A program made the position numbers and the translations under genes. A stretch of 64,000 nt of DNA from Blastococcus sp. DSM 46786 (GTDB lineage Bacteria; Actinomycetota; Actinomycetes; Mycobacteriales; Geodermatophilaceae). The stretch is taken from positions 1 through 64,000 of the forward strand of contig NZ_FOAO01000021.1 in the NCBI RefSeq assembly GCF_900109665.1, in the 5' to 3' direction. How positions within the stretch are numbered: the stretch's first letter is position 1; every line of letters starts with the position of its first letter. Shown in pieces: positions 1 through 64,000 of this stretch. The notes under the pieces were generated by a model. It saw nothing but the letters and a program-made list of their open reading frames with translations, was not told where the DNA came from and did not search any database.

Positions 1-3000
1 GTCGGGTCGACGTAGTTGATGGGGTTGCTGGCGGCGTATTCGTAGCGGTTGGCGCGGGTGGGGTCGGCAAGTGTTTCGAGACTGTCGGGCTGGGTGAAGC
101 GGCCGGTGGCCGGGTCGTACCAGCGCTGCCCGAAGTGGACGAGGGTGCTGTTGGGGTCGTCGATGCCGCCGGCGTAGCCGTAGGGGTTGAAGCGGGTGAC
201 CTCGGCGGCGTTTTGCCCGGGAGTGGTGACGCCCCAAGGGTCGTAGCTGTAGGTGCCGGTGGTGGCCCCGTTCTGGTTGGTCAGGTGGGTGACCGAGCCC
301 AGGCCGTCCTGGGTGTAGTAGTGAACCTGGCCGTCGGGAGTGCGCAGGGCGATGGGGGTGCCCTGGGGGTCGTGGACGAGGAAGGCGGTGTTGTCCAGGG
401 TGTTCAGCCCCACGGTGTGGGCCTTGACCAGCGGGATGCCGTTGGCGTCGGTGCGGCCGTAGGCGTAGACGTTGTTCAGCCCGCCGGCCCGGGTCTCGCG
501 GATGAGCTCGGTCTGGTCGGTGCCGGCGTACTCGTAGGCGCTGGTGGTGGTGCTGGTGGCCAGGCGGGTCATCTGGCCGTCGGCCTTGTAGACCGCCGAG
601 CCCAGTCCGACGATCCCCGTCTGATTGCCGGCGGAGTCGTAGCTGTTGCCGGTGCCGGTGAGCTGGTCGGCGGCGTTGACCGTCTGGGTCTGGACGACCG
701 CGCCGTTCTTGGTGGTCTGGGTGCGGTTGCCGTTGGCGTCGTAGCTGTAGGTCCAGCTGTCCCCGCCGGGGGTGGTGGCCGAGGTGAGCCGGTTGGCGGT
801 GTCGTAGCAGTAGCTGGTCACCAGGCCGGTGAGGTGGTCGGTCTGCTGGTGGCGCAGGGCGGTGTCGGTGCCGGCCGCCGGGCCGCTAGGGCAGGCGCCG
901 GCGCCGAGGGCGGCGTAGGAGTAGGACAGGTCAGATACCCGGTTCGCGTCGTCGCTGCTCTGTCCGGTGGTGATCCGGGTGATCCGCCCGGCGCTGTCGT
1001 AGCTGGTGCGGGTGTGCGCGGCCCAGGAGGTGTGGGCAGTGTCGGTGTCGTTCCAGGTGTCCACGCGGCGGCCGTTGCTGTCGTAGCCGAAGTCGGTGGC
1101 CGACCCGTCAGGCAGCGTCATCCGCGTGACCAGGTTGCGGGTGTCGTAGCTGTAGCTGGTGGTGCCACCGGGGTCGACCTCGGTGGCCAGATTGCCCACC
1201 TTGTCGTAGCCGTAGTCGACGGTGATGTGCCGCTGGATGGAGTGCACCCGGGAGGTGAGCCGGCCCAGCGGGTCGTAGCCGTAGGTGGTGGTGCCGGAGT
1301 TGTCCTGCCGGGAGGTCTGGTGACCGCGGGTGTCGTAGCGGTAGTAGATGGTGCTGCTGCCGGCGGAGAAGTTGATCTGAGTGGTCCGGTCCCCGGCGTC
1401 GTACCGGTAGGTCTGGGTGATCCCGTTGCCGTTGGTGAAGGTGGCCAGCCGGCCGAACCCGTCGTAGGTGTAGTTCCGCTGGGCCAGGCTGCTGTCGGCC
1501 GGTGGGGTGATGGCGGTGAGCTGCTTGTCGGAGTTGTAGGTGTAGCTGGTGACCGCACCGGAGGGGCTGGTGGAGTCCTTGACCGTGCCGTCGGCGTTGT
1601 AGGTCACCGAGGCGCTGCTGCTGGCGGCGTCGGTGGCCGACAGGCCGTTGCCGGCGCCGTCGTAGGTGAACAGGCTCTGGTTGCCCTGGGCGTCGGTGGC
1701 ACTGGCCGGGAGGTACTGCGCGGCCCCGGTGTTGCCGTAGGTGAACGCCGAGGCGGCGCCGGTGGCGGCCTGCACCCCGGTGAGGGACTCCCCGCCGTTG
1801 GCGTCGTAGCTGGCGGTGGTGGTGGCCCCGGCGGCGTCGGTGGCCGAGGCGACGTCCAGGAACGGCGTGTACGTGGTCGACCGCTGGTGCCCGGCCGGGT
1901 CCGTGACCGAGGCGATGAGCTTCATGCCGTCGCCGGTGAGCTCATACGTGCTGTGCGGGACCGTGGTCACCGCCTGGCCCTGGTCGGTGTTGGCGTCGGC
2001 GAGGTAGGTGTGTGCGTCGTCGTAGCCGAACCGAGTGACCGCGCCGGAGGCGCTGGTGCCGGTCGGCTGATCGACCGAGAGCACCCGGCCCAGATCGTCG
2101 TAGCCGAAGCGGGTGACCACGTTGCCCGGGGCGGTGATCGAGGCCAGCCGGCCCGCGGCGTCGTAGCCCAGCTGGCTGGCCCGGCCCAGCGCGTCGGTGA
2201 CGGTCTGCAGGCGGCCGGCGGCGTCGTAGTCGTAGGCCACCGAGCGGTTGCTCAGGTTGGAGGAGGCGGCCGGGGTCTGGGTGAGCTCGGTGATCTGCTT
2301 GGAGCCGCCACCGGCGGTGCCCACCTGCAGCGTCCGGGCGGCGGCCGGCCCCTGGTCGCTCACCACCTCGGTCAGCGCCAACCCGCTGTAGGCGAAGGTG
2401 GTCTGGTTGCCGTTGCGGTCGGTCAGCGTGGTCAGCTGACCCGCGGTGTTGAAGGCGCGGACGTCGCGGGAGGCGTGGTCGGTCAGCGACCAGCCACCGG
2501 CCGCGTCGCCGGTCAGGTCCATCTTGAACCCGGCCGGAGCGGTGTAGGCGGTGCCGCCGGCGGGCTGGAACACTCCGGTCAGCCCGTTGGGCCCGTAGTA
2601 GGTGATGATGCCGCTGGTGGCTTCCCGGCTCAGGTAGACATCCGAACCGGTGGACAGCCGCCAGCCGGAGCTGAGCGAGGTCTGGAAGCCGTCCCCGCCC
2701 CGCCACTGGCTCAGGCTGTTGTAGACCGCGCCCACGGAGAGGTCACCGGCCACGCGCGGCAGGGTCAGACCGGGCAGGGAGATCATCAGGTTGCCGCTGC
2801 CGGTGTCGACCCTGGCCTGGGCGGTGTCGCTGATCGTGAACGGCACCGTAGAGGCACCCGGCCGCGGCCCGGCACCCAGGCTGCCGGCCACCTGCCCGGT
2901 CTCGACGGCCGAGGAGGTGCAGCCGGTGGTGTCGCACAGCTCAGCCCGGTACTCGAACGTCTCCTGGATGCTGAGCTCACCGGCCGGGACCTGCGCGGTA

Positions 3001-3305
3001 CCGGTGGAGCCACTGACGGTCGTGCCGTCAAGCAGGTTCCACGTCGAGGAGCCGACGGTACGCGCATAGAACTTCAGCGACTGCCCCGACACCCCCGCCG
3101 GCGCGCTGGCCTTGAGCACCGGCTGCAGCGTCGCGGAGACGACCTGGTCCACCTCCGGGCCGCTGGACGGCGCGGCCAGCACCCCGGTGACCTGGCCCAT
3201 CACCACCGCGGCCGCCACCGTGCCGACCGTAGCCATCTGGGAGGCGCGCCGGCGCCCCCGCCTTCTGAACGCTGACGTGCTCGACGACTGACTGAGCATG
3301 GACAT
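1..3305 (-). CDS. Secreted RHS/YD-repeat protein, C-terminus beyond the window
   Basis: The minus-strand frame is open from an ATG at 3305 (ribosome site GGTGAGG five bases before it) to the window edge, giving at least 1,101 codons. Residues 1-45 form a signal peptide: an arginine-rich start, a hydrophobic stretch and an A-x-A-like end near VLAAP. After about 250 residues of non-repeat sequence come many YD repeats of the type YGYD..GRL. Near the edge lies the RHS core: HFGQRWYDPATGRF, then ANRYEYAASNPINYVDP. In RHS proteins the core precedes a variable toxin or effector tip, so the tip and any immunity gene should lie just outside the window. Most likely a polymorphic-toxin delivery protein or a secreted wall-associated RHS protein; the activity cannot be read here. 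Confidence 0.9.
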   Translation of the reverse strand, partial: MSMLSQSSSTSAFRRRGRRRASQMATVGTVAAAVVMGQVTGVLAAPSSGPEVDQVVSATLQPVLKASAPAGVSGQSLKFYARTVGSSTWNLLDGTTVSGSTGTAQVPAGELSIQETFEYRAELCDTTGCTSSAVETGQVAGSLGAGPRPGASTVPFTISDTAQARVDTGSGNLMISLPGLTLPRVAGDLSVGAVYNSLSQWRGGDGFQTSLSSGWRLSTGSDVYLSREATSGIITYYGPNGLTGVFQPAGGTAYTAPAGFKMDLTGDAAGGWSLTDHASRDVRAFNTAGQLTTLTDRNGNQTTFAYSGLALTEVVSDQGPAAARTLQVGTAGGGSKQITELTQTPAASSNLSNRSVAYDYDAAGRLQTVTDALGRASQLGYDAAGRLASITAPGNVVTRFGYDDLGRVLSVDQPTGTSASGAVTRFGYDDAHTYLADANTDQGQAVTTVPHSTYELTGDGMKLIASVTDPAGHQRSTTYTPFLDVASATDAAGATTTASYDANGGESLTGVQAATGAASAFTYGNTGAAQYLPASATDAQGNQSLFTYDGAGNGLSATDAASSSASVTYNADGTVKDSTSPSGAVTSYTYNSDKQLTAITPPADSSLAQRNYTYDGFGRLATFTNGNGITQTYRYDAGDRTTQINFSAGSSTIYYRYDTRGHQTSRQDNSGTTTYGYDPLGRLTSRVHSIQRHITVDYGYDKVGNLATEVDPGGTTSYSYDTRNLVTRMTLPDGSATDFGYDSNGRRVDTWNDTDTAHTSWAAHTRTSYDSAGRITRITTGQSSDDANRVSDLSYSYAALGAGACPSGPAAGTDTALRHQQTDHLTGLVTSYCYDTANRLTSATTPGGDSWTYSYDANGNRTQTTKNGAVVQTQTVNAADQLTGTGNSYDSAGNQTGIVGLGSAVYKADGQMTRLATSTTTSAYEYAGTDQTELIRETRAGGLNNVYAYGRTDANGIPLVKAHTVGLNTLDNTAFLVHDPQGTPIALRTPDGQVHYYTQDGLGSVTHLTNQNGATTGTYSYDPWGVTTPGQNAAEVTRFNPYGYAGGIDDPNSTLVHFGQRWYDPATGRFTQPDSLETLADPTRANRYEYAASNPINYVDP

Positions 3306-3372
3306 GCAGACCTCACCGGGACGCAGGGCAGATGGACGGTGAGCGCCCCTGGCTGGCGGCGCTCAAGGTCAA

Positions 3373-3401
3373 CCTTGCGGTGGCGCTATGCGACCGCAAG
3401 G
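3373..3401. other. 9-bp inverted repeat upstream of the RHS gene
   Basis: CCTTGCGGT at 3373-3381 and ACCGCAAGG at 3393-3401 are perfect complements separated by 11 bases. The element lies about 70 bases before the RHS start codon, in the 393-base gap between that gene and rpmB. It could be an operator or a 5' leader hairpin. Apart from this and the terminator at 3592-3622, I see nothing gene-like in the gap. Confidence 0.4.
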
Positions 3402-3591
3402 CTCCGCTGCGTTACCGATCGGGTGAACTCCTGGTTCCCCGGTGACACTCTGTTCAGGTCTGTGGCGAGCCGCTGACCTGCTTGGACCCGCCTCGGCCGC
3501 GAGGCGTGCGGACGGCTGGGCCGTAGCTCGGGTCTGCCGGGCGCCCGTGGGCGGCGCGAGGGCGGCGGATCGGGTGATGAGCGCACGCGAG

Positions 3592-3622
3592 GAGCCCCGG
3601 AGGTCGGTGACCTCCGGGGCTC
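3592..3622 (-). terminator. Terminator hairpin downstream of rpmB
   Basis: A perfect 13-bp stem (GAGCCCCGGAGGT at 3592-3604 pairs with 3610-3622) closes a 5-base loop. It starts about 77 bases past the rpmB stop, in the direction rpmB is read. There is no T-tract, which is usual for high-G+C actinobacterial hairpin terminators. Confidence 0.65.
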
Positions 3623-3698
3623 CCGGTGACGTGGTGGAACGGTCCCCGTCAGGGCCCCGACCCGAGCGTGCGAGGGGTGGGGGGACGGGGGTCCTTCT

Positions 3699-3890
3699 TC
3701 AGGCGCGGACGACCTTGCCGGCGCGGATGCACGAGGTGCACGCGTTGATCCGGCGACGGTTGCCGGGGGCGATCAGCGCCCGCACGGACTGGATGTTCGG
3801 GTTCCAACGGCGCGGCGTGCGGCGGTGCGAGTGCGACACCGACATACCGAAACCGGGGCCCTTGCCACACACATCGCACACGGCAGCCAC
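3699..3890 (-). CDS. rpmB: 50S ribosomal protein L28
   Basis: The 63-residue product matches the L28 family over its full length. It carries the cysteine pairs of the zinc-binding (C+) form: CDVC at residues 5-8 and CTSC near residue 53. The core reads GMSVSHSHRRTPRRWNPN. L28 is a protein of the large ribosomal subunit. GGGAG lies upstream of the ATG. The gene is divergent from the DAK-domain gene and transcribed toward the RHS gene. The order rpmB-DAK-recG is conserved in Actinobacteria, so the call is firm. Confidence 0.95.
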   Translation of the reverse strand: MAAVCDVCGKGPGFGMSVSHSHRRTPRRWNPNIQSVRALIAPGNRRRINACTSCIRAGKVVRA

Positions 3891-4050
3891 GGTGGATCAC
3901 TCCCAGAAGAATCGTTCACAGACGGCGGGGCAAGGCAGCACCCGCATCAAGACCGTCCAGCAGTCTAACCGCTCCGCGGACGTGATGTCGCAGCACCCTC
4001 CGGACCGGGGTTCGCGGCTCGCGCAGCGGGGTCCTGTCGGTGCCGGTGGG

Positions 4051-4056
4051 TAGCCT
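4051..4056 (+). promoter_or_regulatory. Probable -10 element of a leaderless DAK-gene mRNA
   Basis: TAGCCT fits the actinobacterial TANNNT -10 pattern and ends six bases before the GTG start codon at 4063. The transcript would then begin at or next to the start codon. No ribosome-binding site is present, which agrees with a leaderless mRNA. No convincing -35 is visible. Confidence 0.5.
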
Positions 4057-4062
4057 GCTCCC

Positions 4063-5661
4063 GTGCTGACGGCGCTGGACGACGCCGCGGTCGGTCAGTG
4101 GTGCCGCGCCGCGGTCGAGGCGCTGTCCGACTTCCGGGCGCGGCTGGACGACCTCAACGTCTTCCCGGTGCCGGACGGCGACACCGGCACCAACCTCCTG
4201 CACACCGCCGAGGGCGCGCTGGCGGCCCTGGACGAGGCGGCGCCCGGGGAGCCCGGCTGGGCGGTCGTCGCCCGGGGCGCGGTGCTGTCGGCCCGCGGCA
4301 ACTCCGGCACGATCCTGGCCCAGCTGCTGCGGGGCCTCGCCGATCAGCTGGCCGAGCAGCCCCCGGCCGACGGGCCGGTCCTCGCCTCCGCGCTGCGCAA
4401 GGCCGCCGAGAGCGCCTACACCGCCGTCGCCGATCCCGAGGAGGGCACCTTCCTCACCGTCGCCCGGGCCGCGGGGGAGGCCGCTGTGGCCGCCGTCGAC
4501 GAGGGGGAGACGGCGCTCGCCGACGTCGTCGGGGCCGCGGCCGACGGCGCGCATCGCGCCCTGGAGGGGACTCCCGACCAGCTCGCCGCGCTGCGCGAGG
4601 CCGGGGTGGTCGACGCGGGTGGCGCCGGGCTCTCCCTCGTCCTGGACGCCCTCGTCCGCACGGTCACCGGCGTGCAGCCGGTGCGCCCGGCCCTGGCCCG
4701 CCGCACGCACGGCCCGCACGACCACGTCCACACCCCGCACCAGCCGCCGCCCGGGCCGGGCAGCGAGGTGCAGTACCTGCTCGCCGACGCCGACGAGAGC
4801 TCGGTCGCCCGCCTCCACGAGCGGCTGGCCGGGCTCGGTGACAGCCTCGTCGTCGTCGGGGTGGACACGCCGACCGGCCGCGAGTGGAACGTCCACGTGC
4901 ACGTCTCCGACGTCGGCGCCGCCATCGAGGCGGGCATCGAGGCGGGCCGCCCGCACCGCATCACGGTCACCCCGCTGGCCCCGGTGCCCCCGGCGGCGCC
5001 GGTGCACGGCGTCCGGGCGGTCGTCGCGGCGGTGCACAGCGACGGGCTGGCCGAGCTCTTCCGCGCCGAGGGGTCCCGCGTCGTCGTCTGTGACCCCGGC
5101 GGGATCACCGAGGACGAGGTCTACGAGCAGATCGTCGCGGCCGCCGCCCAGGAGGTGGTGGTCCTTCCGAACGACGCCGGCCTGCACGCCGAGGCCTCCC
5201 GGGCGGCCGAGCGGGCGCGGGAGGCCGGCCGCGAGGTCGCCGTGGTGCCCACCCGCTCGCCGGTGCAGGGGCTGGCCGCGGTGGCCGTCGCCGATACGCA
5301 GCGGCGCTTCGGCGACGACGTCATCGCCATGGCCGAGGCCGCCGCCGCGACCCGGTGGGCCGAGCTCTCCGTCGCCGAGCAGGAGGCGCTCACCTCCGCG
5401 GGCCGCTGCCACCCCGGCGACGTGCTCGGCTCGGCCGAGGGCGACGTCGTGGTGATCGGCGCCGGGCTCGCCGCCGTCGCCTGCGACCTGCTCGACCGGC
5501 TGCTCTCCGCGGGCGGGGAGATGGCCACCCTGGTCGTCGGCCCCGACGAAGAGCTCGGCGACGCGGTCTGCGCCCACCTGTCGTCGGCGCACCCCACCGT
5601 CGAGGTGGTGCGCTACGGCGGCGGCCCCGGCTCGCTGCCCCTGCAGATCGGGGTCGAGTGA
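4063..5661 (+). CDS. DAK2-domain kinase, YloV/FakA-like
   Basis: The 532-residue protein has an N-terminal DhaL/DAK2 kinase domain. The metal- and nucleotide-binding motif PVPDGDTGTN lies near residues 35-44, followed by ARGNSGTILAQ and DAGGAG. The middle and C-terminal regions match the DegV-like part of YloV/FakA proteins. In Firmicutes, FakA phosphorylates fatty acids carried by a separate FakB protein; whether that holds here is an inference, and no fakB is in the window. The gene sits between rpmB and recG, its usual actinobacterial place, and its stop lies one base before the recG start. The GTG start probably lies at the 5' end of a leaderless transcript. Confidence 0.85.
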   Translation: MLTALDDAAVGQWCRAAVEALSDFRARLDDLNVFPVPDGDTGTNLLHTAEGALAALDEAAPGEPGWAVVARGAVLSARGNSGTILAQLLRGLADQLAEQPPADGPVLASALRKAAESAYTAVADPEEGTFLTVARAAGEAAVAAVDEGETALADVVGAAADGAHRALEGTPDQLAALREAGVVDAGGAGLSLVLDALVRTVTGVQPVRPALARRTHGPHDHVHTPHQPPPGPGSEVQYLLADADESSVARLHERLAGLGDSLVVVGVDTPTGREWNVHVHVSDVGAAIEAGIEAGRPHRITVTPLAPVPPAAPVHGVRAVVAAVHSDGLAELFRAEGSRVVVCDPGGITEDEVYEQIVAAAAQEVVVLPNDAGLHAEASRAAERAREAGREVAVVPTRSPVQGLAAVAVADTQRRFGDDVIAMAEAAAATRWAELSVAEQEALTSAGRCHPGDVLGSAEGDVVVIGAGLAAVACDLLDRLLSAGGEMATLVVGPDEELGDAVCAHLSSAHPTVEVVRYGGGPGSLPLQIGVE

Positions 5662-5662
5662 C

Positions 5663-7855
5663 GTGGCGGTGACGCTGGAGACCCCGCTGGCGAAGGTGCT
5701 CGGGCCCAAGACCGCCACCGGCATGGCCGAGCAGCTGGGCCTGCACACGGTGCGCCACCTGCTGCGCCACTACCCGCGCCGCTACGCCCGGCGCGGGGAG
5801 ATGGCCCGCCTCGACGACCTGCAGCCCGGCGACCGGGTGACGGTGCTCGCCCAGGTGAAGACGGTCAGCACCCGGCCGATGCGGCAGCGCCGGGGCATGC
5901 TCACCGAGGTCACCGTGGGCGACGGCGCCAGCACCATGAAGCTGGTCTTCTTCAGCCACCGGCACGCCCGCCTCGCGCCCGGGGTGTGGGGCATGTTCGC
6001 CGGCACCGTCGGCACCTACCAGGGCAAGCTGCAGTTCACCCACCCCGACATGCACCTGCTCAGCGGCGACGACGATGACGACGACTGGGCCCGCGAGCTG
6101 GTGCCGATCTACCCGGCGAGCAAGGACGTCTCCAGCTGGGTGATCCAGAAGTCGGTCAAGCTGCTGCTCGGCGGGGCGGGCAACCTCGCCGACCTGGTCA
6201 CCGACCCGCTGCCCGACGAGATCCGCGCCCGGCACGGCCTGCTGTCGCTGCCGGCGGCGCTGCTCGACATCCACCGCCCCACCACCAGCCAGGACGTCGA
6301 GCGCGCCGAGCACCGGCTGAAGTGGGACGAGGCGCTCACCCTCCAGCTGACCCTCGCCGCCCGGCGCCGGGCGGCCGCGCTGGAGCCGGGCACCGCCCGC
6401 CCGCGGAAGCCGGGGGGCCTGCTCGACGCCGTCGACGCCGCCCTGCCGTTCGCGCTCACCGACGGCCAGCGGGCGGTCGGGGAGGAGCTGGCCGCCGAGC
6501 TGGACCGCGACCAGCCGATGCACCGGCTGCTCCAGGGCGAGGTGGGCTCCGGCAAGACCGTCGTCGCCCTCCGCGCGATGGCACAGGTCGTGGACGCCGG
6601 CGGCCAGGCCGCCCTGCTCGCCCCCACCGAGGTGCTCGCCGCCCAGCACGCCCGCGGCATCCGCGCCCTGCTCGGCCCGCTCGGCCGCGCCGGGGAGATC
6701 GACGGCGACCCCGCCGGCACCCGCGTCACCCTGCTCACCGGCTCGCTCAAGGCCGCGCCGCGCCGCGAGGCCCGCGCCGAGGTGGCCGAGGGGCGGGCCG
6801 GCATCGTCGTCGGCACCCATGCGCTGCTGCAGGAGGGCGTGGAGTTCGCCGACCTCGGCCTCGTCGTCGTCGACGAGCAGCACCGCTTCGGCGTCGAGCA
6901 GCGCGACGCGCTGCGGGCCAAGGGCAGCCGGCCCCCGCACGTGCTCGTGATGACGGCGACGCCGATCCCGCGCACCGTCGCCATGACCGTCTACGGCGAC
7001 CTGGAGATCTCCACGCTGCGGCAGCTGCCGAGCGGGCGCGGGGGCGTCGCCAGCTCGGTGGTGCCGGTCGTGGAGAAGCCCGGCTGGCTCGACCGGGCCT
7101 GGGCGCGGCTGCGCGAGGAGGTGGCCGCCGGCCGGCAGGCCTACGTGGTCTGCCCCCGGATCGGTGACGTCCCCGGCGCCGACGACCAGCCCGAGGACGC
7201 CGACGGCGCGCCGCCGGAGGAGGAGGGGCGCAGCGACCGCCGGCCCCCGCTCGCCGTCCTCGACGTCGCCGAGGCGCTGCGTGCCGGTCCGCTGGCCGGC
7301 CTGCGCCTGGAGGTCCTGCACGGGCGGATGACCCCCGAGGAGAAGGACGGCGTCATGCGCGCCTTCGCCGACGGGGCGACCGACGTGCTGGTGGCCACCA
7401 CCGTGGTCGAGGTGGGGGTCGACGTGCCCAACGCCACGGTGATGGTGGTCATGGACGCCGACCGGTTCGGGGTCAGCCAGCTGCACCAGCTGCGTGGCCG
7501 CGTCGCGCGGGGGAGGCACGCCGGGCTGTGCCTGCTGGTCAGCGAGGCCCCGACGTCGTCCCCGACCGGGCAGCGGCTGGCCGCGGTCGCCGCGACCTCC
7601 GACGGCTTCGAGCTGGCGCGGCTGGACCTGGAGACCCGGCGGGAGGGCGACGTCCTCGGCGCCGCCCAGTCCGGGCGCCGCTCGACCATCAAGCTGCTCT
7701 CGCTGCTGGAGGACGAGGAGCTGATCGCCGAGGCGCGGGCGGAGGCGACCGCGCTGCTGGCGACCGAGCGCGGGCTCGCCGACCACCCCGGTCTCGCCGC
7801 CGAGGTCGCGGCCCTGGCCAACGACGAGCGCGCCGAATGGCTCGAGAAGGCGTGA
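5663..7855 (+). CDS. recG: ATP-dependent DNA helicase RecG
   Basis: This 730-residue superfamily 2 helicase remodels stalled replication forks and Holliday junctions. The N-terminal wedge (OB-fold) domain covers about residues 1-200. The motor carries Walker A GEVGSGKT near residue 292, the DEAH-type box as VVDEQHRFG, MTATPIPRT as motif III, and the C-terminal helicase motifs around LVATTVVEVGVDVPNA and QLRGRVARG. Length is normal for the family. It starts with GTG one base after the preceding stop, and its TGA overlaps the rsmD start, so it is probably in an operon with both. Confidence 0.96.
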   Translation: MAVTLETPLAKVLGPKTATGMAEQLGLHTVRHLLRHYPRRYARRGEMARLDDLQPGDRVTVLAQVKTVSTRPMRQRRGMLTEVTVGDGASTMKLVFFSHRHARLAPGVWGMFAGTVGTYQGKLQFTHPDMHLLSGDDDDDDWARELVPIYPASKDVSSWVIQKSVKLLLGGAGNLADLVTDPLPDEIRARHGLLSLPAALLDIHRPTTSQDVERAEHRLKWDEALTLQLTLAARRRAAALEPGTARPRKPGGLLDAVDAALPFALTDGQRAVGEELAAELDRDQPMHRLLQGEVGSGKTVVALRAMAQVVDAGGQAALLAPTEVLAAQHARGIRALLGPLGRAGEIDGDPAGTRVTLLTGSLKAAPRREARAEVAEGRAGIVVGTHALLQEGVEFADLGLVVVDEQHRFGVEQRDALRAKGSRPPHVLVMTATPIPRTVAMTVYGDLEISTLRQLPSGRGGVASSVVPVVEKPGWLDRAWARLREEVAAGRQAYVVCPRIGDVPGADDQPEDADGAPPEEEGRSDRRPPLAVLDVAEALRAGPLAGLRLEVLHGRMTPEEKDGVMRAFADGATDVLVATTVVEVGVDVPNATVMVVMDADRFGVSQLHQLRGRVARGRHAGLCLLVSEAPTSSPTGQRLAAVAATSDGFELARLDLETRREGDVLGAAQSGRRSTIKLLSLLEDEELIAEARAEATALLATERGLADHPGLAAEVAALANDERAEWLEKA

Positions 7856-8406
7856 CCCGGATCATCGCGGGGCTCGCCGGTGGACGGCGCATCAGCGTTC
7901 CGCAGTCGGGCGTCCGGCCCACCGGGGACAAAGCCCGAGGTGCTCTGTTCAACTCCCTGGGGTCGCTGGTCGACCTCGAGGGGGCCGCGGTCCTGGACCT
8001 CTACGCCGGCTCCGGCGCGCTGGGCCTGGAGGCGCTCTCCCGCGGCGCGGCCACCGCGGTCTTCGTCGAGTCGGGCCCGAGGGTGCTGCCCGTGCTGCGG
8101 GCCAACCTCGCGGCGGTCGGGCTCCCCGGGGGACGGGTGGTGGCGGGCTCGGTGCCCGGTGTCGTCGCCGGCCCGGCGCCCCAGGCGTTCGACGTCGTCC
8201 TCGCCGACCCGCCCTACGACACGCCCGCCGCGGAGGTCTACGAGGTGCTCCGGGCGCTGGTGGAGGGGGAGTGGCTGGCCCCTGGCGGCGTGGTCGTGGT
8301 CGAGCGGCCCAGCCGGGAACGGGCGTGGGAGTGGCCGACACCCCTGGAAGGTCTGCGCGAGCGGCGCTACGGCGAGGCCGTGCTCCGGTACGGTCGGCGT
8401 CCGTGA
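7852..8406 (+). CDS. rsmD: 16S rRNA (guanine(966)-N2)-methyltransferase RsmD
   Basis: This 184-residue Rossmann-fold methyltransferase modifies G966 of 16S rRNA during 30S assembly. The SAM-binding loop LDLYAGSGALGLEAL and the catalytic D-P-P-Y motif (ADPPYD) are intact. The start chosen is GTG at 7852, inside the recG stop (GTGA), because it yields the family N-terminus VTRIIAG. An in-frame ATG at 7837 would add five residues and overlap recG further. The stop overlaps the coaD start in the same way, so translation is probably coupled. Confidence 0.93.
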   Translation: MTRIIAGLAGGRRISVPQSGVRPTGDKARGALFNSLGSLVDLEGAAVLDLYAGSGALGLEALSRGAATAVFVESGPRVLPVLRANLAAVGLPGGRVVAGSVPGVVAGPAPQAFDVVLADPPYDTPAAEVYEVLRALVEGEWLAPGGVVVVERPSRERAWEWPTPLEGLRERRYGEAVLRYGRRP

Positions 8407-8888
8407 GGCGTGCCGTCTGCCCAGGTTCCTTCGACCCGGTGACCAACGGGCACGTCGACGTCATCAACCGGGCCGCCGGGCTCTACGACGAACTGGTCGT
8501 GGCGGTGCTGGTGAACCCGGGCAAGGCGGGGCTGTTCTCCGTCGACGAGCGCATGGAGCTGCTCCGCGACGCCGCCGCCCACCTGCCCAACGTGCGCGTG
8601 GACAGCTTCCAGGGCCTGCTGGTCGACTACTGCCGCAGCCACGACATCCCGGTGATCGTCAAGGGGCTGCGGGCGGTGAGCGACTTCGAGTACGAGCTGC
8701 AGATGGCGCAGATGAACCGCGAGCTGGCCGCCATCGAGACGCTGTTCGTGCCGACCGCCCCGCAGGTCGGCCACCTCTCCTCGAGCCTGGTCAAGCAGAT
8801 CGCCGGCTTCGGCGGGGACGTCTCCCGGCTGGTGCCCAAGGCCGTCGACGACCGGCTGCGCGAGCGGGCCCGCGAGGCGCGCTCGTGA
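8403..8888 (+). CDS. coaD: Phosphopantetheine adenylyltransferase
   Basis: CoaD transfers AMP from ATP to 4'-phosphopantetheine, the penultimate step of coenzyme A synthesis. The 161 residues are the usual length. The nucleotidyltransferase signature is at the N-terminus: CPGSFDPVTNGHVD, with the H-x-G-H type TNGH. The C-terminal SSSLVKQI corresponds to the ISSTxVR motif. It starts at GTG in a four-base overlap with rsmD and ends in a four-base overlap with the DivIVA-like gene. Confidence 0.96.
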   Translation: MRRAVCPGSFDPVTNGHVDVINRAAGLYDELVVAVLVNPGKAGLFSVDERMELLRDAAAHLPNVRVDSFQGLLVDYCRSHDIPVIVKGLRAVSDFEYELQMAQMNRELAAIETLFVPTAPQVGHLSSSLVKQIAGFGGDVSRLVPKAVDDRLRERAREARS

Positions 8889-9565
8889 CCCGGCCGGGGC
8901 GCGGTCACACCACGGAGGTGGTCTACCGCCTCTACGAGACCGTGGACGAGCTGACCACGGTCATCGAGAGCGCCCGCAGCGTGCCCATGTCCAGCTCCTG
9001 CATGGTGCCCCGCGACCACGTGCTCGACCTGCTCGACGACCTGCGGGAGTCGCTGCCCGAGGACGTGCAGGCCGCCGGCGCGATCGTCGAGCAGCGGACC
9101 GAGATCCTGCAGCAGGCGCAGGCCGAGGCGGAGCGCCTCACCGGGCGGACCCGCGCGGACAGCGAGCAGATCCTCGTCCAGGCGCGGCGCCAGCGCGACG
9201 AGATCGTCGGCACGGCCCGGCGGCAGCGCGACGAGCTGCTGGCCCAGGCCCAGGCCGACGCCGAGCAGATCCTGCTGGAGGCCGAGGCCGAGGCCCAGGC
9301 ACTGGTCGCCGAGGGTCAGCAGCACCGGGCCGCGCTCGTCGCCGAGGGCCAGGCCGAGCACGAGCGGCTGATCACCGAGACCGAGGTCTACCGCACCGCC
9401 GTCACCCGGGCCGACGAGCTCGGCGAGCAGTCGCACGCGGAGGCCGCGCAGATGCGGGCGGAGGTCGACGAGTACGTCGACTCCCGGCTCGCCGAGTTCG
9501 GGGCGACCCTGGAGCGCATGCTCCGCTCGGTGGACAAGGCCCGCAGCACCCTCCGGGAGCCCTGA
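8885..9565 (+). CDS. sepIVA: DivIVA-like coiled-coil protein, probable SepIVA
   Basis: The 226-residue product begins with a short DivIVA-type segment (VVYRLYETVDELTTVIESAR) and then forms a long charged coiled coil rich in A, E, Q and R (about residues 60-200). The N-terminal block and the position before the DUF177-rpmF-rnc genes match mycobacterial SepIVA (the Rv2927c family), a septum-associated protein needed for growth. GAGG lies five bases before the chosen GTG. A second in-frame GTG at 8918 begins closer to the mycobacterial start. Role in cell envelope growth or division is inferred from homology and synteny. Confidence 0.75.
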   Translation: MTRPGRGHTTEVVYRLYETVDELTTVIESARSVPMSSSCMVPRDHVLDLLDDLRESLPEDVQAAGAIVEQRTEILQQAQAEAERLTGRTRADSEQILVQARRQRDEIVGTARRQRDELLAQAQADAEQILLEAEAEAQALVAEGQQHRAALVAEGQAEHERLITETEVYRTAVTRADELGEQSHAEAAQMRAEVDEYVDSRLAEFGATLERMLRSVDKARSTLREP

Positions 9566-9601
9566 GACCTTCCGCACGGTGGGCGCCGCCAGGTGATCGG
9601 G

Positions 9602-9607
9602 TAGTCT
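9602..9607 (+). promoter_or_regulatory. Possible -10 element for the DUF177-rpmF-rnc operon
   Basis: TAGTCT (TANNNT pattern) lies in the 112-base gap between sepIVA and the DUF177 gene, about 70 bases before the ATG. No clear -35 is visible, so this is a weak call based on the hexamer and its position only. Confidence 0.35.
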
Positions 9608-9677
9608 CGACCACCGGCCCGACCGTCGGCTCCCGCCCGGTCGCCCATCCCTCCTGCACCCGACCGCGAGTACTGAC

Positions 9678-10304
9678 ATGCCTGCCGCTTCCCCGAACCG
9701 CCCAGGCGCCGCGTCCTCCGAGGACCGGCGCCCCTCGGCCAACCCCTGGAAGGTCGACCTGCGCGAGCTCGGCCGGCGCCCGGGGAGCCTGCACGAGCTG
9801 GACCGCACGGCACCGGCACCCGAGGGCTGGGGGCTGGAGCTGATCCGCGTCCCGGGCGGCGCCGAGGTCCACCTGCGGCTGCGGCTGGAGTCGGTCATGG
9901 AGGGCGTGCTGGTCTCCGGTGACCTGGAGGTCCCGGTCGTCGGCTCGTGCGCGCGCTGCCTCGAGCCGCTCGAGGACACCCTCACCCTGGACGTCCAGGA
10001 GCTGTACGCCTACGCGGGCAGCACCACCGAGGCCACCAGCGAGGAGGACGAGGTGCGCCGGGTCGAGGGCGACTTCCTCGACCTCGAGCCCCTGGCGCGG
10101 GACACCATCGTGCTGAGCCTCCCGCTCTCGCCGGTCTGCACCGAGGACTGCGGCGGCCTGTGCGTCGGCTGCGGCCAGCGCGTCGACGACCTGCCCGAGG
10201 ACCACACCCACGAGGTGACCGACCCCCGGTGGGCGGCCCTCGCGGAGCGATTCGCTTCCTCGCCGGGCACCCCCGGCGAATCCACCACCCCAGAGGAGAA
10301 CTGA
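9678..10304 (+). CDS. DUF177 (YceD-like) protein
   Basis: This 208-residue YceD-family protein is encoded directly before rpmF, the family's usual place. Related plant and bacterial proteins take part in 23S rRNA maturation. Visible features are the N-terminal [10 protein letters not shown] segment, a CARCLEP cysteine pair near residue 94, and a C-terminal cluster [14 protein letters not shown] that resembles a zinc site. The long N-terminal tail (about 20 residues) is low-complexity. The ATG start has no strong ribosome site. The gap to rpmF is one base, implying co-transcription. Confidence 0.85.
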
Positions 10305-10305
10305 C

Positions 10306-10485
10306 GTGGCCGTTCCGAAGCGGAAGATGTCGCGGGCCAACACCCGCATGCGCCGGTCGCAGTGGAAGGCCACCGCGCCGACCCTGTCGCCGTGCCCCAA
10401 CCGCGCCTGCGGAGAGCTCAAGCCCCCGCACCAGGCGTGCCCCACCTGCGGGCAGTACGACGGCCGCCAGGTCCTGTCGGTCTGA
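10306..10485 (+). CDS. rpmF: 50S ribosomal protein L32
   Basis: The 59-residue product [17 protein letters not shown]... is a clear L32, with the zinc-ribbon cysteines present as CPNRAC and CPTC. GAGGAG lies upstream of the GTG at 10306. The gene begins one base after the DUF177 stop and is followed 14 bases later by rnc. The DUF177-rpmF pair is conserved across bacteria. Confidence 0.95.
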
Positions 10486-10499
10486 CCTGCCGCACTGCC

Positions 10500-11279
10500 A
10501 TGGGGACGACGGCCGCCGCTCCGCATCCTGACCGGGATGCCGTGGACGGTCGCGTCCCCGCGGCGCCTCCGGGTGGTGCCGAGCACGCCGAGCGGGCCGC
10601 CACCTGGCTGTTCGACGCGCTCGGCGTCGCGCTGCCCGGGGGCCTCCTGCCGCTGGCGCTGACCCACCGGTCCTTCGCCTACGAGAACGGCGGCCTGCCG
10701 ACCAACGAGCGCCTGGAGTTCCTCGGCGACTCGGTGCTCGGGCTCGTGGTCACCGACGAGCTCTACCGCAGCCAGCCGGCCCTCCCCGAGGGCCAGCTGG
10801 CCAAGCTGCGTGCCTCCGTGGTCAACATGACCTCGCTGGCCCGGGTCGCCCGGCGCCTCGGCGACGGCGGGCTCGGCCCGCACCTGCTGCTCGGCCGAGG
10901 CGAGGAGACCACCGGCGGCCGCGAGAAGGACTCGATCCTCGCCGACGCGCTCGAGGCCCTCATCGGTGCGCTGCACCTGGGCTGCGGGCTGGACACCGCC
11001 GCCGCGATCGTCCACCGGCTGTTCGACCCGCTGCTGGTCGAGGCGGCCACCCGGGGCGCCGGCCTGGACTGGAAGACCAGCCTGCAGGAACTCGGTGCGG
11101 CCCAGGGTCTCGGCGCGCCCATCTACCAGGTGGACGACGAGGGGCCCGACCACGCCAAGACCTTCCGCGCCGACGTGCTGCTCGCCGGGGTCGTCCGCGG
11201 CACCGGCACCGGCCGCACCAAGAAGGCCGCCGAGCAGGAGGCCGCCGAGGCCGCCTGGCGCTCGCTGTCGGAGGAGTAG
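10500..11279 (+). CDS. rnc: Ribonuclease III
   Basis: RNase III cleaves double-stranded RNA, including the rRNA precursor. The catalytic domain contains the signature [14 protein letters not shown] and the second acidic site as [10 protein letters not shown] double-stranded RNA-binding domain follows (DWKTSLQEL...[14 protein letters not shown]). From ATG 10500 the protein has 259 residues; about 30 N-terminal residues before the catalytic domain are low-complexity, so a later start is possible. It stands in the normal rpmF-rnc-mutM order. Confidence 0.95.
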
Positions 11280-11283
11280 AGCC

Positions 11284-12186
11284 GTGCCCGAGCTGCCCGA
11301 GGTCGAGGTGGTGCGCCGGGGGCTGGAGCAGTGGGTGGCCGGCCGCACCGTCGCCGCCGTCGAGGTGCACCACCCGCGGGCCGTGCGCCGCCACCTCGAG
11401 GGCGCCGACCACTTCGTCCAGGCGGTCACCGGCCGCACCTTCACCGCCGCCCACCGGCGCGGGAAGTACCTGTGGCTGCCGTTGGCCGAGCCCGACGGGT
11501 CGCCGTCGGGGCGGGCGCTGGTCGGGCACCTGGGCATGAGCGGTCAGCTGCTCGTCGAGAAGCCGTCGGCGCCCGACGAGACCCACCTGCGGGCCCGCTT
11601 CACCTTCACCGACCGCGGCCGCGAACTGCGTTTCGTCGACCAGCGCACCTTCGGCGGCCTGGCGGTGGAGGAGTGCGCCGGGGGTGGTGGGGTGGGCGGA
11701 TCGTCGGACGACCAGGTCCCGGGACGGCTCGCGCACATCGCCATCGACCCGCTGGACGAGGGCTTCGACGTCGACGCGTTCACCGCGGCGCTGCGCCGGC
11801 GCCGTACCGAGGTCAAGCGCGCGCTGCTGGACCAGACGCTCATCGGCGGGGTGGGCAACATCTACGCCGACGAGGCGCTGTGGCGGGCGCGCCTGCACGG
11901 CGCCCGCCCCACCGACCGGCTCACCCGGGCGCAGGTGGCCGACCTGCTCGACGGCGTCCGCGACGTGCTGGGCGAGGCCCTCGCGCAGGGCGGCACCTCG
12001 TTCGACTCGCTGTACGTCGACGTGAACGGGCAGAGCGGCTACTTCTCCCGCTTCCTCGCCGTCTACGGGCAGGAGGACCGGCCCTGCCCTCGCTGCGGGA
12101 CGCCGATCCGCCGGGAGTCGTTCATGAACCGCTCGAGCTACAGCTGCCCCACCTGCCAGCCCCGGCCGAGAGCACGCCGGGCGTGA
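11284..12186 (+). CDS. mutM: Formamidopyrimidine-DNA glycosylase
   Basis: MutM (Fpg) excises 8-oxoguanine and ring-opened purines and has AP-lyase activity. The 300-residue protein has the catalytic N-terminus VPELPEVE (Pro after the initiator, Glu next), the conserved [20 protein letters not shown] segment and a C-terminal zinc finger of CPRC and CPTC. An extra glycine-rich loop ([14 protein letters not shown]) falls near residue 140. It starts four bases after rnc; its stop overlaps acyP. Confidence 0.95.
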
Positions 12187-12452
12187 CCGTCCGGGTCGAG
12201 GTGCTGGTCTCCGGCCGCGTCCAGGGCGTCGGTTACCGGTACTTCGTGCGCGGCCTGGCCCGCGAGGCCGGCCTGGCCGGGGTCGCCCGCAACCTCCCCG
12301 ACGGGCGGGTGGAGGTGGTCGCCGAAGGGCCGGAGCAGGCCGTGCGCGACCTCGTCGCCGCCCTCGACGGCCCGGATGCCCCGGGGCGGGTGACCGACGT
12401 CGACGTCCGGAGCGGGCCGGTGCAGGGGATGCAGGGCTTCACCACGGCGTGA
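12183..12452 (+). CDS. acyP: Acylphosphatase
   Basis: The 89-residue protein is a full-length acylphosphatase, which hydrolyses acyl phosphates. It has the P-loop-like motif [12 protein letters not shown], containing the catalytic Arg, and the conserved [13 protein letters not shown] with the catalytic Asn. The GTG start lies inside the mutM stop (GTGA). The mutM-acyP-smc order is typical of Actinobacteria (compare Rv2924c-Rv2922c). Confidence 0.93.
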
Positions 12453-12601
12453 CGAAGACGACATCCCCCCGACACGGGAGGCCTGCCCCGCCGCCGTTGA
12501 CCTGCGTGTCGGGGGCTGTCACCCTGGGAACATCCAGCCCGCGCCGACCGTCCGCCGGGGCGCCGGGCACACCCTCTAGCTCTCGAAAGGCCGTCACAGC
12601 C

Positions 12602-12793
12602 ATGGCCAAGGCCCTGTTCGGTTCGGTCGTCACCCCCGTGGAACTCCGGGTAGCCGAGGAGAACGCCGCCCTGCGGGCCCGGGTGCAGCGGCTGGAGCAC
12701 GAGCTCGCCGAGCTGCGTGCCCAGCGCGACGCCGCCATCGCCCACGAGCTGCTCTCGCTGGCGGGCGACACCGCCGAGCCCGCGCTCGCCTGA
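12602..12793 (+). CDS. Small coiled-coil protein of unknown function
   Basis: The reading frame from ATG 12602 gives 63 residues, with GAAAGG as a possible ribosome site about 12 bases upstream. Residues 15-45 form a short heptad-like helix (VAEENAALRARVQRLEHELA). There is no membrane segment or known catalytic motif. I do not recognise the family. An upstream in-frame start at 12449 exists, but it overlaps acyP and its extra residues look non-coding. Confidence 0.6.
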   Translation: MAKALFGSVVTPVELRVAEENAALRARVQRLEHELAELRAQRDAAIAHELLSLAGDTAEPALA

Positions 12794-12963
12794 GGTCCTC
12801 CCCGCCTCGCGGCAGGGAGGCGTCGAGCAGGCCGACGGTGGGCACGTGTGTGCAGTTCCAGCGCCGGGAACTGTGCATCCGCGCCCATCGTCGGGCGCCG
12901 GGCTCCTCGCGTCACAGGCGCACCACCGGCCCCGCAGCCCACCTACAGCCCGGGATTCCGGGC

Positions 12964-12969
12964 TAAGGT
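12964..12969 (+). promoter_or_regulatory. Probable -10 element of smc
   Basis: TAAGGT fits TANNNT and ends nine bases before the smc GTG. With no ribosome-binding site in between, transcription would begin a few bases from the start codon (leaderless or nearly so). The rest of the 185-base gap upstream holds only an imperfect inverted repeat (CAGTTCC...GGAACTG, 12853-12873). Confidence 0.5.
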
Positions 12970-12978
12970 GCTGATCCC

Positions 12979-15900
12979 GTGCACCTCTCCAGCCTGACGC
13001 TCAAGGGCTTCAAGTCCTTCGCGTCCGCCACCACGCTCCGGCTGGAGCCCGGCATCACCGCCGTCGTCGGCCCCAACGGCTCGGGCAAGTCCAACGTCGT
13101 CGACGCCATCTCGTGGGTCCTCGGCGAGCAGGGTGCCAAGAGCCTGCGCGGCGGCAAGATGGAGGACGTCATCTTCGCCGGCACCGCCGGCCGCCCGGCG
13201 CTGGGCCGGGCCGAGGTGACGCTGACGATCGACAACACCGACGGCGCGCTGCCGATCGCATACACCGAGGTGTCGATCACCCGCCGCATGTACCGCTCCG
13301 GTGAGAGCGAGTACGAGATCAACGGCGACAAGGTGCGGCTGCTCGACGTCCAGGAGCTGCTCAGCGACTCCGGCATCGGCCGCGAGATGCACGTCATCGT
13401 CGGCCAGGGGCAGCTCGACGCGGTGCTCTCCGGCCGGCCCGAGGACCGCCGCGCCTTCATCGAGGAGGCCGCCGGCGTCCTCAAGCACCGCAAGCGCAAG
13501 GAGAAGGCGCTGCGGAAGCTCGACGGGATGCAGGCCAACCTCGACCGGCTGGCCGACCTCACCGCCGAGTTGCGCCGCCAGCTCAAGCCGCTGGGCCGGC
13601 AGGCCGAGGTCGCCCGCCGCGCGGCCGGCGTGCAGGCCGACCTCCGCGACGCCCGCCTCCGGCTGCTCGCCGACGACCTGGTGCAGCTGCGCGACGCCCT
13701 CGACCGGGACGTCGCCGACGAGACCGCGGCCCGGCAGCGGCGCGCGGTGGTCGAGCGCGAGCTCTCCCTCGTCGCCCGGCGGGAGGGCGAGCTGGAGAGC
13801 GGGCTGGCCGCGAGCGCGCCGCGCCTGCAGGTGGCCTCGGACACCTGGTACCGGCTCTCCGCGCTGGGCGAGCGGTTCCGCAGCGTGGCGCAGCTGGCCG
13901 CCGAGCGGCACCGGCACCTCTCCGCCGCGGCCCCCTCCGCCGCCACCGGTCGCGACCCCGACCAGCTGGACGCCGAGGCCGACCGGGTCGCCGCCACCGA
14001 GGCGGAGCTCGCCGACGGGCTGGCAGCCGAGCGGGAGCGCCTCGCCACCGTCGTGGCCGGCCGGGCGGAGCTGGAGACGGCGCTGGCCGCCGCCGAGAAG
14101 GCCTGGGTCGCCGCCGCCCGCGCGCTCGCCGACCGCCGCGAGGGGCTGGCCCGGCTCTCCGGCCAGGTCGCCGCGGCGCGGTCCCGGGTGCACGCCGGCG
14201 AGGCGGAGATCGAGCGGCTCGGCGTCGCCGCCGCCGAGGCGTCCGACCGCGCCGAGACCGCTGCCGAGCGGCTGGCCGACCGGCGGGGGCAGGTCGCCGA
14301 CCAGGAGGACACCGACCTCGCCCTGGTCGCCGCGCACGAGGACGCCGTCGCCGCGCACACCGCCGCCGCCCGGCGGGTGACCGAGCTGGCCGAGGCCGAG
14401 CGGGCCGCCGAGCGCGACCGCGCGTCCTGGCAGGCCCGCCGCGACGCGCTGGCCCTCGGGCTCACCCCCGCCGACGGCGCGGCCGCGGTGCTCGGCGCCG
14501 GCCTCGCGGGCGTGCTCGGGCCGGTGACCGAGCAGCTCGCCGTCGCCCCCGGTGACGAGGTCGCCGTCGCGGCTGCGCTGGGCGGCATGGCCGAGGCCGT
14601 CGTCGTCGCCGGTGTCGCCGAGGCCGCCGCCGCGCTGCAGCACCTCACCCGCACCGACGGCGGGCGCGCCGGCCTGCTGGTGACCGGGGGCCTGCCGCCG
14701 GTCCCGCGGGACGGCTGGCCGGAGCTGCCGGACGGCGCGCGGTGGGCGCTGGACGCCGTGCGGGCCCCCGATGCGCTGCACCCGGCGCTGGCCCGGGCGC
14801 TGGAGCGGGTGGCGCTGGTGCCCGACCTGGACGCTGCCGTCGCGCTGGTGCGCACCCACCCCCGGCTGCGGGCGGTCACCGCCGCCGGCGACCTCCTCGG
14901 CGCCGACTGGGCGCTGGGCGGCCAGACCGATGCGCCCTCCAATCTCGAGCTGCGGGCCCGCGTGGACGAGGCCGGGACCGAGCTCGCGGCCGCGACGGCC
15001 CGTGCGGCCGAGCTCGCCGACGAGCTGGCCGCCGCGCGGCAGGACGCCCAGGCGCGGTCGGCCGCCGTCGACGAGGCGCTGGCCACGCGCCAGGCCGCCG
15101 ACCGGACCCGCTCCGCCGAGGCCGCGGCGCTGGCCGAGCTCGGTGCCGCGGCGCGCTCGGCCGCCTCGGAGGCCGAGCGCTCGCTGGCCGCCCGCGTGCG
15201 GGCGGAGCAGGCGCTGGAGCAGGCGCAGGGCTCGCTGACCCGGCTCGAGCAGCAGCTCGCCGAGGCCGAGGCCGCGCCGGTCGAGGAGGAGCCGCCGACC
15301 GAGGAGCGCGACCGGCTGCGCGCCGAGGTGGCCGCCGCCCGGCAGGCCGAGACGGAGGCGCGCCTCGCCGTCCGCACCGCCGAGGAGCGGGCGCGCGCCC
15401 TGCAGGGGCGGGCGGAGTCGCTGCGCCGGCAGGCCCGGCAGGAGCGGGCGGCGCGCGAGCGGGCCGCGGCGGCCCGGATCGCGCGCGAGCGCGGTGCCGC
15501 GGTGGCCGACCGGGTGCGGCGGGACGCCGGGGTGGCGACCGCCGCCCTCGAACGGTCGCTGGTGCGTGCGGCCGCGGAGCGGGACGCGCTGGCGTCCTCG
15601 CGCAGCGGTGCCGAGGCCGAGCTGCTGGAGGTGCGCAGCCGGGTGCGCGCGGCGACCGCGGAGCTCGACCGGCTCACCGACGAGGTGCACCGCGACGAGG
15701 TGGCGCGCACCGAGCAGCGCTACCGCATCGAGTCGCTGGAGACCCGGGCGGCCGAGGAGTTCGGCGTCGACCTGCCCACGCTGATCGGCGAGTACGGGCC
15801 CGCCGCCGCCGTGCCCCCCTCGCCGCAGCAGGTCGCCGAGGCCGAGGCGGCGGGGGAGCCGGCGCCCGACCCGGTGCCCTACGACCGCGCGGTCCAGGAG

Positions 15901-16545
15901 CGGCGGGTGGCCCGCGCCGAGCGCGACCTCGCCACGCTCGGCAAGGTCAACCCGCTGGCGCTGGAGGAGTTCGCGGCGCTGGAGGAGCGGCACACCTTCC
16001 TCGCCACCCAGCTGGAGGACCTCAAGACCACGCGGAAGGACCTGCTGACCGTCGTCCGCGAGGTCGACGGCCGCATCCACGACGTCTTCGCCGCGGCGTT
16101 CGCCGACGTGGCGCGGGAGTTCGAGCAGGTCTTCGCCACCCTCTTCCCGGGCGGCTCGGGACGGCTGGTGCTCACCGACCCGGAGAACATGCTGACCACC
16201 GGCGTCGAGGTGGAGGCGCGGCCACCGGGCAAGAAGGTCAAGCGGCTCTCGCTGCTCTCGGGCGGAGAGCGGTCGCTGACGGCGGTCGCGATGCTGGTGG
16301 CGATCTTCCGCGCCCGGCCCTCGCCCTTCTACGTGCTCGACGAGGTGGAGGCGGCGCTGGACGACGTCAACCTCGGCCGGCTGCTGGTGCTGGTGGAGCA
16401 GCTGCGGTCGACGTCGCAGCTGATCATCATCACGCACCAGAAGCGGACGATGGAGATCGCCGACGCCCTCTACGGGGTGAGCATGCGCGGCGACGGCATC
16501 ACCGGCGTGATCAGCCAGCGCCTGCGCGAGCTCGAGACGGCCTGA
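12979..16545 (+). CDS. smc: Chromosome segregation ATPase SMC
   Basis: The 1,188-residue protein forms the core of the bacterial condensin that compacts and segregates DNA, with ScpA and ScpB encoded elsewhere. Walker A GPNGSGKS is at residues 31-38. A first coiled coil follows, then the hinge around residues 490-650 (LGAGLAGVLGPVTEQ...DGGRAGLLVTGG) and a second coiled coil. The C-terminal head has the ABC signature LLSGGERSL and Walker B FYVLDEVEAALDD. It ends just before a strong hairpin, so it is probably the last gene of its unit. Confidence 0.97.
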   Translation: MHLSSLTLKGFKSFASATTLRLEPGITAVVGPNGSGKSNVVDAISWVLGEQGAKSLRGGKMEDVIFAGTAGRPALGRAEVTLTIDNTDGALPIAYTEVSITRRMYRSGESEYEINGDKVRLLDVQELLSDSGIGREMHVIVGQGQLDAVLSGRPEDRRAFIEEAAGVLKHRKRKEKALRKLDGMQANLDRLADLTAELRRQLKPLGRQAEVARRAAGVQADLRDARLRLLADDLVQLRDALDRDVADETAARQRRAVVERELSLVARREGELESGLAASAPRLQVASDTWYRLSALGERFRSVAQLAAERHRHLSAAAPSAATGRDPDQLDAEADRVAATEAELADGLAAERERLATVVAGRAELETALAAAEKAWVAAARALADRREGLARLSGQVAAARSRVHAGEAEIERLGVAAAEASDRAETAAERLADRRGQVADQEDTDLALVAAHEDAVAAHTAAARRVTELAEAERAAERDRASWQARRDALALGLTPADGAAAVLGAGLAGVLGPVTEQLAVAPGDEVAVAAALGGMAEAVVVAGVAEAAAALQHLTRTDGGRAGLLVTGGLPPVPRDGWPELPDGARWALDAVRAPDALHPALARALERVALVPDLDAAVALVRTHPRLRAVTAAGDLLGADWALGGQTDAPSNLELRARVDEAGTELAAATARAAELADELAAARQDAQARSAAVDEALATRQAADRTRSAEAAALAELGAAARSAASEAERSLAARVRAEQALEQAQGSLTRLEQQLAEAEAAPVEEEPPTEERDRLRAEVAAARQAETEARLAVRTAEERARALQGRAESLRRQARQERAARERAAAARIARERGAAVADRVRRDAGVATAALERSLVRAAAERDALASSRSGAEAELLEVRSRVRAATAELDRLTDEVHRDEVARTEQRYRIESLETRAAEEFGVDLPTLIGEYGPAAAVPPSPQQVAEAEAAGEPAPDPVPYDRAVQERRVARAERDLATLGKVNPLALEEFAALEERHTFLATQLEDLKTTRKDLLTVVREVDGRIHDVFAAAFADVAREFEQVFATLFPGGSGRLVLTDPENMLTTGVEVEARPPGKKVKRLSLLSGGERSLTAVAMLVAIFRARPSPFYVLDEVEAALDDVNLGRLLVLVEQLRSTSQLIIITHQKRTMEIADALYGVSMRGDGITGVISQRLRELETA

Positions 16546-16560
16546 CCCGCACCCCTCGGG

Positions 16561-16620
16561 GGCATAGGAAGCTTTACCTGCGCTTTCGCGCCCGGAAGCG
16601 CAGGTAAAGCTTCCTATGCC
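16561..16620. terminator. Perfect 25-bp-arm hairpin, bidirectional terminator
   Basis: Bases 16561-16585 are the exact reverse complement of 16596-16620, with a 10-base loop between. The stem is richer in A and T than its surroundings. CTCGGG at 16555-16560 and CCCGAG at 16628-16633 can extend the pairing after an internal loop. The element fills the gap between the smc stop (16545) and the stop of the convergent phosphatase-family gene, so termination for both directions is the simplest role. Confidence 0.85.
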
Positions 16621-17415
16621 TCAGACCCCCGAGCGGACCTCGAGGTCGACGACGACCGGCAGGTGGTCCGAGGCGCCGCCGCCGTCCAGCACGCGGGCCC
16701 CGGCGACGGCGACCCCCGGCGAGACCCACACCTGGTCGATGCGCCGGTGCGGCGACCGCGCCGGGTGGGTGTGCCCGGCGTCGGACTGCCAGAGCCGCCA
16801 GCCCGCCTGGTCGTCGCGGGCCCGGGCCAGCCGCCAGGCGTCGGTGAACCGCTGCCGCAGCGCGTCCAGCTCCGGGGCATCGGGGGCGGTGTTGAAGTCG
16901 CCGACCAGCACGCCGGTCTCCATCGACTCGGTGTGCAGCGCGGCCAGCGCCGCCACCTGCGCCCCGCGCTCCTCGGCCGAGCGCGTGGTCAGGTGCGTCG
17001 CGGTGACCCACAGCGCGCCGCCGTCCAGCTCCACCATCGTCCGCAGGGCGCTGCGCGGCTCACCGCCCCCGGGGAGCCGGTGGACGTCGCTGATCAGGAT
17101 GGGGAGCCGCGAGAGCAGCGCGTTGCCGTACTGCCGGCGCCCCCCCGGCCGCTGCTCGTCGATCGCCGGGCCCCAGGCCAGCTGCATGTCCAGCGCCCGC
17201 GACAGCAGCAGCGCCTGGTCGACGTCCTCGCTGCGCGGCCCGTAGTGCCTATCCACCTCCTGCAGGCAGATGACGTCGGCGTCCACCGAGGCCAGCAGCG
17301 TGGCCAGCCGGGGCAGGTCGTGGCGCGCGTCGGCGCCCACGCCGTGGTGGGTGTTGAAGGTGACCAGGCGGACCGGGATCGGCGGCTGGTCGGGACCGGG
17401 GGCCGGCTTCGTCAC
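16621..17415 (-). CDS. Endonuclease/exonuclease/phosphatase-family hydrolase
   Basis: This 264-residue protein has the fold of DNase I, exonuclease III and inositol phosphatases. The metal and catalytic motifs are all present: VTFNTHHG near the start, ICLQEVD, TATHL, VLVGDFNTAP and SDHLPVVV. The substrate cannot be assigned; members cleave DNA, sphingolipids or phosphoinositides. There is no signal peptide. The gene follows the PhoD-like gene by 12 bases on the same strand, suggesting a shared phosphate-ester role, and it ends at the hairpin shared with smc. Confidence 0.85.
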   Translation of the reverse strand: MTKPAPGPDQPPIPVRLVTFNTHHGVGADARHDLPRLATLLASVDADVICLQEVDRHYGPRSEDVDQALLLSRALDMQLAWGPAIDEQRPGGRRQYGNALLSRLPILISDVHRLPGGGEPRSALRTMVELDGGALWVTATHLTTRSAEERGAQVAALAALHTESMETGVLVGDFNTAPDAPELDALRQRFTDAWRLARARDDQAGWRLWQSDAGHTHPARSPHRRIDQVWVSPGVAVAGARVLDGGGASDHLPVVVDLEVRSGV

Positions 17416-17427
17416 CCCGCCACCCTC

Positions 17428-19125
17428 TCAGGCGCCGGACAGCTGGGCGTCGACGACCTGGCTCAGCGTGGTGGCCCCCCGCTCGCTCACCGACAGGACG
17501 AAGCGCGCCTCGCGTCCGTCCAGCACCAGCTCGCCGATCTGGTTGCCGAAGAACGGTCCGGCCTGCTTCTCCCACTCCAGGCCGGCGGGCTCGGCGCCCA
17601 CCCACCGCGCCAGCGCCGCCATCAGCCGGCGGGCGCGCCGGCTCCAGCCGATCCGGAAGGCCACCTTGATCGGGTGCGGCGCCTGGTTGTGCAGCGGCGA
17701 CACGGTGAGCTGGTGGACCCGCGAGGCGAGCCCGCCCGGCTCCACGACCTCGGCGGCGTAGGCGTGGTGCACGTCGCCGGAGAGCACCAGCGCGGTCGCC
17801 GGGGGCCGGCCGTGCTCCCCGCGGGCGACCGACAGCAGCGCCCGCCCGAGCCGGTCGAAGGAGTGCCCGAAGGCCGCCCAGTGCTCGAGGTCGGCGAGCT
17901 GGCGCACCTGTTCGGCCAGCCGTCCCCGCCAGCGGCCGTGGTGGCGCAGGTTCAGCGTGGCGTTCCACCGCTCGAGCGAGTCGACGGCGTGCGGCAGCAG
18001 CCAGGGCAGCGAGGTGCCGACGACGAGGTGCTCGACGCCGTCCCGCGCGGCCTGCCGCATCGCGGCCTCGACCCAGTCGAACTCGTCGTCGTCCAGCATG
18101 CGGCGGCCGGTCTCCTCCAGCACCCGCCCGGCGCGGCTGTCGACCATGACCAGCCGCGCGTCGCCCCAGTGCCGCACGAAGCTCCAGCGGACGCTCGCGG
18201 GATCGGCGTCGGCGCGGACGGCCATCTCGCGGAGGATCGGCTCGGCGTCGGCGGGGGTCTCGCCGGAGGCGTCCACGAGGTCCTGGACGGCGCGCCACAC
18301 CTTGTTCTCGGCCAGCTCCTGGGGGCTCAGGTTGCCCAGGTGCTGGTAGACCCAGTAGCTGATCAGCCCGCCGGTGATCCGGCCGTCCCACCACTGCTGC
18401 GCGCGCATCCTCCGCCGCCAGGCGGCCGAGGTGTTCCAGTCGTCGATCATCTCGTGGTCGTCGAAGATCATCGACGACGGGATGGTGGAGAGCAGCCAGC
18501 GCACCTCCGGGTCCCGCCAGGACTCCACGTAGAGGTGGGTGTACTCCTCGAAGTCCGCGACCTGCGCCTTCGGCGCCCGGGCCCGCTGCTCGCCCTCGCG
18601 CCGGCGGGTCAGCCGGCCGTGGGTGCGCTCGGTCAGCTCGTCGGCGTAGACCTGGTCGCCGAGGAGGACGAGAGCGTCCGGCCACTCGTCCTCGGGCCGG
18701 GCCGCGAGCTGCCGGGCGTACAGGTCGAGCGCGTCGGGCGGGATGCCCTCGGAGTCCTGCACGGTGCGGGCGCTGGCGTACCGGCAGGAGCCGAACGCGA
18801 GCCGGAAGGGCCCGGGCCGTCCGGGCGTGCGGATGCGGCTGGGCGGGAAAGCGGAACCGGCCGGCGGCCAGACGAGGGCGCCGTCGAGCCGCACCTCGTA
18901 CGGCGTGGTGCTGCCCGGTTCCAGCTCCTCCACGAGGACCAGGGCGAAGTGGTGGCCGCCCACGGAGAAGGTGCGGGTCCGCCGCCCCAGCACGTCGACC
19001 TCGCAGGGCCGGTCGGTCTCCACCCAGACGGTGGCCGAGACGGGGTCCACGTGCCGCAGGAGGGGGCCCAGCACGAGGTCGGGGGAGGGGGCGGCGGGCG
19101 GCGGCATGGGCACAGCCTGGCGCAT
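17428..19125 (-). CDS. PhoD-like alkaline phosphatase
   Basis: The 565-residue protein belongs to the PhoD/metallophosphatase group. It starts with a beta-sandwich segment (GPLLRHVDPVSATVWVET) and then the phosphatase core with GDQVYADE, MIFDDHEMIDDW, LVMVDSR and SGDVHHAY as metal ligands. No export signal is visible, unlike twin-arginine PhoD, so it may act in the cytoplasm. The start chosen is ATG 19125, with GGAGG very close to it; ATG 19107 is an alternative. A longer frame to 19236 would overlap the start of ftsY and is unlikely. Confidence 0.85.
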   Translation of the reverse strand: MRQAVPMPPPAAPSPDLVLGPLLRHVDPVSATVWVETDRPCEVDVLGRRTRTFSVGGHHFALVLVEELEPGSTTPYEVRLDGALVWPPAGSAFPPSRIRTPGRPGPFRLAFGSCRYASARTVQDSEGIPPDALDLYARQLAARPEDEWPDALVLLGDQVYADELTERTHGRLTRRREGEQRARAPKAQVADFEEYTHLYVESWRDPEVRWLLSTIPSSMIFDDHEMIDDWNTSAAWRRRMRAQQWWDGRITGGLISYWVYQHLGNLSPQELAENKVWRAVQDLVDASGETPADAEPILREMAVRADADPASVRWSFVRHWGDARLVMVDSRAGRVLEETGRRMLDDDEFDWVEAAMRQAARDGVEHLVVGTSLPWLLPHAVDSLERWNATLNLRHHGRWRGRLAEQVRQLADLEHWAAFGHSFDRLGRALLSVARGEHGRPPATALVLSGDVHHAYAAEVVEPGGLASRVHQLTVSPLHNQAPHPIKVAFRIGWSRRARRLMAALARWVGAEPAGLEWEKQAGPFFGNQIGELVLDGREARFVLSVSERGATTLSQVVDAQLSGA

Positions 19126-19193
19126 CTGCCTCCGCGTGCGGGGACCCGTCGTGCCGGAGGTGCTCGGTGGACGGGTACTGGGAGACTCGCGGC

Positions 19194-20414
19194 ATGGAAT
19201 TCGTGCTGATCGCGATCGCGATCCTGGTCGTGGCACTGATCCTCGGTGTCAGCCTCCTCGTCGGCCGCGGCCGGCGGACCACGCGCCTCGACGACGACGC
19301 CACCAGCGGCACGACGCTGACCCGGCCCCGGCCACCGGCCCCGCCGGTCGAGCAGCCGCGGCCGACGGGCGCCACCGCCTCCGGCCTGGGCCTGCAGGAC
19401 CAGCCCGACGCGGTCGTCCCCGAGGCCCCGCCGACGGTCGAGCTGCCCCCGGCCGAGCCCGAGCCGGGGCTGGTGTTCGACCAGCCGGCCCCCTCGGCCG
19501 GCCGGCTGGTGCGGCTGCGGTCGCGGCTGGCCCGGTCGCAGTCCTCGCTGGGCCGCGGCCTGCTCACCGTGCTGGCCCGGGAGAAGCTGACCGAGGACGA
19601 CTGGGAGGAGGTCGAGGAGACCCTGCTCGCCGCCGACGTGGGCGTCTCCGCGACGACCCAGATCGTGGAGCGGCTGCGCACCCGGTCGATGGTGCTGGCC
19701 ACCGCCTCGGGTGCCGAGCTGCGCGAGCTCCTCGTCGAGAACCTCACCGCGGTGCTCGGGCCCGACCTCGACCGGTCGCTCGGCACCTCCCGGCACGAGG
19801 GGCGGCCCGGCGTGGTGCTGGTCGTGGGCGTCAACGGCGCCGGCAAGACCACCACCGTCGGCAAGCTCGCGCGCGTGCTCGTCGGTGACGGCAAGAGCGT
19901 GATCCTGGGCGCGGCCGACACCTTCCGGGCGGCCGCCGCCGACCAGCTCGAGACCTGGGGCGAGCGGGTGGGCGTGCTCACCGTCCGCGGCCGCGAGGGC
20001 GGCGACCCCGCTGCCGTGGCCTTCGAGGCCGTGCGCACCGGCGTCGAGGCCGAGGTGGACACCGTCGTCGTCGACACCGCGGGCCGGCTGCACACCAAGT
20101 CCGGGCTCATGGACGAGCTGGGCAAGGTGAAGCGGGTCGTGGAGAAGCAGTCGCCGGTCACCGAGGTGCTGCTGGTGCTCGACGCCACCACCGGGCAGAA
20201 CGGCGTCGTGCAGGCCCGGGTGTTCACCGAGGCGGTCGAGGTCACCGGCGTGGTGCTCACCAAGCTCGACGGCACCGCGAAGGGCGGCATCGTCGTCCGG
20301 GTGCAGCAGGAGCTGGGCATCCCGGTGAAGCTGATCGGCCTGGGGGAGGGGCCCGACGACCTCGCACCGTTCGAGCCGCGGGTGTTCGCCGAGGGGCTGG
20401 TCGGCGACGCCTGA
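19194..20414 (+). CDS. ftsY: Signal recognition particle receptor FtsY
   Basis: FtsY is the membrane receptor for the SRP. The 406-residue protein begins with a transmembrane helix (residues 2-24), as in other actinobacterial FtsY proteins, followed by an acidic, proline-rich linker (to about residue 105) and the NG domain. The GTPase motifs are VNGAGKTTTVGKL, DTFRAAA, DTAGRLH and LTKLDGTAKGG. GGGAG lies nine bases before the ATG. Its partner Ffh is encoded at 27.7 kb. It converges directly on cbiO, with five bases between the stops. Confidence 0.96.
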   Translation: MEFVLIAIAILVVALILGVSLLVGRGRRTTRLDDDATSGTTLTRPRPPAPPVEQPRPTGATASGLGLQDQPDAVVPEAPPTVELPPAEPEPGLVFDQPAPSAGRLVRLRSRLARSQSSLGRGLLTVLAREKLTEDDWEEVEETLLAADVGVSATTQIVERLRTRSMVLATASGAELRELLVENLTAVLGPDLDRSLGTSRHEGRPGVVLVVGVNGAGKTTTVGKLARVLVGDGKSVILGAADTFRAAAADQLETWGERVGVLTVRGREGGDPAAVAFEAVRTGVEAEVDTVVVDTAGRLHTKSGLMDELGKVKRVVEKQSPVTEVLLVLDATTGQNGVVQARVFTEAVEVTGVVLTKLDGTAKGGIVVRVQQELGIPVKLIGLGEGPDDLAPFEPRVFAEGLVGDA

Positions 20415-20419
20415 GTCGC

Positions 20420-21163
20420 TCAGCCGGCGGGGGAGAAGCCGTACGGCAGCTCCAGCCGGTGGTCGGCGAGCAGGCGGGCGTCGGAGAGCACCTCCGGCGT
20501 CGGTTCGTCGGCCACCACGACGCCGCCGTCCAGGATCACCGACCGCGGGCAGAGCTGGGCGGCGTAGGGCAGGTCGTGGGTGATCATCAGCAGGGTCACC
20601 GGGAGCTCGGCCAGCACCTCGGCGAGCTCCCGGCGGCCGGCCGGGTCGAGGTTTGACGACGGTTCGTCGAGGACGACGATCTCCGGCTGCATCGCCAGCA
20701 CGGTGGCGACGGCGACGCGGCGGCGCTGCCCGAAGGACAGGTGGTGCGGGGGGCGGTCGGCGGCGTCGGACATGCGCACCTGCGCCAGCGCCGCGGCCAC
20801 CCGGTCGGCGACCTCGGGCTCGGGCAGGCCGAGGTTGCGCGGTCCGAAGGCGACGTCCTCGCCGACGGTGGGCATGAACAGCTGGTCGTCGGGATCCTGG
20901 AACACCACGCCCACCCGCCGGCGGATCTCCTGCAGCGAACGCTTCTCCACCGGCAGGCCGGCGACGGTGACCGAGCCGCGCCCGGCCCTCAGGATGCCGT
21001 TGAGGTGCAGCACCAGCGTGGTCTTGCCTGCGCCGTTGGGGCCCAGGAGCGCGACCCGCTCGCCCCGCTCCACGCGCAGGTCCACGCCGAACAGCGCCTG
21101 GTGCCCGTCCGGGTAGGCGAAGGCGAGGTCCTCGACCAGGAGGGACGGCGGGGGCGCGCTCAC
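20420..21163 (-). CDS. cbiO: Ni/Co ECF importer ATPase (CbiO-type)
   Basis: The 247-residue ATPase powers an energy-coupling-factor metal importer. Walker A is LLGPNGAGKTT, the Q-loop is VGVVFQDPDDQLFMPTV, the signature HLSFGQRRRVAVATVLA replaces the usual LSGGQ, and Walker B is IVVLDEPSSNLDP. The GTG start lies inside the cbiQ stop, so the last two genes are translationally coupled. It is the last gene of the cbiM-PDGLE-cbiQ-cbiO unit. Confidence 0.92.
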   Translation of the reverse strand: MSAPPPSLLVEDLAFAYPDGHQALFGVDLRVERGERVALLGPNGAGKTTLVLHLNGILRAGRGSVTVAGLPVEKRSLQEIRRRVGVVFQDPDDQLFMPTVGEDVAFGPRNLGLPEPEVADRVAAALAQVRMSDAADRPPHHLSFGQRRRVAVATVLAMQPEIVVLDEPSSNLDPAGRRELAEVLAELPVTLLMITHDLPYAAQLCPRSVILDGGVVVADEPTPEVLSDARLLADHRLELPYGFSPAG

Positions 21164-21942
21164 CCCGCCAGCATCCCGGCTGCCAGCACCGCCGCCGCGG
21201 CCAGGGGGAGGCTCAGTGCCACCGCCCACGACCGCGGGGCCACGGGTGCCGGCGGGCCGGTGGGCACGCTGCCGGTGTAACCGCGGCTGAGCATCGCCAG
21301 GTGCACCCGCTCGCCGCGCTCGTACGACCGCACGAACAGCGCGCCGGCGGTGGCGCCCAGCACCCGCAGTCCGCGCAGGCCGCCGCCGGTGAACCCGCGC
21401 GACTCCCGGGCCACGCGCATGCGGTGCAACTCGCCGCCCACCACGTCGGCGTAGCGGATCATGAACATCAGGATCTGCACGAGGACCTGAGGCAGCCGGA
21501 GCCGCTCGAGCCCGCGCAGCAGCGCCCGCGGCTCGGTCGTCGCCGCCAGCACCGTCGCGGCGAGGACGGACAGCGTCGCCTTCGCCAGCAGCCCGCCGCC
21601 TGCCGCCAGGCCGCTCCGGGAGAGCGACAGGCCGAGCACCTCCACCTGCGGTCCGCCGGCCACGAAGGGCAGCAGGACGGCGAAGGCGGCGAAGGGGATC
21701 TCCACGACCAGCCCGCGCAGCAGCCGGCCGGGGCCGACCCCCGCCACGGTCGCGGCGGTGAGTACCGCGAGCAGGTACCCGGCGTAGGCCACCGGCGCCC
21801 AGGGGGCGTGCACCGGTGTGGCGACCACGACCAGGGCGAACGCCAGCACGGACACGAGCTTCACGTGCGGCTCCAGCCGGTGGACGGCGGTGCCGCCCGG
21901 CATGTAGCGCGCGGTCAGCGCGCCCCCGTGTGCGGCGCCCAC
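21160..21942 (-). CDS. cbiQ: Ni/Co ECF importer transmembrane protein (CbiQ-type)
   Basis: This 260-residue integral membrane protein couples the ATPase to the substrate-binding subunit. It has about five hydrophobic segments and the family motif MRVARESRGFTGGGLRGLR, the coupling helix that touches CbiO. It begins with GTG at 21942, one base after the preceding stop; ATG 21903 would shorten it by 13 residues. Metal specificity cannot be told from this subunit. Confidence 0.9.
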   Translation of the reverse strand: MGAAHGGALTARYMPGGTAVHRLEPHVKLVSVLAFALVVVATPVHAPWAPVAYAGYLLAVLTAATVAGVGPGRLLRGLVVEIPFAAFAVLLPFVAGGPQVEVLGLSLSRSGLAAGGGLLAKATLSVLAATVLAATTEPRALLRGLERLRLPQVLVQILMFMIRYADVVGGELHRMRVARESRGFTGGGLRGLRVLGATAGALFVRSYERGERVHLAMLSRGYTGSVPTGPPAPVAPRSWAVALSLPLAAAAVLAAGMLAG

Positions 21943-21943
21943 G

Positions 21944-22255
21944 TCAGGTGCGGTCGGCGGGGGTGGCGCGCCGGCGCAGCACCAGCGTCAGCCCGCCGGC
22001 CAGGGCGAGGGTGACCACGACGCCGATGACGCCGGCCGCGCCGGCCGAGAGCCGGTTCTCCGCGCCGTCGACCAGGTAGTCGGCCAGCGGTGAGCCCGCG
22101 GTGGCGCTGTCCTCGGCACTCTGGGCGAAGCCGGCCCGGTCGGCGGCGTGCTCGAGCCCGTCGGGGGAGCCGCTGGCGTACCAGCTGAGCACACCGGCGA
22201 CGAGCAGCGCCGCCGCGAAGCCGACGATCCAGAGGGTGCGGCCGCGCCGGGTCAC
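21944..22255 (-). CDS. PDGLE-domain membrane protein (CbiN-like)
   Basis: This 103-residue protein has two transmembrane helices (residues about 8-27 and 75-95) flanking the motif SPDGLEHAADRAGF, which defines the PDGLE domain. Such proteins stand where CbiN or NikN stands in cobalt and nickel importers and are thought to help load the metal. It starts at GTG 22255 inside the cbiM stop and ends one base before cbiQ. Confidence 0.85.
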   Translation of the reverse strand: MTRRGRTLWIVGFAAALLVAGVLSWYASGSPDGLEHAADRAGFAQSAEDSATAGSPLADYLVDGAENRLSAGAAGVIGVVVTLALAGGLTLVLRRRATPADRT

Positions 22256-22953
22256 CGGGCTCCCTCCATGACCGCGGCAGGACGGCCGGCCAGCGGGGTG
22301 GCCGTGCGCAGCCGGGCGGCGCCGTGCACGAGGTCGGGGCGCACGGCGAGCACAGCGCCCACGACGGCCACGGTGATCGCCGCCTCGCCGAGGCCGATGA
22401 GCAGGTGCACGCCGGTCATCGCCGCGGCCACCGTGCCCAGCGGGACGTCGACGGTCCCGCCGATCTCGAAGAGGACGACGAACGCCAGCGCCGCGGCCGG
22501 CACGGAGAGGAAAGCGGCGGTGCCCGTGGCCGTCAGGAGCCCGGTGCGGGTGCGGGGCAGCAGGGCGGACAGGCCGCGGAACACCCCGTAGCCGATCACC
22601 ACGGCCATCAGCGCCATGAGCGTGACGTTCGTGCCCAGCGCGGTGAGCCCGCCGTCGGCGAAGAGCACCGCCTGCACGAGGAGGACCACGGTCATGCACA
22701 GCACCGCCGTCCACGGGCCGACCAGGACGGCGGCGAGCACCGCGCCGATCAGGTGTCCGCTGGTGCCGGTGGCGACGGGGAAGTTGATCATCTGGCCGGC
22801 GAACACGAAGGCCGCGGTGAGCCCGGCCAGCGGCGCAGTCCGGTCGTCCAGCTCGGTGCGGGCCTTGCGGAGGGCCAAGGCGACGGTGCCGGCGGCGAGG
22901 GCGCCGGTGGCCAGCGAGGTGGGGACGTCGAGGAAGCCGTCGGGTACGTGCAC
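22252..22953 (-). CDS. cbiM: Ni/Co ECF importer substrate-binding subunit (CbiM-type)
   Basis: CbiM binds the metal through its extreme N-terminus, and here GTG 22953 gives VHVPDGFLD, the exact metal-site region of the family. AAGG is eight bases upstream of that GTG. An ATG at 22974 would add seven residues in front of the metal-binding His and is less likely. The 233 residues contain about six membrane segments. No cobalamin riboswitch is visible upstream and no cobalamin genes are nearby, which favours nickel over cobalt as cargo (inference). Confidence 0.88.
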   Translation of the reverse strand: MHVPDGFLDVPTSLATGALAAGTVALALRKARTELDDRTAPLAGLTAAFVFAGQMINFPVATGTSGHLIGAVLAAVLVGPWTAVLCMTVVLLVQAVLFADGGLTALGTNVTLMALMAVVIGYGVFRGLSALLPRTRTGLLTATGTAAFLSVPAAALAFVVLFEIGGTVDVPLGTVAAAMTGVHLLIGLGEAAITVAVVGAVLAVRPDLVHGAARLRTATPLAGRPAAVMEGAR

Positions 22954-22966
22954 GACGACGACCTTA

Positions 22967-22983
22967 TTGCACATTCTTCGCAA
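22967..22983 (-). promoter_or_regulatory. Possible Nur (nickel repressor) box before cbiM
   Basis: TTGC and GCAA are separated by nine bases, a dyad matching the core TGC-N9-GCA of the Streptomyces Nur box. It lies 13 bases upstream of the likely cbiM start and overlaps an AT-rich stretch that could hold the -10. The remaining gap up to amtB (about 220 bases) shows no cobalamin-riboswitch sequence such as GCCACTG. Assignment is by pattern only. Confidence 0.45.
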
Positions 22984-23204
22984 CTGGCGCGCCGAGCGGC
23001 CGGCGGAGGTGTTCCAGGGGGCGCGCAACGCGCCCGCAATGCGGAGGCGGGACACGCGGCGAGGAGTTCACGCCCGTGAAACGCGGCGCCGACGTCGCCG
23101 GAAACACGCGCCCGGCACGGTGAGCACCGCGTCGCCCTCCCGCACGGAGGGCCCGAGCCCACCGATCCGGCCGCCCGGCCGACGACCCGACACAGGAGGT
23201 TGCC

Positions 23205-24901
<1,697 letters not shown>

Positions 24902-24927
24902 GCGCGTGCTCCGCGCATAGCGCACCC

Positions 24928-24966
24928 GTCGGCCGGGGTGGTGGGACCGCCCGCCCCCCGGCCGAC
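24928..24966 (+). terminator. Hairpin between glnB and glnD
   Basis: GTCGGCCGGGG at 24928-24938 pairs perfectly with 24956-24966, giving an 11-bp stem with a 17-base loop. It lies 26 bases after the glnB stop and 32 before glnD. It may partly terminate the amtB-glnB transcript so that glnD is made at a lower level. Confidence 0.55.
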
Positions 24967-24998
24967 GACGTCCATCCGGGCCGTACCGAGGGGGAGTC

Positions 24999-27371
24999 GT
25001 GCTGGACACCGAGGCGCTTCCGGGGCTCTCCCGCGCGGAGCGGGTCGAGGCCCTGGACGGGTGGCTCGCCGGGTTGCTGGCGGACGCCGTGGGGGGCACC
25101 CCGCCGGCCCGGGCCCGGCGCGGCGGGCCGCCGCCCCGCACGGGCACCGACGGCCTGGCCCTGGTCGCGGTCGGCAGCCTCGGCCGGCGCGAGCTGCCGC
25201 CGCACGGGGACCTGGACCTGGTCCTGGTGCACGAGGACCGGCCGGAGGTCGCCGCCGTCGCCGACGCGCTCTGGTACCCCGTCTGGGACGCCGGCCTGCG
25301 GCTGGACCACTCGGTGCGCTCGGTCGCCGACGCCGTCGCGGTCGCCTCCACCGACGTCAAGGCCGGCCTCGGGCTCCTCGACGCCCGGCTGGTGGCCGGG
25401 GACGCCGAGCTCGCCGCCCGGCTGCGGACGGCGACGCTGGTCAACTGGCGGCAGGCGGCGTCCCGGCTGCTGCCCCAGCTGCGCGACCTGCGCCGCGACC
25501 GCGCGCGCCGGCTCGGCGAGCTGGCCTTCCTGCTGGAACCCGACCTCAAGGAGGCCTACGGCGGCCTGCGCGAGGGGCAGGTGCTGCGTGCGGCGGCCGC
25601 CGCCCAGCTCGCCGACGAGCCCGCCGCCGAGGTGGAGCAGTCCTACGCGTTCCTGCTCGACGTGCGCGACGAGCTGCGCCGGCGGTCGGGGCGGGCCGCC
25701 GACGTCCTGGTGCGCCAGGAGCAGCGGGCGATCGCGGCAGCGCTCGGCCTGGCCGACGAGGACGTGCTGCTGCGCGAGGTCAGCCTGGCCGGGCGCCGGC
25801 TGGCCTTCGTCGCCGACGAGACCTGGCGGCGGGTGGAGGCGGGTCTGGTCCGCCGCCCCCGCGGCCGCTACCGCCGGGTGCGCCGCGAGCCGCTGGCCGA
25901 GGGCGTCGTCCGGCAGGGGGACGAGGTGGTCCTCGCGCGGGACGCCCGCCCCGTCGCAGACTCCGGGCTGGTGCTGCGGGCCGCGGCGGCCGCGGCCCGG
26001 GCCGACCTGCTGCTCTCGCCGTACACGCTCAAGGTGCTCGCGGTGCACAGCCCGCCGATGCCCGTGCCCTGGCCGGCCGAGGCCCGGTGGTCCTTCCTCC
26101 GGGTCCTGGCCAGCGGCCGGTCGGCGGTACCGGTGCTGGAGCAGCTGGACCAGGAGGGGTTGCTGGCCCGGCTGCTGCCGGAGTGGGACCGGGTCCGCTC
26201 GCTGCCGCAGCGCCACCCCTGGCACCGGTTCACCGTCGACCGGCACCTCATCGAGGCCGCGGCCGCCGCGTCCGAGCTGACCCGCGACGTCGACCGGCCC
26301 GACCTGCTGCTGGTCGCCTCGCTGCTGCACGACATCGGCAAGGGCTGGCCCGGCGACCACAGCGTGGTGGGGGAGCCGATCGCGGCCGCGATCGGCGCGC
26401 GCATGGGCTTCGCCGAGGCCGATGTCGCCACGCTGGGCACCCTCGTGCGTCACCACCTCCTCCTCCCCGCGACCGCGACCCGGCGGGACATCGACGACCC
26501 CGCCACCATCGAGCGGGTGGCCGCCACCATCGGGCGCGACCCCTCGGTGCTGCAGCTGCTGCACGCGCTGGCCCAGGCCGACGGCGCGGCGACGAGCGCG
26601 TCCGCCTGGTCGCCCTGGAAGGCCCACCTGGTGGCGGCGCTGGTCGCCCGGGTGCAGGCCGAGCTCGGCGGCACGCCGCTGCTGGCGCCCGAACCGGTGC
26701 TGCACCCGGCCACGCGTGCGCAGGCGACGGTGCAGGTGCCGGGTCTCCCCGGTGCGACCCGGGGCGTGACCGTCGCCATCGAGGAGGTGGCCGACGGCCG
26801 GCAGGTGACGATCGGCGCCCCCGACCGACCCGGGCTGCTCAGCACCTGCGCGGGGGTGCTCGCGCTCAACCAGCTCGACGTGCGGGCGGCGAAGATGACC
26901 GTCGCCGACGGCTATGCGACCGGCGTCTACTCGGTGCGGCCCCGGTTCGGCCGGGCCCCGGTGCCCGAGATCCTCGCCGACGGCGTGCGGGCCGCGCTCG
27001 AGGGCACGCTGCGGCTGGCGGAACGGCTGCGCCAGCGGGAGGCCGACTACCGCGAGGAGACGCGGTCGGCGCCGCCGCGCATCTCGTGGCACAACCACGA
27101 GGTCAGCGGGCGGGCCACCGGCATCGTCGAGGTGCGGGCGGGGGACCGGGCGGGGCTGCTCTACCGGCTCACCGCGGCGATCGCGGGGGAGGGGCTGGAC
27201 GTCACGTCGGCCCGGATCGAGACGCTGGGGGGTGACGCGGTCGACTGCTTCTACGTCGCGAACCCCTCGGGCTCCCCGGTGGACCCGGGGCAGCGCGCGC
27301 GGGTCGACGCGGCGCTGATCGCGGCCACGCGTGGTCCGGCGGTGGCGGTGGGGACCGACACGCCGTCCTGA
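24999..27371 (+). CDS. glnD: PII nucleotidyltransferase/adenylyl-removing enzyme
   Basis: The 790-residue enzyme has the full GlnD layout. The nucleotidyltransferase site is GSLGRRELPPHGDLDLVLV near residues 54-72, the HD hydrolase site is LLHDIGKGWPGDHS near residue 440, and two ACT domains follow (starting at VTIGAPDRPGLL and VRAGDRAGLLYR). In Actinobacteria this enzyme adenylylates rather than uridylylates PII. GGGGAG lies just upstream of GTG 24999. It is the third gene of the amtB-glnB-glnD set. Confidence 0.95.
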   Translation: MLDTEALPGLSRAERVEALDGWLAGLLADAVGGTPPARARRGGPPPRTGTDGLALVAVGSLGRRELPPHGDLDLVLVHEDRPEVAAVADALWYPVWDAGLRLDHSVRSVADAVAVASTDVKAGLGLLDARLVAGDAELAARLRTATLVNWRQAASRLLPQLRDLRRDRARRLGELAFLLEPDLKEAYGGLREGQVLRAAAAAQLADEPAAEVEQSYAFLLDVRDELRRRSGRAADVLVRQEQRAIAAALGLADEDVLLREVSLAGRRLAFVADETWRRVEAGLVRRPRGRYRRVRREPLAEGVVRQGDEVVLARDARPVADSGLVLRAAAAAARADLLLSPYTLKVLAVHSPPMPVPWPAEARWSFLRVLASGRSAVPVLEQLDQEGLLARLLPEWDRVRSLPQRHPWHRFTVDRHLIEAAAAASELTRDVDRPDLLLVASLLHDIGKGWPGDHSVVGEPIAAAIGARMGFAEADVATLGTLVRHHLLLPATATRRDIDDPATIERVAATIGRDPSVLQLLHALAQADGAATSASAWSPWKAHLVAALVARVQAELGGTPLLAPEPVLHPATRAQATVQVPGLPGATRGVTVAIEEVADGRQVTIGAPDRPGLLSTCAGVLALNQLDVRAAKMTVADGYATGVYSVRPRFGRAPVPEILADGVRAALEGTLRLAERLRQREADYREETRSAPPRISWHNHEVSGRATGIVEVRAGDRAGLLYRLTAAIAGEGLDVTSARIETLGGDAVDCFYVANPSGSPVDPGQRARVDAALIAATRGPAVAVGTDTPS

Positions 27372-27453
27372 GCTACGCGGTTCTGTCGGAGGTCCGTGCG
27401 ACGGTCGGGGTGATCGGGACGGACCGGTCCCATCGGCCGAGAGGAGCCTGCTC

Positions 27454-27645
27454 GTGGACAGCCGCCACTGGCCCTGCCCGTCCTGCGGGGACGACCGGGA
27501 CTTCGTGCAGCCGCCGTGCGTCGACGGCCACACCGAGGACGGCGGCGAGTGCCCCGAGTGGGCCTGCGCCGACTGCGGTACCGCGCTCGCCACCGGGGGT
27601 GCGGTCGTCGTGCGCATCGAGGCCGGCTCCGCCCGCGCGGCCTGA
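27454..27645 (+). CDS. Small zinc-ribbon-like protein
   Basis: From GTG 27454, with GAGGAG eight bases upstream, the frame gives 63 residues. Six cysteines fall in a zinc-ribbon-like pattern: CPSCG near residue 8, then PPC, ECPEWAC and ADCG. The last third is hydrophobic beta-like sequence. I do not recognise the family; the cysteine pattern suggests metal binding. It lies alone between glnD and ffh. Confidence 0.65.
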   Translation: MDSRHWPCPSCGDDRDFVQPPCVDGHTEDGGECPEWACADCGTALATGGAVVVRIEAGSARAA

Positions 27646-27665
27646 ACGCCCCCGGCGCGCCCTCG

Positions 27666-27671
27666 TTAGGC
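27666..27671 (+). promoter_or_regulatory. Possible -10 element of ffh
   Basis: TAGGCT fits TANNNT and lies about 52 bases before the ffh GTG, in the short gap after the zinc-ribbon gene. A ribosome site (GAGGAC) stands before the start codon. No clear -35 is visible. Confidence 0.35.
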
Positions 27672-27723
27672 TGGGAGCCGAGTGGCGCGGCGAGCCCGCG
27701 CCCGTGACTGCTGAGGACGTGCT

Positions 27724-29298
27724 GTGTTCGAGACCCTCTCCGACCGCCTGGACAAGGTGTTCACCGGCCTGCGCGGCAAGGGCCGGCTGTCCGACGCCGA
27801 CATCGACGCGACGGCGCGCGAGATCCGCATCGCGCTGCTCGAGGCCGACGTCGCGCTGCCGGCGGTGCGGGCCTTCATCACCGCGGTCAAGGAACGCGCC
27901 CGCGGTGCGGAGGTCTCCCAGGCGCTGAATCCGGCGCAGCAGGTCATCAAGATCGTCAACGAGGAGCTCGTCCAGATCCTCGGCGGCGAGACCCGCCGCA
28001 TCCGGCTGGCCAAGACCTCGCCGACGGTCATCATGCTGGCCGGTCTGCAGGGTGCCGGTAAGACCACCCTCGCCGGCAAGCTCGGCCGCTGGCTGAAGTC
28101 GCAGGGGCACACCCCGCTGCTGGTGGCCGCCGACCTGCAGCGCCCGAACGCGGTCAACCAGCTGTCGATCGTGGCCGGGCAGGCCGGCGTCGACGTCTTC
28201 GCGCCCGAGCCGGGCAACGGCGTCGGCAACCCGGTGCAGGTGGCCCGTGACTCCATGGACCACGCCCGCCGCACGATGCACGACGTCGTCGTCGTCGACA
28301 CCGCCGGCCGGCTGGGCATCGACGCCGAGCTGATGCAGCAGGCCGCCGACATCCGCGACGCCGTCCGGCCGGACGAGACGTTGTTCGTCGTCGACGCGAT
28401 GATCGGCCAGGACGCGGTGACGACCGCGCAGGCCTTCCAGGAGGGCGTCGGCTTCAGCGGCGTCGTCCTGACCAAGCTCGACGGTGACGCCCGGGGCGGT
28501 GCGGCGCTCTCGGTGCGGTACGTGACCGGCCAGCCGATCATGTTCGCCTCCACCGGCGAGAAGCTCACCGACTTCGACGTCTTCCACCCCGAGCGGATGG
28601 CCTCGCGCATCCTCGGGATGGGCGACGTGCTCACCCTCATCGAGCAGGCCGAGCAGGCCTTCGACGCCGACCAGGCCGAGAAGATGGCCGGCAAGCTCAC
28701 CTCGCGCGAGGGCTTCACGCTCGAGGACTTCCTCGAGCAGATGATGGCGATCCGCAAGATGGGCCCCATCGCCAACCTGCTGGGCATGCTCCCGGGCGCG
28801 GGCCAGATGAAGGAGCAGCTCAAGCAGGTCGACGACCGGGACCTGGACCGCACCGCGGCGATCATCCGGTCGATGACGCCGCAGGAGCGGGTCAACTCGA
28901 AGATCATCAACGCGTCCCGCCGGGTGCGCATCGCCAACGGCTCCGGGGTCAGCGTCACCGAGGTGAACCAGCTGCTGGAGCGCTTCGCGCAGGCGCAGAA
29001 GATGATGGGCCAGATGGCCGGCAGCATGGGCCTGCAGGGCATGGGCCCCATGTCGAAGAAGGCCCGCGGCCGGCAGATGCAGGCGCAATCCAAGAAGGGC
29101 AAGGGCAAGAAGGGGAAGGGCAAGGGTGGCCCGGCCCGCCGTCCCGCCGGTGCCCCCGGACTGCCGCCGGGCGCGGGCTTCCCGGGCGGGGCCAACCCCT
29201 TCGGCGGCGCCGGCATGCCGGGCCTCCCGCCCGGTCAGGGCCTGCCCGACCTCACCAAGCTGAACTTCGACCAGTTCAAGGACGGCAACGGGCGGTGA
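27724..29298 (+). CDS. ffh: Signal recognition particle protein Ffh
   Basis: Ffh binds 4.5S RNA and signal sequences and delivers ribosomes to FtsY. The 524-residue protein has an N domain, a G domain (LQGAGKTTLAGKL, DLQRPNAV, DTAGRLG, LTKLDGDARGG) and a methionine-rich M domain from about residue 330 (MPG and MMGQMAGSMGLQGMGPM). The last 80 residues are a lysine-glycine and then proline-glycine rich tail, longer than in most bacteria but common in Actinobacteria. The stop overlaps the next gene. Confidence 0.96.
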   Translation: MFETLSDRLDKVFTGLRGKGRLSDADIDATAREIRIALLEADVALPAVRAFITAVKERARGAEVSQALNPAQQVIKIVNEELVQILGGETRRIRLAKTSPTVIMLAGLQGAGKTTLAGKLGRWLKSQGHTPLLVAADLQRPNAVNQLSIVAGQAGVDVFAPEPGNGVGNPVQVARDSMDHARRTMHDVVVVDTAGRLGIDAELMQQAADIRDAVRPDETLFVVDAMIGQDAVTTAQAFQEGVGFSGVVLTKLDGDARGGAALSVRYVTGQPIMFASTGEKLTDFDVFHPERMASRILGMGDVLTLIEQAEQAFDADQAEKMAGKLTSREGFTLEDFLEQMMAIRKMGPIANLLGMLPGAGQMKEQLKQVDDRDLDRTAAIIRSMTPQERVNSKIINASRRVRIANGSGVSVTEVNQLLERFAQAQKMMGQMAGSMGLQGMGPMSKKARGRQMQAQSKKGKGKKGKGKGGPARRPAGAPGLPPGAGFPGGANPFGGAGMPGLPPGQGLPDLTKLNFDQFKDGNGR

Positions 29299-30380
29299 CC
29301 GCCCACGCCCTCCACCTGTCCGGTGTGGTGCTGCCCGAGGGGGAGCACCGCGACGTCTGGGTGCGCGACGGGCGGTTCACCTTCGACCCGGTGCCCGGCG
29401 CGGAGACGGTCAGCCGTGGCGGCTGGCTGCTGCCCGGCCTGGTCGACGCGCACTGCCACGTCGGCATCGCCCGCGGCGGCGGGCACGTCGAGGACCTCGC
29501 CCACGCACGGCAGCAGGCCCTGACCGAGCGGGACGCCGGGGTGCTCGCGCTGCGCGACTGCGGCTCGCCGGTCGACACCCGCGAGCTCGACGGCGACCCG
29601 GAGCTGCCGACGATCATCCGCGCCGGGCGGCACATCGCCCGCACCCGCCGCTACATCCCCGGGCTCGGAGTCGAGATCGAGCCCGAGGACCTGGTCGAGC
29701 AGACCCGCGTCCAGGCCCGACGCGGCGACGGGTGGGTGAAGCTGGTGGGCGACTGGATCGACCGCTCGGTCGGCGACCTCGCACCCGAGTGGCCGGCCGA
29801 CGTCGTCGCCGCGGCGATCGCCGCCGCGCACGAGGAGGGCGCCCGGGTCACCGCGCACACCTTCGGCACCGACGCGCTGCCCGCGCTGATCGAGGCCGGT
29901 ATCGACTGCATCGAGCACGGCACCGGGCTGACCGAGGAGCTCATCGGCGAGATGGCCCGCCGCGGCACCGCCGTCGTCCCCACGCTGGTCAACGTGGAGA
30001 ACTTCCCGGGCTTCGCCGCAGCGGGGGAGAAGAAGTTCCCCACCTACGCGAGCACGATGCGGCGGTTGTACGCGAACTCCGGCGCCGTGGTGCGGGCCGC
30101 GTTCGAGGCGGGGGTGCCCGTGTTCGCCGGCACCGACGCCGGCGGCGGGATCGACCACGGCGTCATCGCCGACGAGATCCGCGCGCTCTGCCGGGCCGGC
30201 ATCCCGGCCGAGGCGGCGCTGGCCGCGGGTTCGTGGAAGGCCCGGGAGTGGTTGGGCCTGCGCGGCATCGAAGAGGGGGCGACGGCCGACGTCGTCGTCT
30301 ACGAGACCGACCCCCGCGCCGACCTCGACGCGCTGCAGCGACCGCAGCGGACCGTCCTGCGCGGCCGCATCGTCGCCTGA
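29295..30380 (+). CDS. Amidohydrolase-family protein
   Basis: This 361-residue metal-dependent hydrolase resembles the imidazolonepropionase-like branch. It carries the metal ligands HCH in GLVDAHCHVG, a lysine in WVKLVGDW, a histidine in VTAHTFG, IEHGTGL, and the C-terminal acidic ligand in FAGTDAGGG. The substrate is unknown. The GTG start lies inside the ffh stop (GTGA), so it is co-translated with ffh, although no functional link is evident. Confidence 0.88.
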   Translation: MTAHALHLSGVVLPEGEHRDVWVRDGRFTFDPVPGAETVSRGGWLLPGLVDAHCHVGIARGGGHVEDLAHARQQALTERDAGVLALRDCGSPVDTRELDGDPELPTIIRAGRHIARTRRYIPGLGVEIEPEDLVEQTRVQARRGDGWVKLVGDWIDRSVGDLAPEWPADVVAAAIAAAHEEGARVTAHTFGTDALPALIEAGIDCIEHGTGLTEELIGEMARRGTAVVPTLVNVENFPGFAAAGEKKFPTYASTMRRLYANSGAVVRAAFEAGVPVFAGTDAGGGIDHGVIADEIRALCRAGIPAEAALAAGSWKAREWLGLRGIEEGATADVVVYETDPRADLDALQRPQRTVLRGRIVA

Positions 30381-30437
30381 ACCGGGCCGTGACCGTGGGC
30401 AGCCGTCCCTCCGTCGTCCCGTCAGGCGGGCGCTGAG

Positions 30438-30626
30438 GTGCAGGCGCTATCGTTCCTGGCCCTGACGGCGCTGATCCTGGCCCTCGCGGCGGTCAACTGG
30501 GTGCTCAAGGCGCCTCGGGGGCGCATCTCCCCGCTGCTGCGCGGAGGCGTGCTGGCGTCGGGCGCGCTGGTGGCGGCGCTGTCCACCTGGTTCCTCGTCG
30601 TGAACGCCGCCTCGGGCTTTTTCTGA
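30438..30626 (+). CDS. Small two-helix membrane protein
   Basis: The 62 residues contain two hydrophobic helices (residues 2-22 and 36-60) joined by a basic loop (LKAPRGRISPLLRGG). It ends in GFF. I do not recognise the family. It starts with GTG 30438 with only a weak purine-rich stretch upstream. Its last codons (TTC TGA) are the beginning of the tandem repeat that follows. Confidence 0.6.
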   Translation: MQALSFLALTALILALAAVNWVLKAPRGRISPLLRGGVLASGALVAALSTWFLVVNAASGFF

Positions 30627-30678
30627 CGGCGGCCCGCTCTTCTGACGGCCGCCCGCCTCTTCTGACGGCCGCCCGGCC
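30621..30678. repeat. Three tandem copies of a 19-20-bp unit
   Basis: TTCTGACGGCGGCCCGCTC (30621-30639), TTCTGACGGCCGCCCGCCTC (30640-30659) and TTCTGACGGCCGCCCGGCC (30660-30678) follow each other without gaps. The first copy contains the final codon and stop of the small membrane protein. The array fills the gap between two convergent genes. Confidence 0.75.
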
Positions 30679-30686
30679 GGGTCGGG

Positions 30687-32219
30687 TCAGTTGATGCAGC
30701 CGGTGTCGGCGGCGGTGCGGGCGCCCTCGCCCTCGCCCTCGGCCGGTGCCGCCGGCGGCGGTGCATCCACGGCCTGCCCGACGCCGTTGAAGTCCGAGCC
30801 CAGGACGAGCTGGACGGTGCCCGGCGTCGCGTCGTCGACGACCGTGGTGACGGCGCCGGGGACGGCGGCGGCGAGCGCGGCGGCCAGTGCCTCGTCACCC
30901 GCGGCGTGGCGGATCTCGGTCTGCGCGTACCCGGAGCTGTCGGCGTTGCCGGTGGAGAGCACGGGAAAGCCGGCGGCCTCGAGCTCGTCCTGGGCCGAGG
31001 CGGCCAGCCCGCTCGTCCCCGAGCCGTTGAAGACGGCCACGGAGACGTCAGCGGGGTCGGCGGCCTCCGGTGGGGCGGCGTCCTCCGGCGCGGGCTCGGG
31101 CTCGGTGGAGAGCTGCGAGAAGAACTGGCGCAGGGTGGCCTCGTCCTCGAGCCGGACGATCGACGCGTCGCCCTCCCGGTCGATCCCGAGGTTGGGCACG
31201 GTCTGGAACTCGATGCTGCCAGTGGTCACCGACTGCATCTGCTCGGCCAGCTGCAGCAGGTTCAGGTCCTCGTCCACCGTGAGGGACTCCGCGGCGGCCT
31301 GCACCAGCTCGCGCTGCTTGCCGAGGTCGAGCAGCACGTCCTCGGAGAGCATCTTGCGCAGCACGCCGGCGATGAAGACCTGCTGGCGGACGATGCGGTC
31401 GAAGTCGCCCCCGGGCAGTCCGTGCCGCTGGCGGACGAACTTCAGCGCGTCCGCGCCGCTGATCGTCTGCGGGCCGGCGGGGAAGAAGGCGCCGGACCAC
31501 TCCCGGTCGTCGACGGCTTCGCAGAGGTTGACCTCGACACCGCCGACGACGCTGGACAGCTCGAAGAAGCCGAGCAGGTCGACCTCGGCGTAGTGGTCGA
31601 TCTGCAGCCCGGTGAGCCGGCTGATCGTCCGCACCAGCAGCTGCGCGCCGGCCGCCTCGCGTGCGGCTTCGCTTTCGGCGTCCGCGTTCGTGTAGCCGTA
31701 GGCGTAAGCGGCGTTGAGCTTGTCCTCGCCGTAGCCCGGGATCTCGACCCAGGAGTCGCGCGGGAAGGAGACGAACGAGGCGCGCGACCCGTCGGCGGGC
31801 ACGTGCACCAGGATGATCGTGTCGGTGTTGATGCCGGAGTCGGTGCCGGCGTTGAGCTCGGCGAGCTGCTCCTCGGTCAGGTTGCTGCGGCTGTCGTTGC
31901 CGACCAGCAGGAGGTTCATCGCCTCGCCGTCGCCGTCGTTGCCCTCGGCGGGGATGGCGTCGGTGCGGTTCACCGTCGCGTCGGCGACCTGGCCGAGGTA
32001 CCAGCCCCAGCCGGAGCCCGCGAGGAGCAGCACCGAGAGCAGCCCGGCGACGACCCGGCTGCCGACCACGAGCCGCCGGCGGCCGTCCCGCTCGCGCAGG
32101 CCGGCGGCGCTCGACCCGGTTCGGGCACGCGGGCGCCCGCCGGCCCGCGGGTCGAGGCGCGGAGGGAGCGGCCGGGGGCCCTGCTGGTCGCGGTCTCGGC
32201 CCACTGGTTCCTCGCTCAC
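30687..32219 (-). CDS. LytR-CpsA-Psr (LCP) cell-wall glycopolymer transferase
   Basis: LCP proteins attach teichoic acids, arabinogalactan or capsule to peptidoglycan. The 510-residue protein has a cytoplasmic tail, a membrane helix near residues 50-73 (VVGSRVVAGLLSVLLLAGSG), and the LCP domain with LLLVGNDSRSN, TDTIILVHV, SFPRDSWVEIPGYGEDKLNAAYAYG and KFVRQRHG. A C-terminal LytR_C domain (about residues 390-480) follows an acidic linker. The very C-terminus is alanine-proline rich. Its catalytic arginines and aspartates appear intact. It converges on the small membrane protein gene and is divergent from the RHS cassette. Confidence 0.92.
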   Translation of the reverse strand: MSEEPVGRDRDQQGPRPLPPRLDPRAGGRPRARTGSSAAGLRERDGRRRLVVGSRVVAGLLSVLLLAGSGWGWYLGQVADATVNRTDAIPAEGNDGDGEAMNLLLVGNDSRSNLTEEQLAELNAGTDSGINTDTIILVHVPADGSRASFVSFPRDSWVEIPGYGEDKLNAAYAYGYTNADAESEAAREAAGAQLLVRTISRLTGLQIDHYAEVDLLGFFELSSVVGGVEVNLCEAVDDREWSGAFFPAGPQTISGADALKFVRQRHGLPGGDFDRIVRQQVFIAGVLRKMLSEDVLLDLGKQRELVQAAAESLTVDEDLNLLQLAEQMQSVTTGSIEFQTVPNLGIDREGDASIVRLEDEATLRQFFSQLSTEPEPAPEDAAPPEAADPADVSVAVFNGSGTSGLAASAQDELEAAGFPVLSTGNADSSGYAQTEIRHAAGDEALAAALAAAVPGAVTTVVDDATPGTVQLVLGSDFNGVGQAVDAPPPAAPAEGEGEGARTAADTGCIN

Positions 32220-32341
32220 GCCGGTCGGCCCCGCGGCGGGGGTGCGGATGCGCCTCTGACCGGCCCGATCGTAGCGAGGTCGAGCGAGCCGGGGAGCGGC
32301 TGCGAGGTGCCGTCCGGGCGCCGGCGCTGTTGACTCGTCGC

Positions 32342-32512
32342 ATGGTCACCCCACTCCCGGAGCCCGACGGCCCGCTCGACCCCGGCGAGCCCGTGCCCGA
32401 CGACCCGGGCGAGCTGCTGCCCGACACCCCCGACACGCTGCCGCCCGCGCCGGTCGAGCCCTCGCCCGACGACCCCGGTGGCGACCCCGGCGGGGTGCCC
32501 GAGCCTGCCTGA
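32342..32512 (+). CDS. Possible proline/aspartate-rich peptide
   Basis: ATG 32342 opens a 56-residue frame made almost only of Pro, Asp, Glu, Gly and Leu (for example PDDPGELLPDTPDTLPP). There is no ribosome-binding site, domain or signal peptide. The composition could arise by chance in this G+C-rich gap, so the gene is uncertain. Confidence 0.3.
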   Translation: MVTPLPEPDGPLDPGEPVPDDPGELLPDTPDTLPPAPVEPSPDDPGGDPGGVPEPA

Positions 32513-32763
32513 CCGCTTCGACCCGGGAAGGCGGCGTCCGGCCGACACCTCGATCGGTAGCCGGGGAGCCGCCGCCGTGCCCGACCGGATGGCCACCTGC
32601 CTGACCTGCGCCTACGAGGCACAGCGTGCTGATTGCCGGGATCACCAACCTACTGCGTAACGATCTCGTCACGTCGTGTCACATGCCGACCGATCGGCCG
32701 AGTTCGAGCCGTTGACCTGCGAGTTTGTGCGAGCTCATCGCTCGCAATGCCTCGGAGGTTTTC
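32513..32763. other. Upstream region of the RHS cassette
   Basis: This 251-base stretch lies before the large RHS gene. It is somewhat less G+C-rich toward the gene. The ribosome-binding site GGAGG at 32754-32758 is five bases before the GTG and decides that start. TTGACC at 32712-32717 could be a -35, but no good -10 follows at 16-18 bases. No RNA gene or other frame was seen. Confidence 0.5.
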
Positions 32764-35700
32764 GTGAGGGTCCGTCGTGCAGCTGCGCCCGTCGTTCCTC
32801 GGCGCAGTCGAGGGGTGATCGGTCTGCTCACGGCGGCGGTGCTCGGCTTCACGGTGGTGGACGGGGTGCCGGCGTACGCGGCGCCGCAGGTCGACACAGC
32901 GCTGCCGAGCAGTGCCTTCGAGGGCATCTCGGATGATCCCGTCCCGGTGCCGTCCGTGGCCGAGGCGCCTGCGCCTGCCCCGGCTGCCGGGGCGGTCGAG
33001 GAGCTTCCGCCCGCGCTTCCCGACCTGCCAGACGTGCCGGCCCTGCCGGAAGGGCGCTGGCACACGCGGGACCTGGACGAGCTCACGGCCGCACTGCGGC
33101 AGGCGGAGCGCACCGGAGAACCTGTGGAGCTGGTGTCGGAGACGACGGAGACCTCGATCAGCTTCGCTCAGCCGGACGGAACCGTGACCGTGCAGAGCGC
33201 CGCCGCGCCGGTCCGGACCAAGGTCGATGGCGTGTGGGTGGACGTCGACACGACCCTGGGGTTCACCGAGGACGGGGTACGACCGACCGCGGTGACGGGG
33301 GAGCTCACGTTCTCTGCCGGCGGTACGCAACCCATGGTCCGGCTCAGCGACGGCGAGTCCGCCACCCTCCGTCTCGACTGGGACGGTCGGCTGCCCGAGC
33401 CGGTCCTCCGTGGCAGCAGTGCCATCTACCGCGAGGTGCTGCCGCATGTCGACCTGGTCCTGACGGCGACCCGTCAGGGGTTCGAGCAGCACGTGGTGGT
33501 GCGGCAGCGGCCCGATGCAGAGACGTTCTCGGCGCTGCGCGAGCTGAAGTTCCCGATGGCTGCGAATGGCGCCGACGTGGTCGAGGGCGAAGGCGGTGAG
33601 CTCGTCCTCGAGGACGGCGGCAAGGTGCTCGGTACGGCGGCCGCTCCCGTCATGTGGGATGCGCGGACGAATGCCCAGAGTGACGAGCCGGCCGCGGTTC
33701 GCCCAGTCGGGCTCGAGCTCGCGGAAACCACCGAACGGGGGGTGGACGCCACGCTCGTCCTGGCTCCTGACGAAGCGTTTCTCCTGGCGCCCGACACGGT
33801 CTACCCCGTGACCATCGACCCGACGCAGGCGCTCGGCTTGCTCGGGGACACGTTCGTCCAGAGCAACATCGCGAACACGCCTCAGGGTGGGGCGACCGAA
33901 CTGCTGGTCGGCACCTACAACGGCGGCGGTCAGGTCAACCGATCACTGCTCGTGTTCGATGCCTCGCCGGCGTTCGAGCGGGTCGTCCAGTCGGCGACCT
34001 TGTCCCTGTGGGAGCACCACTCGTTCTCGTGCACACCACGCTGGGTCGACATCCGCAACGCGGGATGGTTCGACCCCGCCACCGTGACCTGGAACAGCCA
34101 GCCGTGGATCGACTGGCGGCCGGAGGGAATCCTCGCCAACGCGAACGTTGCCAGCGGATACAGCTCAGCGTGCCCGGACGCCTGGGTCAACTTCGACATG
34201 ACCGGGTGGGTGCAGCACTACGCCGACGCCCGCAACGAGACCGACTGGACGATGCCGCTGGCTGTGACGGCCGGCAGCGAGACCGACAGTGTCGGGTGGA
34301 AGAAGTTCCACTCCGGCAACGCCGGCGGCAACGTGCCCACGCTGACCTTCGCCTATGACGGAAACTGCGATCAGTACAACGGAGTCCTGGTGTGCGGTGC
34401 CATCCGGGACAAGTACTACTCATCCGGTGGCCCAGAAGGCCCCCTGGGGATGCCCGCGACCAGTCAGAACTGCGGTGCCCGCGATGGGGGGTGCTTCAAC
34501 CACTTCCAGGGCGGATCCGTCTACTGGTCAGCTGCCACGGGTGCGCACATGGTGGCCGGCGGCATCCGGGAGAAGTACGCGGCCATCGGCTGGGAGTACT
34601 CGGCTCTCGGTTATCCCACGACCGATCAGATCTGCGGCGGCCGTGACGGGGGGTGCTACAACCACTTCCAGGGCGGGTCCATCCTCTGGTCAGCAGCGAC
34701 CGGTGCCCGCGCAGTAACCGGTGGGATCTGGCAGAAGTACGCAGAGATAAAATTCGAGAACTCTGTGCTCGGCTACCCCACGACCGACCAGAACTGTGGC
34801 GCTCGGGATGGGGGGTGCTTCAACCACTTCCAGGGCGGGTCGATCTACTGGACGCCGGCTCACGGGGCGCATCCGGTCACCGGACCGATCCGAGCGACGT
34901 GGGCCGACATGGGTTACGAGTACGGCTGGCTGGGATTTCCGACCACCGACCCTGCGCAGGTGGCGGGCGGCACGCGGCAGCAGTTCGAGGGCGGCAACAT
35001 CGTCCGGGACGAGCGGTCGAACACCACGACCGTCGGCGCCGGTGCACTCACGCGCCCCACGCAGTTCCAGCGGGTCACCCAGGCGCGCACCGAGTTGCAG
35101 GCCACCGCGAAGATCCGACCCGGCGGAAGCTCCTATGACGGTGTGCGGTTCCAGTGGCGCTCGTACAGCCTCAACCCCTCGGATGGCTGGATCAACGTGG
35201 ATCCTGTGGCGTTGCGACTGCCCGAGGGCGGCGCCGTCGTCGGCACCTGGTTGCCGGTCACGGATCAGGACGGCGGCAAGGTGTCGGCCCGCTACCAGTG
35301 GCATGCCACCTCGAGCATTTCGGTCGATGGGCTGATGCAGGTGCGCGCCTGCTTCCGGCTGACCGGCACCACCGACGAGCGCTGTACAGGCGTCACCCAG
35401 ATCACCGTCGACCGGGCCGGCCTCACCGGCGCGAACGCCACCTCCGACGTGGGCCCGGGAACCGTCGGCCTGCTGACCGGCGCCTACGCGGTCGTGGGCC
35501 GCGATGTCGAGGTCAGCGCCCCGCACGGGGGGCTGGCTGCCACCCGCAGTTTCGCCAGCAACGACCCGAACCGGGCCGGGCCCCTGGGCCCGGGTTGGCG
35601 GATGTCGCTCGCCGTCGATGAGGCAGGTGCCGACTACCTGAGCCTCGTCGACCGCACCGAGACGGTGCTCATCACCCGCGGCGACGGCACCCAGCTGCCC

Positions 35701-38700
35701 TTCGTCCGGAAGTCGTCGAGCGCTGCTGACGTGAACACCTACGTCGCCGAGGGGGAGGCCAGCACCGAGGGTGCGACCCTCACCTTCGTCCCCGGGGCGA
35801 CGGGGACGGCGAGCAGCTACGTGCTCACCGACCTGGACGGGGACAAGGTCACCTTCACCCGTGCGGACGGCGGGCACGGGCATCGCGACGGCGGCCTGTT
35901 CCGGGTGACCAAGGTGGAGGCCATCCGCGGCAAGGCGGGCAGTACCGACCTCGCTCCCGCCCTGACCACCGTCGCCTACACGGCCGCGGGCAACCCGCGG
36001 CTGCTGCTGGCGCCGACCGACGCCGGGGCAGCCTGCCCGGACCCCACCATCACCGCACAGCCGGCCGGCTGCCGAGCGCTCGAGTTCGTCTACACCGGCA
36101 CGGGAGGCGCCGAGCGGCTGCAGGAGGTGCGGCTGTGGGCGCACGGCGCGGCGGCCGCAGCTGGTGAGCTGGTCACCGGGAGCACCCCCGTCGCGGCGCG
36201 GATGATCACCATGGCGCGCTACGGCTACGACAGCGACGGGTGGCTCGCGTCGGTCACCGACCCCCGCAGCGGCCAGCAGGTGACCTACACCTACCGGACC
36301 GACGGGCGGCTGGAGACGATCACGCCGGTCGGTGGCACGGCGACCTGGACGCTGGGGTACGACGACCGGCAGCTGCCCCGCCTGGTGTCGGCCACGCTGG
36401 ATGAGGGACCCGACGGCCTGGCTTCCCAGCGCACCAGCGTGCGCTACGGCCTGCCGCTGGACGGCAGCAACAGCGCCCTGCCGACGCTCACCGCAGCGGA
36501 GGTGAAGCGCTGGGGCCAGGCGGCTGCGCCCACCGACATGACCGCCATCTTCGGGCCGGACGTGGTGCCCGACAGTGCACCGACCGCGGCGCAGTGGCGT
36601 GGCGCCCAGCTGTTGGCGCTGGACGTCAACGGCCGGGTCACCAACACGGCCAACTTCGGCGGGACCATCGATCAGGACACCGGGGCGGACGAGGCGCCGG
36701 CCTGGCGGATCGCCACCACGGAATACGACGCCGAGGGCCGGGGGAACGTCGTCCGGGAGCTGTCTGCGGGCAACCGTGACCGCGCCCTCGCCGCCGGTGC
36801 CGACGCAGCCGCTGAGGCGACCCAGGCCAAGCTGCTGGACACCGTCAACAGCTACTCCGCCGACGGACTGGACCTGCTGCGCAGCTACCAGCCCGCCCGC
36901 CCGGTCACCGTCGCCGCCGGTGACCGTCAGGTCAGCGCCCGCACGCGGACCACCACCGTCTACGACACGGGTCAGGAGGCCGGGCACCCCACCCCCGGGG
37001 CGACCCGCCACCTGCCTGTCCGCACCACCGTGGAGGCGGTGGAGATCCACGTCGGGTTGCCGGCGGGCTCCACCGGCACCGACCCGGCGCTGCCGGCGCT
37101 GGACGGCCGCAGCCGTGTGACGGTGCTGGAGTACGGCACGCCGAACGCGTGGAAGTTCGGCACGCCGACGGCTACCCGGGTCGACCCCGGTGGCGGCGCG
37201 GCTGAGGTGGTGACCCGGCAGGTGCTCGACGAGCAGGGGCGCACCATCTCCAGCACGCTGCCTGCCGGTGGCACCGGCACCACCACCGCGGCGACGACGG
37301 TCAAGGTCTACTACTCGGCCAACAGCACCGAGCCGGGTTGCGCCAGGGCGGAATGGGCCGGCTGGCTGTGCAAGAGCCGCTCCGGCGGCGCACCGGACGC
37401 CGGGTTCGCGCTGCCCACCACGCACGTGACCGGTTACGACGTGTACGGCAACGTCACGCGGGTGGTGGAGACCGGTGCTGGCGTCACCGGGACCGCGGAT
37501 ACCGCGTACGACGCGGTGGGTCGTGCCCGGCGCAGTGGCATGACCGGTACCGGGACGGAGGTGGGCCAGCTTCGGCCGCAGGTGGAGACCACCTACACCG
37601 ATGCCGGTCTGGTCGACGAGACCCGCCTGGTCGGTGCGGACGGGGCGGTGGTCGGGAGTGCGGCGGAGGGCACCGGTGCGATCGGGCGGGCGTATGACGG
37701 CTATGGCCGGTTGGTGTCCTACACCGATGGCAGTGGGCTGGTCACGACGCAGTCCTATGACTCGGTGGGCCGGTTGGTGCAGGTGGCCAACGAGCACGGC
37801 ACCCGCACCATCGGCTACGACGGCGGCGGTGAGCGGGGGAGCCTGCCGACCAGCCTGACCATCTCTGGTGTCGGTGAGTTCACCGCCCGGTACGGAACCG
37901 ACGGGAGCCTGGTGCGGGAGGAGCTCCCGGGCGGGTTGAGTGCGACGACGGTGCGCGATGCCGCCGGGGACGCGGTGCGCCTGACGTACGTGAAGACCGC
38001 CGCCGATGGCAGCACGAGTGAGTGGTTGAAGTCGGCGGCGTCGATCAACGGCTTCGACCAGGTCGACATGTATCAGACGTCGGCGGTGACGGGGCTGCCC
38101 CGGACCAACCGGTACGGCTACGACGACTTGGGCCGGCTGGTCTCGGCGACGGACTGGGCGGCGCTGCAGGCCGGCGGTCTGCCGACGGGGCCCTCGTGCA
38201 CGCGCTCGTACACGTTCGACGTCAACAGCAACCGCACCGGACTGGTCCAGGCGGCGACGGCGGGGGCGCCGGGCGGCACCTGCCCGGCCACCGTGGCGGC
38301 GTCGGCCTCCTACGGCTACGACAGCGCGGATCGGCTGAAGGTCGACGGCACGCGGAGCTCGTTGCGGTATGACGCGCTGGGCCGCACCCGGGTGCTGCCG
38401 TCGGTGGACACCGTCGACGGCGGCGGGGACGTGGCGATCGACTACTACGTCGATGACCTGGTGGCGGGCATGGCCCAGGGCGGGCGGACGACGGCGTTCG
38501 ATCTGGACGCCGCGGCGCGACGGGTGGTGCGCACCGACACCGACACCGCCGCCCCGGGCGCGCGCCGCACGACCAGCCTCTACAGCGGCGACGACGACAA
38601 CCCCGACGTGGTGCGGGAGCCGGACAACAGCTACACCCGCAACATCGCTTCCTTCGGTGGGCTGGCCGCGGTGGTGACCAAGAACGGCACCGCCGGGGCG

Positions 38701-39408
38701 GAGGTCGTCTTCCAGCTGGCCAACCTGCACGGCGACATCGCCGCCACCGTGCCCGCCGGCGCGGAGACGCCGGTGGATCTGCGGGTGACCGAGACCACCG
38801 AGTACGGCCTGCCGTGGGCCAAGCCCGCCGCCGGCACCACCCAGAACCGCTACGGCTGGCTGGGTACCCACCAACGCGACGCCAGCGCCATCGGCGGGCT
38901 CACCTTGATGGGCGTCCGGCTCTACGCACCCGCCCTCGGCCGCTTCCTCACCGTCGATCCCATTGAGGGCGGCAGCGCGAACGCATACGAGTACTCCGTT
39001 GGCGATCCGATCAACAAGGTTGACCTCGACGGTCGAGCTGTTTGGTTCCTCGTCGCGGCCATAGTGATCCGTGTGGGCGGCCATCTCGCAGCGCGACAGG
39101 CCGCCCGTACAGCGACTCAACGAGCAGCCGCACAGTTCGCTACCCGTTCAGAAACAATGCGGCGTGCGGCAACTACGCCGCGACAACGCAGCATCAACAG
39201 CTTGGACAGCAGAGTATACGAGCACACACTGAAGCTTCGAGACTATAGGGCAAACCCCGGACGTTACGATAATCGTGGGCACCTGTCTCGTGCGGGTAAC
39301 AACGAGGCCAGGCGCCAGGCGATCGTCTCCACTCGCGCCAACCACATCCGGGGCGAGATGCGGGAATGGCGTAGGCAAATCTATCAGCGGCGCGGAGGCT
39401 ACAACTAA
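32764..39408 (+). CDS. Giant secreted RHS protein with LGFP repeats and a C-terminal toxin-like tip
   Basis: The 2,214-residue protein starts at GTG 32764, set by GGAGG five bases upstream. Order of parts: signal peptide (residues 1-39, ending AYA); a beta-rich region (about 90-340); a DNRLRE-type domain (about 356-533: DTFVQSN, SATLSLWEHH, VTWNSQP); four LGFP repeats (about 546-758), three with a cysteine pair; YD-repeat/RHS shell (about 905-2070); RHS core (RYGWLGTHQRD, GRFLTVDP, DPINKVDLDG, ending near 2089). Then comes a hydrophobic segment (AVWFLVAAIVIRVGG) and a basic tip of about 105 residues (YEHTLKLRDYRANPGRYDN, RANHIRGEMREWRRQ) that resembles the Ntox28-type RNase toxins from memory. 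A small probable immunity gene follows. G+C falls to about half in the tip. Toxin activity is inferred. Confidence 0.88.
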   Translation: MRVRRAAAPVVPRRSRGVIGLLTAAVLGFTVVDGVPAYAAPQVDTALPSSAFEGISDDPVPVPSVAEAPAPAPAAGAVEELPPALPDLPDVPALPEGRWHTRDLDELTAALRQAERTGEPVELVSETTETSISFAQPDGTVTVQSAAAPVRTKVDGVWVDVDTTLGFTEDGVRPTAVTGELTFSAGGTQPMVRLSDGESATLRLDWDGRLPEPVLRGSSAIYREVLPHVDLVLTATRQGFEQHVVVRQRPDAETFSALRELKFPMAANGADVVEGEGGELVLEDGGKVLGTAAAPVMWDARTNAQSDEPAAVRPVGLELAETTERGVDATLVLAPDEAFLLAPDTVYPVTIDPTQALGLLGDTFVQSNIANTPQGGATELLVGTYNGGGQVNRSLLVFDASPAFERVVQSATLSLWEHHSFSCTPRWVDIRNAGWFDPATVTWNSQPWIDWRPEGILANANVASGYSSACPDAWVNFDMTGWVQHYADARNETDWTMPLAVTAGSETDSVGWKKFHSGNAGGNVPTLTFAYDGNCDQYNGVLVCGAIRDKYYSSGGPEGPLGMPATSQNCGARDGGCFNHFQGGSVYWSAATGAHMVAGGIREKYAAIGWEYSALGYPTTDQICGGRDGGCYNHFQGGSILWSAATGARAVTGGIWQKYAEIKFENSVLGYPTTDQNCGARDGGCFNHFQGGSIYWTPAHGAHPVTGPIRATWADMGYEYGWLGFPTTDPAQVAGGTRQQFEGGNIVRDERSNTTTVGAGALTRPTQFQRVTQARTELQATAKIRPGGSSYDGVRFQWRSYSLNPSDGWINVDPVALRLPEGGAVVGTWLPVTDQDGGKVSARYQWHATSSISVDGLMQVRACFRLTGTTDERCTGVTQITVDRAGLTGANATSDVGPGTVGLLTGAYAVVGRDVEVSAPHGGLAATRSFASNDPNRAGPLGPGWRMSLAVDEAGADYLSLVDRTETVLITRGDGTQLPFVRKSSSAADVNTYVAEGEASTEGATLTFVPGATGTASSYVLTDLDGDKVTFTRADGGHGHRDGGLFRVTKVEAIRGKAGSTDLAPALTTVAYTAAGNPRLLLAPTDAGAACPDPTITAQPAGCRALEFVYTGTGGAERLQEVRLWAHGAAAAAGELVTGSTPVAARMITMARYGYDSDGWLASVTDPRSGQQVTYTYRTDGRLETITPVGGTATWTLGYDDRQLPRLVSATLDEGPDGLASQRTSVRYGLPLDGSNSALPTLTAAEVKRWGQAAAPTDMTAIFGPDVVPDSAPTAAQWRGAQLLALDVNGRVTNTANFGGTIDQDTGADEAPAWRIATTEYDAEGRGNVVRELSAGNRDRALAAGADAAAEATQAKLLDTVNSYSADGLDLLRSYQPARPVTVAAGDRQVSARTRTTTVYDTGQEAGHPTPGATRHLPVRTTVEAVEIHVGLPAGSTGTDPALPALDGRSRVTVLEYGTPNAWKFGTPTATRVDPGGGAAEVVTRQVLDEQGRTISSTLPAGGTGTTTAATTVKVYYSANSTEPGCARAEWAGWLCKSRSGGAPDAGFALPTTHVTGYDVYGNVTRVVETGAGVTGTADTAYDAVGRARRSGMTGTGTEVGQLRPQVETTYTDAGLVDETRLVGADGAVVGSAAEGTGAIGRAYDGYGRLVSYTDGSGLVTTQSYDSVGRLVQVANEHGTRTIGYDGGGERGSLPTSLTISGVGEFTARYGTDGSLVREELPGGLSATTVRDAAGDAVRLTYVKTAADGSTSEWLKSAASINGFDQVDMYQTSAVTGLPRTNRYGYDDLGRLVSATDWAALQAGGLPTGPSCTRSYTFDVNSNRTGLVQAATAGAPGGTCPATVAASASYGYDSADRLKVDGTRSSLRYDALGRTRVLPSVDTVDGGGDVAIDYYVDDLVAGMAQGGRTTAFDLDAAARRVVRTDTDTAAPGARRTTSLYSGDDDNPDVVREPDNSYTRNIASFGGLAAVVTKNGTAGAEVVFQLANLHGDIAATVPAGAETPVDLRVTETTEYGLPWAKPAAGTTQNRYGWLGTHQRDASAIGGLTLMGVRLYAPALGRFLTVDPIEGGSANAYEYSVGDPINKVDLDGRAVWFLVAAIVIRVGGHLAARQAARTATQRAAAQFATRSETMRRAATTPRQRSINSLDSRVYEHTLKLRDYRANPGRYDNRGHLSRAGNNEARRQAIVSTRANHIRGEMREWRRQIYQRRGGYN
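34465..34950 (+). repeat. Tandem LGFP repeats, 162-bp period
   Basis: Equivalent points (the codons of Q-N/I-C) occur at 34465, 34627 and 34789, exactly 162 bases (54 residues) apart; a fourth, degenerate unit follows. Each of the first three reads LGMP/LGYP...C-x6-C-F/Y-NHFQGGS-(V/I)-(Y/L)-W. The fourth lacks the cysteine segment and has LGFPTTD...QFEGGN. LGFP repeats bind cell-wall polymers in other Actinobacteria. Confidence 0.9.
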
Positions 39409-39409
39409 A

Positions 39410-39700
39410 ATGACCACTATCTCGATGCGCGTACTTGAAGAGGCTCTCGCTCTTGTGGCTGAGCATGTTCGCCAAACCGTGGGGGACAGTGTCTACATCG
39501 AGCATGACTACTTTTGGTCCGTCCCGGCGGACGAGCTTTACAACATTGACCAACCGCCCGGCGACCTGACTTTGGGGCAACTGAGCGAGTGTCTTCAGCA
39601 AATCGAATCCCTGGTCAACGAGCCCGACGACGTAATCGCGTATCACATGGTGTGGCTTGGTGAACTGCTGAAGGCCGTAGGCCACAAAGTTGTCGGCTAG
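39410..39700 (+). CDS. Probable immunity protein for the RHS toxin
   Basis: ATG 39410 lies one base after the RHS stop and gives 96 residues. A frame from 39275 exists, but it overlaps the toxin codons and its extra residues are not protein-like. The protein is acidic (EHDYFWSVP, ELYNIDQPPGDLTLGQLSE, EPDDVIAYHMVWLGELL), opposite in charge to the basic toxin tip. The DYxW-x-P and LT-x-GQLS pattern resembles small CDI/RHS immunity-type proteins from memory. Base composition is as low in G+C as the toxin tip and unlike all neighbours, pointing to joint acquisition. Role inferred from position, size and charge. Confidence 0.72.
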   Translation: MTTISMRVLEEALALVAEHVRQTVGDSVYIEHDYFWSVPADELYNIDQPPGDLTLGQLSECLQQIESLVNEPDDVIAYHMVWLGELLKAVGHKVVG

Positions 39701-39880
39701 ACCCGAATGACTCCACGAGCGATGCCGGATGGGGAGTCAGCTGCGAAGTAGTAGCCCAGTTGATCTTGACACAACTAGCTAGGACATGCGGACTGCGTGA
39801 CGGAATCGCCGTTGGTGCGCGGCCGACCGTCGGCGGAGGGCTCTGGAGAAAGTGTTCGCCCTGCCTGGGAGACTGCTCCC

Positions 39881-41629
39881 GTGCTGTTGCGGATGTCGAC
39901 CCTGTTCCTGCGGACCCTTCGGGACGACCCGGCCGACGCCGAGGTCGCCAGCCACCGCCTGCTCGCGCGGGCCGGCTACATCCGGCGGGCCGCCCCCGGC
40001 GGGTTCACCTGGCTGCCGCTGGGCTTCCGCGTGTTCCGCAACGTCGAGCGCATCGTCCGCGAGGAGATGGACGCGATGGGCGCACAGGAGGTGCACTTCC
40101 CCTCGCTGCTGCCCAGGGAGCCCTACGAGGCCACCGGCCGCTGGACCGAGTACGGCGACAACCTCTTCCGGCTCAAGGACCGCCGCGGCGTGGACCACCT
40201 GCTCGGCCCCACGCACGAGGAGATGTTCACGCTCCTGGTGAAGGACCTGTACTCGTCGTACAAGGACCTGCCGCTCTCGCTCTACCAGATCCAGACGAAG
40301 TTCCGGGACGAGGCGCGGCCCCGGGCCGGATTGCTGCGCGGCCGCGAGTTCACGATGAAGGACAGCTACTCCTTCGACGTCGACGACGCCGGGCTGGACC
40401 AGTCCTACGCCGCGCACCGCGACGCCTACATCAAGATCTTCGACCGGCTCGGCCTGGAGTACGCCATCGTCTCGGCGATGTCAGGTGCCATGGGCGGCTC
40501 CAGGAGCGAGGAGTTCCTGCACCCGACCGAGATCGGCGAGGACACCTTCGTCCGCTCGGCCGGCGGCTACGCGGCCAACGTCGAGGCGGTCACCACCGTC
40601 GTCCCCGACGAGATCCCGCTCGAGGGCCTGCCCGAGGCACACGTCGAGGACACCCCCGACACCCCGACCATCGAGACGCTCGTCGCCGTCGCCCAGCAGA
40701 TGTTCCCCGACGCCGGCTACACCGCGGCCTCGACGCTCAAGAATGTCGTCGTCACGCTGGTGCACCCCGACGGCACCCGCGAGCCGCTGGTCATCGGCAT
40801 CCCCGGCAACCGGGACGTCGACGCCAAGCGGCTGGAGGCGCAGGTCGCCCCGGCCGAGGTCGAGCCGTTCACCGAGTTCGACGCGCACCCGGCGCTGGTC
40901 AAGGGCTACATCGGCCCGCAGGTGCTCGGTAGCGAGAGCGAGTCGAAGATCCGCTACCTGGTCGACCCGCGGGTCGTCCGCGGCACCCGCTGGATCACCG
41001 GCGCCAACGCGCCCGGCGAGCACGTGTTCGACCTGGTGGCCGGGCGTGACTTCACCTGGGACGGCGTCATCGAGGCCGCCGAGGTACTGGCCGGCGACCC
41101 CGCGCCCGACGGCTCCGGCCCGCTGGAGCTCGCCCGGGGCGTGGAGATGGGCCACATCTTCCAGCTGGGCCGCAAGTACGCCGAGGCGCTGGACCTCAAG
41201 GTGCTCGACGAGAACGGCAAGCTCGTCACCGTCACCATGGGCTCCTACGGCATCGGCGTCTCCCGCGCGGTGGCCGCGATCGCCGAGTCCACCCACGACG
41301 AGCTCGGGCTGGTCTGGCCGCGCGAGGTCGCCCCGGCCGACGTGCACGTCGTCGCCACCGGGAAGGACGCAGCCATCTTCGAGACCGCCGAGTCCCTCGC
41401 CGCCGAGCTGGTCGCCGCCGGCCTCACCGTGCTCTACGACGACCGGCCGAAGGTGAGCCCCGGCGTGAAGTTCAAGGACGCCGAGCTGCTCGGGATGCCG
41501 ACGATCGTCACCGTGGGGCGCGGCCTGGCCGAGGGCGTCCTGGAGCTGCGCGACCGCGCTACGGGCGAGCGCGAGGAGATCCCCGTGGCCGACGCCGCAT
41601 CCCGCGTGCTGGCCGCCGTCCGCGTCTGA
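39881..41629 (+). CDS. proS: Prolyl-tRNA synthetase, bacterial type
   Basis: The 582-residue class II synthetase has motif 1 around [19 protein letters not shown], motif 2 [21 protein letters not shown], and motif 3 [17 protein letters not shown]. The editing (INS) domain lies between motifs 2 and 3, about residues 220-390, so it can clear Ala-tRNAPro. A C-terminal anticodon-binding domain follows. GGGAG stands nine bases before GTG 39881, which gives [14 protein letters not shown]; a longer frame from 39797 lacks this support. The 180-base gap before it holds a weak stem (39708-39739) and no gene. Confidence 0.96.
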
Positions 41630-41662
41630 CCGCCCCCTGAGCCCGAGGAACCTGATCATGGA

Positions 41663-41698
41663 GCGTCCTCCCTCACGGTGCACGGTGAGGGAGGACGC
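41663..41698 (+). terminator. Terminator hairpin after proS
   Basis: GCGTCCTCCCTCAC (41663-41676) pairs perfectly with 41685-41698, a 14-bp stem with an 8-base loop, 34 bases past the proS stop. The rest of the 294-base gap before rpsP should hold the rpsP promoter, but I could not place it. GAGGAG lies 12 bases before the rpsP start. Confidence 0.7.
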
Positions 41699-41923
41699 GC
41701 CGCGGTGGGGGAGGACGGCGACCGGCGGCTGCGGTCGGGGTGGTCGCCGGGGCCGACCCGGCTGCGTGCCCGCCCCGTCCGGCCGTCTGGCATCATGGTC
41801 GGTCGAACACGGCGTCGGCGGCCCTCTCACCGGTGACGTGCGTGTCCCTGGCTCCGCCCCGGCGTACCCCCACACGTCGCCCGGCGAGCACCCGAAACGC
41901 GTTCGAGGAGAACACCACACACC

Positions 41924-42391
41924 GTGGCCACCAAGATCAAGCTCATGCGCCTGGGCAAGATGCGCGCCCCGTACTACCGCATCGTCGTCGCCGACGCCCG
42001 CACCAAGCGGGACGGCCGCTCGATCGAGACGATCGGCAAGTACCACCCGAAGGAGGACCCCTCCTTCATCGAGGTCGACAGCGAGCGGGCGCAGTACTGG
42101 CTGGGTGTCGGCGCGCAGCCGACCGAGGCCGTCGCCGCCATCTTCCGCGTGACCGGTGACTGGCAGAAGTTCAAGGGCGAGGCCGCGCCGCCGCCCATGA
42201 GGGTCGCCGCCCCGAAGCCGGACAAGAAGGCCCTCTACGAGGAGGCCGTCCGCGCGGGCATGGGCGAGGAGCCGGCTGCCGGCGCCACCACCCCGAAGAA
42301 GAAGGCCGCCCCCAAGGCCGAGGCTCCCAAGGCGGACGCCGCCGAGGCTTCCGCGGCCGAGGCTGCTCCGGCCGAGACGCCGGCCGGGTAA
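41924..42391 (+). CDS. rpsP: 30S ribosomal protein S16
   Basis: The first ~85 residues are a standard S16 ([42 protein letters not shown]). A ~65-residue alanine-lysine-proline tail follows, a length common in Actinobacteria. It is the first gene of rpsP-khpA-rimM-trmD and starts with GTG. Confidence 0.96.
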
Positions 42392-42394
42392 GAC

Positions 42395-42631
42395 GTGCTC
42401 GAAGAAGCGCTCGAGCACCTGGTCAGGGGCATCGTCGACAACCCCGACGACGTCACCGTCGACCTGCTCACCAACCGCCGCGGCAAGACCCTCGAGGTCC
42501 GCGTCCACCCGGACGACCTCGGCAAGGTCATCGGCCGCGGTGGGCGCACCGCCAAGGCGCTGCGCCAGGTGATGACCGGGGTCGGCGGACGAGGCCTGCG
42601 GGTCGACGTCGTCGACACCGACGGGCGCTGA
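42395..42631 (+). CDS. khpA: KH-domain RNA-binding protein KhpA
   Basis: This 78-residue single KH domain has the RNA-binding GxxG loop in [14 protein letters not shown]. KhpA acts with KhpB on RNAs affecting cell division and elongation in other bacteria. It lies three bases after rpsP in the conserved operon and starts with GTG. Confidence 0.92.
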
Positions 42632-42643
42632 GCACCCGCTCCT

Positions 42644-43189
42644 TTGAGCACCCAGAACGAACCCACCGACACCGTGGTGGTCGGCCGCATCGGCCGGCCC
42701 CACGGTGTCCGTGGTCTGGCCACCGTCGAGGTGCGCACCGACGACCCCGAGGGGCGCTTCGCCCCCGGGGCGGTGCTGCTGACCGATCCCGCCGAACGCG
42801 GCCCGCTGACCGTCGTCGACCGGCGGTGGCACAGCGGAACCCTGCTGCTCCAGCTCGCCGCGCCGGACGGTGCCGTCTACGACGTCCGCGAGGCCGTCGA
42901 CGAGCTGCGCAACACCCTGCTGCTGGTCCGGGTCGCCGACCTCCCCGAACTCGACGACCCCGAGTCCTACTACGACCACCAGCTCGTCGGCCTGGCCGCC
43001 CGACTCCCCGACGGCACGGCGCTCGGCGAGGTCACCGCCGTCCGCCACGAGGCACAGGAGCTGCTGGTCGTCCGCCGCGCGGAGGGCGGGGACGCGCTGA
43101 TCCCGTTCGTGACGGCGATCGTGCCGACCGTCGACGTCGCCGGTGGCTTCGTCGTCGTCGACCCGCCCGAGGGGTTGCTCGACCTGTGA
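42644..43189 (+). CDS. rimM: Ribosome maturation factor RimM
   Basis: This 181-residue protein helps 30S head assembly by binding S19. The RimM domain begins [14 protein letters not shown], and a PRC barrel follows ([22 protein letters not shown]). The start is a TTG at 42644 with no clear ribosome site, giving MSTQNEPTD; the next in-frame start would cut conserved residues. The stop overlaps the trmD start. Confidence 0.93.
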
Positions 43190-44001
43190 GCGAACAGGGG
43201 CGTGAGCATCGCAGCGAGGAACGAGCGAGGAGCGGAGCGGCCCGCGGTAGCGAACCGGAGGCGCAGAGCTTCCGGATCGACGTCGTCACGATCTTCCCGG
43301 AGTACCTTGCGCCGCTGCGCCAGTCGCTGCTGGGCAAGGCCATCGAGCGGGGCCTGGTCGCCGTCGGCGTGCACGACCTGCGCCAGTGGACGGACGACGT
43401 GCACCGCACCGTCGACGACGCCCCCTACGGCGGCGGCCCCGGCATGGTCATGAAGCCCGAGCCGTGGGGGCGTGCGCTCGACGCCGTCCGCCCACCCGGC
43501 ACCCGGCTGGTGGTCCCGACCCCCGCGGGCCGGCCGTTCACCCACGCGATGGCGGTGGAGTGGGCGTCCGAGCCCGGGCTGGTGTTCGCCTGCGGCCGCT
43601 ACGAGGGCATCGACCAACGGGTCGCCGACTGGGCGGCCGGCGCCGGACCGGTCTCGGAGGTCTCCATCGGCGACTACGTGCTCGCCGGCGGGGAGTCCGC
43701 CGTGCTGGTGATGACCGAGGCCGTCACCCGGCTCATCCCCGGCGTGCTGGGCAACCGCGAGTCCGCCGAGCTCGACTCGCACGCCGACGGGCTGCTCGAG
43801 GGCCCCTCGTACACGCGGCCGGCCAACTGGCGGGGCCACGAGGTGCCGCCGGTGCTGCTGTCGGGCGACCACGCGGCGATCGACCGCTGGCGGCGCGCCG
43901 AATCGCTGCGCCGCACCGCCGCCCGCCGTCCCGACCTGCTGGCCGCCCTCCCTGAGGGCTCGCTCACCGACGCGGAGCGGGCGGCGCCGGCCGGTGGGTG
44001 A
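43186..44001 (+). CDS. trmD: tRNA (guanine(37)-N1)-methyltransferase
   Basis: TrmD methylates G37 of tRNAs to prevent frameshifting. It has the SPOUT knot motifs: [34 protein letters not shown] and [11 protein letters not shown]. From GTG 43186 (overlapping rimM) the product has 271 residues, but the first ~28 ([20 protein letters not shown]...) are not part of the family and come from a GAGCG-rich repeat. No other in-frame start is available before FRIDVVT. Confidence 0.94.
43194..43246 (+). repeat. GAGCG-type low-complexity repeat inside the trmD 5' end
   Basis: Imperfect repeats of GAGCGAGG, GAACGAG and GAGCGGAGCG run through the first ~20 codons of trmD. The stretch is purine-rich and differs from coding sequence around it. 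It encodes the extra Arg/Ser/Glu-rich N-terminus. It looks like a dispersed intergenic element now translated. Confidence 0.5.
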
Positions 44002-44491
44002 GCGGCCGGTCCAGCGGACGACGGCTCGCGTCGCCGTCCTCGACCCGGACGGCCGGGTGCTGCTGCTCGGCGCCCGCCTGCCCGATCCCTCCGTGCCGCC
44101 CGGCGAGGTGCTGTTCTGGTACACGCCCGGCGGGGGAGTGGAGGACGGCGAGACGCTGCGCGCGGCCGCCGTCCGGGAGCTGGCCGAGGAGATCGGGCTG
44201 CACGTAGAGGTCGCCGCGCTCGAGGGTCCCGTGTGGCTGCGCAGGCACGTCGGGCCGTTCGGCGAGCAGGTGTTCGACACCCGCGAGACGTTCTTCGTGC
44301 TGCGCGACGTCGTCCACGACGTGGTCCCCGGCGCGCTGACCGAGCTGGAGCTGCTCGCCGACGAGCCGCACCGGTGGTGGTCGACGGGCGAGCTGGCGGC
44401 GGGCCGGGCTTTCGTCCCGGCCGATCTCCCGGCGCTGGTGGCGGAGCTGCGGGCGGGACCGTGGACGGGGCCGCCGCGCATCGTCGCCTGA
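43994..44491 (+). CDS. NUDIX hydrolase
   Basis: This 165-residue protein has an intact NUDIX box, G-x5-E-x7-REUxEExGU, read as [24 protein letters not shown] in two parts (box start GGGVEDGE, core RELAEEIG). NUDIX enzymes hydrolyse nucleoside diphosphates linked to another group; the substrate is unknown. It overlaps the end of trmD by eight bases and lies between trmD and rplS, as in several Actinobacteria. Confidence 0.88.
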
Positions 44492-44531
44492 CGATGTGGC
44501 ACAGTAGAGAGTCGCTGCTGACCGACGGCCG

Positions 44532-44599
44532 GGCTGTCGGGAGCTCCGCACCGGAGCCGCAGCTCCCCGGAACGGACAGCCGGGGCGTTCCGCTGTCCG
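44532..44599 (+). promoter_or_regulatory. Possible structured leader of rplS with alternative stems
   Basis: CGGACAGC (44573-44580) pairs with GCTGTCCG (44592-44599). The same segment can instead pair with GGCTGTC (44532-44538), via GACAGCC at 44575-44581, so the two stems exclude each other. A further stem, GGGAGCT/AGCTCCC, lies between. The leader precedes rplS by about 40 bases and could be an attenuator. Seen as pairing only. Confidence 0.35.
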
Positions 44600-44637
44600 A
44601 ACCGAGAACGAGCCACCTGAGACTGAGGACTGCCGAG

Positions 44638-44994
44638 ATGAACACCCTGGACGCACTCGACGCCGACTCGTTGCGCGACGACATCCCCTCGTTCCGCCCG
44701 GGTGACACCGTCAAGGTGCACGTCCGCGTCATCGAGGGCAACCGCTCGCGCATCCAGGTCTTCCAGGGCGTCGTCATCCGCCGTCAGGGCGGGGGCATCC
44801 GCGAGACCTTCACCGTGCGCAAGGTCAGCTTCGGTGTCGGGGTCGAGCGCACCTTCCCGGTGCACACCCCGGTCGTCGAGAAGATCGAGGTGCTGACCCG
44901 CGGTGACGTGCGCCGCGCCAAGCTGTACTACCTCCGCGAGCTGCGCGGCAAGGCCGCCAAGATCAAGGAGAAGCGCGAGACCGTCGCGCGCTGA
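44638..44994 (+). CDS. rplS: 50S ribosomal protein L19
   Basis: The 118-residue L19 has the family core [32 protein letters not shown] and [10 protein letters not shown], ending [22 protein letters not shown]19 lies at the 30S-50S interface. The ATG at 44638 is fixed by the family N-terminus [13 protein letters not shown]. An unusual 146-base leader lies upstream. Confidence 0.96.
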
Positions 44995-45059
44995 CCTCTC
45001 CGCGAGGACACGCCTGAAGCCGGCCCGACCGGCTGGAACTCGGCGGGTCTCCCGCGCCG

Positions 45060-45065
45060 TACGCT
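45060..45065 (+). promoter_or_regulatory. Probable -10 element of a leaderless lepB mRNA
   Basis: TACGCT ends eight bases before the lepB ATG and no ribosome-binding site lies between. This is the spacing expected for a leaderless actinobacterial transcript. The element sits in the 79-base gap after rplS, so lepB can be expressed apart from rplS. Confidence 0.5.
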
Positions 45066-45073
45066 GGCTCCTG

Positions 45074-46021
45074 ATGAGCAGCGACCGGCCCGGGGGGCCC
45101 GCCGACGTCGTCCCGGGCGAACCCGACGAACCCGACGACACCACGGGAGCCGCGCCGGCGGCCGACGCCGGCCGGCGGCGCCGGAAGGACGACGCGAAGA
45201 AGGGCTCGCTGCTGCGCGAGCTGCCCGTCCTGCTGCTGATCGCCTTCGTGCTCGCCCTCGTCGTCAAGACGTTCTTCGTGCAGGCGTTCTTCATCCCGTC
45301 CGGCTCGATGGAGCAGACCCTGCACGGCTGCACCGGGTGCACCGGTGACCGGGTGCTGGTCAACAAGGTGCCTTACTGGTTCGGCGAGCCCGAGCCCGGC
45401 GACATCGTCGTCTTCCGCGGCCCCGACACCTGGACGCCGGAGATCACGGTCGAGGAGCCGGGCAACTGGTTCACCGGCGCGCTGCTGTGGTTGGGCCGCA
45501 CGATCGGCGTCGCACCGCCGAGCGAGGACGACTTCGTCAAGCGCGTCATCGCCACCGAGGGCCAGACCGTGCAGTGCTGCGACGTCGAGGGCCGGATCAC
45601 CGTCGACGGCGAACCGCTCGAGGAGCCCTACATCTTCGAGGACACGCCCATCGAGACCCGGCCGTTCGGCCCGGTGACGGTGCCCGAGGGGCGGCTGTGG
45701 GTGATGGGTGACCACCGGTCGGCGTCGGCGGACTCCCGCTCGCACGTGGGCGACCAGTACGCGGGCACCATCGGCGTCGACGACGTCATCGGCAAGGCCG
45801 CGGTCATCGTCTGGCCGCTGGACCGGTTCGGGCTGCTGAGTTCACCGGACATCCAGGGCGTCGAGGCGAGCGGGGCCGTGCCGCTGGTCGCTCCCGCGGG
45901 TGCGGTGAGCCCGGTCGGTGCGGTGGCGGTGCTGCCCTACGCGGTCGGGTTGGCCGGCGCGGTGCCGATCACCGCCTGGCGCCGACGCCGGCGGTCGCGG
46001 GAGGTCCTGCCCTCGCGGTGA
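45074..46021 (+). CDS. lepB: Signal peptidase I
   Basis: This 315-residue membrane protease removes signal peptides. An N-terminal helix (residues 47-70) is followed at once by the catalytic serine in IPSGSMEQ (Ser78). The general-base lysine is in DFVKRVIATEGQ, and GDHRSASADSRSH is the last conserved box. A second hydrophobic segment near the C-terminus (about 270-305) ends in an arginine cluster, so both ends may be anchored. A short CTGCTG insertion follows the serine. The two RHS proteins in this window are plausible clients. Confidence 0.94.
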   Translation: MSSDRPGGPADVVPGEPDEPDDTTGAAPAADAGRRRRKDDAKKGSLLRELPVLLLIAFVLALVVKTFFVQAFFIPSGSMEQTLHGCTGCTGDRVLVNKVPYWFGEPEPGDIVVFRGPDTWTPEITVEEPGNWFTGALLWLGRTIGVAPPSEDDFVKRVIATEGQTVQCCDVEGRITVDGEPLEEPYIFEDTPIETRPFGPVTVPEGRLWVMGDHRSASADSRSHVGDQYAGTIGVDDVIGKAAVIVWPLDRFGLLSSPDIQGVEASGAVPLVAPAGAVSPVGAVAVLPYAVGLAGAVPITAWRRRRRSREVLPSR

Positions 46022-46168
46022 TGGTCGAGCCGTTACCGGAGTGATCCGGACGTGCGCCACCAATGGTGCGGAAAAGTGCGGAAAGAATTGCTGGAAAAGC
46101 ATTCAAGCAACCGATTCACCCTTCCGATGGAGTGATTGCACGTTCCCGGAAGTGAAACGGAGTCAGTT

Positions 46169-46891
46169 GTGTCTGCACCCATGGCGAGCACCGCGCGCGG
46201 CATCACCCGCGTGCTCCTCCTCGCCGACGCGCCCGTCCTGCGCCGGGGGCTGGTGAGCATGATCAACGAGACCGCCGGTATGCAGGCGGTCGGCACCCCC
46301 GGCGAGCTGCGGCGTGCCCTCACGCTGGTCGAGACCGCCCGCCCCGACGCCGTCGTGGTGGAGCTGGGCTCCGGCCGGGCGGCCACGCTGAACGCCTGCC
46401 GCGACCTGCGGCGCCGCTTCCCCCGGGTCGCGATCGTCGCGCTGGCCACCTCGGAGGACCCGGCCGTAGTCAACGAGGCCCTGGCCGCCGGCATCCGCGG
46501 CTACCTCATGATCAACACGTCCCCGACGCTGCTCGGCTGGGCGATCCTGGCGGCCCGCGCCGGGCGCACCGTCGTCGACCCGCAGATCCGCCGGGTCGAG
46601 CCCTCCGCGGTGCCCGCGGCCAAGCCGTTCACCCCCGAGGTGCCGCTGACCCGCCGCGAGCAGGACGTCCTCGACGAGCTGCTCCAGGGCCAGTCGAACC
46701 GGCAGATCGGCCACAACCTCTTCATCAGCGAGGACACCGTCAAGTCCCACGTCAAGGCCATCCTGCGCAAGCTGGGTGCCCGCGACCGGGCGCACGCGGT
46801 CTCCCTGGTCCTGTCCAACCGCACCCCCGGCTGCAGCTGCGGCGTGCACCCGGCGCCGGCCGGGTCGCCCGAGGCGACCGCCGACCTCTGA
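46169..46891 (+). CDS. Orphan LuxR-type regulator with degenerate receiver
   Basis: The 240-residue protein joins a receiver-like domain (residues about 8-125) to a C-terminal LuxR helix-turn-helix (LTRREQDVLDELLQGQSNRQIGHNLFISEDTVKSHVKAILRKLG). The acidic pair after the first strand reads LADAP instead of DD, the phosphoacceptor aspartate is replaced in VVVELGSG, and the conserved lysine is missing in YLMINTS. It is therefore unlikely to be controlled by phosphorylation. GGAG lies six bases before GTG 46169, which decides the start over an upstream TTG. No kinase gene is adjacent. The 147-base upstream gap is noticeably A+T-rich. Confidence 0.85.
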   Translation: MSAPMASTARGITRVLLLADAPVLRRGLVSMINETAGMQAVGTPGELRRALTLVETARPDAVVVELGSGRAATLNACRDLRRRFPRVAIVALATSEDPAVVNEALAAGIRGYLMINTSPTLLGWAILAARAGRTVVDPQIRRVEPSAVPAAKPFTPEVPLTRREQDVLDELLQGQSNRQIGHNLFISEDTVKSHVKAILRKLGARDRAHAVSLVLSNRTPGCSCGVHPAPAGSPEATADL

Positions 46892-46910
46892 CCCGATCCT
46901 CCTTCGGCTC

Positions 46911-46945
46911 CGCAGGCCGGCTCCCGTCCCGGGAGCCGGCCTGCG
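46911..46945 (+). terminator. Terminator hairpin after the LuxR-type regulator
   Basis: CGCAGGCCGGCTCCCG (46911-46926) pairs perfectly with 46930-46945, a 16-bp stem with a 3-base loop. It starts 20 bases past the stop and separates the regulator from rnhB. Confidence 0.8.
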
Positions 46946-46984
46946 GGGCGTCCGGGGGGCGGTCGTGCTGTCACCGCGCCGTCG

Positions 46985-46990
46985 TACTGT
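46985..46990 (+). promoter_or_regulatory. Possible -10 element of rnhB
   Basis: TACTGT fits TANNNT and ends nine bases before the rnhB ATG, just after the terminator. No ribosome-binding site is present, so rnhB may start a leaderless or near-leaderless transcript. Confidence 0.45.
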
Positions 46991-46999
46991 CGTGCGGCG

Positions 47000-47788
47000 A
47001 TGGCCGCTCGTCCCACCTCCACCCGTTCCACGCCGGCGCTCCGCGTCCGGCGCACCCTCGCCGACGACCGGCCCGACGCGCTCTGGGACATGGAGCGCGC
47101 GCTGCGCCGGCGGGGGTTCGAGGCGATCGCCGGAGCCGACGAAGCCGGGCGCGGTGCCTGCGCCGGCCCGCTGGTCGCCGCGGCTTGCATCCTCCCCGCC
47201 GGACGCCGCGGCCGGGTGCCGGGGCTGGCCGACTCCAAGCTGCTGACCGCGGCCGCCCGGGAGCGCGCGTACGACGAGATCGTCGACCGGGCGGTGGCGT
47301 GGTCGGTCGTCGTCCTGCCCGTGGAGGACCTCGACGTCCGGGGCATGCACGTCACGAACATCGAGGCGCTGCGCCGCGCGGTCTGCACGCTCGACCCCGG
47401 CCCGGACTACGTGCTGACCGACGGCTTCCCCGTGCCCGGGCTCGCCCGCCCGGGCCTGGCCGTGTGGAAGGGTGACCGGGTGGCCGCCTGCGTCGCCGCC
47501 GCCTCGGTGCTGGCCAAGGTGACGCGCGACCGCATCATGCGCGAGCTGCACGAACGCTGGCCGGAGTACGACTTCGCGGGGCACAAGGGCTACATCACCG
47601 ACGTGCACACCGCCGCACTGGAGCGCCACGGCCCCTGCCCCGCGCACCGGATGCGCTTCGTGAACGTCCGGAGCGCCCGCGATGCGCACGCCGCGCGGAC
47701 CACCCACCTGACCTGTTCCGGCCGCATGGTCGATGATGGGCCCATGCGCCCTGCGTCCCGAGCCCTGACGAGCACCGAGGACCGATGA
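47000..47788 (+). CDS. rnhB: Ribonuclease HII
   Basis: RNase HII cuts RNA in RNA-DNA hybrids and at single ribonucleotides in DNA. The 262-residue protein has the acidic site GADEAGRGACAGPLVAAA, LADSKLL, DGFPVPG and AASVLAKVTRDRIM with the further acidic residues. It has a ~40-residue N-terminal and ~35-residue C-terminal extension. The stop overlaps the next gene by four bases. Confidence 0.95.
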   Translation: MAARPTSTRSTPALRVRRTLADDRPDALWDMERALRRRGFEAIAGADEAGRGACAGPLVAAACILPAGRRGRVPGLADSKLLTAAARERAYDEIVDRAVAWSVVVLPVEDLDVRGMHVTNIEALRRAVCTLDPGPDYVLTDGFPVPGLARPGLAVWKGDRVAACVAAASVLAKVTRDRIMRELHERWPEYDFAGHKGYITDVHTAALERHGPCPAHRMRFVNVRSARDAHAARTTHLTCSGRMVDDGPMRPASRALTSTEDR

Positions 47789-48105
47789 GCACCGAGGACC
47801 TCGAGAAGTACGAGACCGAGATGGAGCTGCAGCTCTATCGCGAGTACCGGGACATCGTCCGGCAGTTCACCTACGTGGTGGAGACCGAGCGCCGGTTCTA
47901 CCTGGCCAACTCCGTGGACCTGCAGGTGCGCGAGGCCGGGGGAGAGGTCTTTTTCGAGCTGAAGCTCTCCGACGCCTGGGTGTGGGACATGTACCGGCCC
48001 GCCCGCTTCGTGCGCAACGTGCGGGTGCTGACGTTCAAGGACGTCAACGTCGAGGAGCTCGACAAGCCCGACCTCGAGCTGCCGGACGGGCCCCGGCTGC
48101 CGTAG
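47785..48105 (+). CDS. DUF2469 protein
   Basis: This 106-residue protein belongs to a family confined to Actinobacteria (Rv2901c type), beginning MSTEDLEKYETEMELQLYREY. It has no known function; the invariant VWDMYRPARFV segment and high acidity are visible. It always lies between rnhB and yraN-like genes, as here. Its start overlaps the rnhB stop, and the codons around the start repeat the preceding AGCACCGAGGACC. Confidence 0.92.
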   Translation: MSTEDLEKYETEMELQLYREYRDIVRQFTYVVETERRFYLANSVDLQVREAGGEVFFELKLSDAWVWDMYRPARFVRNVRVLTFKDVNVEELDKPDLELPDGPRLP

Positions 48106-48183
48106 CCGTCCACACCCCCCGGCGCCGTCCACAGATCGCCACCGGGGCTGGGCCGGCCGGATCTGCGGCGGCACGGTCGGGGG

Positions 48184-48543
48184 GTGCCTCCCACCACCGA
48201 ACTCGGCGCCCGCGGTGAACGCATCGCCGTCGCCTATTTGACCGACGCCGGCCTGCGCGTCCTCGACCGCAACTGGCGCTGCCGCGAGGGCGAGCTCGAC
48301 CTCGTCGCGCGGGACGGCGACGCCCTCGTCTTCTGCGAGGTGAAGACGCGGCGGGGAACCGGCTACGGCCATCCCGTGGAGGCGGTCACGCCCGCCAAGC
48401 GGCGGCGGATCCGGGTGCTGGCGCAGCGCTGGCTGGCCGCGCACGACGACCACGCACCGGTGGTGCGCTTCGACGTGGTGGGCGTGCTCGTGCGCCCGGA
48501 GCGCCCGGCGGTCGTCACGCACCTGCGGGGGGCATTCTCGTGA
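48184..48543 (+). CDS. UPF0102 (YraN) family protein, nuclease-like
   Basis: The 119-residue protein has the restriction-endonuclease-like pattern of the family: GERIAVAYL, the acidic residue in GELDLVARD, and VFCEVKTRRG (the E-x-K site). A role in processing DNA, perhaps with ComM and DprA, is inferred from its fixed position. The GTG start follows a 78-base gap; its stop overlaps comM. Confidence 0.9.
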   Translation: MPPTTELGARGERIAVAYLTDAGLRVLDRNWRCREGELDLVARDGDALVFCEVKTRRGTGYGHPVEAVTPAKRRRIRVLAQRWLAAHDDHAPVVRFDVVGVLVRPERPAVVTHLRGAFS

Positions 48544-50060
48544 CGCTCGCCCGTACGTGGTCGGTGGGTCTCGCCGGGGTCCGCGGCGCCATGGTGGAGG
48601 TGGAGGTGGACATCGCCGCCGGGCTGCCCGGCGTGGCGCTCGTCGGGTTGCCCGACGCCGTGGTCCGCCAGTCGGTCGACCGGGTGCGCGCCGCGATCGC
48701 CAACGCCGGCGGCGAGTTCCCCGTCCGCCGCGTGACCATCGGGCTCTCGCCGGCGTCGATGCCCAAGCAGGGGAGCGGCTTCGACCTCGCCCTGGCCGCC
48801 GCCGTGCTGGCCGCCGCGGGAGCGGTGCCCGAGGCGGCCGTCGACCGGCTGGTGCTCCTGGGGGAGCTCGGGCTGGACGGCTCGGTGCGGGCGATCCGCG
48901 GCGTCCTGCCCGCGGTGCTCGCCGCGGCGCGGGCCGGGCACGACCAGGTCGTCGTCCCGGCGGCCAACGCGGCCGAGGCCGCCCTGGTCGACCGGGTCGA
49001 GGTGCTCGCCGTCGCGACCCTCACCCAGCTCGTCGCCCACCTGCGAGGTGTGGAACAGCTGACCGCGCACCTCCGAGGGGCGGAGCCGGCCCTCCCGCCG
49101 GTCCCCGAGCTCGGGGACGTCGTCGGGCAGGCCGCAGGCCGCCGGGCGGTGGAGATCGCCGCCGCTGGTGGGCACCACCTCTACCTCGCCGGACCGCCCG
49201 GGGCAGGGAAGACGATGCTCGCCGAGCGGCTCCCCGGACTGCTGCCGCCGCTGGACGAGGAGGCGGCGCTCGAGGTCACCGCCATCCACTCCGTCGCGGG
49301 CATCCTGCCGGCCGAGGCGCCGCTGGTCACCCGGCCGACCTTCGAGGCGCCGCACCACTCGGCGACCATGGCCGCGCTGATCGGCGGCGGGTCGGGTCAG
49401 ATCCGGCCCGGCGCGCTCTGCCGGGCCCACCGCGGCGTGCTCTTCCTCGACGAGGCGCCGGAGTTCCCCCGGGCCGTGCTCGACACCCTCCGCCAGCCGC
49501 TGGAGCGGGGCCAGGTCACCATCCAGCGGGCCGCGGGTGCCGCAACGTTCCCGTGCCGGGCGCAGCTCGTGCTGGCCGCGAACCCCTGCCCGTGCGCGAC
49601 CGCCGCGGGCGACACCGCCTGCACCTGCAGCCCGCTGGAGCGGCGGCGCTACCAGGCGCGGCTGTCCGGGCCGCTGTTGGACCGGGTGGACCTGCGGGTC
49701 GAGCTACCGCCGGTCACCCGGGCGGCCTGGCTCGACGGGCTCCCGGCCCCGGAGTCCACCGCCGTGGTCGCCGCCCGGGTGGCGCGGGCACGGGCGGTGG
49801 CGCGGGCTCGGCTGGCCGGCACCGGTCTCTCCCTCAACAGCGAGGTGCCGGGTCGCCTGCTGCGCGACCGGTTCGCCGTCCCGCGCGCGTCGCTCCGGCT
49901 GGCGGAGCGGGCGCTGGAACGCGGGTCGATCTCGGTGCGCGGGTTCGACCGGGTGGTGCGCGTGGCGTGGACCGTCGCCGACCTGGCCGGCCGGACCGTG
50001 CCGTGTGCCGACGACGTCGCCGAGGCCCTCGGCATGCGGCTGCAGCGGGCCGCGGCATGA
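48540..50060 (+). CDS. comM: YifB/ComM family AAA+ helicase
   Basis: ComM promotes branch migration of incoming DNA during natural transformation. The 506-residue protein has an N-terminal Lon-like domain (LVGLPDAVVRQSVDRVRAA), a AAA+ domain with Walker A LAGPPGAGKTMLAERL and Walker B VLFLDEAPEF, a zinc-like loop NPCPCATAAGDTACTC, and the C-terminal Mg-chelatase-like domain. It overlaps dprA by four bases, so this unit joins two transformation genes. Confidence 0.93.
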   Translation: MTLARTWSVGLAGVRGAMVEVEVDIAAGLPGVALVGLPDAVVRQSVDRVRAAIANAGGEFPVRRVTIGLSPASMPKQGSGFDLALAAAVLAAAGAVPEAAVDRLVLLGELGLDGSVRAIRGVLPAVLAAARAGHDQVVVPAANAAEAALVDRVEVLAVATLTQLVAHLRGVEQLTAHLRGAEPALPPVPELGDVVGQAAGRRAVEIAAAGGHHLYLAGPPGAGKTMLAERLPGLLPPLDEEAALEVTAIHSVAGILPAEAPLVTRPTFEAPHHSATMAALIGGGSGQIRPGALCRAHRGVLFLDEAPEFPRAVLDTLRQPLERGQVTIQRAAGAATFPCRAQLVLAANPCPCATAAGDTACTCSPLERRRYQARLSGPLLDRVDLRVELPPVTRAAWLDGLPAPESTAVVAARVARARAVARARLAGTGLSLNSEVPGRLLRDRFAVPRASLRLAERALERGSISVRGFDRVVRVAWTVADLAGRTVPCADDVAEALGMRLQRAAA

Positions 50061-51307
50061 CCACTCTCGAGGAGGACCTGGAGGACGCCGCAGCGGCGCC
50101 GCGGGGGACCGGCGCTGTGCACCCGGGGGTGCGCCGGGCGCGGGCGTGGCTGAGCCGCGCGGTGGAACCGGGCACCGTCGATCTCTGGCGCTACGTCGAG
50201 GAGATCGGCCCCGTCGAGGCCGTGCTTCGGCTGCGGGCGGGGAGCGCGCCGGCCGGCATCCGGTCGCTGGTCGGTGCGCGGGTGGCGGAGGACGCCACCC
50301 TCCCCGACCTCCGCCGCGCCGAGGGCTGCGGCGCGCGGCTGGTGGTGCCCGAGGACGACGAGTGGCCCGCGTACCAGCTGCACGCGCTGACGGTCGCGGT
50401 CGCCGACGAGCCGCTCGTGCGGCGCGACCAGAGCAAGCGCACGCAGGCGCTGGTCCCGCCGATGGCGCTGTGGGTGCGGGGGCCGGCCCGTCTCGACGAG
50501 CTGACGGAGCGCTCGGTCGCCGTGGTGGGTGCCCGCGCGTCCAGCGCCTACGGCGAGCACGTGGCCGGGGAGCTGGGGCACCAGCTCGGCGAGCGGGGCT
50601 GGACCGTCGTCTCCGGGGGCGCCTTCGGCATCGACGGGGCCGCCCACCGCGGGGCGCTGGCAGCGGAGGCGCCGACCATCGCGGTGCTCGCCTGCGGCGT
50701 GGACCGCTCCTACCCGGCCGGCAACGGTGCCCTGTTCCACCGGATCGCGGAGGACGGCCTGCTGGTGAGCGAGTGGCCGCCCGGCTGCGCCCCGCTGCGG
50801 CACCGCTTCCTCGTCCGCAACCGCCTCATCGCGGCCCTGACGCGGGGGACGGTGGTCGTGGAGGCAGCTGCCCGGTCGGGCGCGCAGGCCACGGCCCACC
50901 GCGCGCAGAAGCTCGGCCGCCCGGTCATGGTGGTGCCGGGACCGGTGACCAGCGCGCTGTCCGTGGGCTGCCATGAGCTGCTGCGCGACGAGCACGTCGG
51001 CGCCGTCCTGGTGACGACCGCGGCCCAGGTCGTCGAGGCGGTCGGCCGCATCGGGGACGACCTCGCCCCGCCGGTCGAGCGCCCGGGCTCGCCCCGCGAC
51101 GGGCTCTCCGACGTCGCCGCCCGCGTGCTCGACGCCTCCCCGGTGCGCATCGGCGTCAGCCCCGAGCGGCTCGCCAGGAGCGCGGGGTGCGACGTCCTGG
51201 ACGTGCTGCGGGTGCTGCCCGCGCTGGAGCTGGCCGAGCTGGTCGAGTGGACCGGCACCGGCTGGCGGTTGGCCCCGCCGCCCAAGCCACCCGGCGCGGC
51301 GGCTTGA
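50057..51307 (+). CDS. dprA: DNA-processing protein DprA
   Basis: DprA protects incoming single-stranded DNA and loads RecA. The 416-residue protein has an N-terminal SAM-like region, the Rossmann core ([47 protein letters not shown]) and a C-terminal winged-helix domain (about residues 355-405). The ATG lies inside the comM stop. It ends in a proline-alanine rich tail. Confidence 0.94.
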
Positions 51308-51338
51308 CCGGCGGCCGGAGCCGACGGACGGTGCCCCC

Positions 51339-52277
51339 GTGGCCACCCCCAGCACCGACGAGGTCCGCGCCGGGCTGCCGCCCGCGCTGGCCGAGGCGCT
51401 GGCCGGCTACGAGGAGCACCTGACCGGGCAGCGGGACCTGTCGGCCAACACCGTTCGCAGCTACGTCGGCGACGTCGCGCGGCTGCTGGACCACCTGGCC
51501 CGGCGCAGCGGCACCCAGCCGCACGACCTCGACCTCGCCACCCTGCGCAGCTGGCTCGCCCAGGGCCGGACCCGCGGGCACAGCCGGTCGACGACCGCCC
51601 GGCACGCCTCGGCCGCGCGGTCGTTCACCGCCTGGCTGCGCCGGGCCGCACTCACGCCCGAGGACGTCGGTCAGCGCCTGGTGAGCCCCAAGACGCACCG
51701 CACCCTGCCCGACGTGCTGGCGCCCGAGCAGGCGCGGGCGCTGGTGGAGACGGCGGCGGGAGCCGAGGAGCCGGTGCGCCTCCGGGACGCGGTGGTGCTG
51801 GAGCTGCTCTACGCCAGCGGCATCCGGGTGAGCGAGCTCGTCGGCCTGGACGTCGACGACGTCGACAGGGGGCGACGGCTGCTGCGCGTCCTCGGCAAGG
51901 GGCGCAAGGAGCGCAGCGTGCCCTACGGCGTGCCCGCCGAACGGGCGCTGGAGGCGTGGCTGACCCGCGGGCGGCCGGCCCTGGCCCGCCCGGACTCGGG
52001 GCCCGCGCTGCTGCTGGGCCTGCGAGGTGGCCGGCTGGACGCCCGCGAGGCCCGCCGCACGGTGCACGCGGCGACGACCGGCGTCCCGGGTGCCCCGGAC
52101 ATCGGCCCGCACGGGTTGCGCCACTCCGCCGCCACGCACGTCCTCGAGGGCGGCGCGGACCTGCGTTCCGTACAGGAGCTGCTCGGCCACGCTAGCCTCG
52201 CGACGACACAGATCTACACGCACGTGACGGTCGAGCGGCTCCGTGCGGTCCACGCCCAGGCGCACCCCCGTGCCTGA
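51339..52277 (+). CDS. xerC: Tyrosine recombinase XerC
   Basis: XerC resolves chromosome dimers at dif with XerD. The 312-residue protein has an N-terminal SAM-like DNA-binding domain and the catalytic R-K-H-R-H-Y set: R in [11 protein letters not shown] in [20 protein letters not shown], and Tyr in TQIYTHV. Its place between dprA and the sigma factor gene is conserved in Streptomyces, which supports XerC over a phage integrase. It starts at GTG 51339. Confidence 0.92.
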
Positions 52278-52369
52278 GGCGCGCGACCGGGTGGCGGGAC
52301 CTGCGGCGGCAGTCAGGACCACGCGGGACCACGGACGGTGCCCGCGCAGCACGACCGAGGAGCGCCACC

Positions 52370-53170
52370 GTGTCTGAGGCAACCATCCACCGCATCGGCG
52401 GGTCCGGTGAGGACGCCGATGCCCTGCTGGCCGACCTGTGGGCGCGGTACGTCGAGGGCCGCGACGCCGGCCTGCGCGACCGGTTGATCCTCCACTACGC
52501 GCCGCTGGTTAAGTACGTCGCCGGCCGGGTGGGCAGCGGTCTGCCCGCGCACGTCGAGCAGGCCGACCTCATCTCCTACGGCACCTTCGGGCTCATCGAC
52601 GCCATCACCCGGTACGAGCCCACCCGTGAGGTGAAGTTCGAGAGCTACGCGATGGCACGGATCCGCGGCGCGATCATCGACGAGCTGCGCAACACCGACT
52701 GGATCCCGCGGTCGGTCCGCGTCAAGGCGCGCGCTTTCGAGCGCACCGTCGCGGAGCTGGAGAGCAAGCTGCACCGGACGCCGACCGACGAAGAGGTCGC
52801 CGACGCCATGGAGATGGACGTCGAGGACATCCGGAAGTTCCTGGGTCAGCTGTCGCTGGTCAACGTCGTCGCCCTCGACGAGCTGCTCACCGACGACGAG
52901 GGCGGTTCCCCGCGCCTCGGCGACACCCTGCAGGACCCCAGCGCGCTGGACCCGCAGGCCATGGCCGAGCACGGCGAGGCGCGGCAGCTGCTGGCCCGGG
53001 CCGTGGAGCAGCTGCCCGAGCGGGAGAAGGTCGTCGTCTCGCTCTACTACTTCGAGGGCCTCACGCTCGCCGACATCGGCCGCGTGCTCGGGGTGACCGA
53101 GAGCCGGATCTGCCAGCTGCACACCAAGGCGGTCCTGCACCTGCGCACCAAGCTCGCCGACATCGCCTGA
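52370..53170 (+). CDS. whiG: WhiG/FliA-family RNA polymerase sigma factor
   Basis: The 266-residue sigma factor has regions 2 (LVKYVAGRVG, DLISYGTFGLIDAITRY), 3 (PRSVRVKARAFE) and 4 (LPEREKVVVSLYYFEGLTLADIGRVLGVTESRICQLH). This is the sigma-28 group; in Streptomyces it directs sporulation genes and in motile bacteria flagellar genes. The position after xerC and before the M23 and rpsB genes matches whiG. Whether it drives spores, motility or both here cannot be read. GAGG lies before GTG 52370. Confidence 0.92.
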   Translation: MSEATIHRIGGSGEDADALLADLWARYVEGRDAGLRDRLILHYAPLVKYVAGRVGSGLPAHVEQADLISYGTFGLIDAITRYEPTREVKFESYAMARIRGAIIDELRNTDWIPRSVRVKARAFERTVAELESKLHRTPTDEEVADAMEMDVEDIRKFLGQLSLVNVVALDELLTDDEGGSPRLGDTLQDPSALDPQAMAEHGEARQLLARAVEQLPEREKVVVSLYYFEGLTLADIGRVLGVTESRICQLHTKAVLHLRTKLADIA

Positions 53171-53203
53171 CGTCGCGCACCAGGCCTCGTCGGGGGTGGC
53201 CGG

Positions 53204-53887
53204 TCAGCCGCCGGTCGGCTGGTCGCCCGGGAGGGGGCCCAGCAGCGGCTGCGTGCCCGGGGGGTTGCGGTGCCCCTCCTGCCAGGGCAGCCGGCCGGCG
53301 GAGTCCGGCCAGATGAGCTGCAGGGCGTCCACGGTGCCGTGGAGCTCTTCGACCACGGCGAGACGTGCGGTGTCCTCGACGCGGAGGAAGACCACGGGGG
53401 AGTCCTCGTCGGTCAGCGCCGTCGTGGCGGTACCCGGCCCGAAGCGGGCACCGGCACGGACGGCCTCGCCGACCAGGTTCAGGTACTTCTCGGCGGCGGG
53501 GAAGGGGAGCCCCACCACGACGACCTCGGGGTGCTGCCACGCGGACAACCCCACCGTGTAGGAGTAGCGCGGCTCGCCCGGGGTGCCGCCACCGTGCAGC
53601 ACCGCCCAGCCGAACTCGTCGATCACCCGGCGCAGGCCGCCCAGCACCTGGTCGGCGTCCTGCTCGCCCTCGACCGGCTCGGCCTCGACCGGCTCGGCCT
53701 CGACCGGCTCGGCCTCGACCGGCTCGGCCTCGACCGGCTCGGCCTCGACCGGCTCGGCCTCGACCGGCGCGGCCTCGGCCGGCCCGCCCTCGACCGGCTC
53801 CACGCCGGTCGTCCCGGCACCGGCCTGCTCGACACCGGTGGGCTCGCCGGAGCCCGGCTTCGCGGCTCGCTTGCGTCGGAATCGCAC
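53204..53887 (-). CDS. DUF4262 protein with a repeat-expanded N-terminus
   Basis: The 227-residue protein has a DUF4262-type domain in its second half: FGWAVLHGGGTPGEPRYSYTVGL, PEVVVVGLPFPAAEKYLN and GARFGPG. Function unknown. Residues about 42-72 are an EAEPV pentapeptide repeated at least six times, encoded by a 15-bp minisatellite. The start is GTG 53887, with a TANNNT -10 six bases upstream and no ribosome site, so it is probably leaderless. It converges on whiG. Confidence 0.8.
   Translation of the reverse strand: MRFRRKRAAKPGSGEPTGVEQAGAGTTGVEPVEGGPAEAAPVEAEPVEAEPVEAEPVEAEPVEAEPVEAEPVEGEQDADQVLGGLRRVIDEFGWAVLHGGGTPGEPRYSYTVGLSAWQHPEVVVVGLPFPAAEKYLNLVGEAVRAGARFGPGTATTALTDEDSPVVFLRVEDTARLAVVEELHGTVDALQLIWPDSAGRLPWQEGHRNPPGTQPLLGPLPGDQPTGG
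53671..53760. repeat. 15-bp minisatellite, six perfect copies
   Basis: CGACCGGCTCGGCCT is repeated six times without error from 53671 to 53760, followed by two or three diverged copies to about 53800. It lies in frame inside the DUF4262 gene and encodes the EAEPV array. Identical copies suggest recent expansion or contraction. Confidence 0.95.
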
Positions 53888-53893
53888 ACCTGG

Positions 53894-53899
53894 ACGGTA
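53894..53899 (-). promoter_or_regulatory. Probable -10 of the DUF4262 gene
   Basis: Read on the minus strand, TACCGT ends six bases before the GTG at 53887. This fits a leaderless transcript, and no ribosome-binding site is present. Confidence 0.45.
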
Positions 53900-53953
53900 G
53901 CGCTGGGGTGCCGGGTCGCCCGGGATCCCCGCACGAACGGTGCGTACGGCCTG

Positions 53954-54514
53954 TTACCGGATGCCGACCCGGTGTGGTGCATCGTCGGCATCTCCGGCAA
54001 GGGGGAGCAGCCGCACCCGTGGGGGCCGGAGCAGCGTCATCGGGTCGAGGTAGACCTCGCCGCGGCGCGCTCCCCAGTGCAGGCAGGCGGCGACCGGGCA
54101 CCCGCCGTGGCCGGGATCCAGCGCGCCCAGCGGATCGCCCCGGACCACGGTTCGGCCGGCGCCCACCGACGGCGTCACCGGTTCGTACGTCGTCCGCAAC
54201 CCGCCGGGGTGGTCGACGCTGACCACCGGCCGCCCGGCGACCATCCCGGCGAAGACGACGACACCGTCGTCGGCCGCCAGCACCGGGGAGCCGGCGGCCG
54301 CCGCCAGGTCGACCCCGCGGTGCCCGGGCCCGTACCGGTGCGGAGGTGGCTCGAAGGGGCGGGTCACCACCGGCTCCCCGGGCAGCGGATCGCTCCAGGG
54401 CGGATCCGGCCGGGATGCCACGGCGGTGGTCGGCGCCGCCGTCGCAGGGACGACGCCGGCCAGCACCACCAGACCGAGGAGCAGGGCGGCGAGCGGACGG
54501 GCGCGGAGCGGCAT
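53954..54514 (-). CDS. Secreted M23-type peptidase-like protein
   Basis: The 186-residue protein has a signal peptide (residues 1-30, [14 protein letters not shown] ... ATAAP) and an M23/LytM domain: [26 protein letters not shown], with the first zinc motif H-x3-D. The second motif, normally H-x-H, reads CLHWGARRG, so the first histidine is a cysteine. It may therefore bind zinc differently or act as a non-catalytic wall protein. Homologs of this kind sit next to rpsB in mycobacteria (Rv2891 type). Start ATG 54514 is followed by a basic segment typical of export signals. Confidence 0.82.
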
Positions 54515-54600
54515 CCCCTGATGCTCGTGGCGGGCCGCGTCCCGCGAGAGGGCCGGCCGGGAGGTGTGGACGCCCGCGCGGGCTGTGGACGGCCGGTGGC

Positions 54601-55193
54601 CTACCCGAGCGCGAGGACCGGGGCCACCACGCAGAGCGCCACGGCGTAGGCGACGCCGGCGCGGACCAGGATCGCGCGTGCGCCGGCGGGCGGCTCGGGC
54701 GGCGGCAGCAGATCCGGCCGGCCCGCGCGGAGAACCCGTTCCTCGCGGTGGCTCCGGTGCAGCAGGGTGGCGAACCAGCCGGCCGCCAGCGCCGCGAGCC
54801 CCACCCACGTGCAGGCGACGAACACCGGCACGGCATCGCGCACCACCGAGCCCGGGTCGTTGCGCCCTGGGGGCGCGGCGAGCAGCAGCATGGCCAGCGC
54901 CGGGCCGAGGGTCAGCCCTTTCAGCCACGCCGGATAGGAGCGGCCCCTGGCCAGCCGCCGCGCACCGGCCACGGCGACGAGCGCCGCGACCAGCGGGAGG
55001 GCCGCGGCACCCAGGACCTGATCGGCTCCGGTCGGCATCAGGCGCTCCAGGGCCCGTGCCAGCACGTCGAGATCGCTCAGCTCCCACGCCGTCACGCAGG
55101 CGGGCAGCAGGAAGGCGGCGACCAGCAACGAGAGCCGCTGGAGTTGCAGGGGGACCGCTGCCGCTGTGCCGGGTCCACCAGCGCATCCGTCAC
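54601..55193 (-). CDS. Membrane protein with an apparent frameshift
   Basis: A strong start exists at 55193: AGGAG seven bases before GTG, giving [13 protein letters not shown]. That frame ends after about 33 residues at 55092. From a run of five G (55149-55153 on the plus strand) the neighbouring frame reads [20 protein letters not shown] and continues as a clear five-helix membrane protein to the stop at 54601. One added base in the run joins the two parts. Either the gene is disrupted, or the run is a sequencing error, or it slips. I do not recognise the family. It is divergent from rpsB. Confidence 0.6.
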
Positions 55194-55348
55194 GGACGAC
55201 TCCTCTTCTCGTCGGCCCGAGCGGCCGGTCCGGGAGGGGCAGCCTGCCACGCGGGCGGCCCGCCGACCGGCGGGACGGCGGCTGCCTGTGGACGCGTATG
55301 CTGTCCGGTGCGGCCCGTGCGAGCGGGTCGACTTCGCGCGTCCTCTTT

Positions 55349-55364
55349 CCCGCCGATCGGCGGG
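55349..55364. promoter_or_regulatory. 16-bp perfect palindrome upstream of rpsB
   Basis: CCCGCCGATCGGCGGG is fully self-complementary and lies 134 bases before the rpsB start, in the 304-base divergent gap to the membrane protein gene. It could be an operator or part of an rpsB leader. The rest of the gap shows GAGAGG as ribosome site of rpsB and no gene. Confidence 0.4.
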
Positions 55365-55497
55365 GCAGTCGCCACCTCGGTCCCGGCCCAGCCGGGTGAG
55401 TGGCGCCGCAGGACGCCAGGGCGGTGCACCACCCGGTGCCCGCGACAACCGGAATCCGCGCGGCCCCGGTCGCGCGCGGAAGCAGAGAGGCTGCGAT

Positions 55498-56415
55498 ATG
55501 GCAGTCGTCAGCATGAAGCAGCTGCTCGACAGCGGCGTCCACTTCGGGCACCAGACCCGTCGCTGGAACCCGAAGATGAAGCGCTTCATCTTCACCGAGC
55601 GCAACGGCATCTACATCATCGACCTGCAGCAGACGCTCGGGTACATCGACTCGGCCTACGAGTTCGTCAAGCAGACCGTGGCCCACGGCGGCTCGATCCT
55701 GTTCGTCGGCACGAAGCGCCAGGCGCAGGAGGTCGTCGCCGAGCAGGCGACCCGCGTCGGTATGCCCTACGTGAACCAGCGCTGGCTGGGCGGCATGCTC
55801 ACCAACTTCCAGACCGTCCACAAGCGGCTCCAGCGCCTCAAGGAGCTCGAGGACATGGAGCAGACCGGCGTGCTGGTCAGCCTCTCCAAGAAGGAGCAGC
55901 TGGTCCTCAGCCGGGAGAAGGCCAAGCTCGAGCGCAGCCTCGGCGGTATCCGCGACATGCAGAAGGTGCCCAGCGCCATCTGGATCGTGGACACCAAGAA
56001 GGAGCACATCGCCGTCGGCGAGGCCCGCAAGCTCAACATCCCGGTCGTCGCGATCCTCGACACCAACTGCGACCCCGACGAGGTCGACTACAAGATCCCC
56101 GGCAACGACGACGCGATCCGCAGCATCACGGTGCTGACCCGCGTCATCGCCGACGCCGTCGCCGAGGGCCTCATGGCCCGGTCGGCCGCGCAGGCCAACG
56201 CCGGCCGCGAGGCCGGCGAGGAGGCCGTCGGCGCCGGCGAGCCGCTGGCCGACTGGGAGCGCGAGCTGCTGACCGGCGGCACCGCCGACGAGCAGGCCGC
56301 CGCCACGCCGCTGCCCGAGACCCCGGCCCAGCCGGCCGACGCCACCGCCGGCGAGGTCGCCCCGGTCGAGGGCGTGCCCGCCACCACCGGTGGCAAGGAG
56401 ACCCCCGAGGTCTGA
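55498..56415 (+). CDS. rpsB: 30S ribosomal protein S2
   Basis: The 305-residue product starts at ATG 55498, seven bases after GAGAGG. Residues 1-230 are a standard S2 ([57 protein letters not shown]). An acidic alanine-proline tail of about 70 residues follows. rpsB-tsf is a universal pair. Confidence 0.96.
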
Positions 56416-56501
56416 TCGACAGCCCGCCGTCCCTGCCGCACGCGCGGCGGGGACGGCGCTGCCGCGGTTCCCGCATCTTCGACACACCCAGAGGAAGTGA
56501 C

Positions 56502-57317
56502 ATGGCTGAGTTCACCGCAGCCGACGTCAAGCGTCTCCGCGACGCCACCGGCGCCGGCATGATGGACTGCAAGAAGGCCCTGACCGAGGCCGACGGCGAC
56601 TACGACAAGGCCGTCGAGCTGCTGCGCGTCAAGGGCGCCAAGGACGTCGGCAAGCGCCTGGAGCGCTCGACGACCAACGGCGTCGTCGTCAGCAAGGACG
56701 GCGCCCTGCTCGAGCTCGACTGCGAGACGGACTTCGTCGCCAAGAACGCCGACTTCGTCGCGCTGGCCGAGCGGCTGCTCGAGATCGGCCTGCAGAGCAA
56801 GCCGGCCGACGCCGAGGCGCTGCTGGCCACCGAGGACAACGGCCGGACCGTCGCCGCGCTGATCGAGGCCGAGTCGGCCCGCATCGGCGAGAAGCTGGTC
56901 CTCAGCCGGTTCGCCGCGTTCGAGGGCACCACCGCCACCTACCTGCACAAGCGCGCCACCGACCTGCCCCCGGCCATCGGTGTCGCGGTGCAGTACTCCG
57001 GTGGCAGCGAGGACGCCGCCCGCAGCCTGGCGATGCACATCGCCGCCGCCCGGCCGCGCTACCTCACCCGCGAGGAGGTCCCGGCCGAGGCGGTCGAGAC
57101 CGAGCGCCGCGTCGCCGAGCAGACGGCCAAGGAGGAGGGCAAGCCCGAGCAGGCGATCTCCAAGATCGTCGAGGGTCGGGTCAACGCCTACTACAAGGAC
57201 TTCGTCCTGCTCGAGCAGCCGTCGATCACCGAGCCCAAGCGCACGGTCAAGCAGATCGTCGACGAGGCCGGCCTGACCGTGGAGCGCTTCGCGCGCTTCG
57301 AGGTCGGCCAGGCCTGA
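56502..57317 (+). CDS. tsf: Elongation factor Ts
   Basis: EF-Ts exchanges GDP for GTP on EF-Tu. The 271-residue protein has the N-terminal UBA-like domain ([16 protein letters not shown]) and the core with the TDFVAKN motif ([12 protein letters not shown]) that enters EF-Tu. AGAGGAA lies upstream of ATG 56502. Two hairpins follow the gene. Confidence 0.96.
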
Positions 57318-57324
57318 CGAAGGA

Positions 57325-57375
57325 CCTCCCTGCCCCCCATCGCTCGCAGGCTCGCGACGGGGCCCTGCAGGGAGG
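57325..57375 (+). terminator. First hairpin after tsf
   Basis: CCTCCCTGC (57325-57333) pairs with GCAGGGAGG (57367-57375), starting seven bases past the stop. The loop is long and contains further short complementary parts. It is followed at once by the stronger hairpin at 57394-57437. Confidence 0.55.
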
Positions 57376-57393
57376 CCGTTCCAGCACGTCGCC

Positions 57394-57437
57394 AGACGAC
57401 CGGCCCCGTTCCCCTCGTGGGACGGGGCCGGTCGTCT
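57394..57437 (+). terminator. Strong terminator hairpin after tsf
   Basis: AGACGACCGGCCCCGT (57394-57409) pairs perfectly with 57422-57437, a 16-bp stem with a 12-base loop. It separates the rpsB-tsf unit from pyrH. Confidence 0.8.
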
Positions 57438-57534
57438 GTCCGGCCGGCGTCCTCGCCCGGCAGGAGCGAGATCCGCCCATGCGGCAGGATCACCCCACCG
57501 GCAGCCCCATCGACACCACCCCAGGGATGAACCG

Positions 57535-58305
57535 TTGACCGACACCACCGCGCCGCTGTCCGCCCCCACCGCCTTCCAGCCCGCCGACGGGAGCGGTTAC
57601 CAGCGCGTGCTGCTCAAGCTCTCCGGTGAGTCCTTCGGCGGCGGCAAGGTCGGTGTCGACGCCGACATCGTCAAGGGCATCGCGGAGCAGCTCGCGGAGG
57701 TCGTCGCGCGGGGCACGCAGGTCGCCGTCGTCATGGGTGGGGGCAACTTCTTCCGCGGGGCGGAGCTCTCCCAGGCCGGCATGGACCGCACGAAGGCCGA
57801 CTACATGGGCATGCTCGGCACGGTCATGAACTGCCTGGCACTGCAGGACTTCTGCGAGAAGGCCGGCCTCGAGACGCGCGTGCAGTCCGCGATCACGATG
57901 GGCCAGGTCGCCGAGCCCTACATCCCGCGCAAGGCGATCCGGCACCTGGAGAAGGGCCGTCTGGTCATCTTCGGCGCCGGCGCCGGGATGCCGTACTTCT
58001 CCACCGACACCGTCGCCGCCCAGCGGGCCCTGGAGATCGAGTGCCAGGTGCTCCTCATGGGCAAGAACGGTGTCGACGGCGTCTACGACGACGACCCGCG
58101 CACCAACCCCGACGCCGTCATGTACGACGACCTGGACTACGCGACGGTGCTGGCCAAGCAGCTCAAGGTCGCGGATGCGACCGCGATCAGCCTCTGCATG
58201 GACAACCGGATGCCGATCGTGGTGTTCGACCTGCTGAGCGGCGGCAACATCGCCCGCGCCACCGCAGGTGAGAGGATCGGCACGCTGATCAGCCAGCCGG
58301 CCTGA
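57535..58305 (+). CDS. pyrH: Uridylate (UMP) kinase
   Basis: PyrH makes UDP from UMP and is a hexamer of the amino-acid-kinase fold. The 256-residue protein has [39 protein letters not shown] and a C-terminal [15 protein letters not shown]. The start is a TTG at 57535 with AGGGA upstream; about 20 N-terminal residues precede the core. It follows the tsf terminators and precedes frr by 70 bases. Confidence 0.95.
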
Positions 58306-58375
58306 CGCCGGCCGCACGGATCGGGCACAGACGAGGACGCCGGCGGGACGAGAACCGCCGCAGGAGGGACAACCC

Positions 58376-58933
58376 GTGATCGACGACACCCTGCTCGACG
58401 CCGAGGAGCGGATGGACAAGGCTCTCTCGGTCGCGCGGGAGGACCTGGGCTCGGTCCGCACCGGCCGGGCCACGCCCTCGATGTTCAGCAAGATCATGGT
58501 CGACTACTACGGGGCCTACACCCCGGTGCCGCAGATGGCCTCGATCACCGTGCCCGAGGCGCGCATGGCGGTCATCAAGCCTTACGACATGAGCCAGCTG
58601 ACGGCCATCGAGCGGGCCATCCGCGACAGCGACCTGGGCGTCAACCCCACCAACGACGGCCAGATCCTGCGGGTGATCTTCCCGCAGCTCACCGAGGAGC
58701 GCCGTCGCGACCTGGTGAAGCAGGCTCGCGCCAAGGGCGAGGACGCCAAGGTCGCGATCCGCAACATCCGCCGCCGAGCCAAGGAGGAGCTCGACCGCAT
58801 CGCCAAGGACGGCGAGGCCGGCGAGGACGACGTGCGTCGCGCCGAGAAGGAGCTGGACGACCTCACCGCGCAGCACGTGACGCACGTCGACGAGGCGATG
58901 AAGAACAAGGAGACCGAGCTGCTCGAGGTCTGA
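58376..58933 (+). CDS. frr: Ribosome recycling factor
   Basis: RRF splits post-termination ribosomes with EF-G. The 185-residue protein has [54 protein letters not shown] and the C-terminal helix. The GTG at 58376 is preceded by AGGAGGG. It forms an operon with pyrH and cdsA. Confidence 0.97.
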
Positions 58934-58955
58934 CCTCAGCTCGGCCGCCGCTCCC

Positions 58956-60035
58956 ATGACACCTCCTCCCGCCGACCGCCCGGGCTCCCTCCGCCCGGGT
59001 GGTCAGCCGTTTCCGCGGGTGGGCGAGCCGGGACCGGGCGGGCGACGGCGGGGCGACGACACCGGGCCGGTCCCGGTCGCGGCCTCCCGCCCGCTGCCAC
59101 CGCTCCCGTCGCGCCCGCCGGTCCCGGTCCCCGACGACCCCGAAGCCGCCGATGACGACGCCCCCACGGCGACGGCCATGCCGGTGCCCGAGGCGGTCGC
59201 GCAGCTGCCCACCACGGAGCAGCCGGTGAGCCGGGCCGGGCGCAACCTGCGCGCGGCCATCGGCGTCGGGGTCGGGCTGGTCGCGGTCATCCTGTTGTCG
59301 CTGTTCGTCTGGCGTCCGGCGTTCCTGGGCGTGCTGGTCGCGGCGATCCTCGTCGCCGTCGTCGAGCTCACGCGGGCGCTGGGCAAGGGCGGGTTCTCCG
59401 CACCGCTGGTCCCGCTGCTCGTCGGTGCCCTCGCCATGGAGGCGCTCGCGTGGACGCGCGGCCCCACCGGGCTGCTGACCGGCTTCTTCCTCACCGCGCT
59501 CGCCGTGCTGCTGTGGCGGCTGGCCGCCGGCCCGGTCGGCTACCGCGGGGACGCCGCCGCCGGTGTGCTCACCGCCCTCTACGTGCCGTTCCTGGCCGGC
59601 TTCGCCGTCCTGCTGCTGGTGCCCGACGACGGCGCCCTGAGGGTGCTCGCCTTCATCGCCACGGTCATCGCCAGCGACGTCGGCGGCTACGCGGCCGGCG
59701 TGCTCTTCGGCAAGCACGCGATGGCGCCCTCGATCAGCCCCAAGAAGTCCTGGGAGGGCATGGCCGGATCCGTGCTCGCCTGCATGCTGGTGGCCACGCC
59801 GGTCCTGGTCCTCGGCCTGGACGCGCCGTGGTGGGGCGGGCTGGTGTTCGGCGCCTCGCTCGCCGTCTCCGCGACCATCGGTGACCTCGCCGAGTCGCTC
59901 ATCAAGCGCGACCTCGGCATCAAGGACATGGGCGACCTGCTCCCCGGTCACGGCGGGATCATGGACCGGCTGGACTCGCTGCTGCCGTCCGCGGCCGCGG
60001 CCTACCTGCTGCTGACGGTGCTCGCGCCGGTCTAG
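58956..60035 (+). CDS. cdsA: Phosphatidate cytidylyltransferase
   Basis: CdsA makes CDP-diacylglycerol for phospholipid synthesis. The 359-residue protein has a proline-rich cytoplasmic extension (about 95 residues), then about eight membrane helices. The family signature is intact near the C-terminus, with SLIKRDLGIKDMGD followed by LLPGHGGIMDRLDS. The stop codon overlaps that of the convergent gene on the other strand by two bases. Confidence 0.94.
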   Translation: MTPPPADRPGSLRPGGQPFPRVGEPGPGGRRRGDDTGPVPVAASRPLPPLPSRPPVPVPDDPEAADDDAPTATAMPVPEAVAQLPTTEQPVSRAGRNLRAAIGVGVGLVAVILLSLFVWRPAFLGVLVAAILVAVVELTRALGKGGFSAPLVPLLVGALAMEALAWTRGPTGLLTGFFLTALAVLLWRLAAGPVGYRGDAAAGVLTALYVPFLAGFAVLLLVPDDGALRVLAFIATVIASDVGGYAAGVLFGKHAMAPSISPKKSWEGMAGSVLACMLVATPVLVLGLDAPWWGGLVFGASLAVSATIGDLAESLIKRDLGIKDMGDLLPGHGGIMDRLDSLLPSAAAAYLLLTVLAPV

Positions 60036-61135
60036 GCAGGCCGGTCGACCGACCAGGTCGACCCGAGCACGGTGAACCCCCGCCGGGCGTACCAGTGCCG
60101 CGGCCAGTCCTCGCCCGCGGCCTCCAGCACGACCAGGTCGCAGCCGGCGGCCGCGGCCAGCTCCAGCACGCGGGCGAGCACCGCGTCGCCGTACCCGCGC
60201 CCGCGGACGTCCGGATCGGTCATGACCGACTCCACCGCCGCGGTCGCGCCGTCCACCCGCAGCTGCGCCGCGGCCACCACGCGGCCGTGCTCGCGCACCA
60301 CCACGTCGGTCACCGCGACCACCCGGTCGTTGAGCTGCTCGCGGCCGACCAGCTGCCGCACCACCGGCTCCAGCCGGTCGCCGAGGGAGGCGAGGTCGCG
60401 GCGCCAGCCCCGGCCCCACAGGTCCTGAACCTCCCGCTGGTCGACCACCTCGGCGCGGACGGTGGTCCCCGGCACGGGGAGCGCCGTGGGCCGGCCCATG
60501 AGGACGAGCTCCTCGGCGGTCCAGCCGCGGGTGGCGAGCCCGGCGGCCACGGTCCCGGCCCCCGGCCAGGTGAGGAGCGCGGCCAGGTGCGGCCAGCCGG
60601 CGTTGCCCCCGACCTCCTCGGCGGCGGTCTCGACGGCCGCGGCGGTCACCGGCCGGGTGAGGACCAGCCGGTTGTTGTCCCGCGAGTGCGGGAAGTCGGG
60701 GTCCAGCACGGCCACCCCGCCGGGGACGTCGCCCACCCCGACCGCACGCCGGACCGGTACGGACGTGTACAGGGCCACGGCGCGGGCGAGCGCGTCGCCG
60801 GGTGCGGGGAGCTCGATCGGCGTCGGTGGCCGGTAGGGGAGGACCGCCACGACCGACGACGTCGGCAGCGGGTCGTAGAGGTGAGGGAAGCGCGATCCCG
60901 CCGGGTCGTCGGGGTGCCCGGGTTCCCACCGCACCGGGTCGGGGAGCCGCGCGGGGTCGACGACGAGCAGCGCCAGGTCGCGGCGGCCGGGGAACAGCCG
61001 CTGCGCGGGGAGGTGCACCTGCCCGGGGGCGGAGAGGTGCACGAACCCCTCCGGCGCAGGGGTGATCGAGCCCGCGCTCAGCGCGGCCCGCCACGCGGCC
61101 GGCTCGACCAGGTGCAGGAGGACGTCGTCGGTCAC
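60032..61135 (-). CDS. DUF952-GNAT acetyltransferase fusion
   Basis: The first ~110 residues match DUF952 (EGFVHLSAPGQV, LVVDPARL, FPHLYDPLP). The last ~170 residues are a GNAT domain with the acetyl-CoA loop DPDVRGRGYGDAVLARVLE and a final RHWYARRGFTVLGS. A linking region (about 110-190) contains SRDNNRLVLTRP, also common in GNAT proteins. The substrate is unknown. AGGGAGG lies eight bases before the GTG. It converges on cdsA and is divergent from the SpoU gene, only 17 bases away. Confidence 0.82.
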   Translation of the reverse strand: MTDDVLLHLVEPAAWRAALSAGSITPAPEGFVHLSAPGQVHLPAQRLFPGRRDLALLVVDPARLPDPVRWEPGHPDDPAGSRFPHLYDPLPTSSVVAVLPYRPPTPIELPAPGDALARAVALYTSVPVRRAVGVGDVPGGVAVLDPDFPHSRDNNRLVLTRPVTAAAVETAAEEVGGNAGWPHLAALLTWPGAGTVAAGLATRGWTAEELVLMGRPTALPVPGTTVRAEVVDQREVQDLWGRGWRRDLASLGDRLEPVVRQLVGREQLNDRVVAVTDVVVREHGRVVAAAQLRVDGATAAVESVMTDPDVRGRGYGDAVLARVLELAAAAGCDLVVLEAAGEDWPRHWYARRGFTVLGSTWSVDRPA

Positions 61136-61152
61136 CCTGCGATCCTCCCTGG

Positions 61153-61803
61153 GTGCTCGAGGACGAACTGCCCGGCCCCACCGACTGGGGTGCCACGATC
61201 GGCGTCGGCCCGTGGGAGGGGCCGTGGCCGGACGATCCCCGGTACGACCCGCAGCTGCTCGCCGAGGGCGACCGGCGCAACGTCGTCGACCGCTACCGCT
61301 ACTGGGCGGTCGAGGCGATCGTCGCCGACCTCGACCGGCGCCGGCACCCCTTCCACGTCGCCATCGAGAACTTCGGACACGACCTCAACATCGGGACGGT
61401 GGTGCGCACCGCCAACGCGTTCCTCGCTGCCGAGGTGCACGTGGTGGGCCGGCGGCGGTGGAACCGGCGCGGCGCGATGGTCACCGACCGGTACCAGCAC
61501 CTGCGCCACCACGCCGACGTCGGCGGGCTGCTCGCATTCGCGGGAGAGCAGGGGCTCGCCGTCGTCGCCGTCGACAACGGGCCCGGCGCCGCCCCCCTGG
61601 AGACCGCCGAGCTGCCCGAGCGCTGCGTGCTGCTGTTCGGCCAGGAGGGTCCGGGGCTCACCGAGGAAGCGCGGGCCGGGGCGGCCCTGACCGTCTCGAT
61701 CGCCCAGTTCGGCTCGACCCGCTCGATCAACGCCGGCGTCGCGGCCGGGATCGCCATGCACGCGTGGGTGCGCCGGCACGCCGACCTCGGGGCCGCGCGC
61801 TAG
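61153..61803 (+). CDS. SpoU/TrmH-family RNA methyltransferase
   Basis: The 216-residue protein has the three SPOUT motifs: ENFGHDLNIGTVVRTANAF, LLFGQEGPGL and SINAGVAAGIAMH, so it is a 2'-O-ribose methyltransferase of tRNA or rRNA. The exact target is not clear; it is shorter than RlmB and lacks its substrate-binding domain. No ribosome site is visible at GTG 61153. Its stop overlaps that of ppk2 on the other strand. Confidence 0.85.
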   Translation: MLEDELPGPTDWGATIGVGPWEGPWPDDPRYDPQLLAEGDRRNVVDRYRYWAVEAIVADLDRRRHPFHVAIENFGHDLNIGTVVRTANAFLAAEVHVVGRRRWNRRGAMVTDRYQHLRHHADVGGLLAFAGEQGLAVVAVDNGPGAAPLETAELPERCVLLFGQEGPGLTEEARAGAALTVSIAQFGSTRSINAGVAAGIAMHAWVRRHADLGAAR

Positions 61804-62570
61804 CCACCGGTCAGCGGCGGGTCGGGGTCGATGCCCCGGGCGTGCAGCGCCGCCTCGACCGCCTCGCAGACCGTGCGGACGACGGCGACCCGGGCCCACC
61901 GCTTGTCGTCGGCCGGGATCACGTGCCAGGGGGCCACGGGGGTGTCGGTGCGCTCGAGCATCTCCTCGACAGCTGCCTCGTACTCGTCGCGCCTCTCCCG
62001 GTTGCGCCAGTCCTCGTCGGTGAGCTTCCAGGCCTTGTACGGGTCCGCCCGACGCGACTCGAACCGGTCCAGCTGCTCCTCGGGTGAGACGTGCATCCAG
62101 AACTTCACCAGCACCGTGCCCTCGGCGGCCAGCGTCGTCTCGAGGTCGACGATCTCCTGGTAGGCCCGCTGCCACGCCTCCTCGGGGGCGAACCCCTCCA
62201 CCCGCTCGACCAGGACCCGGCCGTACCAGGAGCGGTCGAGCACGGCCATGCCGCCCCAGCCCGGCAGCACCGGCCAGAACCGCCACAGGAAGTGGTGCCG
62301 CTTCTCGTCGTGGGTGGGTGCGGCGAACTGGGCCACCCGGACGTGCCGGGGGTCGAGCTCGCCGACCAGCCGCTGGATCGCCCCGCCCTTGCCCGAGGCG
62401 TCCCAGCCCTCGAAGAGCACCAGCAGCGGCGGGCCGAGCTCACCGGGCCCGATCTGGCCGCCGAGCAGCAGCCGCAGGTGGACCAGCCGGTCCTGGGCGG
62501 CGGACAGCTGCTTCTTGCCCTCCTTCTTGTCCAGGGAGAGGCTCAGGTCGACGTCGTCCAGCCGGCTCAT
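61800..62570 (-). CDS. ppk2: Polyphosphate kinase 2 family protein
   Basis: PPK2 proteins use polyphosphate to phosphorylate nucleotides. The 256-residue protein has Walker [12 protein letters not shown], Walker [16 protein letters not shown] and the lid residues around [10 protein letters not shown], a single-domain form. Whether it acts on NDP or NMP (class I or II/III) is not decided. The start chosen is ATG 62570; GTG 62576 is near. A longer frame would overlap rlmN and is rejected. Confidence 0.85.
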
Positions 62571-62664
62571 GCGCACCGAGACTGCCAGGGATCCGGCCCG
62601 TCCGCGTGAGTTGGGTCTCCGGCCCGGGACCGCGGGCCGGGGGAGTGGGAGCATGGAGGGCGCC

Positions 62665-63843
62665 ATGACTGCCCTGCCCCTGGTCTTCGACGCCCCCCGC
62701 CGCGGCAAGCCGCCGCGCCACCTCGCCGACCTCACCCGCGAGGAGGCCCGCGCGGCGGTCGCGGAGCTCGGCCAGCCGGCGTTCCGCGCCGACCAGCTGG
62801 CCCGGCACTACTACCGCGGGACCACCGACCCCGCGCAGATGACCGACATCCCGGCCGCCGCCCGCGAGACCCTGCGCGAGGCGCTGCTGCCCGAGCTGCT
62901 CACGGTGGTGCGGCACCAGACGGCCGACAACGGCCGCACCCGCAAGACGCTGTGGCGGCTGCACGACGGCGCGCTCGTGGAGAGCGTGCTCATGCGCTAC
63001 CCCGACCGCGCCACCGTCTGCATCTCCAGCCAGGCCGGCTGCGGCATGGCCTGCCCCTTCTGCGCCACCGGCCAGGCCGGGCTGACCCGGAACCTCTCCG
63101 CCGCCGAGATCATCGGCCAGGCGGTGGCCGCCGCCGCGGCGATGGCGGACGGCGAGGTCGCCGGCGGGCCGGGACGGCTGTCCAACGTGGTCTTCATGGG
63201 CATGGGGGAGCCGCTGGCCAACTACGCCAGGGTGCGCGCCACCCTCGACGCGCTGCTCGGCACCGCCCCCTACGGGCTCGGCCTCTCCCAGCGGTCGGTG
63301 ACGGTCTCCACCGTGGGCCTCGTGCCGGCCATCCGCCGGCTCACCGAGGAGGGGCGCAACGTCACCCTCGCCGTCAGCCTGCACGCGCCCGACGACGAGC
63401 TGCGCGACACCCTGGTGCCGATCAACACCCGGTGGAAGGTCGGCGAGGTGATCGACGCCGCGGACGCCTACGCGCAGCGCACCGGGCGCCGCTACTCGGT
63501 GGAGTACGCCCTCATCCGCGACGTGAACGACCAGCCGTTCCGCGCCGACCTGCTCGGCAAGCTGCTGGCCGGCAAGCTCGCGCACGTCAACCTGATCCCG
63601 CTCAACCCGACGCCGGGTAGCCCCTGGGACGCCAGCCCGCTGCCGGCCCAGCGGGAGTTCGTCGCCCGCCTGCGGGCCGCCGGGGTGGCGACGACGGTGC
63701 GCGACACCCGCGGTCAGGACATCGACGGCGCCTGCGGGCAGCTCGCCGCCGCCGACCGGGTCGAGGGCGTGCCGGCCGTGGCGCTGCCCACGCCGGCCGT
63801 CGAGGCGCCCGTCCCCCTCGGCGCGGAGGCCGACCAGGGGTGA
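62665..63843 (+). CDS. rlmN: Dual-specificity RNA methyltransferase RlmN
   Basis: RlmN is a radical-SAM enzyme that methylates C2 of A2503 in 23S rRNA and A37 in some tRNAs. The 392-residue protein has the [4Fe-4S] motif CGMACPFC, the [10 protein letters not shown] element, and the C-terminal catalytic cysteine region [15 protein letters not shown] lies five bases before ATG 62665; ATG 62653 is an alternative. The stop overlaps the next gene. Confidence 0.95.
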
Positions 63844-64000
63844 GCGGTGCGCCGCCGGACGCCGAGGCCCACGAGCACACCCACGCCGACGTCTCCGGCG
63901 GCTGGCTGCGGGCCGCCGTCTTCGGGGCGATGGACGGCCTGGTCACCAACACCGCCCTGGTCGCCGGGGTCGGCGGCGGTGGCGCCGCCCCACGGGCCAT
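63840..64000 (+). CDS. VIT1/CCC1-family transporter, partial
   Basis: GTG 63840 lies in the rlmN stop (GTGA) and opens a frame to the window edge. The ~53 visible residues include [37 protein letters not shown], the first membrane helix and signature of the vacuolar-iron-transporter family, which moves Fe2+ or Mn2+. The C-terminal part is outside the window. Confidence 0.8.

What the first reader, a model, noticed from the sequence alone, without database searches (positions are those of the whole stretch)
32764..39700. Giant LGFP-bearing RHS protein with a toxin-like tip and linked immunity gene
Seen: one 2,214-codon gene with signal peptide, DNRLRE-type region, four LGFP repeats, YD-repeat shell, RHS core, membrane segment, and a short basic tip, followed one base later by an acidic 96-residue frame. 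Known: RHS shells encapsulate C-terminal toxins, and an adjacent small gene usually gives immunity. LGFP repeats anchor proteins to cell-wall glycan in mycolic-acid Actinobacteria. Inference: a wall-tethered or wall-targeting contact toxin of a Gram-positive, possibly without any type VI system. The combination of LGFP with an RHS toxin is unusual to me.
Basis: partly seen in the sequence, partly recalled or inferred. Interest (0 to 1): 0.8.

Follow-up and report, generated by a model that had tools for sequence, protein, structure and literature searches.

The report
Wall-anchored Rhs toxin with LGFP repeats
An actinobacterium carries a giant secreted protein that probably holds itself to cell walls and bears a small poison domain at its tip, with the antidote gene next door; it is built like the known WapA toxins of Gram-positive bacteria but with a different wall-binding module and a poison/antidote pair that the family libraries searched here do not contain.

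Summary
The gene (GTG 32764 to 39408, 2,214 aa) reads signal peptide, DNRLRE/CBM96, four LGFP repeats, Rhs shell, Rhs core, 124-residue tip. A 96-aa acidic gene starts one base after its stop codon. The toxin/immunity reading is well supported. (1) The tip has relatives in several phyla, and all ten are followed directly by a homologue of the 96-aa gene. (2) In seven related genomes the carrier is conserved, then each copy switches at the end of the Rhs core to an unrelated tip plus its own next gene. (3) Tips and next genes have foreign base composition. The architecture matches WapA (Sec signal, DNRLRE, wall module, Rhs, toxin). What differs is the wall module: none of 24 other DNRLRE-Rhs or Rhs carriers examined has LGFP; Streptomyces types have Ig-like sequence there and Streptococcus suis WapA has LysM. 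LGFP-Rhs was found only in one bacterial family. Tip and partner match no Pfam, NCBIfam (tip) or PDB entry, and Ntox28 was tested and rejected. The genome lacks the T6SS sheath gene and Pks13, so a mycolic-acid wall is unlikely to be the LGFP target. The toxin's chemistry is unknown.

The parts
32764..32880 (+). Sec signal peptide, residues 1-39 (MRVRR...GVIGLLTAAVLGFTVVDGVPAYA|AP)
   Evidence: Sequence reading: basic n-region, hydrophobic core (KD 2.46 over 15), AYA|AP cleavage site; GGAGG 5 bases before GTG. No signal-peptide program was available.
33847..34350 (+). DNRLRE / CBM96 domain
   Evidence: NF033679 75.2 bits; PF24517 37.6 bits
34444..35046 (+). Four tandem LGFP repeats (putative wall-binding module); the variant feature
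   Evidence: PF08310, 79.4/76.7/89.5/27.2 bits; phmmer to Protein PS1 chains 6swz/6sx4, E 1.6e-30
35464..38811 (+). DUF6531 plus YD/RHS-repeat shell
   Evidence: PF20148 24.3 bits, PF05593 38 bits, three stretches; weak phmmer to Tse15 Rhs structures
38812..39033 (+). Rhs-associated core, with two Asp motifs DPIEG ... DLDG(R) 17 residues apart (Asp 2065 and Asp 2087)
   Evidence: TIGR03696 54 bits; spacing as described for Rhs1 (PMC8636562)
39034..39144 (+). Hydrophobic pretoxin segment at the start of the tip (long helix in the model)
   Evidence: KD 1.88 over 19 residues; helix 2-46 in AF2 model; similar segment, by reading, before a different toxin in L071
39172..39405 (+). Toxin domain, about 78 residues; helical hairpin around a P-x3-DN-x-G-x-L loop; no named family
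   Evidence: Relatives; AF2 pLDDT 89; no credible Pfam, NCBIfam or PDB match
39410..39700 (+). Immunity gene, 96 aa, acidic, no membrane segment; invariant D33, W36, Y44, G56
   Evidence: Homologue directly downstream of every tip relative; AF2 pLDDT 89; no Pfam/PDB match

Best explanation
It is a WapA-type Rhs polymorphic toxin with a cognate immunity gene. The protein leaves the cell through Sec. Its DNRLRE and LGFP modules hold it on cell-wall glycan, most likely the producer's own. The YD/RHS shell encloses the tip, and the Rhs core cuts itself after its second Asp motif to free it. On contact the tip, helped by its hydrophobic lead segment, enters a neighbour and acts in the cytoplasm, probably on nucleic acid. 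Siblings are protected by the soluble 96-aa protein. Shown: the architecture, the conservation of the carrier, the replacement of tips exactly at the core, the foreign composition of the tip cassette, and the strict pairing of tip and partner. Inferred: secretion, wall binding, cleavage, delivery, cytoplasmic target and enzymatic activity. The toxin chemistry is a guess (nuclease about 0.4). The confidence given is for the toxin/immunity and WapA-type reading as a whole, not for each inferred step.
For: Carrier blocks are 47-81% identical in four full-length relatives from residue 61 to 2090, then 9-30% and 12-21% in the tip. Seven relatives carry tips unrelated to the window's and to each other, each with its own next gene. 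One of those tips resembles Ntox35 (21.8 bits, just under the 23.6 cut-off), listed as a predicted BECR-fold toxin (PMC3482391). One tip is shared with a non-LGFP carrier in another family (L081/L131, 54%, E 1e-46). Tip and partner GC3 0.63-0.69 against carrier windows with mean 0.89, minimum 0.795; a drop at the tip in all seven relatives. Ten of ten tip relatives have a partner homologue directly downstream. Partners all acidic. Same order of modules as S. suis WapA (PMC12704120). Rhs cleavage motifs with the published 17-residue spacing. No T6SS sheath gene.
Against: No experiment. The tip has no recognised toxin fold or active site, and Foldseek found nothing. Two relatives of the tip are broken copies (L037, L031). 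The second Asp motif is DLDGR instead of the usual DPxGL. The hydrophobic segment is only moderately hydrophobic. LGFP binding has not been shown for a wall without mycolates.
Confidence: 0.85

Rival explanations
1. The LGFP repeats aim at the neighbour's wall, or at shed wall glycan, and the protein is released as a soluble bacteriocin-like toxin rather than held on the producer.
For: LGFP repeats also occur in papers on phage lysins that act on a target wall (list). No sortase motif or membrane anchor is seen in the carrier. Wall polymers are shared by kin, so the same module could bind both partners.
Against: The closest characterised system (S. suis WapA) was found in the producer's wall fraction. 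The same genome uses LGFP arrays on other proteins that are probably its own surface proteins.
Confidence: 0.25
2. The tip kills by disturbing the membrane (hydrophobic lead helix plus helical hairpin) rather than by an enzyme in the cytoplasm.
For: Tip is all helix with a hydrophobic segment. Three of the relatives' tips have next genes with clear membrane segments, so membrane-acting tips may exist on this carrier.
Against: The partner of this tip is soluble with no membrane segment (KD maximum 0.81). The hydrophobic segment is not part of the domain shared with relatives, while Asp, Asn, Arg, His, Tyr and Glu are conserved in it.
Confidence: 0.15
3. A domesticated or decayed Rhs surface protein, used for adhesion, whose tip is no longer toxic.
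For: The tip diverges from the family consensus (26-39% identity to the others; DNQG reads DNRG and the PDA motif reads PGR). Rhs tips often decay.
Against: Both frames are intact, the invariant residues of tip and partner are kept, and the cassette is recent by composition.
Confidence: 0.08
4. The tip is an Ntox28 toxin.
For: Ntox28 is also described as all-alpha (PMC3482391).
Against: PF15605 finds nothing in this genome though it finds a true member elsewhere in the class; profile comparison with that member gives probability 0.5%; hmmscan reports no Ntox28 for the window tip.
Confidence: 0.01

Closest known systems
WapA / wall-associated Rhs toxins of Gram-positives (Bacillus subtilis WapA; Streptococcus suis WapA-CT1, PMC12704120)
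   Same: Sec signal, DNRLRE domain, wall-binding module, YD/Rhs shell with core, variable C-terminal toxin, immunity gene next door
   Different: LGFP repeats in place of LysM (S. suis); found in an actinobacterial family; no cognate sortase or SecF-like gene was identified here (not searched for specifically)
DNRLRE-Rhs proteins of Streptomyces, Tessaracoccus and other actinobacteria
   Same: About 29-41% identity over the DNRLRE part (roughly residues 90-532) and the Rhs part (roughly 738-2091), same overall length and order
   Different: Ig/FN3-like sequence (by reading, in the four aligned) where this protein has LGFP; 0 of 24 examined carry LGFP
Protein PS1 and other LGFP proteins of Corynebacterium
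   Same: LGFP repeats, E 1.6e-30
   Different: PS1 is a mycolyltransferase with LGFP in a mycolate wall (own knowledge); this genome lacks Pks13 and the LGFP is fused to an Rhs toxin
T6SS Rhs effectors (Rhs1, Tse5, TseI)
   Same: Rhs shell and core with two Asp motifs 17 residues apart, C-terminal toxin, immunity
   Different: Sec signal and wall-binding N-terminus instead of a T6SS-loading one; no T6SS sheath gene in the genome

Membership tests
WapA-type Rhs polymorphic toxin | N-terminal Sec signal and wall-binding region in place of a T6SS N-terminus | tested here: met
   Signal by reading; DNRLRE and LGFP by profile; no TssB in genome
WapA-type Rhs polymorphic toxin | YD/Rhs shell closed by the Rhs-associated core | tested here: met
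   PF05593, TIGR03696 above cut-off
WapA-type Rhs polymorphic toxin | Hypervariable C-terminus switching at the core in related carriers | tested here: met
   Eight unrelated tips on one conserved carrier, counting the window's
WapA-type Rhs polymorphic toxin | Cognate immunity gene directly downstream | tested here: met
   Partner homologue follows all ten tip relatives; protection itself not tested
WapA-type Rhs polymorphic toxin | Contact-dependent killing of cells lacking immunity | not testable with these tools
   Needs competition assay
WapA-type Rhs polymorphic toxin | Rhs aspartyl autocleavage motifs | tested here: inconclusive
   DPIEG and DLDGR, 17 residues apart; both Asp kept in relatives L071-L075 and L077, but the second motif is not the canonical DPxGL; cleavage itself not tested
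LGFP proteins | LGFP repeats above the Pfam cut-off | tested here: met
   Four repeats, total 234 bits
LGFP as anchor to mycolate walls | Host makes mycolic acids (Pks13) | tested here: not met
   NF040607 96 bits against cut-off 2100; 1 of 14 control genomes passes
Ntox28 | Match to PF15605 | tested here: not met
T6SS Rhs effector | T6SS in the genome | tested here: not met
   PF05591 absent, E. coli control positive

The most novel reading that the evidence does not exclude
An actinobacterial lineage has rebuilt the WapA weapon with LGFP repeats as its wall grip, in a wall without mycolic acids, and this copy carries a minimal (about 78-residue) helical-hairpin toxin of an undescribed biochemical class, found with its own immunity family from Actinobacteria to Planctomycetes, Gemmatimonadetes, Chloroflexi, Acidobacteria, Myxococcota and Enterobacteriaceae.
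Probability: 0.45. Interest if true: 0.65.

Novelty: new variant of a known kind. Interest (0 to 1): 0.5.

Why it matters
Rhs toxins of Gram-positives other than Firmicutes are little studied. Here one conserved carrier shows the wall-binding cassette to be exchangeable, as the toxin tip is: LGFP here, Ig-like in Streptomyces, LysM in Streptococcus. That gives a direct way to ask whether the wall module sets where the weapon sits and whom it reaches. It would also give LGFP repeats a role outside mycolate walls, and adds a toxin/immunity pair, spread over many phyla, that Pfam and PDB (and, for the tip, NCBIfam) do not hold.

Tried and rejected
Ntox28 for the tip. Fold matches for tip and immunity: nothing at E<=0.001. 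PDB sequence matches for both: none credible. Close-relative scan with the tip alone found nothing; the profile scan found nine loci. The weak tip hits and most of those look like Ala/Arg-rich or wrong-frame artefacts and were dropped. Many low-score Pfam coiled-coil hits of tip relatives reflect composition, not family. The phage collection has no tip relative. A fused tip-immunity fold was considered but not run: only the window row could be given that way, so a result would have meant little. One order-level search failed on the machine and was repeated with a shorter query.

Full report
Observation. The frame 32725-39408 on the + strand is real. The likely start is GTG 32764, five bases after GGAGG, which gives 2,214 residues. 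Profiles find a DNRLRE/CBM96 domain, four LGFP repeats, DUF6531, RHS repeats and the Rhs-associated core, all above their cut-offs, DUF6531 only just. The last 124 residues match nothing named. The partner gene 39410-39700 begins one base after the stop codon.

The tip and its partner are a pair. Searches with the tip found relatives in Protofrankia, Amycolatopsis, Agromyces, Phytoactinopolyspora, a Planctomycetaceae MAG, a Gemmatimonadetes MAG, Candidatus Roseilinea, an Acidobacteria MAG and Archangium, and in an orphan stretch of a Cronobacter condimenti plasmid. In all ten, a homologue of the 96-aa protein lies directly downstream of the tip. Carriers differ: by eye two (L032, L033) look like T7SS-type proteins, L036 begins its tip after a DPYGL motif as Rhs tips do, and others are orphan-like. 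Such a pairing across phyla on different carriers is what a toxin/immunity cassette gives. Two copies are broken (L037, L031), as is usual for orphan cassettes.

The carrier is polymorphic. In the same bacterial family the carrier occurs in at least seven other genomes. In the four full-length copies it is 47-81% identical to the window from residue 61 to 2090, then falls to 9-30% and 12-21%. Each of seven relatives has another tip and another next gene. One tip resembles Ntox35. Three have next genes with clear membrane segments, while the partner here is soluble. One tip (L081) recurs at 54% identity on a non-LGFP carrier of another family (L131). Tips are poorer in G+C than their carriers in every case.

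The LGFP array is the variant part. Pfam confirms three to five LGFP repeats in four full-length relatives. Twenty Rhs carriers fetched from the order-level search have none; about sixteen of them share both the DNRLRE and the Rhs parts at roughly 29-41% identity. Three plasmid carriers (two Streptomyces, one Tessaracoccus) and G124 likewise align over residues about 90-532 and 738-2091 but have, judged by reading, Ig/FN3-like sequence where LGFP stands. In S. suis WapA the slot after DNRLRE holds LysM (PMC12704120). So the wall module appears to be exchanged as a unit. The sampled evidence says LGFP-Rhs is confined to this family, with the limit that only part of the order and class was searched.

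Secretion and wall. The signal peptide is plain in sequence. The T6SS sheath gene is absent. The Pks13 model is far below cut-off, so the host very likely makes no mycolic acids and LGFP must hold to something else. I guess from its relatives and content that the host is a Geodermatophilaceae-like actinobacterium, but no tool named it.

Mechanism. The Rhs core carries two Asp motifs 17 residues apart (DPIEG, DLDGR; Asp 2065 and Asp 2087), the spacing reported for the aspartyl autocleavage of Rhs1 (PMC8636562). The model of the tip is a long helix followed by a helical hairpin around P-DN-G (pLDDT 89). The model of the partner is a small alpha/beta protein (pLDDT 89). Neither resembles a solved structure. 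A soluble acidic partner points to a cytoplasmic target. The charge of the tip suggests nucleic acid, weakly, since relatives range from net 0 to +4.

Verdict. A WapA-type Rhs toxin with a lineage-specific LGFP wall module and a toxin/immunity family absent from the libraries searched. The kind is known; the wall module and the tip are new variants. Function is inferred, not shown.

Noticed in passing
window 1-3362 (-), continuing on contig C42 of the same genome: A second, different Rhs protein with a signal-peptide-like start, no LGFP, canonical DPTGL and a hydrophobic tip of about 60 residues; the two contig ends overlap by 483 identical bases, so the gene was probably split by assembly.
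   Followed up: partly
L078 (G063:C5), 262-4584: The same DNRLRE-LGFP N-terminus is followed by RTX-like repeats (by reading) instead of Rhs, and its tip and next gene resemble those of an Rhs carrier (L075): 34% and 27% identity, E 5e-6 and 3e-15. The LGFP front end may serve more than one delivery body.
   Followed up: partly
L031 (Cronobacter condimenti plasmid pCCO1), 2600-9800: A run of small genes including a MafI-type immunity gene, with a broken orphan copy of this tip and its partner.
   Followed up: partly
G000:C23:231230-233056 (L096), C23:254123-255357 (L097), C33:30857-31462 (L098): Other LGFP proteins of this genome: a 12-repeat array of about 917 aa, a metallopeptidase-like protein with LGFP, and a DUF3152 protein with LGFP, all in a host without Pks13.
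   Followed up: partly
L072 downstream of 7104: A remnant Rhs core plus tip behind the intact gene, the usual sign of displaced C-terminal cassettes.
   Followed up: no
L147, L148, L149: Other Rhs proteins of the same family carry HINT/intein-like sequence before the tip instead of a plain Rhs core end, judged by reading.
   Followed up: no
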